Positions 1-64,000 of a stretch of DNA of 64,000 bases are shown piece by piece. Both the position numbers and the translations under genes were made by a program. The stretch is from contig JAGRHC010000018.1 of NCBI GenBank assembly GCA_020445145.1, positions 180,691 through 244,690 on the forward strand, given 5' to 3'. Source of the stretch: Alphaproteobacteria bacterium (GTDB taxonomy: Bacteria > Pseudomonadota > Alphaproteobacteria > Micavibrionales > Micavibrionaceae). Each line of letters starts with the position of its first letter. Positions within the stretch are counted from its first letter, which is position 1. Below the pieces are notes generated by a model, which did no database searches, was not told the DNA's origin, and worked only from the letters and a program-made list of their open reading frames with translations.

Positions 1-2
1 CA

Positions 3-416
3 GCCAAAAACGAAAGCCTCTTTTTGAAAAACGGAATAGGAGTGCTTTCCCTGTTTCCAGTCGATCAGCGTAGCGAAAAGACAAACTTCAGGGATGCACT
101 GATCGCGGATCGGGAAAAAAGCCGCCTGTACCCCATAAAGCCAAAGGAAATCCGGTTTCTGAACGAAAACTTTTTCCGTGTAACCTTTCAGGTCCCGGCA
201 GCTGCCCCGACTGGGCAATATTCAATCGAGAGTTTTTTAATTAAAAACGGAAAAATCCTTGAGCGAGATACTGAATCGCTGGCCGTTGAGCAAGTCGGTT
301 TGAATGCGTTTCTTTTTAATGCGGCAAAAGATCAGGCCGTTTTATATGCATTGTCTTGCATCGTGTTTGCGCTAGTGACCGGATGGTTTTTCAGCGCAAT
401 TCGGGTCAAGCCATAA
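3..416 (+). CDS. TIGR02186-like membrane protein, C-terminal part
   Basis: The reading frame is open from the left edge of the window, so the start is missing and only about 137 C-terminal residues are seen. The visible part has a beta-rich extracytoplasmic stretch and ends with a single hydrophobic segment (about the last 30 residues, ending FFSAIRVKP). This layout matches the alphaproteobacterial family TIGR02186, whose function is unknown and which often sits beside a TauE/SafE permease; that neighbour would lie upstream, outside the window. The stress-protein gene follows after 20 bases. The family assignment is from remembered features of the C-terminus only. Confidence 0.7.
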   Translation, partial: AKNESLFLKNGIGVLSLFPVDQRSEKTNFRDALIADREKSRLYPIKPKEIRFLNENFFRVTFQVPAAAPTGQYSIESFLIKNGKILERDTESLAVEQVGLNAFLFNAAKDQAVLYALSCIVFALVTGWFFSAIRVKP

Positions 417-436
417 AGTTTAAGAAATAGGGAGGA

Positions 437-940
437 ATGATGCCTGCAACCCAAAACAAAAAAGCGATAGCGCCCGAAAAAACTCCGGTTTTTCTGCTTG
501 TCGTCGACGTAACTGAAGAGTTTTCAGTCGCCGTAGAATATGCCTGCGCGATTGTCGCAAAACACAGTGGCCGTCTAGCGCTTCTGAATGTGATCGAGCG
601 CAGCGCCTTTGATCACTGGCTGAATGTAGAAAATAAAATCAAAAAGGAGATGCGAGCACAGGCCGAAAGCCTGATCTGGGATGCATCCCGCCGCGTTGTC
701 GAACTCACAGGAAAAATCCCCATGATCGCCATCGAGGAGGGGGAACGTAGCGACATCATTATCGATATGATCAACCAAAATAGCAATATCGCGATGTTGA
801 TCCTCGGAGGGGAAAGTAGCGCATCCAATCCCGGCCCGCTGGTGAGCTATTTCTCAGGCAAAGGACTGTCAAAATTACGGGTTCCTTTAATGATTGTTCC
901 AGGACATTTGCATGTTTCAGATCTTGAAGCTATTTTGTAG
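437..940 (+). CDS. Universal stress protein (UspA family)
   Basis: A 167-residue single-domain protein of the UspA fold. It has the N-terminal strand (VFLLVVDVTEE), the long helix after it, and a C-terminal strand ending LMIVPG. The usual ATP-binding signature G-x2-G-x9-G-[ST] is not clearly preserved: after ILGGESS the glycine pattern is altered, so ATP binding is uncertain. The ATG at 437 is preceded by GGGAGG. It lies between the TIGR02186-like gene and the NfuA-like gene in the same direction, probably one transcription unit. Family members respond to starvation or redox stress; nothing here tells the specific role. Confidence 0.85.
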   Translation: MMPATQNKKAIAPEKTPVFLLVVDVTEEFSVAVEYACAIVAKHSGRLALLNVIERSAFDHWLNVENKIKKEMRAQAESLIWDASRRVVELTGKIPMIAIEEGERSDIIIDMINQNSNIAMLILGGESSASNPGPLVSYFSGKGLSKLRVPLMIVPGHLHVSDLEAIL

Positions 941-968
941 CCCCAAACACAAGCAAGAAGGGCACGCT

Positions 969-1535
969 ATGTTCATACAGACCGAGGAAACCCCAAACCC
1001 GGCAACCATCAAATTCATTCCCGGACAGACAATTCTGGAGAAGGGAACACTGGATTTTTCCTCACGCGCCGAAGCTGCGCGCGCGCCGCTTGCCGATCGT
1101 TTATTCAGAATCCCCGGCGTTATCCGAGTATTTCTCTCAGGAGATTTTGTCTCCGTCAGCAAGGGCGACGATACAGACTGGTCCATGCTCAAGCCCATGA
1201 TTTTAACGGCGCTCATGGAACATCTTTCCACCGGCCAACCGATCGTCGATCCGGCATTGCTGGAACAATCAAGCGCCGCAGCGCCGTCCGAAGATGAGGA
1301 TGAAATCGCAATTCAAATCAGGGAACTCCTCGATACCCGCGTAAGGCCCATGGTTGCCAGAGATGGCGGCGATATTGTGTTTGATTATTTCGAAGACGGT
1401 GTCGTCTACCTGCATATGCGCGGCGCGTGCTCAGGCTGTCCAAGCTCGACGGCGACCCTGAAAATGGGAATTGAGAACATGCTGCGCCACTTTATCCCCG
1501 AAGTGAATGAGGTCAGGGCGTCTGGAGATCTGTAG
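969..1535 (+). CDS. NifU family iron-sulfur scaffold protein (NfuA-like)
   Basis: A 188-residue protein with two domains: an N-terminal Nfu_N/scaffold domain (starts MFIQTEETPNPATIKFIPG) and a C-terminal NifU domain with the cluster-binding C-x2-C motif in GACSGCPSS. Such proteins assemble and deliver [4Fe-4S] clusters in the cytoplasm. An upstream in-frame ATG at 894 exists but would overlap the stress gene. The ATG at 969 follows GAAGGG and gives the exact family N-terminus, so it is preferred. The 3' end overlaps the convergent deacetylase gene by 23 bases. Confidence 0.93.
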   Translation: MFIQTEETPNPATIKFIPGQTILEKGTLDFSSRAEAARAPLADRLFRIPGVIRVFLSGDFVSVSKGDDTDWSMLKPMILTALMEHLSTGQPIVDPALLEQSSAAAPSEDEDEIAIQIRELLDTRVRPMVARDGGDIVFDYFEDGVVYLHMRGACSGCPSSTATLKMGIENMLRHFIPEVNEVRASGDL

Positions 1536-2625
1536 GGTCCTCGGCATTAGATTCTCCGCGCGGCGGCGTAAGCAAAAAACCAAGCCAGCGCGCACGAATG
1601 TCATTCATCTCATCCGAACCCTCATCATCGACAGATGTCGCCGGAAGGGTACAGTTCACACGAGTCCGCTCAAACCTCACGGGAGAAGAGAGACGCACTT
1701 CAACACGCGTCTCCCCCAAAACTTCAATCTCAGGCCTGCTTTGCCCCGATACGAAACAGGAAAGTTTAGGCAACTCTTCTTCAAGCGGCTTGCTGACATT
1801 AAATCCAATGAGGGGAAGTTCCTCCCCTGTATCCGTCACACCCGGAGTAATATTGCTCGCAGGGAGCGGTAGGCTCGTGCTGACAAAACGAAAATGCGGG
1901 ATATCGCCATAAGCCGCAGTCATCGTAAAACGTGGCAGAGCATAAAAGTCGCTTCCCCCATAAGCGCTGCCAGATTGTTGGGTAAGGGCAGCCCGGAAAC
2001 CATTCGTCTTCACAAGGTCCTTATAACGGCCATCATACTCCCCGAACGGATAAGCAAAATATAGTGGCTCCTTATCCAGATGATTGCGATAAGCAACTTT
2101 TCCCCGATTAAGCTGCTTGAGGATCTCCGTATCGCCAAACCCCGAAAGCCGGACATATTGAGCCGGATGAAGGCCGAGCGTAACAAGAGGATTGCGCGAA
2201 AGCTTTGCAAGGTCGGCCCATTCGAGGTAATCCGTATCACCGTTATCCGCCATGTCACTGGAGAAGAAAATCGTAAAGGGCAGCTTGCGGGCCTCCAGAA
2301 CGGGTACCGCCTGCTCTAAAATAGATCTATAGCCGCCATCAAAAGTAATCACGACACTATGTGGTGGAAGAATTTCTCCCCTATCCAGAGCATCGATCAA
2401 AGAGGGGAGGGAGAGAACATGGTACCCACCGCCGGAAAGCTCGTCGATCTGGGCAAGGAACTGGTCTGTCCTTAAATTCGTCTCAGGGGCGTAATCTTCA
2501 CCAATCCTGCTATAGGAAAAAATGACGGCACTGCTCCTGTCTTCCGGAAGTTCCTGAGCGGATACAGCAGACACACAGAAAAAACACGCAATTGCATAGG
2601 CATATAAAGCCGCCGCCCTGTACAT
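1513..2625 (-). CDS. Polysaccharide deacetylase family protein with degenerate active site
   Basis: A 370-residue secreted protein. A signal peptide occupies residues 1-23 (hydrophobic core, cleavage near VSA-QE). A NodB-homology domain follows to about residue 250, then an extra beta-rich C-terminal region. Active NodB enzymes carry TFDDG and HxxxH, which hold the metal. Here the first motif is TFDGG (residues 94-98), so the metal-binding second Asp is Gly, and the second motif reads HPAQY (153-157), so one His is gone. The protein may bind a glycan without deacetylating it. It is convergent with the NfuA-like gene and divergent from tsaB. Confidence 0.8.
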   Translation of the reverse strand: MYRAAALYAYAIACFFCVSAVSAQELPEDRSSAVIFSYSRIGEDYAPETNLRTDQFLAQIDELSGGGYHVLSLPSLIDALDRGEILPPHSVVITFDGGYRSILEQAVPVLEARKLPFTIFFSSDMADNGDTDYLEWADLAKLSRNPLVTLGLHPAQYVRLSGFGDTEILKQLNRGKVAYRNHLDKEPLYFAYPFGEYDGRYKDLVKTNGFRAALTQQSGSAYGGSDFYALPRFTMTAAYGDIPHFRFVSTSLPLPASNITPGVTDTGEELPLIGFNVSKPLEEELPKLSCFVSGQSRPEIEVLGETRVEVRLSSPVRFERTRVNCTLPATSVDDEGSDEMNDIRARWLGFLLTPPRGESNAEDPTDLQTP

Positions 2626-2688
2626 TCACTCCCCTTTCGATTATGTAGAGGACTATAACGGATTTTCAGGCGGGGTCGAAACAAAATC

Positions 2689-3408
2689 GTGCGTAAAGAC
2701 AAAGAGTTGACGATATTAGCGCTCGATACGGCGATGAATGCTTGCAGCGCGGGGATATGGCGGAACGGCGCCGGTATGTTGGCAAGCCAAAGCGAGCCCA
2801 TGCTACGAGGGCATGCCGAGGCTCTTCTGCCGATCACGGAATTAGTCCTCAACGAAGCAAGTTTACAGTACAGCGATTTAGATGCCATCGCCGTAACGAG
2901 AGGGCCGGGCGCTTTTACAGGGCTCCGCATCGGTCTTTCAACGGCAAAAGCCTTTGGTTTGGCGCTGGACATTCCGGTATGCGGCGTGACCACCTTTGAA
3001 GCGTTGATGGAAACAGACAAACAAAACGGGCTTTGCCATGACCATGAATATATCGCTGTCCTGATAGAAACCAAACGCGACGATTTCTATGCGCAAATCT
3101 TCTCACCTGATGGTAAGCCTTGCTCAGAGGCAATGGCTGCCCCCGCCGAAGAGATAATGTCTCAAATAGAAAAAATTTCAAATAATGTGACCATTATTGG
3201 AGATGCAAATAATCGTTTTGCAGAAGTTTCCGGTCACAAAAAAAACTATGAATTTAGAAATATTTCTTACGCAAGCCCATTGGCTATCGCCACTGCAGCG
3301 TGTAAAAAAATTATAAGTAAAAATACTCCAATATCTGTAGAGCCACTATATATTCGGCCGCCAGATGTAAGTCTGCCAAAAACAGAACGCAGAATGATAG
3401 GGAGTTGA
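2689..3408 (+). CDS. tsaB: tRNA threonylcarbamoyladenosine biosynthesis protein TsaB
   Basis: A 239-residue ASKHA-fold protein. It has the N-terminal LALDTAMNACSAGIW strand-loop and the TsaB hallmark RGPGAFTGLRIGLSTAK at about residues 67-83. TsaB is the non-catalytic partner that activates TsaD in making t6A37 on ANN-decoding tRNAs. The chosen start is a GTG at 2689; a TTG at 2707 is possible. The C-terminal third is AT-richer and less conserved. The rimI acetyltransferase that often follows tsaB in related genomes is absent, and mucR is next. Confidence 0.93.
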   Translation: MRKDKELTILALDTAMNACSAGIWRNGAGMLASQSEPMLRGHAEALLPITELVLNEASLQYSDLDAIAVTRGPGAFTGLRIGLSTAKAFGLALDIPVCGVTTFEALMETDKQNGLCHDHEYIAVLIETKRDDFYAQIFSPDGKPCSEAMAAPAEEIMSQIEKISNNVTIIGDANNRFAEVSGHKKNYEFRNISYASPLAIATAACKKIISKNTPISVEPLYIRPPDVSLPKTERRMIGS

Positions 3409-3452
3409 TTTTAATGAATAAAAAATAGGAGTAAAAATATATTATATTTTAC

Positions 3453-3480
3453 TTGAGATTGCATTCGATCTGTGTATTTT
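3453..3480 (+). promoter_or_regulatory. Candidate sigma70 promoter of mucR
   Basis: TTGAGA (3453-3458), 16-base spacer, TATTTT (3475-3480), in an AT-rich gap of 141 bases between tsaB and mucR. MucR proteins bind AT-rich DNA and commonly repress their own genes, so this region is also a plausible autoregulatory site. This is inferred from base pattern only. Confidence 0.4.
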
Positions 3481-3549
3481 CAAGATACATTAGAAAAATG
3501 TACCTCTATGTTTATTAAGCAAATCAAGAGTAGTGAAAAGGTTGAAATT

Positions 3550-3963
3550 ATGAGCAGCAACGATCAAACAAGCCGTGAAGATTTATTGTCATGTACCACC
3601 GAAATCGTTTCGGCATATGTCGCCAACAATTCAATGCCGACAGGCGACATTCCGGGGTTGATCGAACTTGTTTTTAAGACCCTTTCAAATGTGAATGCAG
3701 AAGGCGGACCGGTGTCCGTAGACCGTCCTCAGCCTGCCGTTCCGATTAAGCGCTCGATCACGCCGGATTACCTGATCTGCCTTGAAGACGGCAAAAAGCT
3801 CAAAATGCTGAAACGTCACCTGAAAACAGCGTACAACATGACGCCGGAAGAATACCGCGAGCGTTGGGGCTTGCCGGCAGACTATCCGATGGTCGCGCCA
3901 AACTATGCCGCCCGTAGAAGCCGACTGGCAAAAGACATCGGTTTGGGAACAAAGGGGCGATAG
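3550..3963 (+). CDS. mucR: MucR/Ros family transcriptional regulator
   Basis: A 137-residue protein with the full MucR layout: an N-terminal oligomerisation region (about 1-55), a prokaryotic zinc-finger region starting at C77, and the conserved tail ERWGLPADYPMVAPNYA. In Ros the zinc ligands are C-x2-C-x9-H-x4-H, and in many MucR proteins the second Cys is Asp. Here C77, D80 and H90 are present, but the positions of the fourth ligand are A94 and Y95, so zinc binding may be weak or absent. The ATG at 3550 gives the family N-terminus; an in-frame start at 3472 would add an unrelated 26 residues. MucR proteins act as global H-NS-like regulators. Confidence 0.92.
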   Translation: MSSNDQTSREDLLSCTTEIVSAYVANNSMPTGDIPGLIELVFKTLSNVNAEGGPVSVDRPQPAVPIKRSITPDYLICLEDGKKLKMLKRHLKTAYNMTPEEYRERWGLPADYPMVAPNYAARRSRLAKDIGLGTKGR

Positions 3964-3966
3964 GAA

Positions 3967-4794
3967 TCAGGCGTTAAGCGCTTTTCCCCGTTTCTCTGCT
4001 GCCTCCAAGGCCCTGTTAAAGACATCCTGTAAGGAGCCATCCATAAGAACATCAAGTGCCGCCTGCGTGGTACCACCGGGGCTTGTGACATTGATGCGCA
4101 GTTGCTCAGCGCTGACCTCGGGCGCCGTCTCGGCAAGCGCGGCGCTCCCAATAACAGTCTGGCGCGCAAGAGCCATCGCCATATCAGGTGAAAGTCCAAG
4201 TTTTTCCCCCGCTTTGGCTAAAGTTTCAATCAGCAGAAAGACATAAGCCGGCCCACTGCCCGAAAGGGCCGTCACGGCGTCCATAAGGGATTCATCGCCG
4301 ATCCAGCGCAAAAGCCCGGCTGCGCAGAGTAACGCATCGCACATGTCCCGTTGTGCCGATTGAACCGGAATATTGGCAACAGCAACGCTCATCCCCTTAC
4401 CAATCGCAGCTGGGGTATTCGGCATAACCCGAACAATCGGCTGCGCTCCTCCAAAAAGCCCTTCAAGCGTCTGTAAAGTTTTGCCAGCGGCGATGGATAA
4501 GATTAATGTTTTTTTATAGGGAGTTAAATCAATTTCCTTAGAAACTTGATCAAGAATTTGTGGCTTTACGGCAAGCACAACAACATCCGGCTCAAATCCA
4601 AAATCTTGAGAGATTTCGGCGGAATGTGAAATTCTGGGGTCATCCTGAAAAACATCCGGCAGCCCACCCGGATCAAGAACCAAAACACGCGCAACCAGAT
4701 CACGCGCAAGCCATCCTTCAAGCAAAGCACGCCCCATCTTCCCGCACCCGGCAAGGACAATCGAATAGCCGGATGAAGAAGTTTGATCAGCCAT
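3967..4794 (-). CDS. proC: Pyrroline-5-carboxylate reductase
   Basis: A 275-residue enzyme of the usual length. It reduces 1-pyrroline-5-carboxylate to L-proline with NAD(P)H, the last step of proline synthesis. The Rossmann motif is LAGCGKMGRALLEGW near the N-terminus. The C-terminal dimerisation domain carries the family signature ending in ITSPGGTTQAAL-type sequence, here NVTSPGGTTQAALDVL. It is convergent with mucR with only 3 bases between stop codons. It sits downstream of the YbjN and ubiK genes on the same strand, a gene order common in alphaproteobacteria. Confidence 0.96.
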   Translation of the reverse strand: MADQTSSSGYSIVLAGCGKMGRALLEGWLARDLVARVLVLDPGGLPDVFQDDPRISHSAEISQDFGFEPDVVVLAVKPQILDQVSKEIDLTPYKKTLILSIAAGKTLQTLEGLFGGAQPIVRVMPNTPAAIGKGMSVAVANIPVQSAQRDMCDALLCAAGLLRWIGDESLMDAVTALSGSGPAYVFLLIETLAKAGEKLGLSPDMAMALARQTVIGSAALAETAPEVSAEQLRINVTSPGGTTQAALDVLMDGSLQDVFNRALEAAEKRGKALNA

Positions 4795-4811
4795 GGAAGA
4801 AAAATCCTCTT

Positions 4812-5321
4812 TTAGGACCTGCCGGCGGTATCCATCAAGGCAAGGGATAGATGCTCAGCCAGAGCGCCGTCCTCTTGGGACAGAATATGGAAGACCGGAT
4901 AATAGCGCTCGCACTGCGCGAGGGAAATATCAACGAGATCTTCAATCTTTTCGCTATGGGCGTTCGCATCCGCGCCTTTGAACAAGCAGGTCTGGCGGAA
5001 GCTCGGCGTGAAATTCTCGCGGGAAATCTCGAAATGCCCAAGCCACAGAGCCGTGTTAATGTCCATCAAAACCGCACTGGAAATCGCGAGGTTGTCTTTG
5101 CTAAGCTCCAGTTCATACTGGCAGCAATATTGAAGCGCACCCATATTTTCCTGCCAAATGAAAAACAGGCGGTATGCGCAGGATTTTCCGGCAACACGGA
5201 CCACAAGCTGATCGCTATCCATGCGGTCATACGTCCAATTATTACCGCTCAGGATTTCTTCTACACTATCCAGAGGATTGGGCAGATCGTCATAAAATTC
5301 GCTATCGCTTTGTATATCCAT
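4812..5321 (-). CDS. YbjN domain-containing protein
   Basis: A 169-residue cytoplasmic protein with the YbjN fold, related to type III secretion chaperones. Visible features are the acidic N-terminus, the motif GNNWTYDRMDSDQL and the later alternation of strands and helices typical of the family. The biochemical role of YbjN proteins is unsettled; some affect motility and stress tolerance. It lies 17 bases upstream of proC and 48 bases downstream of ubiK, so it is probably cotranscribed with both. Confidence 0.85.
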   Translation of the reverse strand: MDIQSDSEFYDDLPNPLDSVEEILSGNNWTYDRMDSDQLVVRVAGKSCAYRLFFIWQENMGALQYCCQYELELSKDNLAISSAVLMDINTALWLGHFEISRENFTPSFRQTCLFKGADANAHSEKIEDLVDISLAQCERYYPVFHILSQEDGALAEHLSLALMDTAGRS

Positions 5322-5369
5322 TATATGTCCTGATTGGTAAGAGACGTTAAACCGTGGAATTTAGAAAAC

Positions 5370-5639
5370 TCAGACCTTTTTCTTCTTGGCAGAACCCTCT
5401 GCCTGTTTCTCAAGAGCCGAAACGCGCTTCTCAAGCGCATCCTGAACCTCTCTTGCCTTGATGAGCAAGGCCTCAAGCCGCTCAAAATCTTCGCGTGGCA
5501 CAAGATCCATGCGCGTCGCAAGATCATCGACGCGTGTGCGCAAAGACTCACGCGCCTGCCGCCCGGCATCACTCACGAACCCGGCCGCTTCACCTGCGAT
5601 ACGCGCAACATCATCAAGAATTTTTTCTCTTGTGCTCAT
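5370..5639 (-). CDS. ubiK: UbiK family accessory factor (BMFP domain)
   Basis: An 89-residue, mostly helical protein of the BMFP/UbiK family. An amphipathic N-terminal helix (MSTREKILDDVARIAGEA) is followed by the conserved MDLVPREDFERLEALLIKAR and a coiled-coil trimerisation helix, then a lysine-rich end (KKKKV). In other bacteria UbiK is an accessory factor for ubiquinone synthesis and binds lipids. It is divergent from lgt and leads the ubiK-ybjN-proC run. Confidence 0.88.
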   Translation of the reverse strand: MSTREKILDDVARIAGEAAGFVSDAGRQARESLRTRVDDLATRMDLVPREDFERLEALLIKAREVQDALEKRVSALEKQAEGSAKKKKV

Positions 5640-5780
5640 AAAGACTCTGCCCGGTCATATTTAAGATGATGGCTCTTCTAGCACGTTGCAAAAATCAGAG
5701 CAAGAAATAGTGGAGAATTTTTGTGAAGATCCTCGTGTATAAAATTGACGTTACGCATTTTTCTTTTTAAAAGGAGCAAC

Positions 5781-6617
5781 ATGGCTTTGCAATTTCCAGA
5801 GATAAGTCCCTTTGTTTTCCAGATCGGTGGTTTTGGCGTGCGCTGGTACGCGCTGGCATATCTGGCCGGTTTCATACTCGGCTGGCGCTACAGCCTGTCT
5901 CTCGCAGCAAAAGATGAGGAAGAGGGCACCGCATCCAATAGTCCAACGCGAACACATATTGATGATTTTCTGAGTTGGGCCATCGTCGGGGTTTTGCTGG
6001 GCGGGCGTCTCGGCTATGTCTTTTTCTACCAACCGTCATTTTTTATGGCGAACCCGCTCGAGATTATAAAAATATGGCACGGCGGCATGTCTTTCCATGG
6101 CGGCGCACTGGGCGTGATTACAGCGATGATCCTCTTTAGCCACTTTCGAAAAGTCTCCCTGTTCAGGCTGTCGGATATCATCTGCGCCGCAGTCCCGATC
6201 GGCCTGTTCTTTGGAAGACTGGCGAATTTCGTCAACGCAGAATTATACGGACGGGTCACAACCGTGCCATGGGGCATGATTTTCCCGGGACAAACGCTTC
6301 CGCGCCACCCCAGCCAGATTTATGAGGCCTTGCTCGAAGGTCTGGTTCTATTTGGTGTTCTGGCCATCCTGATACGCAAGCCTGCCTTCAAAGATCGCCC
6401 CGGCTTTATTTCAGGCGCATTCCTTTTTGGATATGGCATGATGCGCGGATTGGTGGAATTCGTCCGCGAGCCGGACTCCTATCTCGGCCTTTTCGCGGGC
6501 TGGATATCCATGGGGCAGATCCTATGTCTGCCGATGATCCTTGTCGGCGCAGCCCTGATGGTCTTCGTCAGCCGAAAAGGCATGGTGTTAAGCGCGCCGG
6601 CAAAAACGAATGCCTAA
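5781..6617 (+). CDS. lgt: Prolipoprotein diacylglyceryl transferase
   Basis: A 278-residue integral membrane enzyme with about seven membrane segments. It transfers diacylglycerol from phosphatidylglycerol to the lipobox cysteine, the first step of lipoprotein maturation. The Lgt signature is present as GRLANFVNAELYGRVT, and the essential region with PRHPSQIYEALLEG follows. The ATG at 5781 is preceded by AAGGAG at a good distance; an in-frame ATG at 5745 would add 12 residues without a ribosome site. It overlaps midA by 8 bases. Several putative lipoproteins in this window (26331, 28493) would be substrates. Confidence 0.96.
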   Translation: MALQFPEISPFVFQIGGFGVRWYALAYLAGFILGWRYSLSLAAKDEEEGTASNSPTRTHIDDFLSWAIVGVLLGGRLGYVFFYQPSFFMANPLEIIKIWHGGMSFHGGALGVITAMILFSHFRKVSLFRLSDIICAAVPIGLFFGRLANFVNAELYGRVTTVPWGMIFPGQTLPRHPSQIYEALLEGLVLFGVLAILIRKPAFKDRPGFISGAFLFGYGMMRGLVEFVREPDSYLGLFAGWISMGQILCLPMILVGAALMVFVSRKGMVLSAPAKTNA

Positions 6618-7689
6618 TCCTCTGGAAGAAATCCTGAAGCAGAAAATCCGCAAGGACGGCCCCGTTGATATTGCAACATTCATGACGCTGGCCCTCACGC
6701 ACCCGGAGCACGGATACTATATAAAACGCGATCCGCTGGGGCAGGGTGGTGATTTCACAACCGCCCCGGAAATATCCCAGATGTTCGGCGAACTCATCGG
6801 GGCATGGCTCGCCGATATGTGGTTCAAATTTGACACCCCGAAATCAATATCCCTGATCGAGTGCGGGCCGGGAAGAGGCACGTTGATGTCCGATATTCTG
6901 CGCGCAACCAGACATATAGGCGGGTTCCACGATGCCCTGCAGGTTCACATGGTTGAGGCAGGAACAATCCTGCGCGAAAAACAAAAACAGATATTGAAGG
7001 ATTACACCTTTATATCATGGCAAGAATCTCTCGAGACAATCGATCCGGGGCAGGGACAAACCTTGATCGTCTGCAACGAATTCCTTGATGCACTGCCAAT
7101 TCGCCAGTTGTCCCAGAGGCAAGGAGAATGGTTGGAACGGAAAATAGGACTGGACCATAACAACGCGTTGACGTTTGTCTTCGAAACTGCGGAGAAGGAC
7201 CTTCTGGAATATTTACCAACAATAACCAGCGCAAACAGTGTCTATGAAATTTCCCCTGCGAGTATCGACTTTGTGAAAACCTGTAGTGCAAAGTTAAAGG
7301 AAAACGGTGGCGCAGCACTTTTTATAGACTATGGCTACGAAAAACGGGCATCAGGCGACACGCTTCAGGCGGTGCAGGCCCATAAATACGCAGATATCTT
7401 GAAAGATATAGGAAACAATGACCTCACTGCCCATGTTGATTTTGAAGCGATAATACAGGCCGCGGACGATGCGGGCGCCAAGACATTCGGTATTGTTCCC
7501 CAAGGCGAATTTTTGAAGCGTCTCGGCATAATCGAACGCGCCGAAAAGCTCCAGAACAGCCCGAAGGCAGATAAAGCGGCGCTACGCTCACAACTTCACC
7601 GCTTGACGGCGCCGCAAGAAATGGGGACTTTGTTCAAAGTAACAGGATTTGGATATGACGATAAAAACATCAAGCCTGCCGGATTCTAA
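6610..7689 (+). CDS. SAM-dependent methyltransferase, MidA/NDUFAF7 family
   Basis: A 359-residue class I methyltransferase of the DUF185 family. The SAM-binding motif is ECGPGRGTLMSDILRA near residue 78, preceded by GDFTTAPEISQMFGEL, which is diagnostic for the family. The mitochondrial relative NDUFAF7 methylates an arginine of complex I subunit NDUFS2. The bacterial substrate is not established, though a respiratory target is often proposed. It overlaps lgt upstream and pgeF downstream, and lgt-midA-pgeF is a recurring alphaproteobacterial block. Confidence 0.9.
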   Translation: MPNPLEEILKQKIRKDGPVDIATFMTLALTHPEHGYYIKRDPLGQGGDFTTAPEISQMFGELIGAWLADMWFKFDTPKSISLIECGPGRGTLMSDILRATRHIGGFHDALQVHMVEAGTILREKQKQILKDYTFISWQESLETIDPGQGQTLIVCNEFLDALPIRQLSQRQGEWLERKIGLDHNNALTFVFETAEKDLLEYLPTITSANSVYEISPASIDFVKTCSAKLKENGGAALFIDYGYEKRASGDTLQAVQAHKYADILKDIGNNDLTAHVDFEAIIQAADDAGAKTFGIVPQGEFLKRLGIIERAEKLQNSPKADKAALRSQLHRLTAPQEMGTLFKVTGFGYDDKNIKPAGF

Positions 7690-8485
7690 TCCGCCACACA
7701 TAAGTGCGAAAGCCATAGAGCACCCCGATATCTTTAATGGATTCTTTGGCCGCAAAGGCGGCATAAGTGATGACGTCTATAGGTCATTAAACTGCGGCCT
7801 TGGCTCGGATGATGAGCCGGATAATATCGCCAGGAACCGAGCGCTGGTCGCAAAAGCCTCCGGTGTATCACCTGAAAACCTGATTTCTCTCTATCAGGTC
7901 CACAGCGCGCAATGCATCACGGTTACAAAGATCTGGCCAAATGACGAGCAACGTCCAAAGGCCGACGCCTTTGTAACGGATCAAACAGGAGCCGCGCTCG
8001 GTATTCTAACAGCCGACTGCGCTCCGGTATTGTTCGCAGGGCAAAAGGAAAACGGCGCCCCGGTGATTGGTGCCGCGCACGCTGGCTGGCGCGGTGCAAT
8101 CAGCGGCGTACTCGAACAAACCGTAACGGCGATGCAAAACCTCGGAGCGCAACCCGAAACACTCAGCGCCTGCGTCGGTCCATGCATCGGCAAAGCCTCG
8201 TACGAAGTCAGTCAAGATTTCATCATACCCTTTCTTGAGGAGAATGATGAAAGCGAAAGATTCTTCCATCCCGCCCGCAAAGAAGGGCATGCGATGTTCG
8301 ATCTCCCTGGCTATTGCGCCTGGAGACTGGCGCGCACAGGGCTAAAAAAAATAGAAATTCTCGATCAGGACACCTGCGCCCGCGAAGAGGATTACTTTAG
8401 CTATCGCCGCGCAACACTGCGTAAAGAAAAAGATTATGCACGTCAGATTTCGGTTATCGCGATTCAACCCAAAAGCGAAAGATGA
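7655..8485 (+). CDS. pgeF: Peptidoglycan editing factor PgeF (YfiH/DUF152 family)
   Basis: A 276-residue purine-nucleoside-phosphorylase-like/multicopper-oxidase-domain family protein. The metal site residues are visible: YQVHSAQ, LTADCAPVLF and GAAHAGWRG, with the later CVGPCIGKASYEV. PgeF in other bacteria removes incorrectly placed L-Ser from peptidoglycan precursors, and family members also act on purine nucleosides. The ATG at 7655 is used; a TTG at 7649 is also possible. It overlaps midA by 35 bases. Confidence 0.92.
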   Translation: MTIKTSSLPDSNPPHISAKAIEHPDIFNGFFGRKGGISDDVYRSLNCGLGSDDEPDNIARNRALVAKASGVSPENLISLYQVHSAQCITVTKIWPNDEQRPKADAFVTDQTGAALGILTADCAPVLFAGQKENGAPVIGAAHAGWRGAISGVLEQTVTAMQNLGAQPETLSACVGPCIGKASYEVSQDFIIPFLEENDESERFFHPARKEGHAMFDLPGYCAWRLARTGLKKIEILDQDTCAREEDYFSYRRATLRKEKDYARQISVIAIQPKSER

Positions 8486-8503
8486 AATAGTAGAGGAAAC
8501 AGG

Positions 8504-8531
8504 TTGATTTCTCACTCGTTTTTCTTATAGT
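8504..8531 (+). promoter_or_regulatory. Candidate sigma70 promoter of prs
   Basis: TTGATT (8504-8509), 16-base spacer, TATAGT (8526-8531), 47 bases before the prs start codon in the 92-base gap after pgeF. Confidence 0.55.
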
Positions 8532-8577
8532 GCGCTACAGCAAAAAGCAGAAAACCTCCCGGGCAAGGATTTTTCTA

Positions 8578-9513
8578 ATGAAACTGATCTCTGGCAATTC
8601 AAACGCACCGCTCTCGCAAGCAATCTCCTCCTATCTCGACATCCCCCTGACACAATGCAATATCAAGCGATTCTCCGACATGGAGATCTTTGTCGAGGTT
8701 CTGGACAATGTTCGCGGCGCCGATGCCTTCTTCATCCAGTCCACGTCCTATCCGGCCAACGACCATCTGATGGAGCTTTTGATTGCGATTGATGCCCTGA
8801 AACGCGGCTCCGCGCGCAGGATCACAGCCGTCATCCCTTATTTCGGGTATGCCAGACAAGACCGCAAAACCGGTGGCCGCACGCCCATTTCGGCCAAACT
8901 GGTTGCCGACATTATCACCGCAGCCGGCGCCGACCGTGTCCTGACACTGGAACTGCACGCTGGACAAATTCAAGGTTTCTTCAACATCCCCGTCGATAAC
9001 CTGATCGTCGCCCCGGTGTTCGTGCCGCACATTCAGGATAAATTTAACGGCGAGCGTCTCTGCATCGTGTCCCCGGACGTCGGCGGCGTGGTCCGTGCCC
9101 GCGCGCTGGCCAAACGTTTGAACAATGCAGACCTCGCCATCATCGACAAACGCCGTGAAAAAGCAGGCGTTTCCGAAGTTATGAATGTTATCGGCGATGT
9201 AAATGGCAAGGTTTGTCTGCTGGTAGACGACATCGTCGATTCCGGCGGCACGCTTTGTAATGCCGCCGCAGCGTTGATCGAGAAGGGCGCAAAAGAGGTT
9301 CACGCCTACGTCGTTCACGGCGTCCTCTCCGGTGCAGCTATAGAAAAAGTGCAGAACTCCCCGCTCAAAAAACTGGTCATCACCGACTCGATCGTCGCCA
9401 CACCTGAAGTCGCCGCATGCCCGGATATCGAGCAGCTTAGCATCGCCGGCCTGATGGGTGAAGCTGTCCGCCGCACAAGCGAAGAGCGCTCAATCTCTGA
9501 GCTGTTTAAGTAA
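8578..9513 (+). CDS. prs: Ribose-phosphate pyrophosphokinase
   Basis: A 311-residue PRPP synthetase, the normal class I length. It makes PRPP from ribose 5-phosphate and ATP for purine, pyrimidine, histidine and tryptophan synthesis. Visible motifs are the N-terminal [15 protein letters not shown], the flexible-loop and ATP region [11 protein letters not shown], and the PRPP-binding loop [11 protein letters not shown]. The ATG at 8578 follows a GCAAGGA site and gives the family N-terminus. In many related genomes prs is followed directly by rplY; here two unknown paralogues intervene. Confidence 0.97.
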
Positions 9514-9517
9514 GTTT

Positions 9518-9546
9518 TTGACTTTTTATGCGGGCGCGCTTATCAT
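9518..9546 (+). promoter_or_regulatory. Candidate sigma70 promoter of the 9574 gene
   Basis: TTGACT (9518-9523), 17-base spacer, TATCAT (9541-9546), starting 5 bases after the prs stop codon and 28 bases before the next start. It suggests the inserted gene is expressed independently of prs. Confidence 0.6.
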
Positions 9547-9573
9547 TATTCCCATAAAAAATTTGCGGGAAAA

Positions 9574-10359
9574 ATGAATAAGACACCAATAACCACACTC
9601 GAAAAATTCAAGAATGCTGTAATAGAAGTATGTCAGCAGGAAACGGGACTTCTTGAGGACCTCAAGGCGGAAATCGTCGCATATCAAAATAATCCAGACG
9701 ATCAAACTCTGGGGCAAATCCACGCAAAAATTCAGGAAACATTCACCCCGGATCGCTGGATCAGCCAGCATACAAGATTAAATTTTATGAGCCTTGAAGA
9801 GCTGCGCGGTGAAATGTCTCCATCAAACAAGGGCTGGAAGGCAATCCACAGGCTGGATACATTGTTGGAGGCACTCGCAGACAAACAAAACCACATCCAT
9901 GATAAATTTCAACAAACCGGAAACAGCTTTTTTTACATTTTAGGCTTCATCGATGTATTAAGAAATCGTGTGGATGTACAAAGCCTGAAAGCAGATTTGG
10001 CAGAAAAATTTGGACCGGAAAGTGCCGCCGAATTTGAACGGTCTTTTGATGAAACGGAACAGCAGAGGGAACTCGCCAAACAAGCCTTAGGTGAGTTAAA
10101 AAGTATAACCGAGACACCAGAATTTATGGCCGCCCTTAGAGCTTCGCAAGAAAAGTCGCCGAGAAAAGGTCACGGTCTGAGCAGACGCATGCAAATGACC
10201 GGCAAAATAATGGGAGCATTCTTGGCAACAGTTTTCTTTTTAAAAGCAAGCGGATGTAATCCATTTGGCAGCCAGGAACAACCAACATCGCCGGATGTAC
10301 CCTCAGCCACCGAGGAAATCAGCATCGCCAATCCGCCGCCGGAGCCGCCAACGCAATAA
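9574..10359 (+). CDS. Unknown C-terminally anchored protein, paralogue of the 10560 gene
   Basis: A 261-residue protein not recognised in any family. The first 205 residues are charged and helical. Residues 117-157 hold a motif shared with the next gene: a hydrophobic run, VD, then LKADLAEKFG and a short helix. Residues 210-224 form a single hydrophobic segment preceded by basic residues (GLSRRMQMTGK), then C228 and a proline-rich tail of about 30 residues. The likely topology is cytoplasmic body, one C-terminal membrane segment and exported tail. The context before C228 (LKASGC) only loosely resembles a lipobox and is in the wrong place. It has its own promoter and sits inside the prs-rplY interval. 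Confidence 0.75.
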   Translation: MNKTPITTLEKFKNAVIEVCQQETGLLEDLKAEIVAYQNNPDDQTLGQIHAKIQETFTPDRWISQHTRLNFMSLEELRGEMSPSNKGWKAIHRLDTLLEALADKQNHIHDKFQQTGNSFFYILGFIDVLRNRVDVQSLKADLAEKFGPESAAEFERSFDETEQQRELAKQALGELKSITETPEFMAALRASQEKSPRKGHGLSRRMQMTGKIMGAFLATVFFLKASGCNPFGSQEQPTSPDVPSATEEISIANPPPEPPTQ

Positions 10360-10446
10360 AGGCTAAGCCACTATAGATTTGCGGTAATTTATAACTGAGC
10401 AACTTTTCAGCCAAACGAGCCTAAACTTGACGTATCTTTATCAAAG

Positions 10447-10463
10447 ACTGCTACCATAGCAGT
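10447..10463. repeat. Perfect inverted repeat between the two paralogues
   Basis: ACTGCTA-cca-TAGCAGT, a 7-base-pair palindrome with a 3-base loop, 88 bases after the stop of the first gene and 40 bases before the promoter of the second. No T-run follows on the plus strand, so it looks more like an operator or RNA hairpin than a strong terminator. Confidence 0.5.
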
Positions 10464-10502
10464 GAAGAATGCCAGAGGGCTTTGTTTCAAAAATATAGGG
10501 GT

Positions 10503-10532
10503 TTGACAAAGAAAGAGTTTACCTGATATTAT
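10503..10532 (+). promoter_or_regulatory. Strong candidate sigma70 promoter of the 10560 gene
   Basis: A consensus TTGACA (10503-10508), 18-base spacer, TATTAT (10527-10532), followed by AAGGA at 10550-10554 before the ATG at 10560. Confidence 0.65.
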
Positions 10533-10559
10533 TTTACCATAATTTTTATAAGGAAAAAA

Positions 10560-11678
10560 ATGAGTAATACTTCAGACAATTCTCCAAGCGTGCCCAAAAT
10601 AGAAACACTAGCTCAATACATCATTGAGGCGAAAAATATTGTGCCGCCAGAGCCAGTTGGTCGTGAATCTCTTGTCAAGAAACTGGGTATGGAAGAGTCT
10701 GGCGAAGCGGTAAAAACATTTCTGGCTATTTTAAATGACGCGACCAATTTGTGGCCGCATGTAGACAAAAAAAAGCTGGCGGCAGATCTGGCGAAAAGGT
10801 TTGGCAATAATGGAGCGATCGCCATCATGGAGGGGGTCGATAGCATTCAATTAAGGTTTCCCCTAAGGGAAAATGATGATGAGGGACGTCTGGAATCCAT
10901 AGGTAAAAGGGTACGGGTAATACAAAGAGAGGCAGGGATGGTGCTCGTTCGCGAGTGGCATAAGAAGCCTCTTGATGAACTGGGTACCCAGATACAAGAA
11001 CAAGACATCAAAACTTTAGAAGACCTGAAACTGGCAGTAGTCGAAATCGCTAATGAAAGGGTCAAAAAATGTAGCACTCTTTTGGAGCGTTGCAAAGGAC
11101 TAAGCAGAAAAAGCACGGACAAAGAACTTAAGCAATTTGCGAGTGATTGGGGTGAAGTCTTTTTGCCCGGATCCCCAGCAAATTTTATGCAATACAGAAT
11201 TCAGCAGCCTGTTGATAGAGATAGACTTGCAGCCATCATTGTCATTCACAGAGCAAATATTAAAAATCGTAGAGACAAGGTCCATAAGCTATCCAATGAC
11301 CCAAATGAGGCATTTCTATATCTCGCCGAATATAACGATGACTTGAAAGGGCGCATAGACCAAGAGTCGTTCATAGAAGATTTAACACAAAAATTTGGTT
11401 CAGAGACGGCCCAAAATATTATGGAGACAATGAAATATACGAGCGCTACGGCGGCTAGAGAAAAATTTTATCAAGTCGTAGGTGAGCATCAAGCCAGAGG
11501 ACGAAGCAGAATTAAAGCTGGAGTGGTTGCCGCTTTGGGAGCGTTAAGTTTAGCCTTCTGCAACCTCAGTAATAACGGCAAAGAGCCATCAGATAAAAGA
11601 GATCACCCCGATGTGACCGAGAGAGTACCCGCAGGTCAAGTGCCTCCCATAGACCCACCTACAGCCAGTCACGACTAA
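10560..11678 (+). CDS. Unknown C-terminally anchored protein with internal repeat
   Basis: A 372-residue protein of no recognised family. From about residue 150 it aligns with the preceding gene (TLEDLKLAVVEI against TLEKFKNAVIEV). The shared motif occurs twice inside it: residues 50-91 (VDKKKLAADLAKRFG) and 250-290 (IDQESFIEDLTQKFG). Residues 318-333 are a membrane segment preceded by basic residues, followed by C334 and a charged, proline-containing tail of about 38 residues, the same architecture as its neighbour. The body is charged and probably helical. It probably arose by duplication, with extra N-terminal sequence. Function unknown. Confidence 0.75.
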   Translation: MSNTSDNSPSVPKIETLAQYIIEAKNIVPPEPVGRESLVKKLGMEESGEAVKTFLAILNDATNLWPHVDKKKLAADLAKRFGNNGAIAIMEGVDSIQLRFPLRENDDEGRLESIGKRVRVIQREAGMVLVREWHKKPLDELGTQIQEQDIKTLEDLKLAVVEIANERVKKCSTLLERCKGLSRKSTDKELKQFASDWGEVFLPGSPANFMQYRIQQPVDRDRLAAIIVIHRANIKNRRDKVHKLSNDPNEAFLYLAEYNDDLKGRIDQESFIEDLTQKFGSETAQNIMETMKYTSATAAREKFYQVVGEHQARGRSRIKAGVVAALGALSLAFCNLSNNGKEPSDKRDHPDVTERVPAGQVPPIDPPTASHD

Positions 11679-11741
11679 TCATCACCAAATTTTCCTTGCA
11701 AAACCAGAGTCTTTTGCTTATTTTCCGCTATCATTGAAACC

Positions 11742-11768
11742 GGGTCAGGCACCCCTGGAGGCTGACCC
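11742..11768 (+). promoter_or_regulatory. Hairpin in the rplY leader
   Basis: GGGTCAG (11742-11748) and CTGACCC (11762-11768) can pair around a 13-base loop, ending 22 bases before the preferred rplY start. No T-run follows. It could be an r-protein leader structure that controls L25 synthesis, but no named Rfam leader is recognised. Confidence 0.4.
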
Positions 11769-11790
11769 ATAACTTTAAAGGAAAATGGCT

Positions 11791-12441
11791 ATGTCAAAAT
11801 ATGCTTTGAAAGCGGCCAAAAGAGAACGCGCCGGCAAGGGGGTTGCTCGTTCACTGCGCCGCGAGGGACGTACCCCAGCTGTAATTTACGGCGACGGGAA
11901 GGAACCTGTAACAATCTCCCTGAATGAAAACGAAATCAACGTAACGTATAATCGTGGCCACATGCTGACCATGCTGTGCGAACTTGATGTTGACGGCGAT
12001 CAACACCTCGTTCTGGCGCGTGACGTCCAGCTTCACCCGGTCACAGATATTGTGGAACACGTTGACTTCCTGCGCGTTTCTCCGAAAACGAAGATTGCGG
12101 TCATGGTGCCTGTGCACTTCATTAACGAAGACAAATGCCCGGGGATCCATCAAAAAGGGACTCTGAACGTTGTCCGTCACGAAGTTGAACTTCTCTGCAG
12201 CGCGACCAACATTCCCGATCAGATCGAAGTCAACCTCGAAGGCAAACACAACGGTGAACCTGTGAAAATCAGCAGCGCAATTCTGCCTGAAGGCACATCC
12301 CCTGTGATTACCGACCGTGACTTCACAATCGCAACGCTCGTTGCACCGAAAACAGCAGCAGCAATTGAAGCGGAAGAAGCAGCGGAAGCTGCCGAAGACG
12401 CAGCTGAGCCGGAAGCTGAAGCGGAAGAAACGGAAGAATAA
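11791..12441 (+). CDS. rplY: 50S ribosomal protein L25/general stress protein Ctc
   Basis: A 216-residue L25/Ctc protein with the 5S-rRNA-binding domain at the N-terminus (RERAGKGVARSLRREGRTPAVIYG), a C-terminal TL5-type beta domain and a strongly acidic, alanine-rich tail from about residue 188. It binds 5S rRNA in the large subunit. Two ATGs are possible: 11785 is only 2 bases from AAAGGA, while 11791 is 8 bases away and is preferred. It leads the conserved rplY-pth-ychF run. Confidence 0.95.
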   Translation: MSKYALKAAKRERAGKGVARSLRREGRTPAVIYGDGKEPVTISLNENEINVTYNRGHMLTMLCELDVDGDQHLVLARDVQLHPVTDIVEHVDFLRVSPKTKIAVMVPVHFINEDKCPGIHQKGTLNVVRHEVELLCSATNIPDQIEVNLEGKHNGEPVKISSAILPEGTSPVITDRDFTIATLVAPKTAAAIEAEEAAEAAEDAAEPEAEAEETEE

Positions 12442-12543
12442 TCCGTGGCAGGCTGGTTTCAGCAAATCTGCCGGATATTCTCGAATAAACAACGGACAGC
12501 GCCGGGTCAAAGCGGCGCTTTTCAATTGGAGGAGAATGAAAAG

Positions 12544-13125
12544 ATGTGGCTGGTCGTCGGATTGGGCAATCCCGGATCAAAATATGAACGCAACCGCCAC
12601 AATGTCGGGTTTATGGCCGTGGACGCCATCGCAAATGATCCCGCGTCTTTCTCGCCATTCAAAGCCAAGTTTCAGGGAAAACTCTCGGAAGGGCGTATCG
12701 GGAGCACCAAGGTCCTCTTGCTGAAACCCGAAACCTATATGAACAACTCCGGCCAATCCGTCGCCGCAGCCGCCAATTTCTACAAAATCGAAGCCAAACA
12801 CATCATCGTCCTGCATGACGAACTGGACCTGAAACCCGGAGAGGTTCGCGTCAAAAAAGGCGGCGGCAACGCAGGGCATAATGGCCTGAAATCAATGCAG
12901 GCCCACCTCGGAACACCGGATTTCTGGCGCATGCGGATCGGCATCGGTCACCCCGGCGAAAAAGATATGGTTTCGAATTATGTTTTAAGCGATTTTGCCA
13001 AAGCCGATCAGACATGGCTTGACGCATTGCTGCAAGGCGTGGATAAATACGCCGCAAACCTCACGGATGACGGACCGGAAAGTTTCGGCAAGGCGGTCAG
13101 CGATTTTATGCGCCCGCTGGAATAA
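12544..13125 (+). CDS. pth: Peptidyl-tRNA hydrolase
   Basis: A 193-residue enzyme that releases tRNA from drop-off peptidyl-tRNA. It starts at the invariant [19 protein letters not shown], where the His is catalytic, and later has [12 protein letters not shown] and the HDELDLKPG motif. The ATG at 12544 follows GGAGGA; an in-frame upstream start at 12445 would add 33 unrelated residues. It sits between rplY and ychF in the usual order. Confidence 0.97.
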
Positions 13126-13147
13126 CAAGAGATAAGGAAAAACAAAA

Positions 13148-14251
13148 ATGGGATTTAACTGCGGAATTGTTGGCCTTCCAAATGTCGGAAAATCAACGCT
13201 CTTCAACGCATTGACAGCCACACAGGCCGCGCAGGCAGCAAACTTCCCCTTTTGCACGATTGAGCCAAACGTGGGCCGAGTAGCCGTCCCCGACATCCGC
13301 ATGGACCAGCTCGCCAAAGTCGCAGGCTCCGCCAACATCATCCCGACCCAGCTAGAATTTGTAGATATAGCAGGCCTCGTGAAAGGCGCATCCCGGGGCG
13401 AGGGCCTCGGCAACCAGTTTCTAGCCAACATCCGCGAAACCGATGCCGTCGTGCACGTTCTGCGCTGCTTCGAAGACGAAGATATCCATCACGTCGAAGG
13501 CTCTGTCGATCCCATTCGCGACGCCGAAACGATTGAAACGGAACTGATGCTTGCCGACCTCGAAAGCATCACCCGCCAGATCGACAACATCGCCCGCAAG
13601 GCCAAATCTGGCGACAAAGATATCAAAGGTCAGCACGAATTTATGCTGCAGGTCAAAGCGGCGCTGGAAGAGGGAAAACCCGCCCGCACTGTCGTTCCGG
13701 CCAATGAAGATGAAACCCGCTGGATGAAAACGATCCAAATGATCACAGCGCGCCCCGTGCTCTATGTCTGCAACGTCAACGAAGAAGACGCCGCCACCGG
13801 CAATGAATGGACCCAAAAGGTTGAAGCGCTTGCCGCCGCGCAAGGTACGCAAGCCGTCACCATCTGCGCCGCGATAGAAAGCGAAATCGCCCAGCTCGAC
13901 AGCGCCGAAGAAAAGGCCGAATTCTTGGAAACACTCGGCCTCGAAGAAGCGGGCCTCGACAAAATTGTGCGCGCAGGCTACGCACTCCTGAACCTCCAGA
14001 CCTATTTCACCGCCGGCCCCAAAGAAACCCGGGCATGGACGGTCCGCATCGGCGCAAAAGCCCCGGAAGCCGCCGGCTGCATCCACTCCGACTTCGAAAA
14101 AGGCTTCATCAAAGCCGAAGTCATCGCCTTTAGCGACTACATTACCTGCGGCGGTGAAGTAGGGGCCAAGGACAAAGGCAAAATGCGCCAGGAAGGCAAA
14201 GAATACGTCGTCCACGATGGCGATGTAATCTTGTTCCGCTTTAACGTCTAA
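13148..14251 (+). CDS. ychF: Redox-regulated ATPase YchF (OLA1 family)
   Basis: A 367-residue TRAFAC-class P-loop protein. The P-loop is GLPNVGKST, the switch region [20 protein letters not shown]. The NKxD position reads NVNE, which explains the preference for ATP over GTP known in this family. A C-terminal TGS domain includes the TFDGG-free end [21 protein letters not shown]-like sequence. YchF binds ribosomes and is involved in redox stress and translation initiation in other bacteria. It is 22 bases downstream of pth. Confidence 0.96.
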
Positions 14252-14539
14252 GCGCATAATATTGAAAAAAGCGAATTTTCTTGACCGTTTCATGTAAACC
14301 TGTCATGACTGCGCCTCGTTTGAAAATGATGCTCTTTTTTAAGTACAGAGCTTTTGTAGGCGTCTTATAAAAAGTTTTAGTAAGACCTGTGAGCCTTAAA
14401 ATTCACCTTTCCTCGTAAAGTTCAGATTTAGCGAACAGTTTTTCAAAAATCGAACGAAGAAACGCATATGGCGAACAAGGTTTGTCATGTGTGCAGCTTG
14501 GCGGCAATCATGCCACCGGCAGAGAGAAAGATTTGAAAA
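14252..14539 (+). other. Long leader region before the RNA helicase
   Basis: This 288-base gap between ychF and the helicase holds TTGACC at 14281, a 6-base-pair hairpin GTCTTA (14362-14367)/TAAGAC (14381-14386), and a 22-codon ORF at 14468-14536 that ends 3 bases before the helicase ATG. Cold-inducible helicase mRNAs often have long structured leaders, so a regulated 5' UTR is a reasonable reading. No tRNA or known riboswitch was recognised. Confidence 0.45.
14468..14536 (+). CDS. Possible 22-residue leader peptide upstream of the helicase
   Basis: ATG at 14468, then 21 codons and TGA at 14534-14536. The peptide begins MANKVCHVCSLAA and carries a C-x2-C motif. Its stop lies 3 bases before the helicase start, which would allow translational coupling. 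The ribosome-binding site is weak. It is too short to prove by sequence alone; chance is a real alternative. Confidence 0.3.
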   Translation: MANKVCHVCSLAAIMPPAERKI

Positions 14540-15754
14540 ATGAAAAATTTTGATGGATTCGGTTTATCGCCTGTTTTGGCAAAATCACTGGCATACATGA
14601 AATACACAAAGCCAACCCCTATTCAGGAGCAGGCGATTCCTCTGGCCCTCGAAGGGCATGACATCATGGGAACGGCGCAAACCGGAACAGGAAAAACAGC
14701 CGCTTTCGCAATCCCCTTGGTTGAAAAACTCCTGAATGACCCCCAAGGCTCAGCGCTTGTCCTGACACCAACGCGCGAACTCGGCAAACAGATCATTGAT
14801 ATCATGCACCAGCTTCTCGGCCCCAAAAGCGCGATCAAAACAGCCTTTATTATCGGCGGCGAGTCCATGGGCAAACAATTCAATCAGCTTCGTGCAAAGC
14901 CGCGCCTGATTGTCGGAACGCCGGGCCGCATCAACGATCACCTCGAGCGGGGCTCTTTGAAGCTGAATGACACGCATTTACTTGTGTTGGATGAAACAGA
15001 CCGTATGCTCGATATGGGCTTTACGATCCAGCTCGAAAGAATTTTCAAATACATGCCCGAAAAGCGGCAGACCCTGATGTTCTCTGCAACGCTACCCAAA
15101 AACATCCTAAAGCTTTCAGAAAAATATCTGAACGACCCAAAACGCGTTGCCGTCGGGGAAACCAACGTCGTGGCGAAGAACATTAAACAGGACGTCATCC
15201 GCATCGAACAAGACAAAAAATACGATGAGTTGATGTCCCAGCTTTACGATCGCAAAGGCTCGGTAATTGTTTTCGTCAAAACCAAATACAACGCCGACCG
15301 AATGGCCAAGAATTTGCGCCGCGACGGCTTTGAAACCGAGGCGCTGCACGGCGATCTCCGGCAAAACAAGCGTGACAGGGTCATGCAGGGGTTCAGGAAA
15401 CAGGATTTCCGTGTCCTGATCGCCACAGACATCGCCGCGCGCGGCCTTGATGTTCCGCATATCGAGCACGTTATCAACTACGATTTGCCGCAAGTCGCCG
15501 AGGATTTCATCCATCGTATGGGCCGCACCGCAAGGGCTGGCGCAGAAGGCTCAGCCGTAAGCTTCGTGTCAAATCAGGATGGAAGAAAATGGCATGCGAT
15601 CGAGCGTCTGCTGAACCCGAATGCTGCGCCGACTAAATTCGAAAAAGCACCGCGCCCATCAGGCAATAAGTCGCGTAAACAAGACGGACGGCAACAAAAC
15701 GGCCGACCGACGCCAAAAAGACGTTTCAATCGCTCAAAGAAAAAAGCGGCTTAA
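14540..15754 (+). CDS. DEAD-box family ATP-dependent RNA helicase (RhlE-like), DETD variant
   Basis: A 404-residue superfamily 2 helicase. Motif I is AQTGTGKT (46-53), Ia PTRELGKQ, Ib TPGR, motif II DETD (151-154) in place of DEAD, motif III SAT, then the RecA2 motifs with IAARGLDVPHIEHVINYD and HRMGRTARAG. The C-terminal tail is basic and glutamine/asparagine-rich, suited to RNA binding. Such helicases act in ribosome assembly, RNA decay and cold adaptation. The preceding long leader suggests regulated expression. It is convergent with the next gene with 1 base between them. Confidence 0.94.
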   Translation: MKNFDGFGLSPVLAKSLAYMKYTKPTPIQEQAIPLALEGHDIMGTAQTGTGKTAAFAIPLVEKLLNDPQGSALVLTPTRELGKQIIDIMHQLLGPKSAIKTAFIIGGESMGKQFNQLRAKPRLIVGTPGRINDHLERGSLKLNDTHLLVLDETDRMLDMGFTIQLERIFKYMPEKRQTLMFSATLPKNILKLSEKYLNDPKRVAVGETNVVAKNIKQDVIRIEQDKKYDELMSQLYDRKGSVIVFVKTKYNADRMAKNLRRDGFETEALHGDLRQNKRDRVMQGFRKQDFRVLIATDIAARGLDVPHIEHVINYDLPQVAEDFIHRMGRTARAGAEGSAVSFVSNQDGRKWHAIERLLNPNAAPTKFEKAPRPSGNKSRKQDGRQQNGRPTPKRRFNRSKKKAA

Positions 15755-15755
15755 T

Positions 15756-17228
15756 CTAGCGGCCCGCGGGCGCCGCAACGCAAGGTCCGGGATTCGGCAT
15801 CCCCAAAGGAGGGCAGGCAGGCGGTGGCTCCGACCCCGTCTGGCCCGTTGCGCCTTGAGAGTTTGCAACGGCCCGGTCAACGGCGCTCGGTTCACGCGCG
15901 GCTGATCCCGCAAATGAGTTCTGACACGCGCCGCGCGCCGCGTCATTCGCATTGCACGCACCATCATTGATCATTTGATCAGCCGTTGGCGGCGCAAACC
16001 CGGCCGGATCATGGCTCGGACGAGCAGGGGCACATGCTTCACCACCGGCACCGCCCAGCACAACATAGGCATCGCGGTGCTGTGCATATTCTTTTTGATT
16101 CACGCGGTAATAGGCCAGAGGCGACAAACGCTCGGAGTACCCGGAGAAGTAAGTCCCGCCAAACTCTTCCTGAAAGGCCTTGTTTCTAAAATTCTCTATA
16201 ACCGCCGCGTAATAATAATCATTTGAACGGAGATCATCCTCAGTCACACCGACATTATAGATAAGATGGTCATGGCGGGCTTTCATATCCGCATTGTCTT
16301 CAACAGTCGGCTTTCCAAGGCCATCCTCAACCAACGCCAGATCATCAATATGGGGCACGTAATCGCCTCTGACAATCGCCTCGCCGATTTCATGCTTTGA
16401 AATCCCCTTACAGGCGGCTTGCTCAATCATAATCTCGGCGGCAATCCTGCCGACATCTTGACGGCAAAAGGTAGAATTCATAAAGGATTGTTCTGGTGTC
16501 TCACCTTGCTTGACCTGAAAAAAGCCACCAGCAAGCGCTGCGTTAATAATACGCTCCTTTTGTGCATCCGTCGCATCAATCAGCATATCTGCACCGGTTA
16601 AGCTATTATAGTAGCTCGTATTATCAAGCTTTTGGCGAAAAGCATCACTGAAAAAGCGATCCGGATCTTGCGGTGCATTCGGTCCATTCCACGGCGCATC
16701 CGCAGTCCGCGAGAGCGCAAACGCAAATCCACGAGATGTCCCGTCCGGAACATAAGAAAGCGGCAACGCCCCGTCATTCATCAGGGAAATCAGATTGAGA
16801 AGGGCAATTTTATCTGCAAGGCTCTCAACATTCTCCTTTACAACAGGATCTGTCTGTTGTGCCGCATAAGCCTTTACAGCCTTGACATCATCAAGAGGAA
16901 TATCTTGAGGAATATGAAGCTCTTCCGCGCGTTTTTTAACAAGCTTATCAAGGAAGCGAACAGCATCTTCGTTACCAGACATAACCCAGGGGTCAAACTT
17001 GTCGTCAATATCGGCATTCTCCAACTGAACACGCGTCAACGCGGCGCGCAAAGGCTGGGTTGTCTTAATATCGACACGATATGTATTGGTTTTCTCGGCA
17101 GGATCAGCCTCAACACCCAAAACCTTCTGGGCTTCTTCAATGACACGGCGCGCAGCCTCTTCCTGCGTTTCAACAGGCAGAAATTTCTGCTCTTCTGAAC
17201 TCTCTTTGCCTTGAACTGGTTCCGGCAT
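15756..17228 (-). CDS. Unknown 490-residue orphan protein
   Basis: A protein not recognised in any family. There is no signal peptide or membrane segment. Residues 1-390 are mixed helical and acidic with aromatic patches (SYYNSLTGADML, NDYYYAAVIENFRNKAF). The last 95 residues are low-complexity, rich in Ala, Gly, Pro and Cys, with cysteines spaced through the tail (GGEACAPARPS, DGACNAND, RGACQNS, PPPACPP). This tail may be disordered or an export/surface tail. The coding quality is good over its full length, so it is a real gene. It lies between the helicase and ilvE and may be cotranscribed behind ilvE. Confidence 0.75.
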   Translation of the reverse strand: MPEPVQGKESSEEQKFLPVETQEEAARRVIEEAQKVLGVEADPAEKTNTYRVDIKTTQPLRAALTRVQLENADIDDKFDPWVMSGNEDAVRFLDKLVKKRAEELHIPQDIPLDDVKAVKAYAAQQTDPVVKENVESLADKIALLNLISLMNDGALPLSYVPDGTSRGFAFALSRTADAPWNGPNAPQDPDRFFSDAFRQKLDNTSYYNSLTGADMLIDATDAQKERIINAALAGGFFQVKQGETPEQSFMNSTFCRQDVGRIAAEIMIEQAACKGISKHEIGEAIVRGDYVPHIDDLALVEDGLGKPTVEDNADMKARHDHLIYNVGVTEDDLRSNDYYYAAVIENFRNKAFQEEFGGTYFSGYSERLSPLAYYRVNQKEYAQHRDAYVVLGGAGGEACAPARPSHDPAGFAPPTADQMINDGACNANDAARGACQNSFAGSAAREPSAVDRAVANSQGATGQTGSEPPPACPPLGMPNPGPCVAAPAGR

Positions 17229-17338
17229 ATTTCACCCTAATTTGACTTTTGCTTATATTTTACATCAAACGCAAAAGTTTCTTCTTTTCAGAAGATTATA
17301 GAGAAGAGGAACGCTCTTTGTCAAATAAACAGCAGGGC

Positions 17339-18211
17339 TTAACGACGGACCAGAGCCTCATAGGCATCACGCAACTGCCGTGTGATCGGCCCGACTGTAT
17401 AGGTGTGATCATCAATGCTGCCCACAGCAGTAACTTCCGCAGCCGTCCCGGTCAGGAAAATCTCTTCAAAGCTCCCGAGCTCTTCCGGCTTTATATGACG
17501 GATTTCAACTGGAATCCCGGCCTCTTTCGCCAGTTCAATAACAGTCTGGCGCGTAATCCCGTTCAGGAAACAATCCGGCGTCGGTGTAATCAAAACGCCG
17601 TCCTTAACCGCAAACAAGTTCGCACCGGTCGCTTCCGCAACATAACCGCGATAATCCAGCATCAGAGCATCGTCATAGCCTTCATTCTCAACAGCATGCT
17701 TCGAAATCGTGCAGATCATATAAAGACCGGCAGCTTTACTTTGGGTCGGCGCCGTATCCGGAGCTGGGCGTCTCCATGGGCCAGTTTTGAGGCGAATACC
17801 CTTGTCGCGCTTCTCCGCATCGAAATAGCTGCCCCATTCCCATGCGGCTACGCCGACATGAATTTTAGTTTTTTTCGCTGAAATTCCCATTTGCTCACTG
17901 CCGCGCCATGCAAAAACACGGATATAAGCATTGGTCAGTCCATTGGCCTCCACAACTTTGCGCTTGGCCTCTTCAATTTCATCCACATTAAAAGGAACCG
18001 TCATGCCCAAAATCTCACCGGAGCGGATCAGGCGCGCAGAATGCTCGCGGCTTTTGAAAATTTTGCCTTCGTACATGCGTTCACCCTCGAAAACGAGGCT
18101 GGCATAGTGAAGACCATGCGTAATCACATGGACTTTCGCCTCGCGCCAGGGGAGCATCTCCCCGTCAACCCAGATAAATCCATCACGATCATCAAAAGGC
18201 AGTACACTCAT
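17339..18211 (-). CDS. ilvE: Branched-chain amino acid aminotransferase
   Basis: A 290-residue class IV PLP aminotransferase that catalyses the last step of valine, leucine and isoleucine synthesis. Visible family features are the N-terminal FIWVDGEMLPW, HGLHYASLVFEG, the YIRVFAWRGSE strand and the PLP-phosphate region EATGANLFAVKDG. A TTG at 18217 would add two residues; the ATG at 18211 with AAAGGGG 10 bases upstream gives the common family N-terminus. It is divergent from the response regulator gene. The partner enzyme IlvD is encoded at 46356. Confidence 0.95.
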   Translation of the reverse strand: MSVLPFDDRDGFIWVDGEMLPWREAKVHVITHGLHYASLVFEGERMYEGKIFKSREHSARLIRSGEILGMTVPFNVDEIEEAKRKVVEANGLTNAYIRVFAWRGSEQMGISAKKTKIHVGVAAWEWGSYFDAEKRDKGIRLKTGPWRRPAPDTAPTQSKAAGLYMICTISKHAVENEGYDDALMLDYRGYVAEATGANLFAVKDGVLITPTPDCFLNGITRQTVIELAKEAGIPVEIRHIKPEELGSFEEIFLTGTAAEVTAVGSIDDHTYTVGPITRQLRDAYEALVRR

Positions 18212-18297
18212 CTTCAAAAAGCCCCTTTACATTTATGGTCCAAACTTTACGGTGGATGTATAAGCTATAGACGAAAATTGGTTTTGTAAACCGGATC

Positions 18298-19026
18298 ATG
18301 ACACAGAGCGCTCCAACCCGGCAAGATTTCACGCACAAGTCGCATATCCTTGTGATCGACGACGACGCGCGCATTTGCAAACTCGTTTCACGCTATCTTC
18401 AGGAGAACGGATTTATCGCCCTGAGCGCAAATAGCGCAGAGGAAGCCTTCGAAATCTTAAAGAGGTTTTCTTTTGACGCTTTGGTCGTCGACGTCATGAT
18501 GCCCGGTCAAAGCGGCCTGGAGTTTACCGCTGAATTACGGAGCAGGGGAGAGACAATCCCCGTCCTGATCCTGACGGCTCTCGGCGAAAGCAGTGACAGG
18601 ATCGGCGGCTTGGAAAGCGGTGCCGACGACTATCTCCCAAAACCCTTTGAACCGCGTGAACTTGTTTTGCGCCTCAAGGCAATTCTCCGCCGCACGCAAA
18701 AGCCATCAGAATCCGTAAAGAGCATCTACAAAATCGGAAACTGGCGTTTTGATCCAGAGCACGATGAATTAATAGACGGTCAAAAAGTTTCGCGTTTAAC
18801 CGCAGTTGAAGGCAATTTGCTGCGGGCCTTGCTCCGTAAAGCCGGGCAAGTCGTCAGCCGTGAAGAACTTGCCACGGATTGCGGTCTTGAATCTGCCGAA
18901 AGAACAATTGATGTGCAGGTCACGCGCCTGCGCCGCAAAATTGAAACAGACCCCAAAACGCCGCGCTGGCTCCAAACCGTTCGAGGAAAAGGCTATTTGC
19001 TGCGAGCGGAAAAGGTCAAACCATGA
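18298..19026 (+). CDS. OmpR-family response regulator
   Basis: A 242-residue regulator with a receiver domain (acidic D21-D23, phosphoacceptor D65 in VVDVMMPG, K115 in LPKPFEP) and a C-terminal winged-helix DNA-binding domain ending VRGKGYLLRAE. It resembles the PetR-type regulators found beside ilvE in alphaproteobacteria. It overlaps the kinase gene by 4 bases (ATGA), so the pair is translationally coupled. Targets cannot be read from the sequence. Confidence 0.93.
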   Translation: MTQSAPTRQDFTHKSHILVIDDDARICKLVSRYLQENGFIALSANSAEEAFEILKRFSFDALVVDVMMPGQSGLEFTAELRSRGETIPVLILTALGESSDRIGGLESGADDYLPKPFEPRELVLRLKAILRRTQKPSESVKSIYKIGNWRFDPEHDELIDGQKVSRLTAVEGNLLRALLRKAGQVVSREELATDCGLESAERTIDVQVTRLRRKIETDPKTPRWLQTVRGKGYLLRAEKVKP

Positions 19027-20375
19027 TACGCAAGAAAAAAAGAAAATGGATGAAGAGCCTGATGCCGCAAACCTTGTTTGGCCGCTCACTCCTGATTCTG
19101 ATTACACCTGTGCTATTAATACAGGTCTTCTTAACATTGATGTTTTTTGATCGCCACTGGAGCAAAATGACAACAAGGTTGGCCTATGCCGCCGCCGGTG
19201 AGATCGCAATAATTTCCGAAGATGCCGATCAGGCAAAAACGCCACAAGAAATACAGCAGATTGCAGATCGGGCTGAAGAGCGTCTGAGCCTGCTGATCTA
19301 TTTTGAACCCGGAGCCCAAATCGATCAGGACCAGCAAAAGCATCATTGGATGGGCTGGGAGTTTATGGTCGGCCAGACACTGGTCGAAGAGCTTAATAAA
19401 CAGCTTGTCCAGCCATTCGCCGTGAATGTCGACTTTAAAGAAAAATGGGTTGAGGTTCGTGTGCAACTGCAAAGGGGCGTTTTGAATATCTCGATGCCGC
19501 AACGCAGATTGTTTGCATCATCCAGCTATATTTTTCTGCTCTGGGTTTTTTCGGCATCGTTCATTTTGCTCACGATCGCGGTCTTGTTCATGCGTAATCA
19601 GGTCCGTCCGATAAGGCGGCTTGCCATCGCGGCAGAACGTTTTGGAAAAGGGCGCGATGTACAGGATTTCAAACTTGAGGGCGCGAGAGAAGTGCGGCAA
19701 GCCGGGCAGGCCTTCCTCGATATGCGAACACGTATCCAGCGCCAGATATCTCAGCGCACCGCAATGCTGGCAGGTGTATCACATGATCTCAGAACACCTT
19801 TAACAAGGCTTCGTCTGCAACTCGCCATGCTGGAAAATTGTCCGGATGTTGAAGCCATGAAAAGTGACATCCGGGACATGGAGAAAATGATCGAAGGGTA
19901 TCTTGATTTTGTGCGCGGAGAAGGGGAAGAAAATCCCGTAACGACAGAAATGCAGGAAATTTTGCAACAGGTCACATCAGCCGCAAAACGGCAAGGCTGC
20001 CAGATTACGCTGGAAGATAACGCAGGCGAAGCGCTAATCATTCCCCTGCGACCGCTCGCATTTCGCCGCTGCATGGACAATATCATTGGAAACGCATCAA
20101 AATACGCGGCGCATATATGGATCACGATGCACCGCACCGTAGATAACCGGATCGAAATCAGTATAGAGGACGATGGCCCCGGCATCCCGCAGGATCAATA
20201 CGAGGAAGTCTTCCGCCCGTTTTACAGGGTCGATCACTCACGGAACTTGGAAACAGGCGGCATCGGCCTTGGTCTCCCGATTGCTATGGATATCGTGCAT
20301 GCGCACGGCGGGAAAATCTGGCTGGAAAAAAGCCCGCATGGCGGGCTTTCCGTAAAGATCAGGTTGCCAATCTAG
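19023..20375 (+). CDS. Two-component sensor histidine kinase
   Basis: A 450-residue kinase. The first membrane segment is at about residues 16-40, then a periplasmic region of about 120 residues and a second segment at about 165-188, followed by a HAMP domain. The H-box is GVSHDLRTPLTRLRLQL with H254 as phosphoacceptor. The ATP domain has NIIGNASKYA, DDGPGIP and GGIGLGLPIAMDI. It is the partner of the overlapping upstream regulator. Its last 50 bases of coding sequence contain the intrinsic terminator of the opposing phasin gene. Confidence 0.94.
   Translation: MIRKKKRKWMKSLMPQTLFGRSLLILITPVLLIQVFLTLMFFDRHWSKMTTRLAYAAAGEIAIISEDADQAKTPQEIQQIADRAEERLSLLIYFEPGAQIDQDQQKHHWMGWEFMVGQTLVEELNKQLVQPFAVNVDFKEKWVEVRVQLQRGVLNISMPQRRLFASSSYIFLLWVFSASFILLTIAVLFMRNQVRPIRRLAIAAERFGKGRDVQDFKLEGAREVRQAGQAFLDMRTRIQRQISQRTAMLAGVSHDLRTPLTRLRLQLAMLENCPDVEAMKSDIRDMEKMIEGYLDFVRGEGEENPVTTEMQEILQQVTSAAKRQGCQITLEDNAGEALIIPLRPLAFRRCMDNIIGNASKYAAHIWITMHRTVDNRIEISIEDDGPGIPQDQYEEVFRPFYRVDHSRNLETGGIGLGLPIAMDIVHAHGGKIWLEKSPHGGLSVKIRLPI
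20326..20349 (-). terminator. Intrinsic terminator of the phasin gene, inside the opposing kinase gene
   Basis: Read on the minus strand, a perfect GC-rich stem AAAGCCCGC-cat-GCGGGCTTT (20329-20349) runs into six T residues. It lies 44 bases past the phasin stop codon at 20393, within the kinase coding sequence. On the plus strand the hairpin is followed only by TTTCC, so termination should be mainly for the phasin. Confidence 0.6.
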
Positions 20376-20392
20376 GCGAAAAAGAAAAGCGC

Positions 20393-20845
20393 CTAAGCAG
20401 CAACCTTCTTCTTGGACGTATCAATAGCGCCCTGAATTTCTTTCATGCTCGCCGACAAACGCTTGTTCAAAAGGCTTGAGGCTTGCGTATTGGATGTCTT
20501 CACCATATCCGAAATTTCGGAGAGATTGGTCATCGCCTGCTCATAGCTCTTTTTGAAAATTTGTGCGTTCTTCGCCATTTTTTCTTCAGGCGTCCCTTCA
20601 CGCATAAGCTCCTGAGTAATCTCGGATTGCTCGTGCATCATGTGAGAAACGATCTCGGCCTGACGTTGCGCTATCGCCTGAATATTCCCGATCAGAAGCT
20701 GCTGTGCCTCCGAAAAAGATTGCAGGTTTTTGCGCTGAGTTTCGAGCAGGCTCTGAAAATCAAAAGGCACTGCCTGATAACTATCAAAAAACTTCGAAAT
20801 ATCGTTGCTTTTGAGAAACGCGGAAAAAGTATTGTCCTGTGCCAT
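20393..20845 (-). CDS. Phasin family protein
   Basis: A 150-residue, almost wholly helical protein with the phasin pattern: an N-terminal amphipathic stretch, a long middle helix (RKNLQSFSEAQQLLIGNIQ), many alanines and glutamines, and a short C-terminal lysine-alanine end. Phasins coat polyhydroxyalkanoate granules and stabilise them. The ATG at 20845 follows a GAGG site and gives MAQDNTFSAFLKS; an in-frame start at 20887 is not preferred. The PHB genes at 31811-35654 provide the context. Confidence 0.85.
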   Translation of the reverse strand: MAQDNTFSAFLKSNDISKFFDSYQAVPFDFQSLLETQRKNLQSFSEAQQLLIGNIQAIAQRQAEIVSHMMHEQSEITQELMREGTPEEKMAKNAQIFKKSYEQAMTNLSEISDMVKTSNTQASSLLNKRLSASMKEIQGAIDTSKKKVAA

Positions 20846-21180
20846 ATGAAACCTCAAACACATTGATAAAAAAATGCTGCAGAGCAACGTTATGATTTCA
20901 TGAAATGTAAGTCAAGATTTTTTGTTGCACCACAAAACTTCTAACAATGAACTGCACAAAAACGAAATAAAAATTCTGAATTCAAAAAGACCGGACTTGT
21001 GTCAAATAGGGGAAAGGGGAGTAAAGAAAATACATTATATTTTAAGCTGTTATCTTCAAAAAAAAGTTTGAATTTTAGCAAACTTTTAACGGCTTTAGGG
21101 CATGTTACACCTGACGCTTTGTTTTTTCTATTCTCAGTAAAAACAGGGCATAAAGTAACACCGGGGCAAACTATTCAGCA
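20846..21180. other. 335-base gap between phasin and PAS kinase genes
   Basis: The left part holds the phasin promoter and a TTTTGT-tgcacc-ACAAAA inverted repeat (20920-20937). The remainder is AT-rich and has no convincing gene. A 62-codon frame at 20999 overlaps the kinase start and is not supported. Confidence 0.6.
20887..20915 (-). promoter_or_regulatory. Candidate sigma70 promoter of the phasin gene
   Basis: On the minus strand: TTGACT (20910-20915), 17-base spacer, TAACGT (20887-20892). Downstream in the leader is CTGCAG (20877-20882 region) within a TGC-rich stretch. PhaR proteins bind TGC-rich or CTGC-type sites, so control by the PhaR at 31811 is possible but unproven. Confidence 0.55.
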
Positions 21181-23847
21181 ATGGTAAGCAAACAACAAAA
21201 TAGGGCAATACCTGTCCAAAGGTCGCGCCATAAAGTTATTTGGCTGACATCAGGCATCGTTCAGTCGATGGTCCTGCTGAATGGCCTCATCCTCACGCTA
21301 ACGGCATTCTTTGTATTGAGCTATTTCATAAAAGGAATGGCAAAAGAAGAATACAGGCGCATTTCAGATGATGCCGGGCGTACTTTGGTTGAGGGCATTA
21401 CCGGCATGGAAAATTCGATGCGCGTAGTCTCTGGGGTCATGAGGCTTGCCGATACGCAGGACAAAAACGCGCTTGTAAAAGAAATCAGGCGAAATCTTCC
21501 AGGTCTGGCACAATTCGATCAGTTGATTTGGATTTATGAAGAGCGACCCGGCGTTTGGAAATACAAAATGGTTTTTGAATCCTACAACGCAGATGTACCA
21601 AAATCCTCGTACACACTGGTACCCGATCAAAATTTGATCAGAACTATTCTGGATCAAAAATATTTTGTCGATCAAGATTTACACTTCATCATGAATTTCC
21701 CAAAAATGGACTACGCAAAAGAAAGCGAAGACCCTTTAATGATGTCTCACTCATTTGCGTTTGTTCAGACAATATTCAAAGGAAGTTCAAGCAACGGCTT
21801 GATTATTGGCGTGAGTAGAGCAGCTTTATTATTCGAAAAAGGCTGGATCAAAAAGCAGGATTCAGTCACGCGCGTTAGCATTCATGACACAGATACAGAA
21901 AACCGCATATTTTACATGGATCGAGGCAACGAAAAAATGCGTCGTCAGCAATACAGCCAGCATTATGTTTTAAAAGTTGGCGATAGTGACTGGGATGTAA
22001 CTTTTGATTTCTCACGCCATAACAACCTATTGATGCTGGAAAACGTTCCGTATCTGATCTTGCTTTTCGGAGGTCTCTTAACACTCATAGGAACTCTTTT
22101 TGTTCGCAGCAATCAGAGACAGTCCTTCAAAGTAACGGCAATGAATAAGACACTCGAGCAAAAAAACTACGAGCTTGAAAGTGAAGCCTCAGAGCGTGAG
22201 CGCCTGAATCAAGCACTTATGAAAGCCGAACGTGACAATCGTGCCATCATCGACTCCGTGAGCGACATTATTTTCGAAACAGACACAGAGGGAAAAATCC
22301 TTTTTCTGAGTGCAGCATGGTTCAAAATCACAGGCTTCGATACAGAGCGGGCGAAAGGAAGTGACCTCTTTACAATGCTTTACCCGGAGGATCAGGTGAA
22401 GCAGCGACATGATTTTGAAATGATGGTAAAGGGCCAAAGGCAAGGTTATCGATCTTTTACACGCATTAGAACCTCAGATGGAACATTCCGTTCAATAGAA
22501 CTCAGCGTTTCCATGATCCGGCAAGATGAAAACAAAAAGCTGCGCGTTGTCGGAACAATCAACGACGTAGAAGAAAGACGCCGGGCTGAGCGAGCTCTTG
22601 CAGAAGCAGAAAAGAAATACAGAACAATCGTTGAAAACGCAGCGGGCGGACTTTACCAACTGACACCAGAGGGTTTGTATCTGAGTGCTAACCCTTCTAT
22701 GGCAAGGATATTAGGATATTCCAGCGTAGAGGATATGCTGCGTGAAATTAAGAATGCAAACGGCTCGGTTTACCCGGATAAAGATGCACGAGATGCATTT
22801 ACGCTAGGGTTGGTAAAGGCCGGTCAGATATACGGATATGAAACTCAGGTTTATCGTAAAGGGCAAAAAGATCTCATATGGATCCGCGAAAACATTCGCG
22901 TCGTGAGAAATGAAGACGGTGAAGTTCTATATTTCGAAGGAAGTATGGAAGATATCACGCAACGCAAAGAAGCAGAAATCAAGCTTAAGCAGGCAAAAGT
23001 AGAATCTGATACGGCCAACCGTGCCAAAACAGAGTTTATCGCAAACATGAGCCACGAGCTAAGAACCCCTCTAAACGCAATTATTGGGTTTTCGGAAATA
23101 ATGAAAAATCAGGTTCTAGGCTCACTTGGTCAGGAAATGTACGTAGAGTACGCGAACGACATCTACAATAGCGGAAAAGGCTTGTTGAAAGTCATTAACA
23201 ATATTCTGGACATTTCAAAAATCGAAAGCGGAAATCGAGAGCTCAAAGAGAGTGAATTCTATCTGGCAGAAGCTTTGCAGAGCTGTAAAGAAATGTTAGC
23301 TGGGAAGGCCACAAGCAAATCAATTACAATTTCGGACCAAACAAAAGAGATGCCTGATATATTGGGTGAGGTTCTGGCAATCAAGCAAGCAATTACAAAT
23401 ATTTACTCCAATGCTTTGAAGTTCACACCCAATGGAGGCCGTATCACCTTATCCTCAAGTTATGATCATGATGGGGCATTCAGACTCTCAATATCTGACA
23501 CTGGAATTGGTTTGACGGCAGAAGAAATAGAAAAGGCACTTTCCCCGTTCGGTCAGGCAGATAATGCTCTAGACCGCAGCGGATCAGGGATTGGGCTGGG
23601 ATTAACCTTGAGCCAGTCTGTCATGAAATTGCACCGCGGTCGCTTGGAAATGCTGTCTGAAAAAGGCATAGGGACAACAGTAACTCTTGTATTCCCGCCA
23701 GAACGGGTTTCCAGGCCGCTTGAGGGGAATACAGAAGAGATTGACGAAGACGCAATAGTCGAAAAGCCCTCAGAGAAAGCCGCAAAAAAATCGGCAAAAA
23801 AATCAGAGCGTTCCGTAAAGGAAAAAGCCGAGAAGAATACAAAATAG
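21181..23847 (+). CDS. PAS-domain sensor histidine kinase
   Basis: An 888-residue membrane kinase. A membrane segment lies at about residues 33-52, an extracytoplasmic sensor of about 230 residues follows, then a second segment near 290-308. Two PAS domains come next (about 348-465 and 477-595, each ended by a PAC motif), then HisKA with NMSHELRTPLNAIIGFSEIM (H625) and a HATPase domain with NALKFTPNGG and GSGIGLGLTLSQS. The C-terminus is a lysine-, alanine- and glutamate-rich tail of about 35 residues. No receiver domain or neighbouring regulator is present, so the partner is unknown. The ATG at 21181 is the first good start. Confidence 0.93.
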   Translation: MVSKQQNRAIPVQRSRHKVIWLTSGIVQSMVLLNGLILTLTAFFVLSYFIKGMAKEEYRRISDDAGRTLVEGITGMENSMRVVSGVMRLADTQDKNALVKEIRRNLPGLAQFDQLIWIYEERPGVWKYKMVFESYNADVPKSSYTLVPDQNLIRTILDQKYFVDQDLHFIMNFPKMDYAKESEDPLMMSHSFAFVQTIFKGSSSNGLIIGVSRAALLFEKGWIKKQDSVTRVSIHDTDTENRIFYMDRGNEKMRRQQYSQHYVLKVGDSDWDVTFDFSRHNNLLMLENVPYLILLFGGLLTLIGTLFVRSNQRQSFKVTAMNKTLEQKNYELESEASERERLNQALMKAERDNRAIIDSVSDIIFETDTEGKILFLSAAWFKITGFDTERAKGSDLFTMLYPEDQVKQRHDFEMMVKGQRQGYRSFTRIRTSDGTFRSIELSVSMIRQDENKKLRVVGTINDVEERRRAERALAEAEKKYRTIVENAAGGLYQLTPEGLYLSANPSMARILGYSSVEDMLREIKNANGSVYPDKDARDAFTLGLVKAGQIYGYETQVYRKGQKDLIWIRENIRVVRNEDGEVLYFEGSMEDITQRKEAEIKLKQAKVESDTANRAKTEFIANMSHELRTPLNAIIGFSEIMKNQVLGSLGQEMYVEYANDIYNSGKGLLKVINNILDISKIESGNRELKESEFYLAEALQSCKEMLAGKATSKSITISDQTKEMPDILGEVLAIKQAITNIYSNALKFTPNGGRITLSSSYDHDGAFRLSISDTGIGLTAEEIEKALSPFGQADNALDRSGSGIGLGLTLSQSVMKLHRGRLEMLSEKGIGTTVTLVFPPERVSRPLEGNTEEIDEDAIVEKPSEKAAKKSAKKSERSVKEKAEKNTK

Positions 23848-23853
23848 GCGTTT

Positions 23854-24468
23854 CTATAGGATAAAATCATCCGTCTGAGCTTCTAACACCCGTCTGGAAA
23901 CATCATAAGAAAAACCCGCTCGCGCAAGTGCCGATAAAGCTTTTTGCTGCGTTTTTTCGTCCTCTGCAACGCTCATATTCCGGAAAGGCCCGATTTTTTT
24001 GCGTCGTGCAAACATAAGAGCTGCCTGAAATTCTGAATCTCGAGTCTCATCACCATAGCTTTCTTCGGCATCGTAGGCCTGAAGAGCCAACAAGGCATTA
24101 TTTGCACCGATGCCTCTTTGCGCCATTTTTGCAAGTACAGCCTTTTGCGAAAGCCCACGCCGCCGCATAGAAGCAACGGCGCCATTTGTATAAAGCTCAT
24201 CGTTCAATAGCCCGGCCGCCTCGAATTTTAAGACGAGTGCCTCAACCAACTGCGCGCAAGCCTCATAATCTTGCTCTGGATGAGCATGACAGGACTTTTT
24301 AACCTTACGCAGCATCACAGAACGAAAACGCGACGTACTCGCCGCAAATCGCTGTAGATAATAGAGCCCGGAATTATGAAGATAGGATTCCGTTATTTTT
24401 TTAGGAACACGCTTTCCCGCCCGTCTTTCCGGCTTGACCTTTGCAGTCTGAGGATTATCCTGTGCCAT
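23854..24468 (-). CDS. recX: RecX family regulatory protein
   Basis: A 204-residue helical protein with the three-helix repeats of RecX. The family core is visible as SYLHNSGLYYLQRFAAS and later RRRGLSQKAVLAKMAQRGIG. RecX modulates RecA filaments. The first 25 residues are basic and probably disordered. It is convergent with the PAS kinase gene with 6 bases between stop codons and divergent from the ABC permease gene. No recA gene is in the window. Confidence 0.85.
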   Translation of the reverse strand: MAQDNPQTAKVKPERRAGKRVPKKITESYLHNSGLYYLQRFAASTSRFRSVMLRKVKKSCHAHPEQDYEACAQLVEALVLKFEAAGLLNDELYTNGAVASMRRRGLSQKAVLAKMAQRGIGANNALLALQAYDAEESYGDETRDSEFQAALMFARRKKIGPFRNMSVAEDEKTQQKALSALARAGFSYDVSRRVLEAQTDDFIL

Positions 24469-24508
24469 TCACAATACCTTATAATTTATACATGCAGGCG
24501 GGCAAACC

Positions 24509-25312
24509 ATGCGGCAAGACCAGTTCCAGAATATACAAAAAATCGAAGGCATCAATACGATTGGCCTTTACACACTTGTCCGCAGAGAAGTCGAGCGCTT
24601 TATTAACGTCTACACCCAGACCATTATTGCACCGGTCATTACGACGTTGCTATTCTATACAATATTCGCTCTGGCCTTTGGAGGCATTCAGAGGAGCGTC
24701 GGCGATGTTCCGTTCCTCGATTTTCTTGCCCCCGGCTTGATCATGATGACAATGGTCCAGAATTCCTTCGCAAACACTTCATCCTCCATCGTGATCTCTA
24801 AAGTACAAGGCAATATCGTCGATGTGTTAATGCCCCCCCTCAGCGCCGCAGAGATCTATATCGGTTACGCCGTCGGATCAATTTTGCGGGGCTTGAGTGT
24901 CGGTGTCGTCACAACAATCGCATTGAGTTTTTTCGCCCCGGTTCACATCCACGCGCTGTGGGCCGTATTTGTCTATGCCGTCCTCGGGACATGGCTCCTC
25001 GGCAGTCTGGGGCTCGCTGCCGGAATTTGGTCCGACAAGTTCGATCACATCGCAGCCGTAACAAACTTTATCGTAACCCCGATGACATTCCTGTCCGGCA
25101 CATTCTACCGCGTAGAAATGCTACCGGAAATGTGGCGGGATATGGCATTCGGAAATCCGTTTTTCTATATGATCGACGGTTTCCGCTATGGCTTTATCGG
25201 GCAGGCAGACGGCACGATATGGATTGGCATTACAATCTTGCTGGCGTTCAACATGGCTTTGATGCTTCTATCCTATAAAATGATAGCGGCAGGCTACAAA
25301 ATCAAAGCGTAA
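24509..25312 (+). CDS. ABC-2 type transporter permease without adjacent ATPase
   Basis: A 267-residue membrane protein with about six membrane segments and the ABC-2 permease features (FLAPGLIMMTMVQNSFANTSS near residue 74, and the later TFLSGTFYRVEMLPE). This family exports lipids, polysaccharides or drugs and needs a separate ATPase. No ATPase gene is adjacent; recX and hslO flank it. The partner must be encoded elsewhere or the gene has been separated from it. The substrate cannot be inferred. Confidence 0.9.
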   Translation: MRQDQFQNIQKIEGINTIGLYTLVRREVERFINVYTQTIIAPVITTLLFYTIFALAFGGIQRSVGDVPFLDFLAPGLIMMTMVQNSFANTSSSIVISKVQGNIVDVLMPPLSAAEIYIGYAVGSILRGLSVGVVTTIALSFFAPVHIHALWAVFVYAVLGTWLLGSLGLAAGIWSDKFDHIAAVTNFIVTPMTFLSGTFYRVEMLPEMWRDMAFGNPFFYMIDGFRYGFIGQADGTIWIGITILLAFNMALMLLSYKMIAAGYKIKA

Positions 25313-25374
25313 TAGCCGCGCCAAGTCCTGTTATGGTACAATAAACTTTTAGAAGTAAGAAATAGCGTGCATCT

Positions 25375-26307
25375 ATGCCCAACGATAATTTTGTCCAGAC
25401 GTTCCAACTCGAAGCCTCGAACCTGAGGGGGCGCATTGTCAAGATCGGTAGCGTGCTGGATGATATTATAAAGGCTCACGATTACCCGCTGCCCATTTCG
25501 CATCTCGTTGCAGAAAATATTACGCTGACGCTTTTGCTGTCCTCCATGCTTAAATTCGACGGAATTTTCACGCTTCAGGCGCAAGGCGACGGCCCGATAC
25601 GCATGATCGTGAGCGATGTAACATCTGGCGGAATAATCAGAGGATGCGCCTCCTATGATCCGGAGCGCTTTGAAAAAGCGCGCGCACAGTTACTCGCGCT
25701 TAAAACCAGTGAAAGCTCGCAAAATCATCTCGCCCAATATCTTGGCAAAGGCTACATCGCCTTCACCGTAGACCGTGAAACAGAAGGCGATCGTTATCAG
25801 GGAATCGTGGAACTCAAAGGCGCATCAATGGTCGATTGCGTGCAACACTACTTTACGCAGTCCGAGCAGATCGGCACCGGTATAAAAATGGCCGTGGGAC
25901 AAAGAGATGGCGAATGGCACGCAGGAGCCATCATGCTCCAGCACATGCCGGAAGAGGGAAAAAACCCGGAGGCCGGCCTAGGAAATGCCAACGAAGACGA
26001 TTGGCGCAGGGCAATGATACTGCTCGATAGCTGCACAGAAGATGAGTTTCTGGATAAGGACATACCTGCCGAAACACTTCTTTTCCGTCTGTTTCATGAG
26101 GAAGGGGTTCGCGTCTATCCACCGGAAAAAGTAGAAAAAGGATGTCGTTGTGATTCTGCGCGTGTCGAAAATATTTTGCGCACAATGCCGCAGGATGACC
26201 TTGAATATATGGCGGTCGACGGTGACATCATTATGACGTGTGAGTTTTGTAGTAAAAATTACAACTTTTCGCTCAAAGAGATTCTCGCTAAAATAAAATC
26301 CGCCTGA
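25375..26307 (+). CDS. hslO: 33 kDa chaperonin Hsp33
   Basis: A 310-residue redox-regulated holdase. The C-terminal zinc switch is complete: GCRCDS followed about 30 residues later by CEFC, a C-x-C and C-x2-C set. Oxidation releases zinc, unfolds the linker and activates binding of unfolded clients. The N-terminal domain begins FQLEASNLRGRIVKIG. The lipoprotein gene follows after 23 bases, an arrangement seen in other alphaproteobacteria. Confidence 0.95.
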   Translation: MPNDNFVQTFQLEASNLRGRIVKIGSVLDDIIKAHDYPLPISHLVAENITLTLLLSSMLKFDGIFTLQAQGDGPIRMIVSDVTSGGIIRGCASYDPERFEKARAQLLALKTSESSQNHLAQYLGKGYIAFTVDRETEGDRYQGIVELKGASMVDCVQHYFTQSEQIGTGIKMAVGQRDGEWHAGAIMLQHMPEEGKNPEAGLGNANEDDWRRAMILLDSCTEDEFLDKDIPAETLLFRLFHEEGVRVYPPEKVEKGCRCDSARVENILRTMPQDDLEYMAVDGDIIMTCEFCSKNYNFSLKEILAKIKSA

Positions 26308-26330
26308 ACTCCAAAGGACGGATAAAGCCG

Positions 26331-26909
26331 ATGAAAAAGATAATGACCTGTGCCCTGGCAGCATGCATGCTCGCAAGCTGCACTTCCCCCGCAGCAGAAC
26401 CTTTGGCAAAAATGACTTTTGCAAATCTAAATCCTTTCCCCGTCTATGTTGCCGCTTACGAAGTGAAAGACTCATACCGAGACTTCGGAACCGGAGCAGG
26501 GGGCGATGAAATTATTCCGCCCTTCGCAACCTCACCGGGATTGGCCGTCACCGATTATTTCAAAAACCGCTATAGCGCGAACGGAACCGACGGCAAGCTG
26601 ATTGTCGATGTACAAAGCTCAAGCGTAACCCATGAAATGATGGGATCTGAAAACTCTGTCGGAAAATTTCTGGGGGTGGATCGAAAGGATGTCTATCACA
26701 TTTCTGTCATTATAAATCTGGTCGTCCTTGATGCAGGAGGATATGACCGGAAGGAAATGAAAATCACGGCGCACAGAGAAATAAGCATACCGGAAACATA
26801 CTCCATCGCGGACCGTGAAAAGACACAGATGGAATCCTTGGACAGCATGATCGACGATCTTGATGGCGCGGTACAAAAAGCACTCAGGAACGAATTCCAG
26901 GTCATGTAA
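26331..26909 (+). CDS. Putative lipoprotein of unknown function
   Basis: A 192-residue protein with a lipoprotein signal: basic MKKIM, a hydrophobic core, and a lipobox LASC with C17. Mature sequence shows a beta-strand pattern near FPVYVAAYEVKDSY and a helical acidic C-terminus. Lgt at 5781 would modify it. It resembles conserved alphaproteobacterial proteins found next to hslO, for which no role is known. It is convergent with trkH with an 18-base gap. Confidence 0.8.
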   Translation: MKKIMTCALAACMLASCTSPAAEPLAKMTFANLNPFPVYVAAYEVKDSYRDFGTGAGGDEIIPPFATSPGLAVTDYFKNRYSANGTDGKLIVDVQSSSVTHEMMGSENSVGKFLGVDRKDVYHISVIINLVVLDAGGYDRKEMKITAHREISIPETYSIADREKTQMESLDSMIDDLDGAVQKALRNEFQVM

Positions 26910-26927
26910 GCTTGATATCAAATATAT

Positions 26928-28370
26928 TTAGCGTCGCCAGAATGTCGGTGAAAGCATAACCAGCGCTGTAAAAAGCTCCATCCGTCCCAACAACATTCCT
27001 CCGGCCAGCAAAACCTTGGCCATTTCCGGAACGTCCTGATAAGAGCCGAGTGGCCCGATAATAGGCCCCAGACCGGGGCCGGCATTAGAAAGGCAGGCAA
27101 TTGCCCCCGAAAATGACGCGGTGAAATCAAGCCCTGTTAGAGAAAGCGCCATACAAAGAAGCGAGAAAACAAGGGCATAGACAAAGAAAAAACCCATAAC
27201 CGAAACCGGCACGTCGGGCGGTAAAGGTTTCTTATTATAGTACGGCAAAAATACGCCGTGCGGGTAAAGCAATCCCTTCACTTGAACGCGGCAAACTTCA
27301 TACAAAACCTGAAATCTAAAAATCTTAATTCCGCAAGTCGTTGATCCAACGCATCCGCCGGCCGCCATAAGAAACAGCAGAATACTGGTCGAAAACGAAC
27401 TCCATGAATTATAGTCCGTATCAACAAACCCTGTCCCTGTCATCGTCGAGACAACGGTAAAAAGAGATGTGACCGCAGCATGACCGAGATCAAAATTTCT
27501 AAAGAAGATCAGTCGAACCATAATCACAAACGAAACGCCGGAAATAATTAACAGAAACCACCGTACTTGAGGGTCATCAAACAACGGCCGAAAGCTTCCG
27601 CGTACAGCCTTAAGGTACAAAACAAACGGCATCCCGCCCAAAATCATAAACACAACAGCAACGAGCTGAGGCAGGGAGCTGTCATAGTGCATAAACGAGG
27701 AGTCAAAAGTCGAAAACCCGCCAGTGGAGATTGTCGTCATCGCATGCACGACCGCATCAAAAACCTCCATTCCGCTCAACATATACAGGATAGCGCATGC
27801 CATAGTCAGCGCCAGATAAATCATCCCGATAGAAGAGGTGAGCCGTGTTGCCCTCGGTAACGCCTTTTCACGCTCGGCAAGCTCGGTACGAAAAAGTTGC
27901 ATCCCGCCAACATTAAGAAAAGGCAGAATAGACATGGCCATAATAATAATCCCGACCCCGCCAAGCCATTGCAAGATACCTCGCCAGAACAGGATACCGG
28001 CAGGAGCATGATCTAGCCCGACAATCACGGTCGCGCCTGTCGTCGTAATCCCGGACATGGCCTCAAAAAAAGCATCTGTCGCCGAGAGGTTGAGAGATGA
28101 GAAATAAAAAGGAAGCGCCGCAAATGCTGCAACAACAAACCAGCTGGAGAAGGTAAGCAAAAAGGCTTGCTTGATGGAAATATTCAAGGTCAGTCCGGCC
28201 GTGCTCAACACCATTGCGCCACCAAAAAACGCCGTGATGATAATACAGGTAAAAAATACCTGCCAGTCACTCGACCCGAAATACCAGTCAGCCATCATCG
28301 GAACGGACATGCTGATCGCAAGAATCGAAAGAAGTATCCCGTTGATATAAAAGACTGGACGCAGATTCAA
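26928..28370 (-). CDS. trkH: TrkH family potassium uptake protein
   Basis: A 480-residue integral membrane protein of the TrkH/KtrB superfamily with four pore-loop repeats. Selectivity-filter glycine regions are visible as SGITTTGATV, TTISTGGFSTF, TMTGTGFVDTD and CLSNAGPGLGP. It forms the K+-translocating subunit and normally works with cytoplasmic TrkA, which is not in the window. It lies downstream of the OmpA gene and its terminator on the same strand. Confidence 0.94.
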   Translation of the reverse strand: MNLRPVFYINGILLSILAISMSVPMMADWYFGSSDWQVFFTCIIITAFFGGAMVLSTAGLTLNISIKQAFLLTFSSWFVVAAFAALPFYFSSLNLSATDAFFEAMSGITTTGATVIVGLDHAPAGILFWRGILQWLGGVGIIIMAMSILPFLNVGGMQLFRTELAEREKALPRATRLTSSIGMIYLALTMACAILYMLSGMEVFDAVVHAMTTISTGGFSTFDSSFMHYDSSLPQLVAVVFMILGGMPFVLYLKAVRGSFRPLFDDPQVRWFLLIISGVSFVIMVRLIFFRNFDLGHAAVTSLFTVVSTMTGTGFVDTDYNSWSSFSTSILLFLMAAGGCVGSTTCGIKIFRFQVLYEVCRVQVKGLLYPHGVFLPYYNKKPLPPDVPVSVMGFFFVYALVFSLLCMALSLTGLDFTASFSGAIACLSNAGPGLGPIIGPLGSYQDVPEMAKVLLAGGMLLGRMELFTALVMLSPTFWRR

Positions 28371-28438
28371 AGTAAAATCCTCTCTGTCGTAAATTGTCGC
28401 ACGTACATGTCACTTGGGGAAGGTAAGTTTTGCGACAT

Positions 28439-28470
28439 AAAAAAGAGCACCGGTCAAAAACAGGTGCTCT
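28439..28470 (-). terminator. Intrinsic terminator of the OmpA-like gene
   Basis: On the minus strand a stem AGAGCACC/GGTGCTCT (28463-28470 and 28444-28451) with an 11-base loop runs into a run of T residues (28439-28444). It lies 23 bases after the OmpA stop and upstream of trkH, separating the two genes. Confidence 0.85.
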
Positions 28471-28492
28471 CTCATTGTTTCATAAAAGTTCC

Positions 28493-29392
28493 TTACTCGA
28501 AGGAAATGTTAACACGGCGGTTGGCTGGCTCACGAACATTGTCCGGTGTAGGAACAAGAAGCTCTTCCTCACCACGGCTCTCAACTTTCATCAGGTCTTG
28601 AGCAACGCCACGTTTTGCCAGCGCATCACGAACAGCGTTTGCACGGCGGAATGAGAGTTTCTTGTTATACTCTTTTTCCCCTGATGTATCGGCGTGACCT
28701 GTGACATTGATCTGCTTCGGAGGATTCTTCTTCACTTCATCAGCAACGGCATCCAGAACACCAAACGCACCCGAGCTAAGTTCAGAAGAGTCCCAGTTGA
28801 AGAACACAAGGTACATCGCTTCTTCAGGAGCCATCGGAGGTGGTTCCGGAGCAGGGGCAGGAGCAGGTTCAGCTTGCGCTACAGGAGCTGGCGCCTGTTG
28901 TACGAGGCTCTCGAGGTGTTCAATCGCTTCCAGATAACCTTTTTTGCAAGAAAGAATGTCGTCTGTCTGCCAGTTTTCTTCTTGCTGTTCAATCCAGCAA
29001 TCAAACTTGGCTTGCGCTTTTGCAGCAGCAGCGGGAGCAAGCTCGCGAGCGCCCAGGTCAAAGGTAACTATCAAACGACCGCGCGCAGCGCTAAGCTCTT
29101 TAATGTTATCTTCGCTCAAATTCCAGTCACCGACAGGCTCGGGCATGACGCTCTCGCCAGCAGCAGCAGCAAGACCTTTACGCGCGAAGTGGAGCGCATC
29201 AGGATAATCAAACATATCCTTAAGCTCCGTATTCGCAAATTCTTTATATTCCGCCGCCAAAGCCTGAGTGAATGGGCTACCGACAGGCTGCGCTTCATTC
29301 AGGGCGTTAACCTCATCGTATGTGTCAAACATCGTACAGGCACTAAGTAACATAACACCCGCCATCATCATCAGAATACGCATGGATTTCAT
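28493..29392 (-). CDS. OmpA family lipoprotein
   Basis: A 299-residue protein with a lipoprotein signal (lipobox LSAC, C19), a region of about 140 helical residues, an alanine-proline linker (AQAEPAPAPAPEPPP) and a C-terminal OmpA-like domain. The peptidoglycan-binding residues are seen in NVTGHADTSGEKEYN and LSFRRANAVRDAL, ending RRVNISFE. It probably ties the outer membrane to peptidoglycan, as Pal does, but the long middle region differs from Pal. The start at 29392 is 6 bases upstream of another ATG (29386). Confidence 0.9.
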   Translation of the reverse strand: MKSMRILMMMAGVMLLSACTMFDTYDEVNALNEAQPVGSPFTQALAAEYKEFANTELKDMFDYPDALHFARKGLAAAAGESVMPEPVGDWNLSEDNIKELSAARGRLIVTFDLGARELAPAAAAKAQAKFDCWIEQQEENWQTDDILSCKKGYLEAIEHLESLVQQAPAPVAQAEPAPAPAPEPPPMAPEEAMYLVFFNWDSSELSSGAFGVLDAVADEVKKNPPKQINVTGHADTSGEKEYNKKLSFRRANAVRDALAKRGVAQDLMKVESRGEEELLVPTPDNVREPANRRVNISFE

Positions 29393-29418
29393 AATTTCGC
29401 TCCCTAAAATAAACGCAT

Positions 29419-29447
29419 CTACAATCTTGCTGTGACTGAATTTTCAA
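29419..29447 (-). promoter_or_regulatory. Candidate sigma70 promoter of the OmpA-like gene
   Basis: On the minus strand TTGAAA (29442-29447), 17-base spacer, TTGTAG (29419-29424), about 27 bases upstream of the start codon. It lies in the 254-base gap shared with the divergent prfB gene. Confidence 0.5.
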
Positions 29448-29646
29448 CATGCAAAGACGCCGAGATTCTCCTAATCACCTTAAACTTTTTATATATTGTC
29501 CACCAAGTTGTAAAGCTTCCTGTGAGTATTTACCCAGTATTTTCTGTATAAAACAAAAACATATCCACAAAACGGCTTGATTAGAGATGTGGAAAAAGGC
29601 TAGGTTTTCGCCAGTTAAAATATGAGTAAATAGAAGGGCAACCGCC

Positions 29647-30760
29647 ATGCGCGCAGAAATCGAAGCAGTTGTGAGCGACATCCGTGACTCACTGACCCTG
29701 CTGAGGAGGCATCTTTGACTGGGATGTCGCCGTCGCACGCCTGGAAGAACTCAACGCCTTAAGTGAATCCCCCGATTTATGGTCTGACCCTGAAAAAGCG
29801 CAGAACCTCATGCGTGAGCGCACCCATCTGGAGCAGAATATCGAAAGCATCAATAATATTGAACAAGGCTTGAACGATAACATAGAGTTAATCGAACTGG
29901 CAGGCGAAGAAAACGACGATACGATGATCGCCGAAAGTGAAAAAGCAATCCTCGATCTCCAGACATTAACGCAGAGGCGTCGACTCGAAAGCCTCCTTTC
30001 CGGTGAAGCGGACCAGAATGATGCCTATTTACAAGTGAATGCCGGAGCCGGCGGAACCGAGGCGCAGGACTGGGCAGATATGCTGCTACGCATGTATGTC
30101 CGCTGGTCAGAGCGAAGAAGCTACAAAATAACGGTCCTTGAACGCAGCGACGGCGAAGAGGCGGGTATCAAATCAGTCACTTTAAAAATAGAGGGCCATC
30201 AAGCCTACGGTTGGCTAAAGACCGAAACGGGCGTGCATCGTTTGGTGCGCATCTCCCCTTATGACTCGAGTGCACGCCGCCATACAAGTTTTGCATCCGT
30301 ATCTGTCTCTCCGGTTATAGATGACTCTATTGAAATCGAGATAGAAGAAAAGGACCTCAGGGTCGATACTTATCGCTCAAGCGGCGCAGGTGGCCAACAC
30401 GTCAATAAAACTGACAGTGCGGTACGTATTACGCACATGCCGACAGGTGTAGTCGCCGCTTGCCAGAATGAGCGCTCGCAGCACCAAAACCGCGCACAGG
30501 CCATGGCATTGTTAAAGGCGCGCCTGTATGAAATGGAGCTCCAAAAGCGAATAGAGGAACAGGCCAAGGAGCATGGGGAAAAGTCCGATATTGGCTGGGG
30601 ACACCAGATTAGATCCTATGTTCTTCATCCATATCAAATGGTCAAAGACCTTCGCACTGGAACAGAGACAACAAACTCTCAAGGTGTTCTTGACGGAGAT
30701 CTGGATATGTTTCTGGAGTCATCACTAGCGCAATTATGTGGTGGCGAGGGCAGGGACTAA
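29647..30760 (+). CDS. prfB: Peptide chain release factor 2, programmed +1 frameshift
   Basis: The gene is read as 29647-29715 joined to 29717-30760, giving about 370 residues. The first 23 codons end at an in-frame TGA (29716-29718); a +1 shift at CTT-TGA-C, driven by the upstream AGGAGG, continues as HLDWDVAV. This is the classical RF2 autoregulation: low RF2 slows reading of TGA and favours the shift. The catalytic GGQ lies at about residues 248-250. The stop-recognition tripeptide reads SPY where E. coli has SPF. RF2 ends translation at UAA and UGA. Confidence 0.97.
29704..29719 (+). promoter_or_regulatory. prfB frameshift site
   Basis: AGGAGG (29704-29709), CAT, then CTT TGA C (29713-29719). 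The Shine-Dalgarno-like element is 3 bases from the CTT, the same spacing as in E. coli prfB. Slippage of one base at the slow TGA gives full-length RF2. Confidence 0.95.
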
Positions 30761-30884
30761 AGCCGCGATCGTAAAGCTCACAAGGCCTTTGAAATTTTAT
30801 CCCCCGTACCCTGTGGATTTTTTCTTGTAATCCGCAATCTTTTCATAATAGGATACCCTTCCGCGCGATACATGGAGGGACGGT

Positions 30885-31778
30885 ATGGCAGCGCCCCGAG
30901 ATATATTAAAGCGAGACATACTAAAGATTGCCTTGGCAGGAAGCATCCTTGCTATAGTTCCATTTTCTCAGGCCATGGCAGGTTGGGACAACAATATACT
31001 CGCCAAGCAAGAAAAGCTTGATCAGGCACAAGCACGCATCCAACAGCTGGAAAGACAGAATGCCGCACTCGCCGAACAAATGAGACGTCAGTATCAGCCG
31101 CGTCTGGATACCCTGGTAAAAGAAAACAGCCGTCTTTCCAGCGCTCTGACATCGGAAAAAAAGAAAAACTCTTTAGAATCTTGCCGTTACACTAGCGCTT
31201 TCAAAGACCTTGAAAATAAAAACAAAAATTTAGCTAAACAAAAAACGCAGGCTGAAAAAGAAATTGAAGCTGAATATAAGGATAAGCTTGATCGCTATGC
31301 GCAGGAAAATACTTTTATGTTAGAAAGACTTATGCGCGGCGGTATCGATGAAAAGTCAGGCCCGCTTTTGTCACTGGAAGATATTCGCAGAGGCCACCAA
31401 GTCGTTGCGTTACAACTTGAAAATCAAGAGCTTAAAGCGCGTCTTGAATTACTCAGCACGCAAAAAAGCTCTGTAGTCTGGAAGCCACAGGCAGAGCGCA
31501 TCGTACAAGAAAACAATAACGACAATGGTGAAGAGCAATTGACCTTGGCCTATAATGACAGCGCCATTCAAGAGCGTATCGAAAAGAGTTACCAAAATAA
31601 TAAACCAAAAGAAGACGTTACGAGAAAGCCCATAGAAATCCTGTCGGCCAGAGCAACTGTTGGAAGCCAAAATAAAGAAGCCGTAGCGAAAATGAGATCC
31701 GGCTCAGAAGCGATAAAAAACAACGCACTACAAAAAGACTATAACCCCAAATCACAGTCAACAGGGGTATTCCGCTGA
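30885..31778 (+). CDS. Periplasmic coiled-coil protein of unknown function
   Basis: A 297-residue protein with an N-terminal signal sequence (hydrophobic core about residues 14-27, likely cleavage after AMA before GWDNN). Residues 35-135 are a coiled coil rich in Lys, Glu and Gln (LDQAQARIQQLERQNAAL), with a second short coil near 165-190. The C-terminal 90 residues are polar and probably disordered. No enzyme motif is seen. Coiled-coil periplasmic proteins of this sort can act in envelope spacing or division, but there is no evidence here. A long gap separates it from prfB; it is convergent with phaR. Confidence 0.7.
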   Translation: MAAPRDILKRDILKIALAGSILAIVPFSQAMAGWDNNILAKQEKLDQAQARIQQLERQNAALAEQMRRQYQPRLDTLVKENSRLSSALTSEKKKNSLESCRYTSAFKDLENKNKNLAKQKTQAEKEIEAEYKDKLDRYAQENTFMLERLMRGGIDEKSGPLLSLEDIRRGHQVVALQLENQELKARLELLSTQKSSVVWKPQAERIVQENNNDNGEEQLTLAYNDSAIQERIEKSYQNNKPKEDVTRKPIEILSARATVGSQNKEAVAKMRSGSEAIKNNALQKDYNPKSQSTGVFR

Positions 31779-31788
31779 AAATAAAGAC

Positions 31789-31814
31789 GTAAAAGGGCGC
31801 GATAACCCTTTTAC
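31789..31814. terminator. Possible bidirectional terminator
   Basis: GTAAAAGGG (31789-31797) and CCCTTTTAC (31806-31814) form a 9-base-pair stem with an 8-base loop between the convergent coiled-coil gene and phaR; it includes the phaR stop codon. The stem is partly AT and flanking T-runs are short, so strength is uncertain. Confidence 0.4.
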
Positions 31815-32326
31815 TCGTCCTTACCTTTTCCTGAATTGCCGTAGGGCATACCAAATGGCGTCATCATCTTCATCGCGCGCTCAAACATTTCCATGTTTTG
31901 TTTCCTCAATTCCTCCAGATTAGGAGCACCCGGGAACATACCCTCCATGGATCGCATGCCTTCAATAGATTTATTAATCTGTTCGCGCAAATGTTCCTGA
32001 TTTTTAACGAACACATCGAGTGTCTGCTCAAGATAGCCCGGAACAAAGCCCTGCATCTTGTCGCCGTAAAACCCGATCAGGGTGCGCAAAAAATTCGTCG
32101 GCAGAAGGGTCTCGCCGCGGGACTCTTGGTCGACAATAATCTGCGTCAAAACGCTACGGGTCAGATCCTCGCCGCTTTTAGCGTCAAGAACCACAAAATC
32201 ATGACCCTCCTGGATCATCTCGCACAAATCATCGAGCGTCACATAACTGCTGCGCCCTGTGTCATAAAGACGACGGTTCGCATATTTCTTGATTACGGTT
32301 GGACCGTCATTTTTAGCCTTGGCCAT
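31811..32326 (-). CDS. phaR: Polyhydroxyalkanoate synthesis repressor PhaR
   Basis: A 171-residue protein with the N-terminal PhaR DNA-binding domain (VIKKYANRRLYDTGRSSYVTLDDL) and the PHB accumulation region (about 65-105), followed by a helical C-terminus. PhaR represses phasin and its own gene and is released when it binds PHB granules. The ATG at 32326 gives the family N-terminus; an in-frame start five codons upstream is not preferred. It is divergent from phaC. Confidence 0.94.
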   Translation of the reverse strand: MAKAKNDGPTVIKKYANRRLYDTGRSSYVTLDDLCEMIQEGHDFVVLDAKSGEDLTRSVLTQIIVDQESRGETLLPTNFLRTLIGFYGDKMQGFVPGYLEQTLDVFVKNQEHLREQINKSIEGMRSMEGMFPGAPNLEELRKQNMEMFERAMKMMTPFGMPYGNSGKGKDE

Positions 32327-32383
32327 GAGTTCACCTTTCACGCGTTAGCGATTTTCAAAAATGTAGTTACACGAGAAGTGGAC

Positions 32384-32410
32384 TTGTATTTTTTTGTATA
32401 TTGCTATTAT
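32384..32410 (+). promoter_or_regulatory. Weak candidate phaC promoter
   Basis: TTGTAT (32384-32389), 15-base spacer, TATTAT (32405-32410), in the 149-base divergent phaR-phaC gap. Nearby TGC-containing sequences (32403-32413 and 32450-32474) could be PhaR contacts. Spacing is short, so confidence is low. Confidence 0.35.
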
Positions 32411-32475
32411 GCACAAAATTATCTGAAAAAAAAGTATATGATAGCAAAACTGCAAAATTTTTTTTATGCTGCGCT

Positions 32476-33630
32476 ATGACCGTAGAGAAAAACAAAATAA
32501 ATAGAGCGCTTTATCCATTGCCTGTGCATATCGCTATGGCAGCATCAAATATGACAGACTTCGGATCGTTTTCGCCCGACATACAGCAATATGTTGCGCA
32601 TTATGCCGCGCCTGCCGCAGAGAACGATATTCTCGCAATGATGAAAGGCGTACGTCTATACTATGATCATCCGTATCAACCGGATCACACTAGACGCGCA
32701 CCTCTGTGGCAAGACGGTACGACTTGCATCTATTCTGCATCAAAGCCATGCAAAAACCCTGAAAGGGTGATCTTGCTGGTCCCATCCCTTGTGAATGGAC
32801 CGGAAATTTTAGACCTGATAGAGGATCGATCGCTTCTGGAGTGGATGAACAATAATAACATAGAGGCCTATCTGCTGGACTGGGGGGAACTCACAAAAGC
32901 ACACGACGACATCAGCGTCGATCATCTTGTGACGATAACATTGCCAAAGGCCTTGCAATTTATTGCGAATAAAACAGGACGTGCCGTCGATATTCTGGGA
33001 TACTGTATGGGCGGGACGCTCTGCGTTGCGGCATCACTCTACGCAAAACAGTTTATAAGCAAAATGATCCTCCTCGCCGCGCCATGGGATTTCCACACAG
33101 GAAATCCACTTTTGTCTGACCGGGTTAGGACATGGGCGCCTGTCGTATTACCGGTGATCGATCAAAAAAAACTTCTTCCGGCCCGTTGGACGCAATCGCT
33201 TTTCGCAAGCCTCGATCCCAAAGAGGCTCTTGGGAAGTTCAAAAGATTTTCGCAAATGGACCAATCCTCAACCGAAGCAAAAATATTCGTGGCCGTAGAA
33301 GATTGGATTAACAATGGCCGCGACCTACCGGCACCTGTTGCGCAACATTGTATTCGTCATTGGTTCTCTGCCAACGCGCCGGCGAAAGGGACGTGGGTTG
33401 TGAACGACAGCAAGATTAATGTGTCAAACATTGAGACGCCCATCCTTATCATCGCATCAAAAAATGACAAACTTGTGCCATACGCAAGCGCAATAGAAAT
33501 AAAAAAATCTCTGCCCGATAATAACGCACATATATTGCAGGTATCGTGCGGGCACATTGGTATGATTGCTGGTGCAAAAGCGGTTCATGATGTGTGGCTA
33601 CCTATACGAGACTGGCTCTTGAAGAAATAA
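32476..33630 (+). CDS. phaC: Poly(3-hydroxyalkanoate) synthase, short form
   Basis: A 384-residue alpha/beta-hydrolase-fold synthase that polymerises 3-hydroxyacyl-CoA. The lipase-like box is GYCMGG, with the catalytic Cys. The catalytic Asp lies in IIASKNDKLVPY and the His in VSCGHIGMIAGAKA. Class I enzymes are near 590 residues, so this is a short form close to class III in length, though no phaE gene is adjacent. The ATG at 32476 is the first start consistent with the fold; the ribosome site is weak. PhaA and PhaB follow. Confidence 0.88.
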   Translation: MTVEKNKINRALYPLPVHIAMAASNMTDFGSFSPDIQQYVAHYAAPAAENDILAMMKGVRLYYDHPYQPDHTRRAPLWQDGTTCIYSASKPCKNPERVILLVPSLVNGPEILDLIEDRSLLEWMNNNNIEAYLLDWGELTKAHDDISVDHLVTITLPKALQFIANKTGRAVDILGYCMGGTLCVAASLYAKQFISKMILLAAPWDFHTGNPLLSDRVRTWAPVVLPVIDQKKLLPARWTQSLFASLDPKEALGKFKRFSQMDQSSTEAKIFVAVEDWINNGRDLPAPVAQHCIRHWFSANAPAKGTWVVNDSKINVSNIETPILIIASKNDKLVPYASAIEIKKSLPDNNAHILQVSCGHIGMIAGAKAVHDVWLPIRDWLLKK

Positions 33631-33644
33631 CGAATAAATAGGCC

Positions 33645-33672
33645 TTGAAAGTTTTTCTTGTGGTGATATTTT
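33645..33672 (+). promoter_or_regulatory. Candidate promoter of phaA
   Basis: TTGAAA (33645-33650), 16-base spacer, TATTTT (33667-33672), 38 bases upstream of the phaA start. Confidence 0.4.
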
Positions 33673-33710
33673 GCAGGTCACCGCGTTTACTTTAGAAAGA
33701 GGATAAGCAG

Positions 33711-34895
33711 ATGTCATCTCAGGATCCAGTCGTCATTGTTGCAGCAAAAAGAACCGCCATTGGCTCTCTGGGCGGCGCACTATCGTCTGTGTCCGCCGCA
33801 AGACTGGGGGAGATCGTCATCAAGTCTTTACTGGAAAGCGCATCGGTAAAAGCCGATGACGTAAACGAAGTTTTAATGGGGCAGGTGCTAACAGCAGGCT
33901 GCGGTCAAAATCCGGCGCGTCAGGCTGCAATATACGCAGGTATCCCGCAAAGTGCGTCTGCTGCCACAATCAATCAGGTTTGCGGATCAGGGCTCCGCAG
34001 CATCGCATGGGGCGCACAGTCAATTTTGCTCGGTGATGCGGATATTATTATCGCAGGCGGCCAAGAAAATATGAGCCAGTCTCCGCACCTCGTACAAATG
34101 CGCGAAGGCGTTAAATTCGGAGACGTATCACTTAAAGACAGCATGATTATTGACGGTCTTTGGGACAGTTTCAACGATTATCACATGGGCATAACCGCAG
34201 AAAATATTGCAGAAAAATATGATGTATCACGCGGTGATCAGGATCATTTCGCTGCACGCTCTCAGGCACGTGCGCAAGAGGCAATCGCCGCAGGAAAATT
34301 TACCGAGGAAATTGTGCCTGTGTCAGTTCAAAAGCGCAAAGAAACTGTCATCGTAGACAAGGATGAGTTCCCGCGCGCAGGCGTAACGGAGGAGGGGCTA
34401 TCCGCCCTAAGGCCGGCATTCAAAAAGGACGGCTCCGTAACCGCCGGGAATGCATCTGGGCTAAATGATGGCGCAGCGGCTGTGCTTTTGATGCGCGAAA
34501 GCGAAGCACAAAAGCGGGGCCTTGCGCCGATAGCAAAAATATCATCTTGGGCTACGGCAGGCGTTGATCCGGCATTCATGGGAATGGGGCCTGTACCCGC
34601 TTCCAAAATCGCTTTACAAAAGGCAGGCTGGAGCGTTGACGATCTTGACCTTGTCGAGGCAAACGAAGCCTTCGCCGCGCAAGCCTGCGCCGTAGTCAAG
34701 GATGCAGGGTTCAGTCCGGAAAAAACAAATGTCAACGGCGGTGCAATTGCTTTGGGTCACCCCATCGGCGCATCAGGGGCGCGCATACTGGTCACATTGC
34801 TTCATGAAATGAAAAAACGTGACGTTTCGAAAGGATTGGCTACGCTCTGTATTGGTGGTGGCATGGGAATTGCGCTTTGTGTAGAGCGCACTTAA
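33711..34895 (+). CDS. phaA: Acetyl-CoA C-acetyltransferase (beta-ketothiolase)
   Basis: A 394-residue thiolase that condenses two acetyl-CoA into acetoacetyl-CoA. The acyl-accepting Cys is in [17 protein letters not shown] (about residue 89), the active-site His in [18 protein letters not shown] and the second Cys in [11 protein letters not shown]. The start has an AGAGGA site. It stands between phaC and phaB, which supports a biosynthetic role for PHB. Confidence 0.96.
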
Positions 34896-34931
34896 AGGCA
34901 GAAATACTCGTAACTGAAGGGGGAGAACGAA

Positions 34932-35654
34932 ATGTCAGGCGTAGCTGTTGTAACTGGAGGAACCAGAGGGATCGGGGCGGCAATATCCAAGGCCTTAATG
35001 GCTGAAGGCTATAAGGTCGCCGCGATATACCATGGTAACGATGAGGCCGCGAGCAGCTTCCAGGGTGCAACAGGAGCAATGACATTTAAATGTGACGTGG
35101 CGGATCATGAATCTTGCATGTCGACGATTGCAGCGATTGAGAAAGATGCTGGTGAAATCAATGTATTGGTCAACAATGCTGGCATCACGCGTGATGGCGT
35201 TCTTCACAAGATGTCACCTGAAAACTGGCATACTGTCATCGAAACCAATCTGACCTCATGCTTCAACATGTGCCGCGCGATCGTTCCCGCAATGCGTGAT
35301 CGTAACTACGGACGCATCATCAATATAAGCTCCGTCAACGGTCAGAAAGGCCAGTTCGGTCAGGTAAATTACGCCGCGGCAAAAGCCGGGATCATCGGCT
35401 TCACCAAAGCCCTCGCCATGGAAAACGCGGCAAAGGGCATTACGGTGAACACAATATGCCCAGGGTATATCGAAACCGATATGACAGCAGCAATGAAGCA
35501 AGAGGTTCTGGATTCCATCATCCGCCAGATCCCTATGACCCGTATGGGCCAGCCTGATGAAATCGCAGCCGTCGTAACCTTCCTGGCCTCTCAAAAGGCA
35601 GGGTTCATCACCGGCGCCACAATTTCAGCCAACGGTGGACAATACATGTCGTGA
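34932..35654 (+). CDS. phaB: Acetoacetyl-CoA reductase
   Basis: A 240-residue short-chain dehydrogenase. It reduces acetoacetyl-CoA to (R)-3-hydroxybutyryl-CoA with NADPH. The cofactor motif is VTGGTRGIGAAISKAL, the catalytic Ser lies in INISSVNGQKGQFGQ and the Y-x3-K in NYAAAKAG. It is the usual PhaB length and lies 36 bases after phaA, completing the PHB pathway. Confidence 0.95.
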   Translation: MSGVAVVTGGTRGIGAAISKALMAEGYKVAAIYHGNDEAASSFQGATGAMTFKCDVADHESCMSTIAAIEKDAGEINVLVNNAGITRDGVLHKMSPENWHTVIETNLTSCFNMCRAIVPAMRDRNYGRIINISSVNGQKGQFGQVNYAAAKAGIIGFTKALAMENAAKGITVNTICPGYIETDMTAAMKQEVLDSIIRQIPMTRMGQPDEIAAVVTFLASQKAGFITGATISANGGQYMS

Positions 35655-35749
35655 GGCACACGCTTCGCGCTTGTATTAAGTTAATATAATATTCACCGGC
35701 TTTTGTTATGATGTACTTGCTTTTCGGGGCAGGAAAAGCAGGGGAATGA

Positions 35750-36298
35750 ATGACAAAACAAAAATCAAATGGTACCCACACCGTTATTTTAGAGCGCTGT
35801 TTCGCGCCCAAAGGCTCTGTAATCATAAAACAAGGTGATTCAGCAAACTGCGCCTATCTGATCCAATCAGGGAAAGTCAGCATATATCGGGAAAGCAACG
35901 GGAATATCGTCGAGCTAGCTGAGCTGGGAACAGGTCAGATTATTGGCGAGATGGCCTTGTTGGCAAAAGAGGATATAAGATCTGCCGGTGTGAAGGCGCT
36001 TGAGGATTGTAATCTGATTTTAATAACAAGACAGACATTTCTTGAAAAGTTATCAAGAACCGACGCAACAATTAAGGCAATCATGACAATGCTTTCACAG
36101 CGTTTGGTCTCCCTGAATCACGAGTTCGCAGACGAAAGAGGGAGCACGGAAGAACTGGCAAAAGCAGCGGAAAACATATGTAAAAATGCAATGTCAAAAA
36201 TCAAAGACCCCAAAAAAGAAAAAGAATTTCAAAAAAACGTAAAAGCAAAGCTGGATAGTTTCTTAAAGTCTTTAAAAGCTTTTGAAGAGAATTCTTAA
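35750..36298 (+). CDS. Cyclic-nucleotide-binding domain protein
   Basis: A 182-residue protein with one cNMP-binding fold (residues 10-120: FAPKGSVIIKQGDSANCAYLIQSGKVSI, then the GQIIGEMALL phosphate-binding region). The last 60 residues are a charged helical tail and lack a helix-turn-helix, so it is not a complete CRP/FNR regulator. The arginine of the usual phosphate-binding RxA motif appears in KEDIRSAGV, slightly shifted. It follows phaB at 95 bases; any link with PHB control is only positional. Confidence 0.8.
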   Translation: MTKQKSNGTHTVILERCFAPKGSVIIKQGDSANCAYLIQSGKVSIYRESNGNIVELAELGTGQIIGEMALLAKEDIRSAGVKALEDCNLILITRQTFLEKLSRTDATIKAIMTMLSQRLVSLNHEFADERGSTEELAKAAENICKNAMSKIKDPKKEKEFQKNVKAKLDSFLKSLKAFEENS

Positions 36299-36383
36299 GA
36301 CAGTTTCTAATTTTATCCCTTGTCGGTGTAGTACCTTTCCCGCTATAAAACGGTATTCCCCATTTTAAAAACAAGGGTGCGCC

Positions 36384-39300
36384 ATGAAACGCCTGCTGAT
36401 CGCCTTACCAACAATTCTCGTATTGCTTCTTGCCGCAGTATTTGTCGGCCCAAGCTTTATCGATTGGAACAAATACAAACCTGAAATCACAGAGCAGGTA
36501 AAAAAGGCCACAGGGTACAATATGGCTCTGGAAGGGGATCTGGCATTTTCACTTCTCCCATGGCCACGGCTTTCAATTGAAAAAACAAGCATATCAGTCC
36601 CTGTGGAAGGCACGCCCTCCAGCCCCTTCGCCTCATTCGACCGACTGGACATCAGCGTAGCCCTGATGCCACTTCTAAGTCAGGAGTTGCAGGTCAAAAC
36701 AGTAACCATTGTAAAACCTGAAATTAACTTGACTGTCCTTGCAAATGGAAAATTAAACGCACTGTCTCCTGAAATTGAGGCAATGACGGCAGGCAAGGAA
36801 AAAAAAGACGCTAACAACGCGATCCCTTCAGTTTCCCTTGATAAAATCAAGATCAAGGACGGGACGTTTACCTATGCTGACAGCAAGAGCAAAAGCCAGG
36901 TAAAACTGGAGAATATAAACGCAGACATCTCGGCTACGTCATTGTTCGGCCCCTACACAATCGATGGATCGATCATTTTCGAAGATCGAATATTCAATAT
37001 TTCCGCACAGGCAGAAAAGTTTATACCTCAATCTAAAACATTAGCCGTAAACATAAAAACAACAGTAAAGCCCGGAAATATTGAATTTAACTACGCCGGC
37101 GCACTGAATTTTGCGGATGGTGTATCATTACAAGGGCCGGTTAGCATACTTGTCGAGAGCCTCCCCAAAGCATTGGAGGCATTCGGAATTGCAAATCCCG
37201 GGATCAGTGATATTCCCTTAAGCACAAAAGGAATTGTGAGCGCAGATAAAAACGGTGTTCGTATAGGAGGTTTGGAAGTTTCCCCGGGACCAAATAAACT
37301 GCAGGGAGCTATGCAGGCTACATTCGCGCCGCAAACCTTCCAGATATTGCTAAAGTCCCCATCAAAAATGGACCTGTCTGCAATATATCCCGCAGCATCA
37401 TATGCAAAAAATGTTACTTTTGAGCTCACCGCGTCCGGAGATGCAAACAAAATTACGCTCTCAAATACAACGCTTGATCTGGATGGCAACAAACTAAAAA
37501 TATCTGGCGACTACATTCTAAAAACGAAGTCCGGGCGTTCATTGCTGGCTCTAAATATCGATACGGATAAAATTGATTATGATGCGATAGCAGAGAAGCT
37601 TTCAAAATCATCACAATCGCAACCTCAAGACATCGAAAGCAGTTTAAAAAATATCCAGATTCCATTAGATGTTGACATGAATTTCTCATCTGAAACGCTT
37701 CGGTATCAAAAGCAAGATATAAAAGGTCTGAACGCAAAGATTTCTCTAAGGGAAAATAGCGCAAATATTCAAAATTTATCCATAAAATCATACATGGGGT
37801 CTAATATATCCGTGACGGGCGGTATAGAAAACATGCGCGCCCTGCAAGGGATCACAGTGAATGCCGATTTGGATGCATCTGACATCAAAGCGCTCCTAAA
37901 AGGAAACGGAATTGATACTGCAAGCCTCCCGGCTGCGCTTGATAAAGTCAAGGCGAAGACCAAATGGAGTGGTTCCGCCACGCAAATGGACGTAACGGCC
38001 AACATTTCTGCTATGGATGGCGAAATCATCGCGCAGGGCGCTGTAAAAACACCGCTGTCACAGCCATCAGTCATGAATGTAACTGTGCAGGTCAAGCATC
38101 CTGATCTGGAAAAAGCGCTGACAGCGTTATCAGGGACTTCAATTAAAAGCGAAAATCTTTCCGGCCCCTTGGATCTTTACGCAAAAGTTAGCCAGATCGG
38201 TCAAAGTTATAAATTAGAGGACATAAGCGGGAAACTTGCAGGAAGCACAGTAACAGGAACAGCGCTCGCAGATCTTTCGCAAACCAAACCCTACATAAAA
38301 AGTGACCTTGATTTCGGTAAACTCTCTTTGAAAACAATTGTAAGTGACACAAGTTCAGCAGGCTCAAGCCAAGGATCTGAGCGCTGGTCGCGTGAACCCA
38401 TCAACACGCAGGGGCTTCAGGCAATAAACGCAGATATTAGCATCTCAGCCAAATCCTTAAACTATGGGCCTTGGCCAATGCAAGAGCCGAAAATGAAGCT
38501 GCAGCTCAAAGATGGGACATTAGATATTAGCCAGCTTGAGGCAGGAATATTCGATGGCCGCATCTCGGTCAACGCAAAAATAAGCGCAGCGCCGCAAGAG
38601 CGTCAGCCACTGCACATTGAGGGAAATAGTAAACTCGAAAATGTCGCAATCGGCCCACTCGTAAAAGCGCTTTCCGGTACGCAGCTCATCAAGGCCAGCG
38701 GCATCGTCAGCATGGATACACAGGTCAGCACATCCGGCAACAGCCCGGCCGCGCTGGTTTACGATCTCTCTGGGCAGGGGACTGTCACAGGAAACAATAT
38801 CGTTCTCGAAGGCGTCGATATAACGCGCTTTGCCAGAGCGTTATCAGAAGAAAGCAAGCCGGGTGATACCGCGCTTGGTTTGTGGAAAGGAAGTACAAAA
38901 GGTGGATCGACGTCCTTTGATACGCTCGATGGAAACTACGCAATCACAGAAGGCATAATAAACATAGCCAAACTGGATCTGGATGGCCCGGGGGCAAGCA
39001 TCGCAACAACAGGAAATATCAACCTTCCGCAATGGACATTGGCTACAAAACACCACATAACAGTAAAAAATCGTGACGATGTGCCGCCTTTTGATGTCAG
39101 CTTTAATGGCTCAATCGACAACCCGGGGCAGACATTCGGTCAAGGATTGCTGCAAGATTATCTAAGCCGCAAGGTAAACCGCAAGGTCCAAAGCATTTTA
39201 TCCAAAAAGCTTGGCCTGCCTACGGAAGAGGGGCAGGATGCAACCGACCCACAAAATGTTGAGCCGGCCGACGGGGCGCAGCAAGATAGTGGCACCTCAG

Positions 39301-39422
39301 AATTGCTGCAGCAAAATTCCAGCCAGCAAGACCAACAAGACGCAGTGCCGTCTGAAAAAGAGCAAGTAAATGAGTTTAAGAAAAAAGCAATTGAGGGCCT
39401 GATCAAGGGGCTAATGCAATAA
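36384..39422 (+). CDS. AsmA family protein
   Basis: A 1012-residue protein of the AsmA/TamB-like superfamily. An N-terminal membrane segment (residues 4-25) is followed by the AsmA start FIDWNKYKPEITEQVKKATG, a long periplasmic region of repeating beta strands, and a C-terminal AsmA domain. The last 60 residues are glutamine-rich and acidic. AsmA-like proteins are thought to shuttle phospholipids between membranes. It is convergent with the ribbon-helix-helix gene with a gap of 4 bases. Confidence 0.9.
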   Translation: MKRLLIALPTILVLLLAAVFVGPSFIDWNKYKPEITEQVKKATGYNMALEGDLAFSLLPWPRLSIEKTSISVPVEGTPSSPFASFDRLDISVALMPLLSQELQVKTVTIVKPEINLTVLANGKLNALSPEIEAMTAGKEKKDANNAIPSVSLDKIKIKDGTFTYADSKSKSQVKLENINADISATSLFGPYTIDGSIIFEDRIFNISAQAEKFIPQSKTLAVNIKTTVKPGNIEFNYAGALNFADGVSLQGPVSILVESLPKALEAFGIANPGISDIPLSTKGIVSADKNGVRIGGLEVSPGPNKLQGAMQATFAPQTFQILLKSPSKMDLSAIYPAASYAKNVTFELTASGDANKITLSNTTLDLDGNKLKISGDYILKTKSGRSLLALNIDTDKIDYDAIAEKLSKSSQSQPQDIESSLKNIQIPLDVDMNFSSETLRYQKQDIKGLNAKISLRENSANIQNLSIKSYMGSNISVTGGIENMRALQGITVNADLDASDIKALLKGNGIDTASLPAALDKVKAKTKWSGSATQMDVTANISAMDGEIIAQGAVKTPLSQPSVMNVTVQVKHPDLEKALTALSGTSIKSENLSGPLDLYAKVSQIGQSYKLEDISGKLAGSTVTGTALADLSQTKPYIKSDLDFGKLSLKTIVSDTSSAGSSQGSERWSREPINTQGLQAINADISISAKSLNYGPWPMQEPKMKLQLKDGTLDISQLEAGIFDGRISVNAKISAAPQERQPLHIEGNSKLENVAIGPLVKALSGTQLIKASGIVSMDTQVSTSGNSPAALVYDLSGQGTVTGNNIVLEGVDITRFARALSEESKPGDTALGLWKGSTKGGSTSFDTLDGNYAITEGIINIAKLDLDGPGASIATTGNINLPQWTLATKHHITVKNRDDVPPFDVSFNGSIDNPGQTFGQGLLQDYLSRKVNRKVQSILSKKLGLPTEEGQDATDPQNVEPADGAQQDSGTSELLQQNSSQQDQQDAVPSEKEQVNEFKKKAIEGLIKGLMQ

Positions 39423-39426
39423 GAGC

Positions 39427-39651
39427 CTAGCCCATACATTTGGCCAGAAGGCTATGAAGCACAAAAACGCGCAGGGCGCTGGAAAGGTTTTCATCCTCAC
39501 CGCGCCCCGCGTCAACTTCCTCAATAAGAAGATTTAAAGATCTCTTCTGTTCAGCAGCAATATCACTCAAAATCTGCCAAAACGGATCTTCCAGAGAAAC
39601 ACTGGTAGAGTGTCCGGCAATTTTAACCGATCGCTTGCGTACGAGACTCAT
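39427..39651 (-). CDS. Ribbon-helix-helix protein
   Basis: A 74-residue protein with the ribbon-helix-helix pattern: SVKIAGHSTSVSLEDPFWQ as the strand, then two helices, LSDIAAEQKRSLNLLIEEVD and LSSALRVFVLHSLL. It belongs to the RHH_4 type common in alphaproteobacteria. Such proteins usually bind DNA as dimers; the target is unknown. It is 14 bases upstream of fumC-direction neighbours on the opposite side: the fumC stop lies at 39666, so it would follow fumC in the same transcript. Confidence 0.8.
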   Translation of the reverse strand: MSLVRKRSVKIAGHSTSVSLEDPFWQILSDIAAEQKRSLNLLIEEVDAGRGEDENLSSALRVFVLHSLLAKCMG

Positions 39652-39665
39652 AGAACGCGAAAAAC

Positions 39666-41087
39666 CTAATCGCGCGGACGGATCATGTCGATCGGCCGTA
39701 CCCAGTCCTTAAATTGCTCTTCCGTCAAAAGACCAAGAGCCAAAGCGGCATCTTTCAATGTTGTTCCTTCCATATGCGCCTTTTTGGCAATTTTGGCGGC
39801 ATTGTCATACCCGATATGCGGATTAAGCGCAGTCACCAGCATGAGGCTCTCATTAAGAAGCTTCGTAATACGCTCTTCATTGGCCTCAATCCCGACAACG
39901 CAATTATCCGTGAAGCTATTGCAGCCATCGGCAATCAGGCGGATCGACTGCAGGACGTTGTAGATAATGACAGGCTTAAAGACATTCAGCTCAAAATGCC
40001 CGTTCGATCCCGCAACGGTAACAGCAACATGGTTTCCCATGACCTGCGCACAAAGCATCGTCATCGCCTCACATTGCGTCGGGTTAACCTTGCCGGGCAT
40101 AATAGAAGAGCCAGGCTCGTTCGCTGGCAAAGAAATCTCGCCGATACCGCAGCGCGGACCGGACCCGAGCAGGCGCAGGTCGTTTGCGATTTTCATCAGG
40201 GAGACCGCAAGAACATTCAGCATGCCTGAGACTTCAACCAGCGCATCATGCGCAGCAAGGGCCTCAAATTTATTCTCCGCCGTAACAAACGGAAGGTCGG
40301 AAATCTTGGCAACATTATCTGCAAAACCTTCCGCAAAACCGGCTTTAGAGTTAATTCCAGTCCCGACAGCTGTCCCGCCCTGCGCCAACTGCAACAAACG
40401 CGGCATAGCATCCTTCACACGCGCAATACCAAACTCGATTTGCTTCGCGTAGCCCGAGAATTCCTGGCCCAGTGTAAGAGGGGTCGCATCCTGCAGGTGA
40501 GTTCGTCCAATTTTAACAATATCCTCAAAGGCTTTGGCCTTTTGATCCAGCGCTGCATGCAAATGCTCCAGCGCAGGCAAAAGCTCGTGATAAACCTGCT
40601 CAGCAGCCGCAATATGCATCGCAGTAGGGAATGTATCATTCGAGGATTGCCCCATATTAACGTGATCATTCGGGTGAACCGGTGATTTACTACCGCGCTC
40701 ACCGCCTAAAATCTCGATCGCACGGTTCGAAATAACTTCATTCGCATTCATATTGCTCTGCGTCCCGGAACCGGTCTGCCATACGACGAGAGGAAATTCC
40801 TCAAGCAGGCTACCGTCAATAACCTCATCCGCAGCCTGAACAATCGCCGCGCCCAGTTCCTTATCCAGAACGCCAAGGGCAATATTTGTCAGCGCCGAAG
40901 CCTTCTTTTGAACCCCCAGAGCACGGATCAGCGGCGCAGGCATTTTTTCGCCACCGATCTTGAAGTTTTGCAAAGAGCGCTGTGTCTGCGCCCCCCAATA
41001 ACGATTCGCAGGAACCTCAATTGCACCTATTGAATCTGTTTCGGTCCTCGTTTCAAGTGATTTTAGGTTCCGGGCTGCATCAGTCAT
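39666..41087 (-). CDS. fumC: Class II fumarate hydratase
   Basis: A 473-residue homotetrameric fumarase that interconverts fumarate and malate in the citric acid cycle. It has the superfamily signature [15 protein letters not shown], the substrate region [12 protein letters not shown] and the substrate-binding [16 protein letters not shown] stretch. The ATG at 41087 follows AGGAG by 8 bases; a GTG at 41096 would overlap that site and is not used. It needs no iron-sulfur cluster, unlike class I. It follows purK. Confidence 0.97.
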
Positions 41088-41111
41088 CTTGTTCACTCCT
41101 GTTTCAAAAAG

Positions 41112-42203
41112 TTAATCGCTCAAAGGTTTAATAAAGGTCACATGCCCCATTTTGCGTCCGGCGCGTGCCTCATGTTTGCCGTACAAATGAAGGCAGGCAT
41201 TCTCTTGTGCCATGTAATCCGGGGTTTTTAGAATATCATCGCCAATAAGATTGAGCATCTCTGCATCACTATGGCGCGCAGATGAGCCAACGGGCAGGCC
41301 GCAGACCGTGCGAACATGCTGTTCAAACTGAGAAACGGAGCAGGCATCTATCGTCCAGTGCCCGGAATTATGCGTACGCGGGGCAATTTCATTCGCAAGA
41401 AGCCGTCCATCCTTCGTGACAAAAAGCTCAAGCGTCAACACGCCGACAAGCCCAACACCCTCCGCAAGTTTTTCCGCCATAGAAAAAGCGTTTGAAGCGA
41501 GGGCTGGCGGGAAGGGGGCAGGAACAGTTGTCCGGTGAAGAATATGATGCTTGTGCTCGTTCAGCATTGGGCCGTAAAGCGCTGTTTTTCCATTAATATC
41601 CCGCGCTATAATCACGGAAACCTCATCCGAAAAATCTACAGCCTCCTCAATAATCAAAGCCTGCCCGTCATGACGCATCAAAAAATCTTGAAAATCAGGA
41701 TTATTTGCAATGCCTTGCGCAGAGCAGAAAATCTGGCCTTTGCCGTCATATCCAAAACGCACCGTCTTGGCTACAAAAGCCTTTGCTGCCCAGGAATGAA
41801 GAGTTTTTTCTAACGCCTCAAGCCCCTCAAAAGCCGCCCACTGCGCGGTCTCGATTCCCAGACTATTTAAGTAGGACTTCTCACGGATACGATCTTGAGA
41901 GACATCCAGCAACTGCCGTCCGGGCCGCACAGATCCCGGTTTTAGTTTTTCAAGGTAATCAATTGTTTCAACAGGGATATTTTCGAACTCATAAGAGATA
42001 AAATCAACTTTTTCGGAAAATTTTTCCAGCGCCGTCAGGTCATCATAGGACGCATAAATCGTCTCGCGCACCACATAAGAAGCCGGGCAATCAACCTCTG
42101 GACAGAAAATAATCACGGGAATCCCGAGACGGGCCGCCGCCAACGCGCTCATGCGGCCCAGTTGTCCGCCGCCCAGAATGCCAAGTATCTTTGTATCAGT
42201 CAT
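41112..42203 (-). CDS. purK: 5-(carboxyamino)imidazole ribonucleotide synthase
   Basis: A 363-residue ATP-grasp enzyme that makes N5-CAIR from AIR, bicarbonate and ATP in purine synthesis. The N-terminus is the family start KILGILGGGQLGRM, and the ATP-grasp region contains FVAKTVRFGYDGKGQ and NEIAPRTHNSGHWTIDA. The ATG at 42203 gives this N-terminus; an in-frame start at 42272 would overlap purE. It lies 13 bases after purE, its pathway partner. Confidence 0.97.
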   Translation of the reverse strand: MTDTKILGILGGGQLGRMSALAAARLGIPVIIFCPEVDCPASYVVRETIYASYDDLTALEKFSEKVDFISYEFENIPVETIDYLEKLKPGSVRPGRQLLDVSQDRIREKSYLNSLGIETAQWAAFEGLEALEKTLHSWAAKAFVAKTVRFGYDGKGQIFCSAQGIANNPDFQDFLMRHDGQALIIEEAVDFSDEVSVIIARDINGKTALYGPMLNEHKHHILHRTTVPAPFPPALASNAFSMAEKLAEGVGLVGVLTLELFVTKDGRLLANEIAPRTHNSGHWTIDACSVSQFEQHVRTVCGLPVGSSARHSDAEMLNLIGDDILKTPDYMAQENACLHLYGKHEARAGRKMGHVTFIKPLSD

Positions 42204-42216
42204 GAAAAAGGATTTA

Positions 42217-42714
42217 TCACCCGTCAGGGTTTTCAGCAACACTTTGCGTTTGTTTTTCCCGTAAATCATCAAGGCGCTGTGCCAAACCTGAATCTGACAG
42301 TGCTAGAATAGAGGCCGCAAGCAACGCCGCATTCTTTGCACCGGCTGGACCGATCGCAAGCGTCCCGACCGGAACGCCGCCCGGCATCTGGACAATCGAC
42401 AAAAGACTATCCATTCCTTTTAGCGCCTTGCTTTTTACAGGCACCCCAAGAACAGGCAACTGCGTCAGGCTTGCCGCCATGCCCGGAAGATGGGCCGCTC
42501 CGCCAGCCCCTGCGATAATAACTTTAAGGCCACGGCTCTTCGCGCCCTTTGCATACTCATACAAGCGCTCAGGTGTACGGTGAGCAGAAACGATTTTGCA
42601 CTCATGCGCCACGCCGAGCTCATGCAAAATATCATGTGCATGGCTCATCGTCTCCCAGTCGGACTGGGAACCCATAATAACGCCAACGAGGGGATGTGCA
42701 TCGGAATGTGTCAT
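42217..42714 (-). CDS. purE: N5-carboxyaminoimidazole ribonucleotide mutase
   Basis: A 165-residue class I PurE. It has [13 protein letters not shown] near the N-terminus with the substrate-binding Ser, [14 protein letters not shown] with the catalytic His, and [14 protein letters not shown]. It converts N5-CAIR to CAIR. It precedes purK. The small genes upstream (42784 and 43137) lie between it and the YdcH gene. Confidence 0.97.
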
Positions 42715-42783
42715 ATGAACCTTATAAGAAAAACAATATGATCACGCAATCGGTTTTTAATAGAGAGTCACAGAACAAAACAA

Positions 42784-43062
42784 CTAAGGCAGGCAAGTTG
42801 TAAGTTCTACATAGTCCCCTTGTTTTAATTTCTTGTCAGGGTTGTAAATAACCACATCAGCACTATTGCCTTGTCGTTCGCAAACAAGAACTTGAACATC
42901 AACCGGAGCGTTATCCCCCACCTTGACTTGGGTGTGTCCTAATCGGCTAACATCTAGACCCGAGGCAGGAGAGACCTGTAAATGTGCGACTATGCCATCA
43001 GACCCAAGCCTCGTAACTGTTGCTCGAAAACTATTGGAAATACTTGGTCTTTTTCCTGTCAC
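42784..43062 (-). CDS. Small unknown protein, paralogue of the 43137 gene
   Basis: A 92-residue protein with a GTG start. It is predicted to be rich in beta strands: FRATVTRLGSDGIVAHLQV, then a VKVGDNAPVDVQVLV strand pair, ending LKQGDYVELTT. This order matches the next gene, and the two align over most of their length. No domain was recognised; a small beta-barrel such as an OB- or S1-like fold is only a guess. It lies between purE and the YdcH gene on the same strand. Confidence 0.65.
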   Translation of the reverse strand: MTGKRPSISNSFRATVTRLGSDGIVAHLQVSPASGLDVSRLGHTQVKVGDNAPVDVQVLVCERQGNSADVVIYNPDKKLKQGDYVELTTCLP

Positions 43063-43136
43063 GATTGCCTCCGTTTATTATCTCTATGGGGCGTTTGGTA
43101 CCAATTAAATATATTTAAATCAACAGGTAAGGGAGT

Positions 43137-43412
43137 TTATCCCATAAGCTCACTGTTAGGGCGAGGCTCAACCTCTAACATAAATCTATCGCCAGCACAA
43201 AAACGCCGCGAATTATCAATTTTTACAACCCCGATCGAGTTTGAAAATAATATGGTTATGGGCATTCTCTCCCCATCAACAACAGATGAGGCTCTACCAA
43301 GATTATTAGGGTGCGTTTGAAGGGAGGGAGAGAGCCTAACATCCGCTGTGCCATCATCATGGACGCGAACGACATCAGCGCGATAAGTAAATGTGTTACC
43401 CAGTTCAGACAA
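43137..43412 (-). CDS. Small unknown protein, paralogue of the 42784 gene
   Basis: A 91-residue protein whose pattern parallels the neighbouring gene: YRADVVRVHDDGTADVRLSP against FRATVTRLGSDGIVAHLQV, and FCAGDRFMLEVEPRP against LKQGDYVELTT. It is beta-rich, with no membrane segment or signal peptide. The gap between the two genes is 74 bases. They were probably formed by tandem duplication. Function unknown. Confidence 0.65.
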   Translation of the reverse strand: MSELGNTFTYRADVVRVHDDGTADVRLSPSLQTHPNNLGRASSVVDGERMPITILFSNSIGVVKIDNSRRFCAGDRFMLEVEPRPNSELMG

Positions 43413-43446
43413 AAAATATACCCTTTAGAATTCCCGCGCGCTAAAA

Positions 43447-43650
43447 CTAAGCAATAATATCGTCAATAAGAGCGCTCTCAAGCTTCTGAATCATATCTTT
43501 CAGCCAGAGCTTTTTCTTCTTAAGCTGCTGCATCTGCAAAAGATTGATCGGCTTGTCACCTGACGTCGCGTGCTCAATAAGAACGTCAAGCGCCTTATGC
43601 TCGCTTTTATATTCAGCGAGTCTGAGTTTCAGTTCGTCCTGATCTTCCAT
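43447..43650 (-). CDS. YdcH/DUF465 family small protein
   Basis: A protein of about 67 residues formed by two helices. The DUF465 core is visible as KALDVLIEHATSGDKPINLLQMQQLKKKKLWLKDMI. It is a short cytoplasmic helical hairpin of unknown role and is widespread in alphaproteobacteria, often beside purE/purK. An alternative TTG start at 43668 would add six residues. Confidence 0.85.
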   Translation of the reverse strand: MEDQDELKLRLAEYKSEHKALDVLIEHATSGDKPINLLQMQQLKKKKLWLKDMIQKLESALIDDIIA

Positions 43651-43854
43651 GTACGTTAAATCGCGCAATTTCTAATTAACCAAGGCATAAATTCTATCAC
43701 ATAATCGCCTGTTAGGTAACATAAAACCCCAAGAAAAGCAAAAAAATAGAGGGGCGTAGCGTGGAATTTCAATGTGGGGGCTGCCGGGCGAGCGCTGGTG
43801 TGATAGTAATAGAGGGTGAATCGCCTAAGGAATCAACGGGAGTATCATCGGAAA

Positions 43855-44934
43855 ATGAGTAAAAAACGTGTAGCCATTCTAACCAGTGGCGGTGACTGTG
43901 CAGGATTAAATGCCGTCATGCGCGCTGCAGTTCTGAGTGCAACAGCGCTTGGATGGGAAATAATTGGAATTGAAAATGGAACGGCCGGTTTGTTGGAGAG
44001 CCCTCCGAGATGGAGAATTCTAAAACCTGATGATTTTGATGGAACAGTCATGCGTCTCGGTGGAACTGTGCTTGGGACAACAAATTCCAGAAACCCGTTT
44101 GAATACAAAATGGATGATGGAAGAACCCTGGATAGATCCGATGAGTTGATCGCCGCCTTAAAAGAGCTGGGCGTCGATTCTGTGATCGGGATTGGCGGCG
44201 ATGGCAGTTTTGCTATTCTCGATAAATTAGTTAAAAAAGGCGATCTCAAATTTGTTGGCGTACCCAAGACAATCGACAACGATGTTGGCCTGACGGATTT
44301 CTCCGTAGGGTTTGATACGGCCGTCTCTGTCGCGACAGAAGCGCTTGATCGCCTGCAGCCGACAGCAGCAAGTCACGACCGTGTTATGCTCCTGGAGGTC
44401 ATGGGACGTGATGCAGGTCACATCGCCGTCGCAGCGGGAATTGCGGGCGGAGCAGATGTCATTCTGATTCCTGAAATTCCATACACAATCGAAAATATCG
44501 CCTCCAAAATAACAGAAGTAAAAGAAAGCGGTAGAAACTTTGCTCTGGTCATTGTCTCGGAAGCCGTCCGCACACCGGATGGCAGAAAGCATGAAGTGGT
44601 CTATCACGGCGGTGAAACACGCTACGGCGGCATAGCGGAATATCTGGGGGTCCAGATTGCAAACGCAACAGGTTCCGAAACCCGTGTAACCGTTCTCGGG
44701 CATGTTCAGCGCGGCGCGGCGCCAACCTATAACGATCGCCTTCTCGCCTCTGCCATGGGCGCAAAAGCTGTCGAGGTGCTGGCCCGCGGCGATCATGGTC
44801 GCATGGTGGCCTGGCAAAACCGCGATGTAACAGATGTCGCAATAGAAGATGCCATAAAAGAATGCTATACGGTTGCAACAGATGGTGTCCTCGTTCGAAC
44901 CGCAAGGGCATTAGGGATATCTTTTGGAGACTAA
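43855..44934 (+). CDS. pfkA: 6-phosphofructokinase, mixed-signature type
   Basis: A 359-residue phosphofructokinase A fold that phosphorylates fructose 6-phosphate. GGDGS (114-118) has Gly at the position that favours ATP. PKTIDND (137-143) has Lys at the position where classical ATP enzymes have Gly and PPi enzymes have Lys; D141 is catalytic. This Gly plus Lys combination is known in some ATP-dependent group III enzymes, so ATP use is likelier than PPi. The ATG at 43855 gives KKRVAILTSGGDCAGLN. Confidence 0.94.
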   Translation: MSKKRVAILTSGGDCAGLNAVMRAAVLSATALGWEIIGIENGTAGLLESPPRWRILKPDDFDGTVMRLGGTVLGTTNSRNPFEYKMDDGRTLDRSDELIAALKELGVDSVIGIGGDGSFAILDKLVKKGDLKFVGVPKTIDNDVGLTDFSVGFDTAVSVATEALDRLQPTAASHDRVMLLEVMGRDAGHIAVAAGIAGGADVILIPEIPYTIENIASKITEVKESGRNFALVIVSEAVRTPDGRKHEVVYHGGETRYGGIAEYLGVQIANATGSETRVTVLGHVQRGAAPTYNDRLLASAMGAKAVEVLARGDHGRMVAWQNRDVTDVAIEDAIKECYTVATDGVLVRTARALGISFGD

Positions 44935-45112
44935 ATAGGGGAACCAAAGAAGTATTCTTTTGTTTTTTCTGCAAATATTTGCGTATGGAAGATACCTTCA
45001 ATCTTGCAGCGAAATCTATTCAGCGATAAAATAGGTGCGGGAGTAGTCGTGAAACGGCAGTTCTTCTAAAACAAAGTAAAGTATAAATAACACTGAAAGT
45101 GACACGTCACCA

Positions 45113-45643
45113 ATGCTCTACGTACAACAATCCCTCGCTCCCGACGAAGAACTGGTCCACATAGGTAAATTCCACTGGATGTACACTGTGGGCGCCTTTA
45201 TGGCGATCTTCTGGGGGCTTGTGGGAAGCATACTCGTTATTGTCGCTGCCGTTTACGCGTACATGTATATGGGATTTATTCATCAGGACGTAACCGTTCT
45301 GGAATCCGTCCGAATTCTTCACCCGGCAATCCGGGCTTTTTCTTTTCTGGTCTTCGTATTCGGGCTCCTGAGATTCGCCGGTATGATGATTGTGAAAGCA
45401 ACAACAGAAATCGCCGTTACGACCAACAGGCTAATCTACAAGCGCGGCCTCGTTGCCCGTCAGGTCGGGGAAATTAACATTGACCGCATCGAAGGTGTAA
45501 ACGTCTTTCAGAGTATTCTGGGGCGTATCTTCAACTTTGGACGTGTAATGGTCCGCGGCATGGGGGTAGGGGAAGTGCTATTACCAACAATTGATGATCC
45601 GATCGCATTTCGGCGTGCAATCGAGAAAGCGAAATCCTTATGA
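45113..45643 (+). CDS. Bacterial PH-domain membrane protein 1
   Basis: A 176-residue protein with two membrane segments (about 25-50 and 62-84) followed by a bPH2/YdbS-like PH domain (ITTNRLIYKRGLVARQVGE pattern near residue 102, then INIDRIEGVNVFQSILGRIFNFG). It overlaps the next gene by 4 bases. The two genes form a translationally coupled pair of diverged relatives. bPH2 proteins are membrane-associated, and no activity is established. Confidence 0.88.
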   Translation: MLYVQQSLAPDEELVHIGKFHWMYTVGAFMAIFWGLVGSILVIVAAVYAYMYMGFIHQDVTVLESVRILHPAIRAFSFLVFVFGLLRFAGMMIVKATTEIAVTTNRLIYKRGLVARQVGEINIDRIEGVNVFQSILGRIFNFGRVMVRGMGVGEVLLPTIDDPIAFRRAIEKAKSL

Positions 45644-46239
45644 CCACGACACAAGAAAAAGCAAAGTCATCGTTTAAGAATGGATCTGGAACGTTTCAGG
45701 CCAAGGAAATTCACAGGATGCTCGTCAGTGGCGAAGAGGTGCTTCTGGTTGGGAAACTTCACGGCGCAATATATTGGAAGCCTGTTGTTATACTGCTTTT
45801 TGCAATGTTTGTAAGCCTCTATGTTCCGATGTTCGGTTTGATATTTGGATTCGTAGGCCTGATTTCCTTGTGCATTACAGTACTTATTCAGCATTACCTT
45901 TTGTTAGCCGTAACGAATAAACGCGTTCTTGCTCGTTATGGCTTGCTGCAAATGGATGTCGTTGATATTCGTCTAAGCAAAATAGAAAGTATTGACCTTG
46001 AACGCATGCTGCCGGGCCATCTTTTTGGATATGCCAATGTCGTCGTAATGGGCACAGGCCAAAGAGTCATACGAATCCCTTATATCGCCAATGCAGAATC
46101 ATTCCGCCGTTTCTATAACGAAATGGTTCTTGCCGAAGAGGGGAATGAAGAGGTCGAAGAAAACCTGAAAGCCGAACGGGATGAAGATGAAAAAGATAAT
46201 TCCAAAAACGGTAAAGGAAAGAAGTCTCGGTCAAAGTAG
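45640..46239 (+). CDS. Bacterial PH-domain membrane protein 2
   Basis: A 199-residue relative of the upstream gene. It has an N-terminal cytoplasmic part, two membrane segments (about 49-70 and 72-92) and a bPH2 domain (VTNKRVLARYGLLQMDVVDI, then KIESIDLERMLPGHLFGYANVVVMG). The C-terminus is a lysine- and glutamate-rich tail of about 35 residues. Expressed with its partner by ATGA overlap, it may form a membrane hetero-oligomer. Confidence 0.87.
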   Translation: MTTTQEKAKSSFKNGSGTFQAKEIHRMLVSGEEVLLVGKLHGAIYWKPVVILLFAMFVSLYVPMFGLIFGFVGLISLCITVLIQHYLLLAVTNKRVLARYGLLQMDVVDIRLSKIESIDLERMLPGHLFGYANVVVMGTGQRVIRIPYIANAESFRRFYNEMVLAEEGNEEVEENLKAERDEDEKDNSKNGKGKKSRSK

Positions 46240-46355
46240 TTTTTTCTTGATCCAGCCTTGAGTTTGTATCCAAAACATTTTATTTCTAGCCACAGCCTGC
46301 GTCCGTAAAGCATCGGTCCGGCGTATTTTCATGACTTTAGACAATAGGTGGCAAC

Positions 46356-48104
46356 ATGGCTTTTGACCCGAAAAAAGAACACCCCACAGGTTGGGATAAA
46401 TCGAAACTTGTAAGCCGCTATGTGACGGAAGGCCCAAAATCTGCGCCGCACCGCTCTTACTACTACGCTATGGGCATGACAGAGGAAGAAATTCACCAGC
46501 CCCTCGTCGGCGTTGCAACCTGTTGGAACGAGGCTGCCCCTTGTAACATTGCCTTGAGCCGTCAGGCGCAGGCCGTCAAAAAAGGCGTCTCTGAAAATGG
46601 CGCCACCCCCCGTGAATTTACAACGATTACCGTCACAGACGGCATAGCGATGGGCCATGAAGGCATGCGCTCCTCACTGGTCTCTCGCGATGTGATTGCG
46701 GACTCTGTTGAACTCACGATGCGCGGCCATTGCTATGACGCGCTTGTAGGGCTCGCGGGCTGCGATAAATCGCTTCCCGGTATGATGATGGTCATGGTCC
46801 GCCTGAACGTCCCCTCGGTATTCATGTACGGCGGCACCATTCTGCCCGGCAAGTTCCGCGGCAAGGATGTAGACGTTGTAAACGTATTTGAAGCCGTCGG
46901 CCAGCATGCCACCGGCCAGATCTCGGATGACGATCTGCATGAGCTGGAATGTGTTGCCTGCCCGAGCGCAGGAGCATGCGGCGGTCAGTTTACTGCAAAC
47001 ACCATGGCCTGTGTCTCCGAGGCCATCGGTCTGGCACTTCCCAATTCCGCAGGAGCGCCAGCTCCGTACGAAAGCCGCGATGAATACGCTGCAGCTTCCG
47101 GAGCTGCCGTTGTTGAACTAATCAAACGCGGCGGTCCGCGTCCACGTGATATTGTCACCAGAAAAAGCCTTGAGAATGCAGCCGCGATCGTTGCCGCTAC
47201 GGGCGGATCAACCAACGCAGCGCTTCACCTGCCGGCTCTAGCACACGAAGCCGGAATTGACTTCAATCTGTTTGATGTCGCTGAAGTCTTCAAGCGCACA
47301 CCTTACATCGCAAACCTGCGTCCAGGCGGTAAATATGTAGCCAAGGACTTGTTCGATGTCGGCGGTGTTGGTGTTGTCTTGAAAGAGTTGCTCGATAATG
47401 GCTATCTCCACGGCGACTGCATCACAGTGACAGGTAAAACCCTTGCCGAAAACCTCGAGGGCGTAAAGCTGCCGGAAAATCAGGACGTCGTCTACCCGGT
47501 CAAAAACCCGATCTACCCGACAGGCGGCGTTGTCGGCCTGAAAGGTAATCTGGCGCCGGAAGGCGCGATTGTAAAAATCGCAGGACTGACGGAACTGGTT
47601 TTCGAAGGCCCCGCACGCGTTTTCGACGGCGAAGAGGCTTGCTTTAATGCTGTGCAAAACCGCCAGTACAACGAGGGAGACGTTCTCGTAATCCGCTACG
47701 AAGGCCCAAAGGGAGGCCCCGGAATGCGTGAAATGCTCTCTACCACTGCGGCCCTCTACGGGCAAGGGACAGGCGGTAAAGTCGCCCTGATCACAGATGG
47801 CCGTTTCTCGGGCGGAACGCGTGGGTTCTGTATCGGTCACGTCGGGCCGGAAGCACAAGCCGGAGGGCCTATTGGGCTGATTAAAGATGGAGATATGATA
47901 CGCATCGACGCCGAAAAAGGCACGCTGGATGTTATGGTTTCGGATGAGGAACTCGATGAACGCCGTAAACAATGGGCTCCGCGCAAAACGAACTACAATT
48001 CCGGCGCGCTTTGGAAATACGCACAGCTTGTCGGCCCTGCCAGAGATGGCGCCGTAACGCACCCGGGCGCAAAGGACGAAACGCACATTTTTGTGGATTT
48101 ATAA
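46356..48104 (+). CDS. ilvD: Dihydroxy-acid dehydratase
   Basis: A 582-residue iron-sulfur enzyme that dehydrates 2,3-dihydroxy-isovalerate and its homologue in branched-chain amino acid synthesis. The three cluster cysteines lie in [20 protein letters not shown] and [13 protein letters not shown]. The length and pattern fit the family. The later [16 protein letters not shown] loop is conserved. Its pathway partner IlvE is encoded at 17339. Confidence 0.96.
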
Positions 48105-48160
48105 GTTTCCCCAGTCCTTCGATCTGGCAAGCCGGTAAGTGAGTCTTGTAGACTGACGCC

Positions 48161-49825
48161 ATGCGTCCTCTATCAAAACTTTTTTACCGGCTCTGTCTGT
48201 GTGTTGTCTTGGTTTTCACCGCATTGTGCGGCCAGTACGCTTTCGCACAGGGCGATAAGGACAGTGTTGTCTTGCTGGATAGTGACGCACTGGATGAATT
48301 CTATACAGTGCGTGATGGAGCGCCATTCTGGATTAAAAAAGGTCGCCTGAACAGCCAAGGCAACGAACTTCTGAAAATTCTGGAAAGATCATGGGTGGAG
48401 GGTTTGAACCCTGCGGCCTATCATGTTCAGTCCATACAATCTCTTCTGGAGAAAACAAAAAGCCGCAAAAAAAATCAAGATAATGAAGCAGAGGACAGAA
48501 TACTTTTAAATCTCGAGCTATTACTAAGCGACGCTTACGTGCACTACGTCCGCGACATGAGCGGAATGCGCATAAAGCCTGAGGAGCTAGGGTTGGACGC
48601 ATCAGACTGGCGAACGCCGGTAACCCCGTCGCAGGCGCTGGGATTTCTAAAAGACGGTGCGAACATAACAAGTCTTTTAAGCGGACTAGAGCCAAAGGGG
48701 CAAACCTATCAAACGATGAAGTCAGAGTTATTGTCACTCTTAAAGGCGGAAGCAGCTTCACCGGAGACGTTCAAGCCAATTCACATCGAAGGAATCATCC
48801 GCCCCGGAAGAGGGAACGGTGCAATTCCAAAGATCAGAGAAAAACTAGGGCTTCCCGAGGTAGAGCAGGTTCGCTCGTATACATATGATGACGCGCTGGT
48901 TTCTGCTGTCATCGCTTTTCAGGCAAAAAATGGCCTTTCCGCTGACAGTGTCATCGGGCCTCAAACGATCGAGGCGCTGAATAAGGGACGCAAAGATAAA
49001 ATCTTACAAATTATCGTCAACATGGAACGCCTACGCTGGCTCAGTGACGATAAGCCAGACCGTTTCGTCGTCGTAAACTTACCCTCAGCAACGCTCTGGG
49101 CGATCGAGGATGGGAAAGTAAAGGTCGAGATGCCTGTTGTGGTTGGAAGAGCAGAGCGCCCGACACCGCCATTCAGGACGCTGATCTCAGGCGTCCGTTT
49201 CAATCCTCAATGGACAGTCCCCCCGACAATATTGGAAGAGGATATCCTTCCGAAATTAAGAGAAGATCCCAACTATCTCGCGGATAAAGGGATGGAAATC
49301 TATGACGGATACAAGCCGGACTCGCAAACGCTTGATCCAGCTTCTATAGACTGGAACAACGTAAGTCTGAATCAGGCAAAGGCGCTTCGGTTTGTTCAAA
49401 TGGCAGGGGACAATAACCCTCTGGGCCGTATCCGTATTTTGATGCCGAACAGATACGACGTCTATTTACACGATACAAACCACCCTGAACTATTCAGTGC
49501 ATTAGAGCGAACACAATCATCAGGATGCGTTCGTATGCGCTACCCGGAAAAAATGGCCGACTTTGTCATGGCGCGTGAGACGGATTGGTCCAATGAAAAA
49601 ATGCACCAGATCTTGAAAAGTGGCAAAACCAAAGACATTGCAATTCGTGAAAAAATACCTGTTTTCCTGCTTTATTACACGGCATGGGTTGGCGGAGATG
49701 GAAAAATTTTATACGGCGAAGATATTTATGACCGTGACAAGAAACTCCTGCAGGCCCTTAAAACCATTGACGGAATCCCGAAACTGGACTACACTGAAAG
49801 ATATCTAGCCGAGCTCTCGCGCTGA
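48161..49825 (+). CDS. L,D-transpeptidase (YcbB/LdtD-like)
   Basis: A 554-residue murein enzyme. A signal peptide or anchor lies at residues 10-30. A scaffold domain follows, then a peptidoglycan-binding domain (about 225-275, VSAVIAFQAKNGLSADSVIGPQTIEALN) and an L,D-transpeptidase YkuD domain. The catalytic motif is HDTNHPELF followed by SSGCVRM, where Cys forms the acyl enzyme. It forms 3-3 cross-links in the periplasm. The LdtR-type regulator at 59803 makes regulatory linkage plausible. Confidence 0.93.
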   Translation: MRPLSKLFYRLCLCVVLVFTALCGQYAFAQGDKDSVVLLDSDALDEFYTVRDGAPFWIKKGRLNSQGNELLKILERSWVEGLNPAAYHVQSIQSLLEKTKSRKKNQDNEAEDRILLNLELLLSDAYVHYVRDMSGMRIKPEELGLDASDWRTPVTPSQALGFLKDGANITSLLSGLEPKGQTYQTMKSELLSLLKAEAASPETFKPIHIEGIIRPGRGNGAIPKIREKLGLPEVEQVRSYTYDDALVSAVIAFQAKNGLSADSVIGPQTIEALNKGRKDKILQIIVNMERLRWLSDDKPDRFVVVNLPSATLWAIEDGKVKVEMPVVVGRAERPTPPFRTLISGVRFNPQWTVPPTILEEDILPKLREDPNYLADKGMEIYDGYKPDSQTLDPASIDWNNVSLNQAKALRFVQMAGDNNPLGRIRILMPNRYDVYLHDTNHPELFSALERTQSSGCVRMRYPEKMADFVMARETDWSNEKMHQILKSGKTKDIAIREKIPVFLLYYTAWVGGDGKILYGEDIYDRDKKLLQALKTIDGIPKLDYTERYLAELSR

Positions 49826-50001
49826 TTCTTTGTTCTCTTGCGGATTTACGCCGCGTTTTTTTTCTGGTACAGAACTTGCTTTGTACGATTTATCATAAAT
49901 AAATTTTGGGTGATTTTTTATCGTAACGGTAGAGCTGGTTGTGTTTTCAATATGAGAAAATGGAAATCGTATTGTGTAACTTGTAACCGAGAGGTTTTTC
50001 A

Positions 50002-50592
50002 ATGCTTGAAGATTTAATGCTTCCTGAAATCACCAGCCAGCGCTTGAATGTAGATCGCCGCGATATTCTGAAAATGGGGCTGACCGGATTGCTTGGTGCA
50101 ATCGTTCCTCTGGTCCCAGCCCGTAATGCCTGGGCAAAATCAAATTACGATTCATGGAAAATATCTTTCCGTCATTCCCATACCGGGGAAAGTTTTTCCG
50201 GTGTCTATCGTGTGGGCGACCGTTATTTGCCCGAAGCTTTTGAACGTATTAACTATGTGTTGCGGGATTTTCGCACAGAAGAAGTTTTCCCGATGGACCC
50301 ACACACAATCGATATTTTGGCGCTAATCCATAAAAAAATGGGCCTGACGGAAGGGTACGAGACACTCTCAGGCTACCGTAGCCCAAAAACGAATGCGATG
50401 CTGCGTCACACTGGCACTGGCGTTGCTAAAAATTCCTTCCACATGTACGGGCAGGCCATTGACTTCCGCGTTCCGGGGCGCAACACAAGCAAGCTCCGCA
50501 ACACAGCCAAAACCCTGAAGGCTGGTGGTGTCGGCTACTACCCGAACAGCAACTTTGTCCATGTTGATACTGGTTCTGTAAGAAGCTGGTAA
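50002..50592 (+). CDS. DUF882/YcbK-like peptidase-fold protein
   Basis: A 196-residue protein of the peptidase M15-like DUF882 family. Metal ligands are visible: SFHMYGQAIDF holds His and Asp, and NFVHVDTGSVRSW near the C-terminus holds His. The N-terminus carries RRDILKMGLTGLLGA, which resembles a twin-arginine signal (DRRDILK), so Tat export is likely. The start at 50002 has GAGAGG 7 bases away. It follows the L,D-transpeptidase gene, and both are peptidoglycan-related. Confidence 0.88.
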   Translation: MLEDLMLPEITSQRLNVDRRDILKMGLTGLLGAIVPLVPARNAWAKSNYDSWKISFRHSHTGESFSGVYRVGDRYLPEAFERINYVLRDFRTEEVFPMDPHTIDILALIHKKMGLTEGYETLSGYRSPKTNAMLRHTGTGVAKNSFHMYGQAIDFRVPGRNTSKLRNTAKTLKAGGVGYYPNSNFVHVDTGSVRSW

Positions 50593-50619
50593 GGATTTAG
50601 AAATTTGAAGATATGGTTC

Positions 50620-50645
50620 CGGGGCCATCTTTGGCCCCGTTGCTT
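50620..50645 (+). terminator. Possible intrinsic terminator after the DUF882 gene
   Basis: CGGGGCC-atcttt-GGCCCCG (50620-50639) is a 7-base-pair GC stem with a 6-base loop, followed by TTGCTTAT. The T-run is imperfect, so strength is moderate. It separates the DUF882 gene from folK. Confidence 0.5.
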
Positions 50646-50665
50646 ATGAGAAGTGAGAAACAAAA

Positions 50666-51190
50666 GTGATCCTGATAGGTCTCGGCGCAAATCTGCCCAG
50701 CCGCTATGGCACACCGGAACAAACCCTTCAGGCCTGCATGCCGGAATTCGCCAGGTTGGGGTTTCCGGCAATTTCTGCCTCCCGGATATACATATCTGCA
50801 CCGGTGCCCGTGTCGGATCAGCCCTGGTACAAAAACGCAGTCTGCCGCGTTGAAACCAGCTTGTCGCCGGAAGAGCTGATAAAAGCCCTTCACCGAATTG
50901 AGCATGATTTTGGCCGTGTGCGCGAAATAAGAAACGATCCCCGCGTCATTGACCTGGACCTTCTAGCTTACAATGACCTGAAACAAACGGACGCACTGCA
51001 TATTCCTCACCCAAGATTACACGAGCGTGCGTTTGTCCTGCACCCCCTAAAGGAAATTGCACCGGATTGGGTTCACCCGGTTCTGGATAAAACTGTGGGC
51101 CAAATGATCAAAGGTTTGCCGGAAGGTCAGGATATCAAGGCGCTTGATATTTCCCTCATCCCTGTGGAAAAACTATCCTATGGATCATAA
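50666..51190 (+). CDS. folK: 2-amino-4-hydroxy-6-hydroxymethyldihydropteridine pyrophosphokinase
   Basis: A 174-residue HPPK that transfers pyrophosphate from ATP to the pterin, making the substrate for FolP. The family start GLGANLPSRYGTPEQTL and the metal-binding DPRVIDLDLLAY are present, with the later PHPRLHERAFVLHPL. The GTG at 50666 is used. It overlaps folP by 11 bases, so the two consecutive folate steps are cotranslated. Confidence 0.95.
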   Translation: MILIGLGANLPSRYGTPEQTLQACMPEFARLGFPAISASRIYISAPVPVSDQPWYKNAVCRVETSLSPEELIKALHRIEHDFGRVREIRNDPRVIDLDLLAYNDLKQTDALHIPHPRLHERAFVLHPLKEIAPDWVHPVLDKTVGQMIKGLPEGQDIKALDISLIPVEKLSYGS

Positions 51191-52007
51191 ATTAAAAAAT
51201 CTATTGATAGACGCTCCGGCGTTGATGGGAATTGTAAACGTCACGCCGGACAGTTTCTCCGATGGCGGGATGTTTATATCAACGGATAAAGCCATCGCGC
51301 ACGGCATGGCGCAGGCCGGGCAGGGCGCAAAAATTCTTGATATCGGCGGTGAATCAACCCGCCCCGGCGCGCAGGCCGTCGATGTGGAGGAGGAACTTCG
51401 GCGCGTTATTCCTGTCATAGAGGGCCTGAAAAAAAGTGGAGCCTTGCTCTCGGTGGATACCCGGAACGCGCGCACAATGGAGGCAGCACTAGCCGCCGGT
51501 GCAGATATAATCAATGACATCAGCGCCCTGATGCATAATCCGAAATCCATTGATATCATCGCGCAATCCGGCGCACCGGTTTGCCTAATGCATATGCAAG
51601 GACAGCCGCAAACCATGCAAAGCGCGCCGCACTACGACGATGTCCTGGTCGAGGTCCTGAGGTTTTTTGAACAAAGATTAGACATTTGTGCCAAAGCAGG
51701 AATTAAAACAGAACAAATTATCCTCGATCCCGGAATTGGTTTCGGGAAAACCGTAGAACACAATCTGACACTCATCAAAAACTTGAAGGAATTGAAGCGC
51801 TTTAATTTGCCGGTCCTTCTAGGTGTATCCCGAAAACGATTTATCGCCGCGATTTCTAACAACGAAGAGGCCTCAGATCGTCTGCCCGGTTCAATCGCAG
51901 CGGCCCTTTGGGGCATTGAAAACGGCGCCGATATCTTGCGCATCCATGATGTCTCCGAAACAGCGCAAGCCATAAAAACCTACCAAGCCATAAACACAGC
52001 AAGATAG
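51180..52007 (+). CDS. folP: Dihydropteroate synthase
   Basis: A 275-residue TIM-barrel enzyme that joins the pterin to p-aminobenzoate; it is the sulfonamide target. It has GIVNVTPDSFSDGG, DIGGESTRPGA, NDISALMHNPKSI, DPGIGFGKT and LLGVSRKRFI. The ATG at 51180 overlaps the folK end; the in-frame upstream start at 51144 would lie inside folK. It is convergent with the phosphatase gene at a gap of 12 bases. Confidence 0.96.
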   Translation: MDHKLKNLLIDAPALMGIVNVTPDSFSDGGMFISTDKAIAHGMAQAGQGAKILDIGGESTRPGAQAVDVEEELRRVIPVIEGLKKSGALLSVDTRNARTMEAALAAGADIINDISALMHNPKSIDIIAQSGAPVCLMHMQGQPQTMQSAPHYDDVLVEVLRFFEQRLDICAKAGIKTEQIILDPGIGFGKTVEHNLTLIKNLKELKRFNLPVLLGVSRKRFIAAISNNEEASDRLPGSIAAALWGIENGADILRIHDVSETAQAIKTYQAINTAR

Positions 52008-52019
52008 AAACATAAAAAA

Positions 52020-52655
52020 CTAGGCGCAGGCCTTGGCTTGGATAGCATCGCGAAAAACAGAACTTTCCTCGCGAAAGTCCTCCTGATCAAACCCGTAAGA
52101 CCACACGCGCCAGGGAAAAACGCTGTTATCCGGATCGGGCTGGAATTCGTAGAGATGGCAGTTTTTAAAAACGCCTGGAACATCAAGCCCGTAAATCCGG
52201 CCAAATCCCCGAAAGACACCGCCATGACAAACAATCAAAACCGGCCCGTCATAACTTTCCAGAGAATGAGATTTTCCGCGCTGGATACGATTGGTAAATT
52301 CATCAGGCGTCTCTCCACCCGGAGGTGTTTCCCACCCGTAAAAGATGCGATTGCACTCCTCATAAGGAACACCTTCCCATTCCCCCGCATGAAACTCCCC
52401 TAAATCAGGATTCTCATACATAGGGGCACCAAGAACCTCATTAATAATTCGGGCCGTATCTCTCGCACGGCTAAGATGACTATGAACAAGGGTTTGCGGT
52501 TTGATTTCAAGATTTTCAACAACCCGTTGCACATCTTTGGCCTGAAGGCGACCTTTTTCCGTAAGCGGCGTATCCATGCTACCCGCCATGATCCGCGCAG
52601 CATTCGCCTCGGTTTCACCGTGCCGGATCATATAAAAAGCTTTTGAAGGAATCAT
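52020..52655 (-). CDS. Histidine phosphatase family protein
   Basis: A 211-residue phosphoglycerate-mutase-fold phosphatase. The catalytic RHGET motif (MIRHGETEANAARIM) lies near the N-terminus. The second His is in LIVCHGGVFRGFGRI. The substrate is unknown and could be a sugar phosphate, alpha-ribazole phosphate or another phosphomonoester. The start at 52655 has a GAGG site 5 bases away; an ATG at 52676 overlaps the nadX stop (TAATG) and is an alternative. It appears to follow nadX in one transcript. Confidence 0.88.
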   Translation of the reverse strand: MIPSKAFYMIRHGETEANAARIMAGSMDTPLTEKGRLQAKDVQRVVENLEIKPQTLVHSHLSRARDTARIINEVLGAPMYENPDLGEFHAGEWEGVPYEECNRIFYGWETPPGGETPDEFTNRIQRGKSHSLESYDGPVLIVCHGGVFRGFGRIYGLDVPGVFKNCHLYEFQPDPDNSVFPWRVWSYGFDQEDFREESSVFRDAIQAKACA

Positions 52656-52675
52656 AGTGACCTCATTTCGTTCCA

Positions 52676-53467
52676 TTAAGATACGGCAATGGCATTTGTC
52701 CTGTCACGCAACGTCGCAACAATGCTCTGCGCAGCCAGAATAGAGCTTTTAGGATTGGCAGGATCAGGCATGTTTTCAATCCGCGCATTCAGAGTAGAAT
52801 ACGCACTTTGCACAGTCACCTCATGCGCATTCCCTTTCGCGGCAGGGTCAGCCCAGATTTCCACCTGAGTGTTATCCGGGCCAATCCCCGCAAGACTAAG
52901 CGTCGCCGCAACATTGATATTCGCCGGAAATCCTTTCGCAGCCGCCAGCGCATTTCCGGAAAAAATACAGGTCTTCTCGGTAATCCCTTCAAGATCAATT
53001 TGGTTTTCCTCGACATAAGGCGCGCCTGCAAATCCTTTTGGCGGTTTTGTTGTCGCGATTTTGCTGCTTTTAATACCCAGCTCTTTCATCGCCTTAACGC
53101 CATCAATGCCGCAAAGCGCACCGGAGGGAACAAAAATCCTGCTTGCCGAATTTTTCTGCCATTCCAGAATTTCCGGATAAACCAGAAGAGAGGCCGCGCT
53201 GATCACAATCATATCTTTCCCCGAATCAAAAACTTTCCGGGCAAGGCGCGGCACGATTTTCGCAGGCAAGCATTCAACAATCAGGTCGCATTGCGCAATG
53301 AGAGCATCAACATCCAGATTTGGAACACCGAAATTTCGGGTAACCTGAGGATCGGAAATGCACTGAAGGCTAAACCCCTTGATGCCTTCGGCCGAGATCA
53401 GTGTCTTACAAACCGCGCTTCCGATCGCCCCAGCTCCGACAACCCCGATTTTGGTTCTATGCGCCAT
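52676..53467 (-). CDS. nadX: L-aspartate dehydrogenase (NadX-like)
   Basis: A 263-residue dehydrogenase with the Rossmann start KIGVVGAGAIGSAVCK and the DUF108 domain (GALCGIDGVKAM, then GNALAAAKGFPANINVAATL and NAHEV, with the catalytic His). It oxidises aspartate to iminoaspartate, feeding NAD synthesis in other organisms. nadA and nadC are not in the window. It is upstream of the histidine phosphatase gene and divergent from recO. Confidence 0.9.
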   Translation of the reverse strand: MAHRTKIGVVGAGAIGSAVCKTLISAEGIKGFSLQCISDPQVTRNFGVPNLDVDALIAQCDLIVECLPAKIVPRLARKVFDSGKDMIVISAASLLVYPEILEWQKNSASRIFVPSGALCGIDGVKAMKELGIKSSKIATTKPPKGFAGAPYVEENQIDLEGITEKTCIFSGNALAAAKGFPANINVAATLSLAGIGPDNTQVEIWADPAAKGNAHEVTVQSAYSTLNARIENMPDPANPKSSILAAQSIVATLRDRTNAIAVS

Positions 53468-53514
53468 GGCAAAACCTTCCCTTCAAGATGATTAAAATGC
53501 ATACTGCTACAAGC

Positions 53515-54273
53515 ATGGAACAATGGCAAGATCAGGGAATCGTATTATCAGCGCGCCGTCACGGTGAGAACGGCGCTGTTGTCTCATTACTCACAGAAAA
53601 AGAGGGCCGTGCCTGCGGTTATGTGCGCGGTGCGTTTTCCACAAAAAATCGTGGCACGCTGGAGGCCGGAAATATCGTTGATGCCCAGTGGTCCTCGCGC
53701 GTAGAAGGAAACCTTGGCGCATACACCCTCGAACTCGCGCGCGGCACAGCGGCAAGAGTTATGGATGACGCCATGAAACTCGCAGCGCTGCAATCGGCCT
53801 GCGCCCTGTGCGATGCGGCACTGCCGGAGAGAGAAACACATCCAGGTCTGTACCATGGCTTCATGGCCCTTCTGGATATTCTAGACAGTGACATCTGGGC
53901 CGCAGCCTATATCATGTGGGAAATCGCGCTGCTCAAGGAATTGGGATTTTCACTAGATCTCACAAAATGCGCGGGCGGCGGCAGTAATCAAGCGCTTGCC
54001 TACGTCAGCCCCAAAACGGGCAGGGCGGTCAGCTACGAAGCCGGCGAACCCTATAAGGACAAGCTTCTCCCGCTACCCGGCTTTTTAAAACCCAACAGCG
54101 GCCCCGCCGAAAGCGAAGATATCCTCATCGGTTTAAACCTGACCTACTATTTTCTCGAGCATTGGGTTTTTACGCATCACAGCCATGGTGTTCCGGAAGC
54201 AAGGCAAAGGTTGCACTTGCGTTTTGCAGAGCGTTTTGCCAAAACAGAAGGCTCAAAGGTCCAAACAGGATAG
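53515..54273 (+). CDS. recO: DNA repair protein RecO
   Basis: A 252-residue protein with the RecO N-terminal OB-fold (QGIVLSARRHGENGAVVSLLT, CGYVRGAFS) and a helical C-terminal domain. RecO helps load RecA on SSB-coated DNA in the RecFOR pathway. The usual C-terminal zinc-finger cysteines are reduced to one (C in LTKCAGGGSNQ), which is common outside Deinococcus-type proteins. The ATG at 53515 gives the family N-terminus; ATGs at 53488 and 53497 are alternatives. parC follows after 3 bases. Confidence 0.92.
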   Translation: MEQWQDQGIVLSARRHGENGAVVSLLTEKEGRACGYVRGAFSTKNRGTLEAGNIVDAQWSSRVEGNLGAYTLELARGTAARVMDDAMKLAALQSACALCDAALPERETHPGLYHGFMALLDILDSDIWAAAYIMWEIALLKELGFSLDLTKCAGGGSNQALAYVSPKTGRAVSYEAGEPYKDKLLPLPGFLKPNSGPAESEDILIGLNLTYYFLEHWVFTHHSHGVPEARQRLHLRFAERFAKTEGSKVQTG

Positions 54274-54276
54274 AAA

Positions 54277-56517
54277 ATGGCGCAAAATAAGGAAACCGTC
54301 CACGAAGTCATCGACCAGCCGCTCCGCGAGATTCTCTCGGAACGCTATCTCTCCTATGCGCTTTCCACCATTATGAGCCGCTCGCTGCCAGATGTGCGCG
54401 ATGGCCTCAAGCCTGTGCACCGCCGCCTCATGTATGCGATGTACCAGCTCAAACTCAACCCGAATCAAAGCCCGAAGAAATCCGCCCGCGTCGTCGGGGA
54501 CGTCATCGGTAAATTCCACCCTCATGGCGACACAGCCGTATACGATGCCATGGTCCGCCTCGCGCAGGACTTTGCGCAGAGATACCCGCTGGTAGACGGG
54601 CAAGGCAACTTCGGGAACATCGACGGCGATAACGCCGCCGCGATGCGATACACCGAAGCACGCCTGACCGATGTTGCCCTGATGCTGCTTGATGGAATCG
54701 AGGAAGATGCTGTCGATTTCCGCCCGACCTATGACGGTTCGGAAAGTGAACCGATTGTTCTTCCCGGCGGCTTCCCAAACCTGCTGGCCAACGGCTCCAG
54801 CGGGATCGCGGTCGGCATGGCCACCAATATCCCGCCACATAACGTCGCAGAACTCTGTAGCGCGATGGAGCTGATGCTCGAAAAAGACCCAACGATCGCA
54901 GAAATCTGTGAGCATGTTCTCGGACCCGATATGCCCACAGGCGGCACCCTCGTTGAGAAAAAAGAAGATATCATCGCCGCCTACGAAACCGGCAAGGGGG
55001 CGTTTCGCATTCGCGCCAAATGGCACAAGGAAGAACTGAAGCAGGGCCAATACCAGATCATCGTCACGGAAATCCCATATCAGGTCCAAAAATCAAAACT
55101 CATCGAGAAAATCGCTGAACTGGTCAACGCGCGCAAGCTTCCGATGCTGGACGATGTCCGCGACGAGAGCGCCGAGGATATCCGCCTCGTCCTCGTGCCC
55201 AAAAGCCGCAATGTCGAGCCGGAACTCCTGATGGAGGCGCTCTACCGCAACTGCGACCTTGAAACCCGCTTCAACATGAACCTGAACGTCCTTGAGGGCG
55301 GCCTTGTTCCGCGCGTCATGAACATCAAGGAAGCTCTGCAATGCTGGCTCGATCACCAGCAGGAAGTTCTTGTCCGCCGTTCACAATTCAGATTGGAAAA
55401 AGTCCTTCACCGCCTCGAAGTCCTCGAAGGCTACCTGATCGTCTACCTCAACATCGACGAGGTCATCCGTATCATCCGCTTCGAAGACGAACCGAAACAA
55501 AAATTGATGGATACCTTCAAGCTAACAGATGTGCAGGCCGAAGCCATCCTGAACCTCCGTCTGCGCCGCTTGCACAAGCTTGAAGAAATGGAAATCCGTA
55601 CAGAACATGACGCGCTAACGAAAGAAAAAGAAAGTCTCGAAAAACTCATCGGCTCTGAAGCGCGTCAGTGGACAAAAATCAAAAAGCAAATCGCGCATAT
55701 TAAAGAACTCTTCGGCCCTGACACAGCTCTGGGCGCACGCCGTACAGAAGTCGGAAATGCCCCGGCGCCAATTACAGTCGATCTAAACGAAGTCATGATC
55801 GAAAAAGAGCCGGTCACAATCATCTGCTCGGCAAAGGGCTGGATCAAGGCTATGAAGGGTCATGGCCACGCCGCCGCCGAATTCAAATACAAAGACGGCG
55901 ACCGCGGCCAGTTCGTGATCGAGGCGCAAACCACTGACAAGCTGCTGGTCTTCGCCACCAACGGACGTTTCTATACGCTGGGCTGCGACAAGCTGCCCTC
56001 AGGCCGAGGATTCGGGGAACCTGTCCGCCTGATGGTGGATATCCCGAACGACGCCGACATCGCCGAAATGATGATCTACGGCGCCGGACAAAAAATCCTC
56101 GTCGCCTCCAGCGATGGCCGCGGATTCATCGTCCCTTCCGACGATGTTCTCGCCCAGACCAAGAGCGGCAAGCAGATATTAAACGTCTCCGGCAAAATCG
56201 AGGCCACTTTGTGCGCCTACATCGCCGCAGACCACGACCATCTCGCCGTCATAGGCAAGAACCGAAAAATGCTGGTCTTCCCGCTCGCCGAAATCCCGGA
56301 AATGAGCCGTGGCAAAGGCGTAATCCTGCAAAAATTCAAAGACGGCGGCTTATCGGACGCCAAAACCTTCAACCTCGCCACTGGTCTGGACTTCAAATAC
56401 GGGGCAGGGACTACCATCGTTGAAGACATCACCCCATGGATCGCCAAACGCGCCACCGCTGGGCGCTTGCCACCCAACGGTTTTCCGAAGAATAATCGGT
56501 TCGGATATCGGTTTTAA
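54277..56517 (+). CDS. parC: DNA topoisomerase IV subunit A
   Basis: A 746-residue type IIA topoisomerase A subunit. The catalytic Tyr is Y125 in [10 protein letters not shown]. The quinolone pocket reads [12 protein letters not shown], with Thr at the position of E. coli ParC Ser80. The C-terminal beta-pinwheel lacks the GyrA box, which supports ParC. It decatenates daughter chromosomes with ParE, which is not in the window. It follows recO at 3 bases. Confidence 0.95.
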
Positions 56518-56537
56518 AAATTACTGCAAAACCGTCC

Positions 56538-57548
56538 CTAAGGAAACTCCACAGCACCCGGCGTTTTTCTGAATGTGCCGACAGGAATCTGTGGCGGAGG
56601 TGCAGCTTCTTCTTCCTCAAACTGGAACGGCTCTTCTTCCTCAGGAGCAACGTCTTCCATCGTTTCTTCTTCAGGGAGAGGGTTCGTAATATCCTGCTTA
56701 AGCAAAATAATTGTAATGCGCCTGTTACGCGCATCCTTCGGATCTTCGGGGATAAGAGGCTCTGTATCGGCCTTCCCCATGACGTTGTTCAGACGCTCCG
56801 GCACCATGCCCGATTCTAGCATGACGCGCCTGGAGGCATTCGCCCTGTCCGCAGAAAGTTCCCAGTTCGTATAAGGTGCGCCCGCAGCATATTGGGAAGA
56901 ATCCGTATGCCCGCGCACAGAGATTTCATTCGGCATATCAAGAATAATCTTCGTAATCATCTCCAGCAAATTGCGCGTCTTATCGTACATACGCGCACTC
57001 CCTGAGGGGAACATCGACTCGCCGTCCTGATCAACAATCTGAATACGCAAACCTTCGGGCGTCATATCAACAAGGAGGTTCTTTGCCAGCGCCTGCAATT
57101 CCGGGGATTCTTGTATGGCTTGTTTAAGCTGCTCCTCGGCACTCTTAAAGCTTTTTTCTTCCGCCTCTTCGCGCGCTTTCGAGGCAGCAGACTTTTTCCC
57201 ATTTGAACCACTGGGCCGTTGCTGGTGCACCTGCTGAGGCGTGAGAGGGTTTTGTGAAGAACTCATTGCGCCTTCCGGCGTCATCGTCAGTCCACCCAAA
57301 ACTCCGCCTGCGCCGCTCGTACTATCAGAAACTTTCGGATGAGTAGGATCAAAATAGTTGGAAATCGCATTCTTCTGCTCATCCGTCGTCACGTTCAAGA
57401 GCCAAAGCAGAAGAAAAAACGCCATCATCGCCGTCACAAAGTCGGCATAGGCAACCTTCCAGGCCCCGCCGTGATGGCCGCCGCCTTGAATGATCTTCTT
57501 GATGACAATAGTCTGATTGTCTTCTTTTTTTTCGTCGCCGTCTGCCAA
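56538..57548 (-). CDS. motB: Flagellar motor protein MotB
   Basis: A 336-residue stator subunit. The single membrane segment after KVAYADFVTAMMAFFLLLW contains the proton-binding D36. The C-terminal OmpA-like domain (ISVRGHTDSSQYAAG, NRRITIIL) anchors the stator to peptidoglycan, and a long charged tail rich in acidic residues follows. It lies 29 bases downstream of motA on the same strand. Confidence 0.95.
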   Translation of the reverse strand: MADGDEKKEDNQTIVIKKIIQGGGHHGGAWKVAYADFVTAMMAFFLLLWLLNVTTDEQKNAISNYFDPTHPKVSDSTSGAGGVLGGLTMTPEGAMSSSQNPLTPQQVHQQRPSGSNGKKSAASKAREEAEEKSFKSAEEQLKQAIQESPELQALAKNLLVDMTPEGLRIQIVDQDGESMFPSGSARMYDKTRNLLEMITKIILDMPNEISVRGHTDSSQYAAGAPYTNWELSADRANASRRVMLESGMVPERLNNVMGKADTEPLIPEDPKDARNRRITIILLKQDITNPLPEEETMEDVAPEEEEPFQFEEEEAAPPPQIPVGTFRKTPGAVEFP

Positions 57549-57577
57549 AACAGCATTCCTTTCAAAACACTAAAAAA

Positions 57578-58468
57578 TCACGCCGTAGGCGCAGGAAGCT
57601 CATTCAGAATCTCCTCCAGCTCTGCAAAAGTCGGCTGCACGCTGTGAGATAAAGTCTTGCGCGAAAATTCAACGGCGACCTGAGGCGCAGCGCCATTCAA
57701 AAACGCAATAACACCAATTTTCAAAGACTTGTAATACGCGATTTCAGTTTGCGCCTTCGAAGACATAGCACCGGCAATAGGCGCAACAAAAGCGTATGAG
57801 AGCCACACCCCGAGAAAGGTCCCGACCAAAGCACCGCCGATAAGGTGACCGAGAACTTCCGGTGGCTCCGTAATCGACGCCATGGTCTTGATAACCCCCA
57901 AAACCGCAGCAACAATCCCCAGAGCAGGAATACCGTCCGCCATCGCCTGAACCGCATGACCGGGATGCCCTTCATGATGCTCAATTTCGGCAATCTCCGC
58001 ATCCATCAAGGCTTCCATTTCAAAAGGGTTTTCGTTCCCAAGCGAGATAATACGCAAATAGTCACACAAGAAAGTCGTCGCATGATGATTATGCTGAAAC
58101 TTCGGGAACTGCTCAAAAAGTGCGCTTTCATGAGGGTTTTCAATATGCTGCTCAAGCGCCAGCCACCCCTTGGTGCGAACAAGTTTAAACACAATATACA
58201 TCATGCTAAGCTGCTCGATGTAGTCAGCTTTACTGTAAGCCGCCGGCTTGGCCAGAGCGCTCAAGTATTTTCCTGTGCCCTTAATGACATCCATGGAGTT
58301 GGCAATAAGAAATGCGCTCACGGCGCACCCCATAATGATAATGATTTCACCCGGAGCGGCAGGCAGAATAGCACCTGTAAACAGGTGCATAGCTTTCTCG
58401 AATCCGGCAGCCACAACGAGACCGCCAAACGTGCAGCCAAAAACAAGAAGCATGCCGAGAAACTTCAT
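57578..58468 (-). CDS. motA: Flagellar motor stator protein MotA
   Basis: A 296-residue stator protein with four membrane segments. The conserved MotA_N region includes AVSAFLIANSMDVIKGTGKYL and the later ILGIVAAVLGVIKTM-type segment is seen as LGIVAAVLGVIKTMASI. The ATG at 58468 follows GGAGAGGAAG; a TTG at 58510 would add 14 residues. MotA and MotB conduct protons to drive flagellar rotation, implying the organism is motile. No other flagellar genes are in the window. Confidence 0.95.
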   Translation of the reverse strand: MKFLGMLLVFGCTFGGLVVAAGFEKAMHLFTGAILPAAPGEIIIIMGCAVSAFLIANSMDVIKGTGKYLSALAKPAAYSKADYIEQLSMMYIVFKLVRTKGWLALEQHIENPHESALFEQFPKFQHNHHATTFLCDYLRIISLGNENPFEMEALMDAEIAEIEHHEGHPGHAVQAMADGIPALGIVAAVLGVIKTMASITEPPEVLGHLIGGALVGTFLGVWLSYAFVAPIAGAMSSKAQTEIAYYKSLKIGVIAFLNGAAPQVAVEFSRKTLSHSVQPTFAELEEILNELPAPTA

Positions 58469-58651
58469 AGCCTGGTAACTTCCTCTCCCCGCTAAGCAAA
58501 GCAGGATCAAACCGGTTCATGCAGGATCAATACGCAGAAAAGACGCCTTGCGAAAAACAAGGTAAGTGTCGAATTTATATACTTCTGATTGTTATCTTTT
58601 TTGTCGTTTAAATCAAGTTTTTATGGCGTGATATTAAAATGTGCCAACCGA

Positions 58652-59677
<1,026 letters not shown>

Positions 59678-59704
59678 TTAAATCAGCCGTATTAAAAATT
59701 ATCT

Positions 59705-59733
59705 TTGAGCTTTGGGCAAATCTTTATTATGAT
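59705..59733 (+). promoter_or_regulatory. Candidate sigma70 promoter of ldtR
   Basis: TTGAGC (59705-59710), 17-base spacer, TATGAT (59728-59733), in the divergent gap between hemB and ldtR. A 5-base-pair GC hairpin CCGGC-taaac-GCCGG (59750-59764) lies in the leader. Confidence 0.6.
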
Positions 59734-59802
59734 CCCCTGATAATTACAACCGGCTAAACGCCGGGGTAGCCTGTATTGTCAGGCGTGCTTGGAGAATTGA
59801 CA

Positions 59803-60261
59803 GTGACGACACCTTATTATGAATCCATTCAGCTAATCGAACGGCTGCACCGCTATTTCCTTGATGTACTAAAAGTAGAGCTTGATAAAAAAGGTATTCA
59901 GGACATCAACAACGTCCAGAGTATGATCCTCTACAACGTCGGCGAAGATGAAATGACCGTCGGAGAATTAACAATCCGCGGATATTACTTGGGTTCGAAT
60001 GTATCCTACAACGTCAAGAAGATGGTTGAGAACGGTTACCTCATTCAAGAGCGTTCCGTGCATGACAAGCGCTCGATCCGTGTGCGCTTGTCTGATAAGG
60101 GAATCGATCTTAGAAAGATGATTTCCGAGATGTTCGTGCGCCACGAAGGTATGATTGAAGGCACGGAAATCACAAACGAACGCCTGAGCGAACTGAACAG
60201 CACTCTTAAAATGCTGGAGCGCTTCTGGGCTCAGCAAACCAATTTTAGTGGCGGGTTCTAG
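59803..60261 (+). CDS. ldtR: MarR-type regulator, LdtR-like
   Basis: A 152-residue winged-helix protein. The DNA-binding region contains MTVGELTIRGYYLGSNVSYNVKKMV and the wing RSVHDKRSIRVRLSDKG. It resembles LdtR of Liberibacter, which controls an L,D-transpeptidase gene. The GTG at 59803 has GGAG 8 bases away; an in-frame TTG at 59776 is possible. It begins the ldtR-rpiB-glyA-nrdR-ribD run, and an L,D-transpeptidase gene lies at 48161. Confidence 0.85.
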   Translation: MTTPYYESIQLIERLHRYFLDVLKVELDKKGIQDINNVQSMILYNVGEDEMTVGELTIRGYYLGSNVSYNVKKMVENGYLIQERSVHDKRSIRVRLSDKGIDLRKMISEMFVRHEGMIEGTEITNERLSELNSTLKMLERFWAQQTNFSGGF

Positions 60262-60272
60262 CCGCAAGGGCA

Positions 60273-60473
60273 ATGTCGGACAATCCACTGCAAGGTCGTG
60301 AGATTATCATTGAAATGGTGCCGTTCGGCGCAATTGTCAAAGTTTCCGCGATGGACACGGCAACCCTGACAGAAGTGTCCATCCAAGGTCCAGCCAGCGC
60401 CGGAGAGGCAATCTTAAAAAGAAACGCTGTAAAACGACTGGAATATGTCCTTAAAAAGAAAGGACACATTTAG
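60273..60473 (+). CDS. Small conserved protein, DUF6898-like
   Basis: A 66-residue protein with a compact beta-beta-alpha pattern (IIIEMVPFGAIVKVSAMD, then TEVSIQGPASAGEAILKRNAVKRLEYVL). It resembles the small alphaproteobacterial proteins found between the LdtR-like gene and rpiB/glyA. The family name DUF6898 is recalled rather than proven. No activity is known. It overlaps the next gene's end by 4 bases on the opposite strand. Confidence 0.7.
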   Translation: MSDNPLQGREIIIEMVPFGAIVKVSAMDTATLTEVSIQGPASAGEAILKRNAVKRLEYVLKKKGHI

Positions 60474-60748
60474 AGTTCTGGCTTTAGTAATCGTTCTTCT
60501 AATTGATCTACAGTCACAGGAGAAACGCTAGAGTCATAGAGACGTCCGGCCGCCGCAAGTCTTTTTAGCGCCACCTCAACTGATTTGACGTCAGATACAG
60601 TAATATTCAAATAAGGGTACATGCCAAAATCCGAAGGATCTCTAGTATGAAGACATCGTGAGGAAACTGATACTGTTCCATCTTCTCTATCGCTACAGGT
60701 AATCCCAAAAAGTTCCTTAAGTTTTTCTCGAATACTATTATCTGACAT
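60470..60748 (-). CDS. Unknown 92-residue protein
   Basis: A small protein without signal peptide or membrane segment and not recognised. It is alpha-beta in pattern, with a helical start (MSDNSIREKLKELFGI), a middle strand set and a helical end (KSVEVALKRLAAAGRLY, VDQLEERLLKPEL). Cysteines occur in GITCSD and SSRCLH. It is the only minus-strand gene in an otherwise plus-strand block and lies between the DUF6898-like gene and rpiB. Its base composition is somewhat AT-richer than its neighbours. Confidence 0.6.
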   Translation of the reverse strand: MSDNSIREKLKELFGITCSDREDGTVSVSSRCLHTRDPSDFGMYPYLNITVSDVKSVEVALKRLAAAGRLYDSSVSPVTVDQLEERLLKPEL

Positions 60749-60893
60749 GTTTTTACTACCTCGCTTTTTTAAGTGACCGAAAATACAAAAAGAAAAATAT
60801 TATGTCAACACAAAAGTAGCTATTGCTTTAAAAGCCCTTTACCCCCTATATATTGTGTCTCAAAGACGCGCCGCGGAATGAAAAGGCTAAAAA

Positions 60894-61322
60894 ATGAAAA
60901 TAGCGATAGCAAATGATCATGCCGGACTGGAACTAAAGAAAGCAATTTTAGAGCACTTTCCAAATTTGGATTGGCTTGATCTCGGAACGAACACATCAGA
61001 ATCAGTAGACTATCCGGACTATGGTGCCAAACTGGCGCGCGCGATCACGGAAAATCAGGCGGAGCGAGGGATAGTGATCTGTGGCTCCGGTATAGGGATT
61101 TCAATAGCGGCAAACCGCTTTCCAGCCGTCCGCGCAGCGCTCTGCACCGATGTGACGATGGCGCGTCTGTCGCGTCTTCACAATAATGCAAATGTCCTGG
61201 CGCTTGGCGGACGCTTGACAGGCGTAACCACAGCCTTCGATATTGTCGAGGCCTTTATAGCAGGAAAATATGAAGGCGGAAGACATGAGAGAAGGGTTCA
61301 AAAACTATCTGAAACATGTTGA
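60894..61322 (+). CDS. rpiB: Ribose 5-phosphate isomerase B
   Basis: A 142-residue RpiB/LacAB-family isomerase. It has the N-terminal KIAIANDHAGLELKKAI and the active-site Cys in VICGSGIGISIAANR. It interconverts ribose 5-phosphate and ribulose 5-phosphate and supplies the prs substrate. It precedes glyA in the conserved order. Confidence 0.95.
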   Translation: MKIAIANDHAGLELKKAILEHFPNLDWLDLGTNTSESVDYPDYGAKLARAITENQAERGIVICGSGIGISIAANRFPAVRAALCTDVTMARLSRLHNNANVLALGGRLTGVTTAFDIVEAFIAGKYEGGRHERRVQKLSETC

Positions 61323-61356
61323 TAAAATTAGGTAATATTAAGGAAAGGAAGTAACT

Positions 61357-62667
61357 ATGAGTCAGGCAGCAAAAAATATGGCGGATGTAACCAGCGGGTT
61401 TTTCACGGAGGATTTGAAAAATGCCGATTCTGACGTCTTCGCCGCTATCCAAAAGGAACTCAAGCGTCAGCAAAACCAGATCGAACTGATCGCATCTGAA
61501 AACATCGTTTCCCGTGCCGTCCTTCAGGCACAAGGCTCTGTGCTGACCAACAAATACGCCGAAGGTTATCCGGGCCGCCGCTACTATGGTGGCTGCGAGT
61601 ATGTCGACATTGTCGAGGACCTTGCCCGTGAACGCGCAAAACAACTCTTCGGTTGCAAATACGCAAACGTCCAGCCGAATTCCGGATCCCAAGCTAATCA
61701 GGGTGTCATGATGGCGCTGCTCCAGCCCGGCGATACAATTCTCGGTCTTTCTCTGGCCTGCGGTGGCCACCTGACTCACGGCGCTGCGCCGAACCAGTCA
61801 GGCAAATGGTTTAAATCCGTTCAGTACGGTGTCCGCGAGAGCGATGCCCTGATCGATTACAATGAAGTCGAGCGCCTCGCAAAAGAACACAAACCCAAAA
61901 TGATCATCGCCGGCGCATCAGCATACCCGCGTCAGATAGACTTCAAACGCTTCCGTGAAATCGCTGATTCAGTTGGAGCCTACCTGTTTGTCGACATGGC
62001 GCACTACGCCGGTCTGATCGCTGCAGGGATTTATCCGTCACCAATCCCGCATGCACACGTGACAACCACAACAACCCACAAAACATTGCGCGGTCCTCGG
62101 GGGGGAATGATTCTGACCGATGATCTCGAGATTTACAAAAAGCTCAACTCCGCGATTTTCCCGGGCATCCAGGGCGGCCCGTTGATGCACGTTATCGCAG
62201 GGAAAGCTGTTTGTTTCGGCGAGGCACTGAAGCCTGAATTCAAAATCTACGCGCAAGGCGTTCTCGATAATGCACGCGCTTTAGCGGAAACATTGAAGAA
62301 AGGCGGTCTGGATATCGTCTCCGGCGGCACCGACAGCCACATCGTGCTTGTTGATTTGCGCCCGAAAGACCTGACCGGAACCATCACAGAAAAAGCGCTG
62401 GAAAATGCAGGCATGACCTGTAACAAAAACGCCGTTCCTTTCGATCCGCAGCCGCCAATGGTAACCTCAGGCGTCCGCCTCGGTACACCGGCGGCGACAA
62501 GCCGCGGCTTCGGCGTCGCAGAATTTATTCAGGTCGGTGAAATGATTGTCGAAGTCCTCGATGGCCTGAAAGCTAACGGCGAAGAAGGCAACGCAACACT
62601 CGAGAAAGCTGTAAAAGCAAAAGTTGACGCGTTGTGCGCCAAATTCCCGATTTACCCGGAGGAATAA
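61357..62667 (+). CDS. glyA: Serine hydroxymethyltransferase
   Basis: A 436-residue PLP enzyme that interconverts serine and glycine and loads one-carbon units onto folate. The PLP lysine is in [14 protein letters not shown]. The family start region [17 protein letters not shown] and the [11 protein letters not shown] loop are present. The ATG at 61357 has an AAGGAAAG site; an internal in-frame ATG at 61378 is possible. It lies before nrdR in the usual alphaproteobacterial order. Confidence 0.97.
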
Positions 62668-62679
62668 AGGCAAAAGAAA

Positions 62680-63162
62680 ATGCGCTGCCCGTTTTGCGGA
62701 CATGAAGAGACGCAAGTCAAGGATTCAAGGCCGACGGAGGACAATTCAGCAATCCGCCGCCGCCGCTCATGCCCGGCCTGCGAGCAGCGCTTCACAACAT
62801 TTGAACGGGTTCAGCTCCGTGAAATGACCGTCGTAAAAGGAGGAGGGCGCAAACAACCTTTCGACCGCGACAAAATTATTCGCTCCATGCAAGTCGCTCT
62901 CCGAAAGCGCCCGATCGAATTGGAGGCAATTGAACAGGCCGCCGATAAAATTGTCCGTATCCTTGAATCGCAGGGCGAGGCGGAAATCCCGTCTGAAAAA
63001 ATCGGCGCTTTGGTCATGAAATCCTTGATAGAGCTTGATGTTGTGGGCTATATCCGCTTCGCCTCAGTCTATAAGGACTTCCGCAAGCCGGAAGATTTCA
63101 ACGCGTTTCTTTCGGAAGTAAAAGACTTAAAACTTCCCGCCGGAAAAAAGAACCCGGCGTAA
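62680..63162 (+). CDS. nrdR: Transcriptional regulator NrdR
   Basis: A 160-residue regulator with an N-terminal zinc ribbon (RCPFCGHEE and [10 protein letters not shown], two C-x2-C pairs) and an ATP-cone domain ([20 protein letters not shown]). It represses ribonucleotide reductase genes when bound to dATP. It follows glyA by 12 bases and precedes ribD. Confidence 0.97.
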
Positions 63163-63173
63163 AGGCAACGCGC

Positions 63174-64000
63174 ATGATTTCCGAAACAGATAAACAGTAC
63201 ATGCGTCAGGCCCTCAATCTCGCGCATCACGGGCTTGGACGCGTCTGGCCAAACCCGTCTGTCGGATGCGTCATCGTAAAAAACGGAGTTCTTCTCGCCG
63301 CCGCGCGGACAGCAGATGGTGGCAGGCCCCATGCAGAAACCATTGCGCTGGAGCAGGTCGGTAAAGAGGCAAAAGGCGCAACTGTCTATGTCACACTGGA
63401 GCCTTGCGCCCATACCGGAAAAACCCCGCCTTGCGCACTGGCATTGGCCGAGGCTGGCGTAAGCCGCGTCGTAATCGCCTCAGAAGACCCTGACTCGCGC
63501 GTAAATGGCAAAGGAACAGAAATCCTGAAAGCCGCAGGAATTGATGTCACAAGCGGCGTCCTGGAAAAAGAAGCACGCGAACTCAATAAAGGATTTTTCC
63601 TGAAAACAACAGCCGGGCGCCCGCTAATCACACTCAAAACCGCCTGTAGTTTGGATGGAAAAACCGCGCTGGCCAACGGACAAAGCAAATGGATTACCGG
63701 CGCACTCGCGCGCCGTCACGTCCAAAATCTTCGCGCGCGGCACGATGCCGTGCTGGCAGGAATTGGCACGGTAAAAGCCGATAATCCTCTGTTAACCGCA
63801 AGGGTGGACGGAATCAAACATAAAACGGTCAGAGTTATACTGGACACAAAACTGACAATATCCCTTGAGAGTCAACTGGTAAAAACGGCAAAAGAGTTCC
63901 CACTCTGGATATTCCATACCGGCGGGCCAGCGGATAAACAAAAACAACTGACAGATGCCGGGGCAAAACTCTTCCAAACAAAGAAGAATGCTCTGGCCCC
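63174..64000 (+). CDS. ribD: Bifunctional riboflavin deaminase/reductase RibD, truncated by window edge
   Basis: The frame opens at ATG 63174 and runs past the right edge, giving at least 275 residues. The deaminase domain has RPHAETIAL with the zinc His and EPCAHTGKTPPC with the zinc Cys residues. The reductase domain begins near ITLKTACSLDGKTALANG and includes AGIGTVKADNPLLTAR. The enzyme performs the second and third steps of riboflavin synthesis. It starts 11 bases after the nrdR stop. Confidence 0.94.
   Translation, partial: MISETDKQYMRQALNLAHHGLGRVWPNPSVGCVIVKNGVLLAAARTADGGRPHAETIALEQVGKEAKGATVYVTLEPCAHTGKTPPCALALAEAGVSRVVIASEDPDSRVNGKGTEILKAAGIDVTSGVLEKEARELNKGFFLKTTAGRPLITLKTACSLDGKTALANGQSKWITGALARRHVQNLRARHDAVLAGIGTVKADNPLLTARVDGIKHKTVRVILDTKLTISLESQLVKTAKEFPLWIFHTGGPADKQKQLTDAGAKLFQTKKNALA

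Follow-up and report, generated by a model that had tools for sequence, protein, structure and literature searches.

The window analysed here is a stretch of 64,000 nucleotides of an alphaproteobacterial contig, and positions refer to it throughout. Two genes that we call A and B lie between prs and rplY in this window. The features that the argument needs are these, by position, strand and content.

8578-9513, + strand: prs, on the same strand as A and B
9518-9546, + strand: promoter-like site of gene A, TTGACT-17-TATCAT, 10/12 in a consensus scan
9574-10359, + strand: gene A, ATG to TAA, 261 aa, an orphan
10207-10257, + strand: codons 212-228 of gene A, hydrophobic run and conserved Cys, a marginal anchor by hydropathy
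10503-10532, + strand: promoter-like site of gene B, TTGACA-18-TATTAT, 11/12 in a consensus scan
10560-11678, + strand: gene B, ATG to TAA, 372 aa, a paralogue of A that is extended at its N-terminus
11517-11561, + strand: codons 320-334 of gene B, hydrophobic segment AGVVAALGALSLAFC, a likely anchor by hydropathy
11679-11784, + strand: ancestral prs-rplY spacer with the rplY promoter and leader, from comparison with the spacers of 39 relatives
11732-11773, + strand: hairpin in the rplY 5'-leader with the invariant loop core CACCCCTGGAGG, separate from the A/B pair, found by conservation and covariation
11785-12441, + strand: rplY, then pth and ychF

The preliminary description of this locus began at 9518, where the TTGACT hexamer in front of A starts; this promoter-like site lies 5 nt past the prs stop. 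That description placed two genes between prs and rplY, and both open reading frames are indeed there. The start of prs itself is given as GTG 8530 in a mechanical list of reading frames, and alignment to relatives favours ATG 8578.

Judged by frame length and codon usage, A and B are true coding genes and not chance open reading frames. The open frames run to 281 aa for A and 383 aa for B, whereas the longest frame in 2000 shuffled versions of the interval has 170 codons. For both genes the annotated frame has the best codon usage of all six. It had also been proposed that each gene has its own promoter, which agrees with what we see: the promoter-like sequences just upstream of A and of B are the two top scorers among the 10 sites returned by the consensus scan, where 4.4±2.3 are expected. 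The two genes differ from their neighbours in composition, with a GC content of 42-43% (neighbours 50-57%) and a GC3 of 0.41-0.45 (neighbours 0.52-0.66). These low values would fit either a recent arrival or fast divergence.

The claim that A and B are paralogues is robust. Their alignment over the length of A, which pairs A 5-260 with B 149-368, scores 139 against 34.9±5.2 for shuffles, whose maximum was 60. The similarity is not confined to one part, since the body and the tail are each significant separately: the bodies alone score 110 against 31±5, and the tails that follow the hydrophobic segment score 51 against 26±5, a value reached by 2 of 2000 shuffles. At the nucleotide level the identity at codon positions 1, 2 and 3 is 0.43, 0.48 and 0.36, where composition alone would give 0.26-0.28. 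The common C-terminal layout that had been described for the two proteins also holds up in the alignment, in which the hydrophobic segment, a Cys-Asn pair and the proline tail are in register; C228 of A is aligned with C334 of B, and Asn comes next in each.

Both proteins contain a module of about 45 residues with DL..KFG.E.A near its end; A has one copy and B has two. The additional N-terminal copy of B has modest support, with scores of 54 and 58 against about 30±5, reached by 1/1000 and 0/1000 shuffles. A profile of the module finds the three copies it was built from in the source genome and none further below E = 0.5. Its matches in 240 class genomes cover 18-25 columns at E 0.003-0.009, and we take them to be chance. 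The likeness between the two genes extends upstream: aligned from their start codons, the regions before A and B score 33 against 11.2±6.3, with 0/2000 shuffles as high. Ordinary promoter and ribosome-site consensus could account for part of this. The simplest history is that one gene was duplicated in tandem along with its promoter.

That the genes belong to no recognised family, as first reported, is borne out by the libraries. Neither has a relative in Pfam, NCBIfam, PHROGs, PADLOC or the PDB; scanned against Pfam to E = 10, A matches no family and B has four unrelated weak matches. Membership of an anti-phage defence system has no support: the PADLOC protein models gave 0 families for A and B to E = 10. 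Searches of phages and plasmids (tblastn) and of viral contigs found no relative, and a limited scan with two degenerate patterns over the genome contigs of 84,980 species found none. Apart from the source genome, no homologue of A or B was found in 94 relatives, 142 order genomes, 385 class genomes or 398 phylum genomes, a set that holds no congener of the source genome. Three weak matches that turned up do not survive inspection: one (G015) is to what we take to be a NodT-type lipoprotein signal peptide, one (G004) lies inside an unrelated 402-aa protein, and one (G026) is on the opposite strand of a presumably Fic-like reading frame. Two further genomes, G068 and G080, gave similarly weak matches at E 0.005-0.007. 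The preliminary description had raised the idea of a two-gene system, which a shared distribution and a conserved locus would support. A conserved system is not supported, as neither gene occurs in any related genome searched. On this distribution the pair is better described as a tandem duplication, restricted to one lineage and located at a permissive site.

The history of the site can be read from relatives. We compared 39 Micavibrio-like Alphaproteobacteria in which prs and rplY were on one fetched stretch, and the order prs-rplY-pth-ychF is kept in all of them. The spacer between prs and rplY is 90-300 nt in 33/39, so A and B do interrupt an otherwise tight spacing, as had been claimed. 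In the other six (L047, L063, L065, L068, L077 and L078) the spacer is 480-1900 nt. None of these six inserts matches A or B by tblastn and they appear mutually unrelated. L077 carries what we take to be a sodium/calcium-exchanger-like protein and L078 presumably a peptidase-like protein and a CsbD-like protein; the rest are short ORFs of no known kind. The inserts of L047 and L068 are not paralogue pairs either, by their alignment scores (23 against 27±5 in L047, 36 against 31±5 in L068). The six relatives with unrelated inserts mean that the site tolerates insertions. In the window the 106 nt before rplY account for the ancestral spacer in full. The point of entry of A and B was therefore immediately past the prs stop, and the rplY promoter and leader remained intact.

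An insertion of this kind invites the explanation that A and B are horizontally transferred cargo of a mobile element, with a function tied to a phage, a plasmid or a defence system. Their GC and GC3 below those of the neighbours are consistent with such an origin, as are the other unrelated inserts in the same interval in 6/39 relatives. However, fast-evolving native genes are also compatible with low GC, the searches of phages, plasmids, viral contigs, PHROGs and PADLOC returned no match, the prs-rplY gap contains no integrase, and there are no convincing flanking direct repeats at the junctions. We consider this origin quite unlikely.

In B the C-terminal hydrophobic run is 15 uncharged residues (320-334) with a 15-residue KD maximum of 2.17; in A it is 12 residues (212-223) flanked by K211 and K224, with a maximum of 1.75. 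Both proteins have basic residues before the run and a net acidic, proline-rich tail after it, of 33-38 residues across the two and 33 aa in A. From hydropathy and charge, B could plausibly have a tail anchor and export its tail, and a membrane segment in A would be marginal. It could be argued instead that both proteins are soluble or peripheral, that the C-terminal stretch forms a helix which is either buried or amphipathic, and that the proline tail is a disordered tail in the cytoplasm. The short run of A, broken by K224, and its low KD maximum would suit that explanation, as would the low AF2 confidence over A's C-terminal hydrophobic part. The longer and more hydrophobic run of B does not suit it, nor does the basic-before, acidic-after bias with the aligned Cys-Asn exit that A and B have in common. 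We regard a soluble or peripheral pair as unlikely, though it deserves to be taken seriously.

The cysteine at the exit of the segment suggests another idea, that this is an internal C-terminal lipoprotein signal and that cleavage before the cysteine frees a lipidated tail peptide. The tail of A does resemble the lipoprotein signal peptide in G015, with 37% identity over 61 aa. Against this, a PS51257-style lipobox pattern is absent from both proteins (K224 is at -4 in A and F333 at -1 in B), and the position is C-terminal. Such processing seems to us highly improbable.

Predicted structure adds a little. The AF2 model of A has a mean pLDDT of 71 and is all-helical, with fair confidence to about residue 190; over residues 1-170 the pLDDT is about 65-93, even though two sequences were the whole input. 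The model of B is poor (pLDDT 40). Foldseek found nothing for the A model at E ≤ 0.001. With VIA-align, A 5-114 superposes on many generic helical bundles with a best Z of 7.8, and the Z values of 7.2 to 1tqg and 6.7 to 3myf are level with those of unrelated bundles. Small four-helix-bundle domains, for instance Hpt domains such as CheA P1, are among the structures on which the predicted fold superposes. However, a Z of this size is typical of any helical bundle, and the sequences give a Hpt phosphotransfer domain no support: neither A nor B has a HxxKG-type His motif or a Pfam match. Since the fold search returns generic helical bundles, it points to no particular biochemical activity.

A filter for the same C-terminal layout within the window picked out two reading frames besides A and B: one at 33711-34895, and one that runs antisense to the gene for the DEAD-box helicase. 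Just downstream of the helicase gene is a separate reading frame of 490 aa (15756-17228, - strand) that has no Pfam match and a C-terminus rich in cysteine, proline and glycine; it is possibly another orphan.

The preliminary description saw no obvious known counterpart for such a pair. As far as layout goes this is too strong, because the C-tail anchored proteins ElaB, YqjD and YgaM of E. coli are counterparts (PMC6389858); as far as family goes it stands, because Pfam puts A and B outside that group. A and B are like these proteins in having a charged helical body, a single C-terminal hydrophobic segment and no N-terminal signal. They differ in having no sequence match to them, in being a tandem pair, and in their acidic proline-rich tail and conserved Cys past the segment. 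They are also much longer: YqjD/ElaB-type proteins have about 100 aa, and A and B are two to four times that length.

The similar layout and the translation-related neighbours make it tempting to see A and B as ribosome tethers of the YqjD/ElaB type, placed beside rplY, pth and ychF for translation control. YqjD does bind ribosomes (PMC6389858). However, no Pfam model of that kind matched, and the length is wrong. The neighbourhood carries no functional signal either: relatives have either nothing or unrelated genes at this site, so the adjoining translation genes are no evidence of a role in translation. We think ribosome tethering very unlikely.

We believe the locus is best explained as follows. 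A and B are lineage-restricted tandem duplicates set between the prs stop and an unchanged rplY promoter and leader. They would be transcribed independently of what the neighbours do, probably from one promoter each. Their basic-then-hydrophobic C-terminal segment would hold them in the inner membrane, a case that is clear for B and weaker for A, with the N-terminal body presumably inside and the tail outside. Tethered to the membrane in this way, the helical bodies would serve for binding or as adaptors. They would do so as homo- or hetero-oligomers, which a disulfide at the aligned cysteine may link on the outer face of the membrane. The orphan-duplicate part of this explanation we regard by itself as very likely. 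The whole chain, from orphan duplicates to membrane-tethered helical binding proteins that may be Cys-linked, we offer tentatively, as a possible reading of the sequence. A more ambitious version makes A and B the founders of a new family, with helical bodies built from repeats, a C-terminal anchor and an exported Cys/Pro tail. Disulfide-linked as a heterodimer in the membrane, they would connect some cytoplasmic partner with the envelope of a Micavibrio-like, possibly predatory lineage; this would be a long shot. A and B are like other bacterial ORFan tandem duplicates: they have no detectable homologues and low GC3, and they were inserted into a conserved cluster without disturbing it. Unlike such duplicates, both copies keep an unusual C-terminal layout in common, which argues for a retained function. 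They are probably an accessory trait of the genus and no part of the ribosome or of PRPP metabolism.

The same comparison of relatives brought out the hairpin in the rplY leader. Its core, CACCCCTGGAGG, is closed by a variable stem and lies 29-71 nt before rplY; the pattern is present in 38/39 relatives and in the window, with sites at 11732-11773 (+ strand) of the window and upstream of rplY in the loci L041-L080 and L150-L184. A covariance model, R1, trained on the window sequence together with family members, matches 49/190 class genomes (a single match in 48, two in the other) and 19/249 phylum genomes, of which 13 do not belong to the class. In 34/35 inspected loci rplY is just downstream of the hairpin, and in the 35th the sequence ends after the motif, with prs just upstream. 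The stem covaries strongly. In an alignment of 38 sequences, almost all from outside the training family, that was fitted to the structure but has no indels, the 7-bp stem is paired in 86.5% of cells. Covariation scores 0.691 there, compared with 0.294±0.026 for shuffles and at most 0.210 with the stem slid. All seven stem pairs have two-sided changes.

Rfam 15 has no match to this hairpin, and the table of new motifs in a 2020 survey of ribosomal leaders has no entry for L25 in Alphaproteobacteria (PMC7247131). The gammaproteobacterial loci examined lack the pattern before rplY, and by eye the leader shows no plain mimicry of the 5S rRNA of the source genome. In three alphaproteobacterial loci (L090, L092 and L093, about 4910-5000) the leader is apparently longer, with a second GC-rich element containing GGTGGAGAGTA between the hairpin and the Shine-Dalgarno; this element is reminiscent of the GGGAGAGTAG strand of 5S rRNA loop E. 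The hairpin is probably an uncatalogued ribosomal-protein leader, and the interpretation that suggests itself is that bL25 would control its own synthesis through it. A 2024 review restricts the autogenous-control leader of bL25 to species with a short, one-domain bL25 (PMC10931766). Here the hairpin stands before genes for two-domain bL25, both in many Alphaproteobacteria and outside that class.

A and B are an ordinary kind of genomic novelty, genus-specific orphan paralogues in a permissive intergenic site. Much of their usefulness is in their flanks, which place the insertion just past the prs stop and whose comparison exposed the RNA hairpin upstream of rplY. That side result may outweigh the pair itself in importance. 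The hairpin would make the control of two-domain bL25 genes directly testable.
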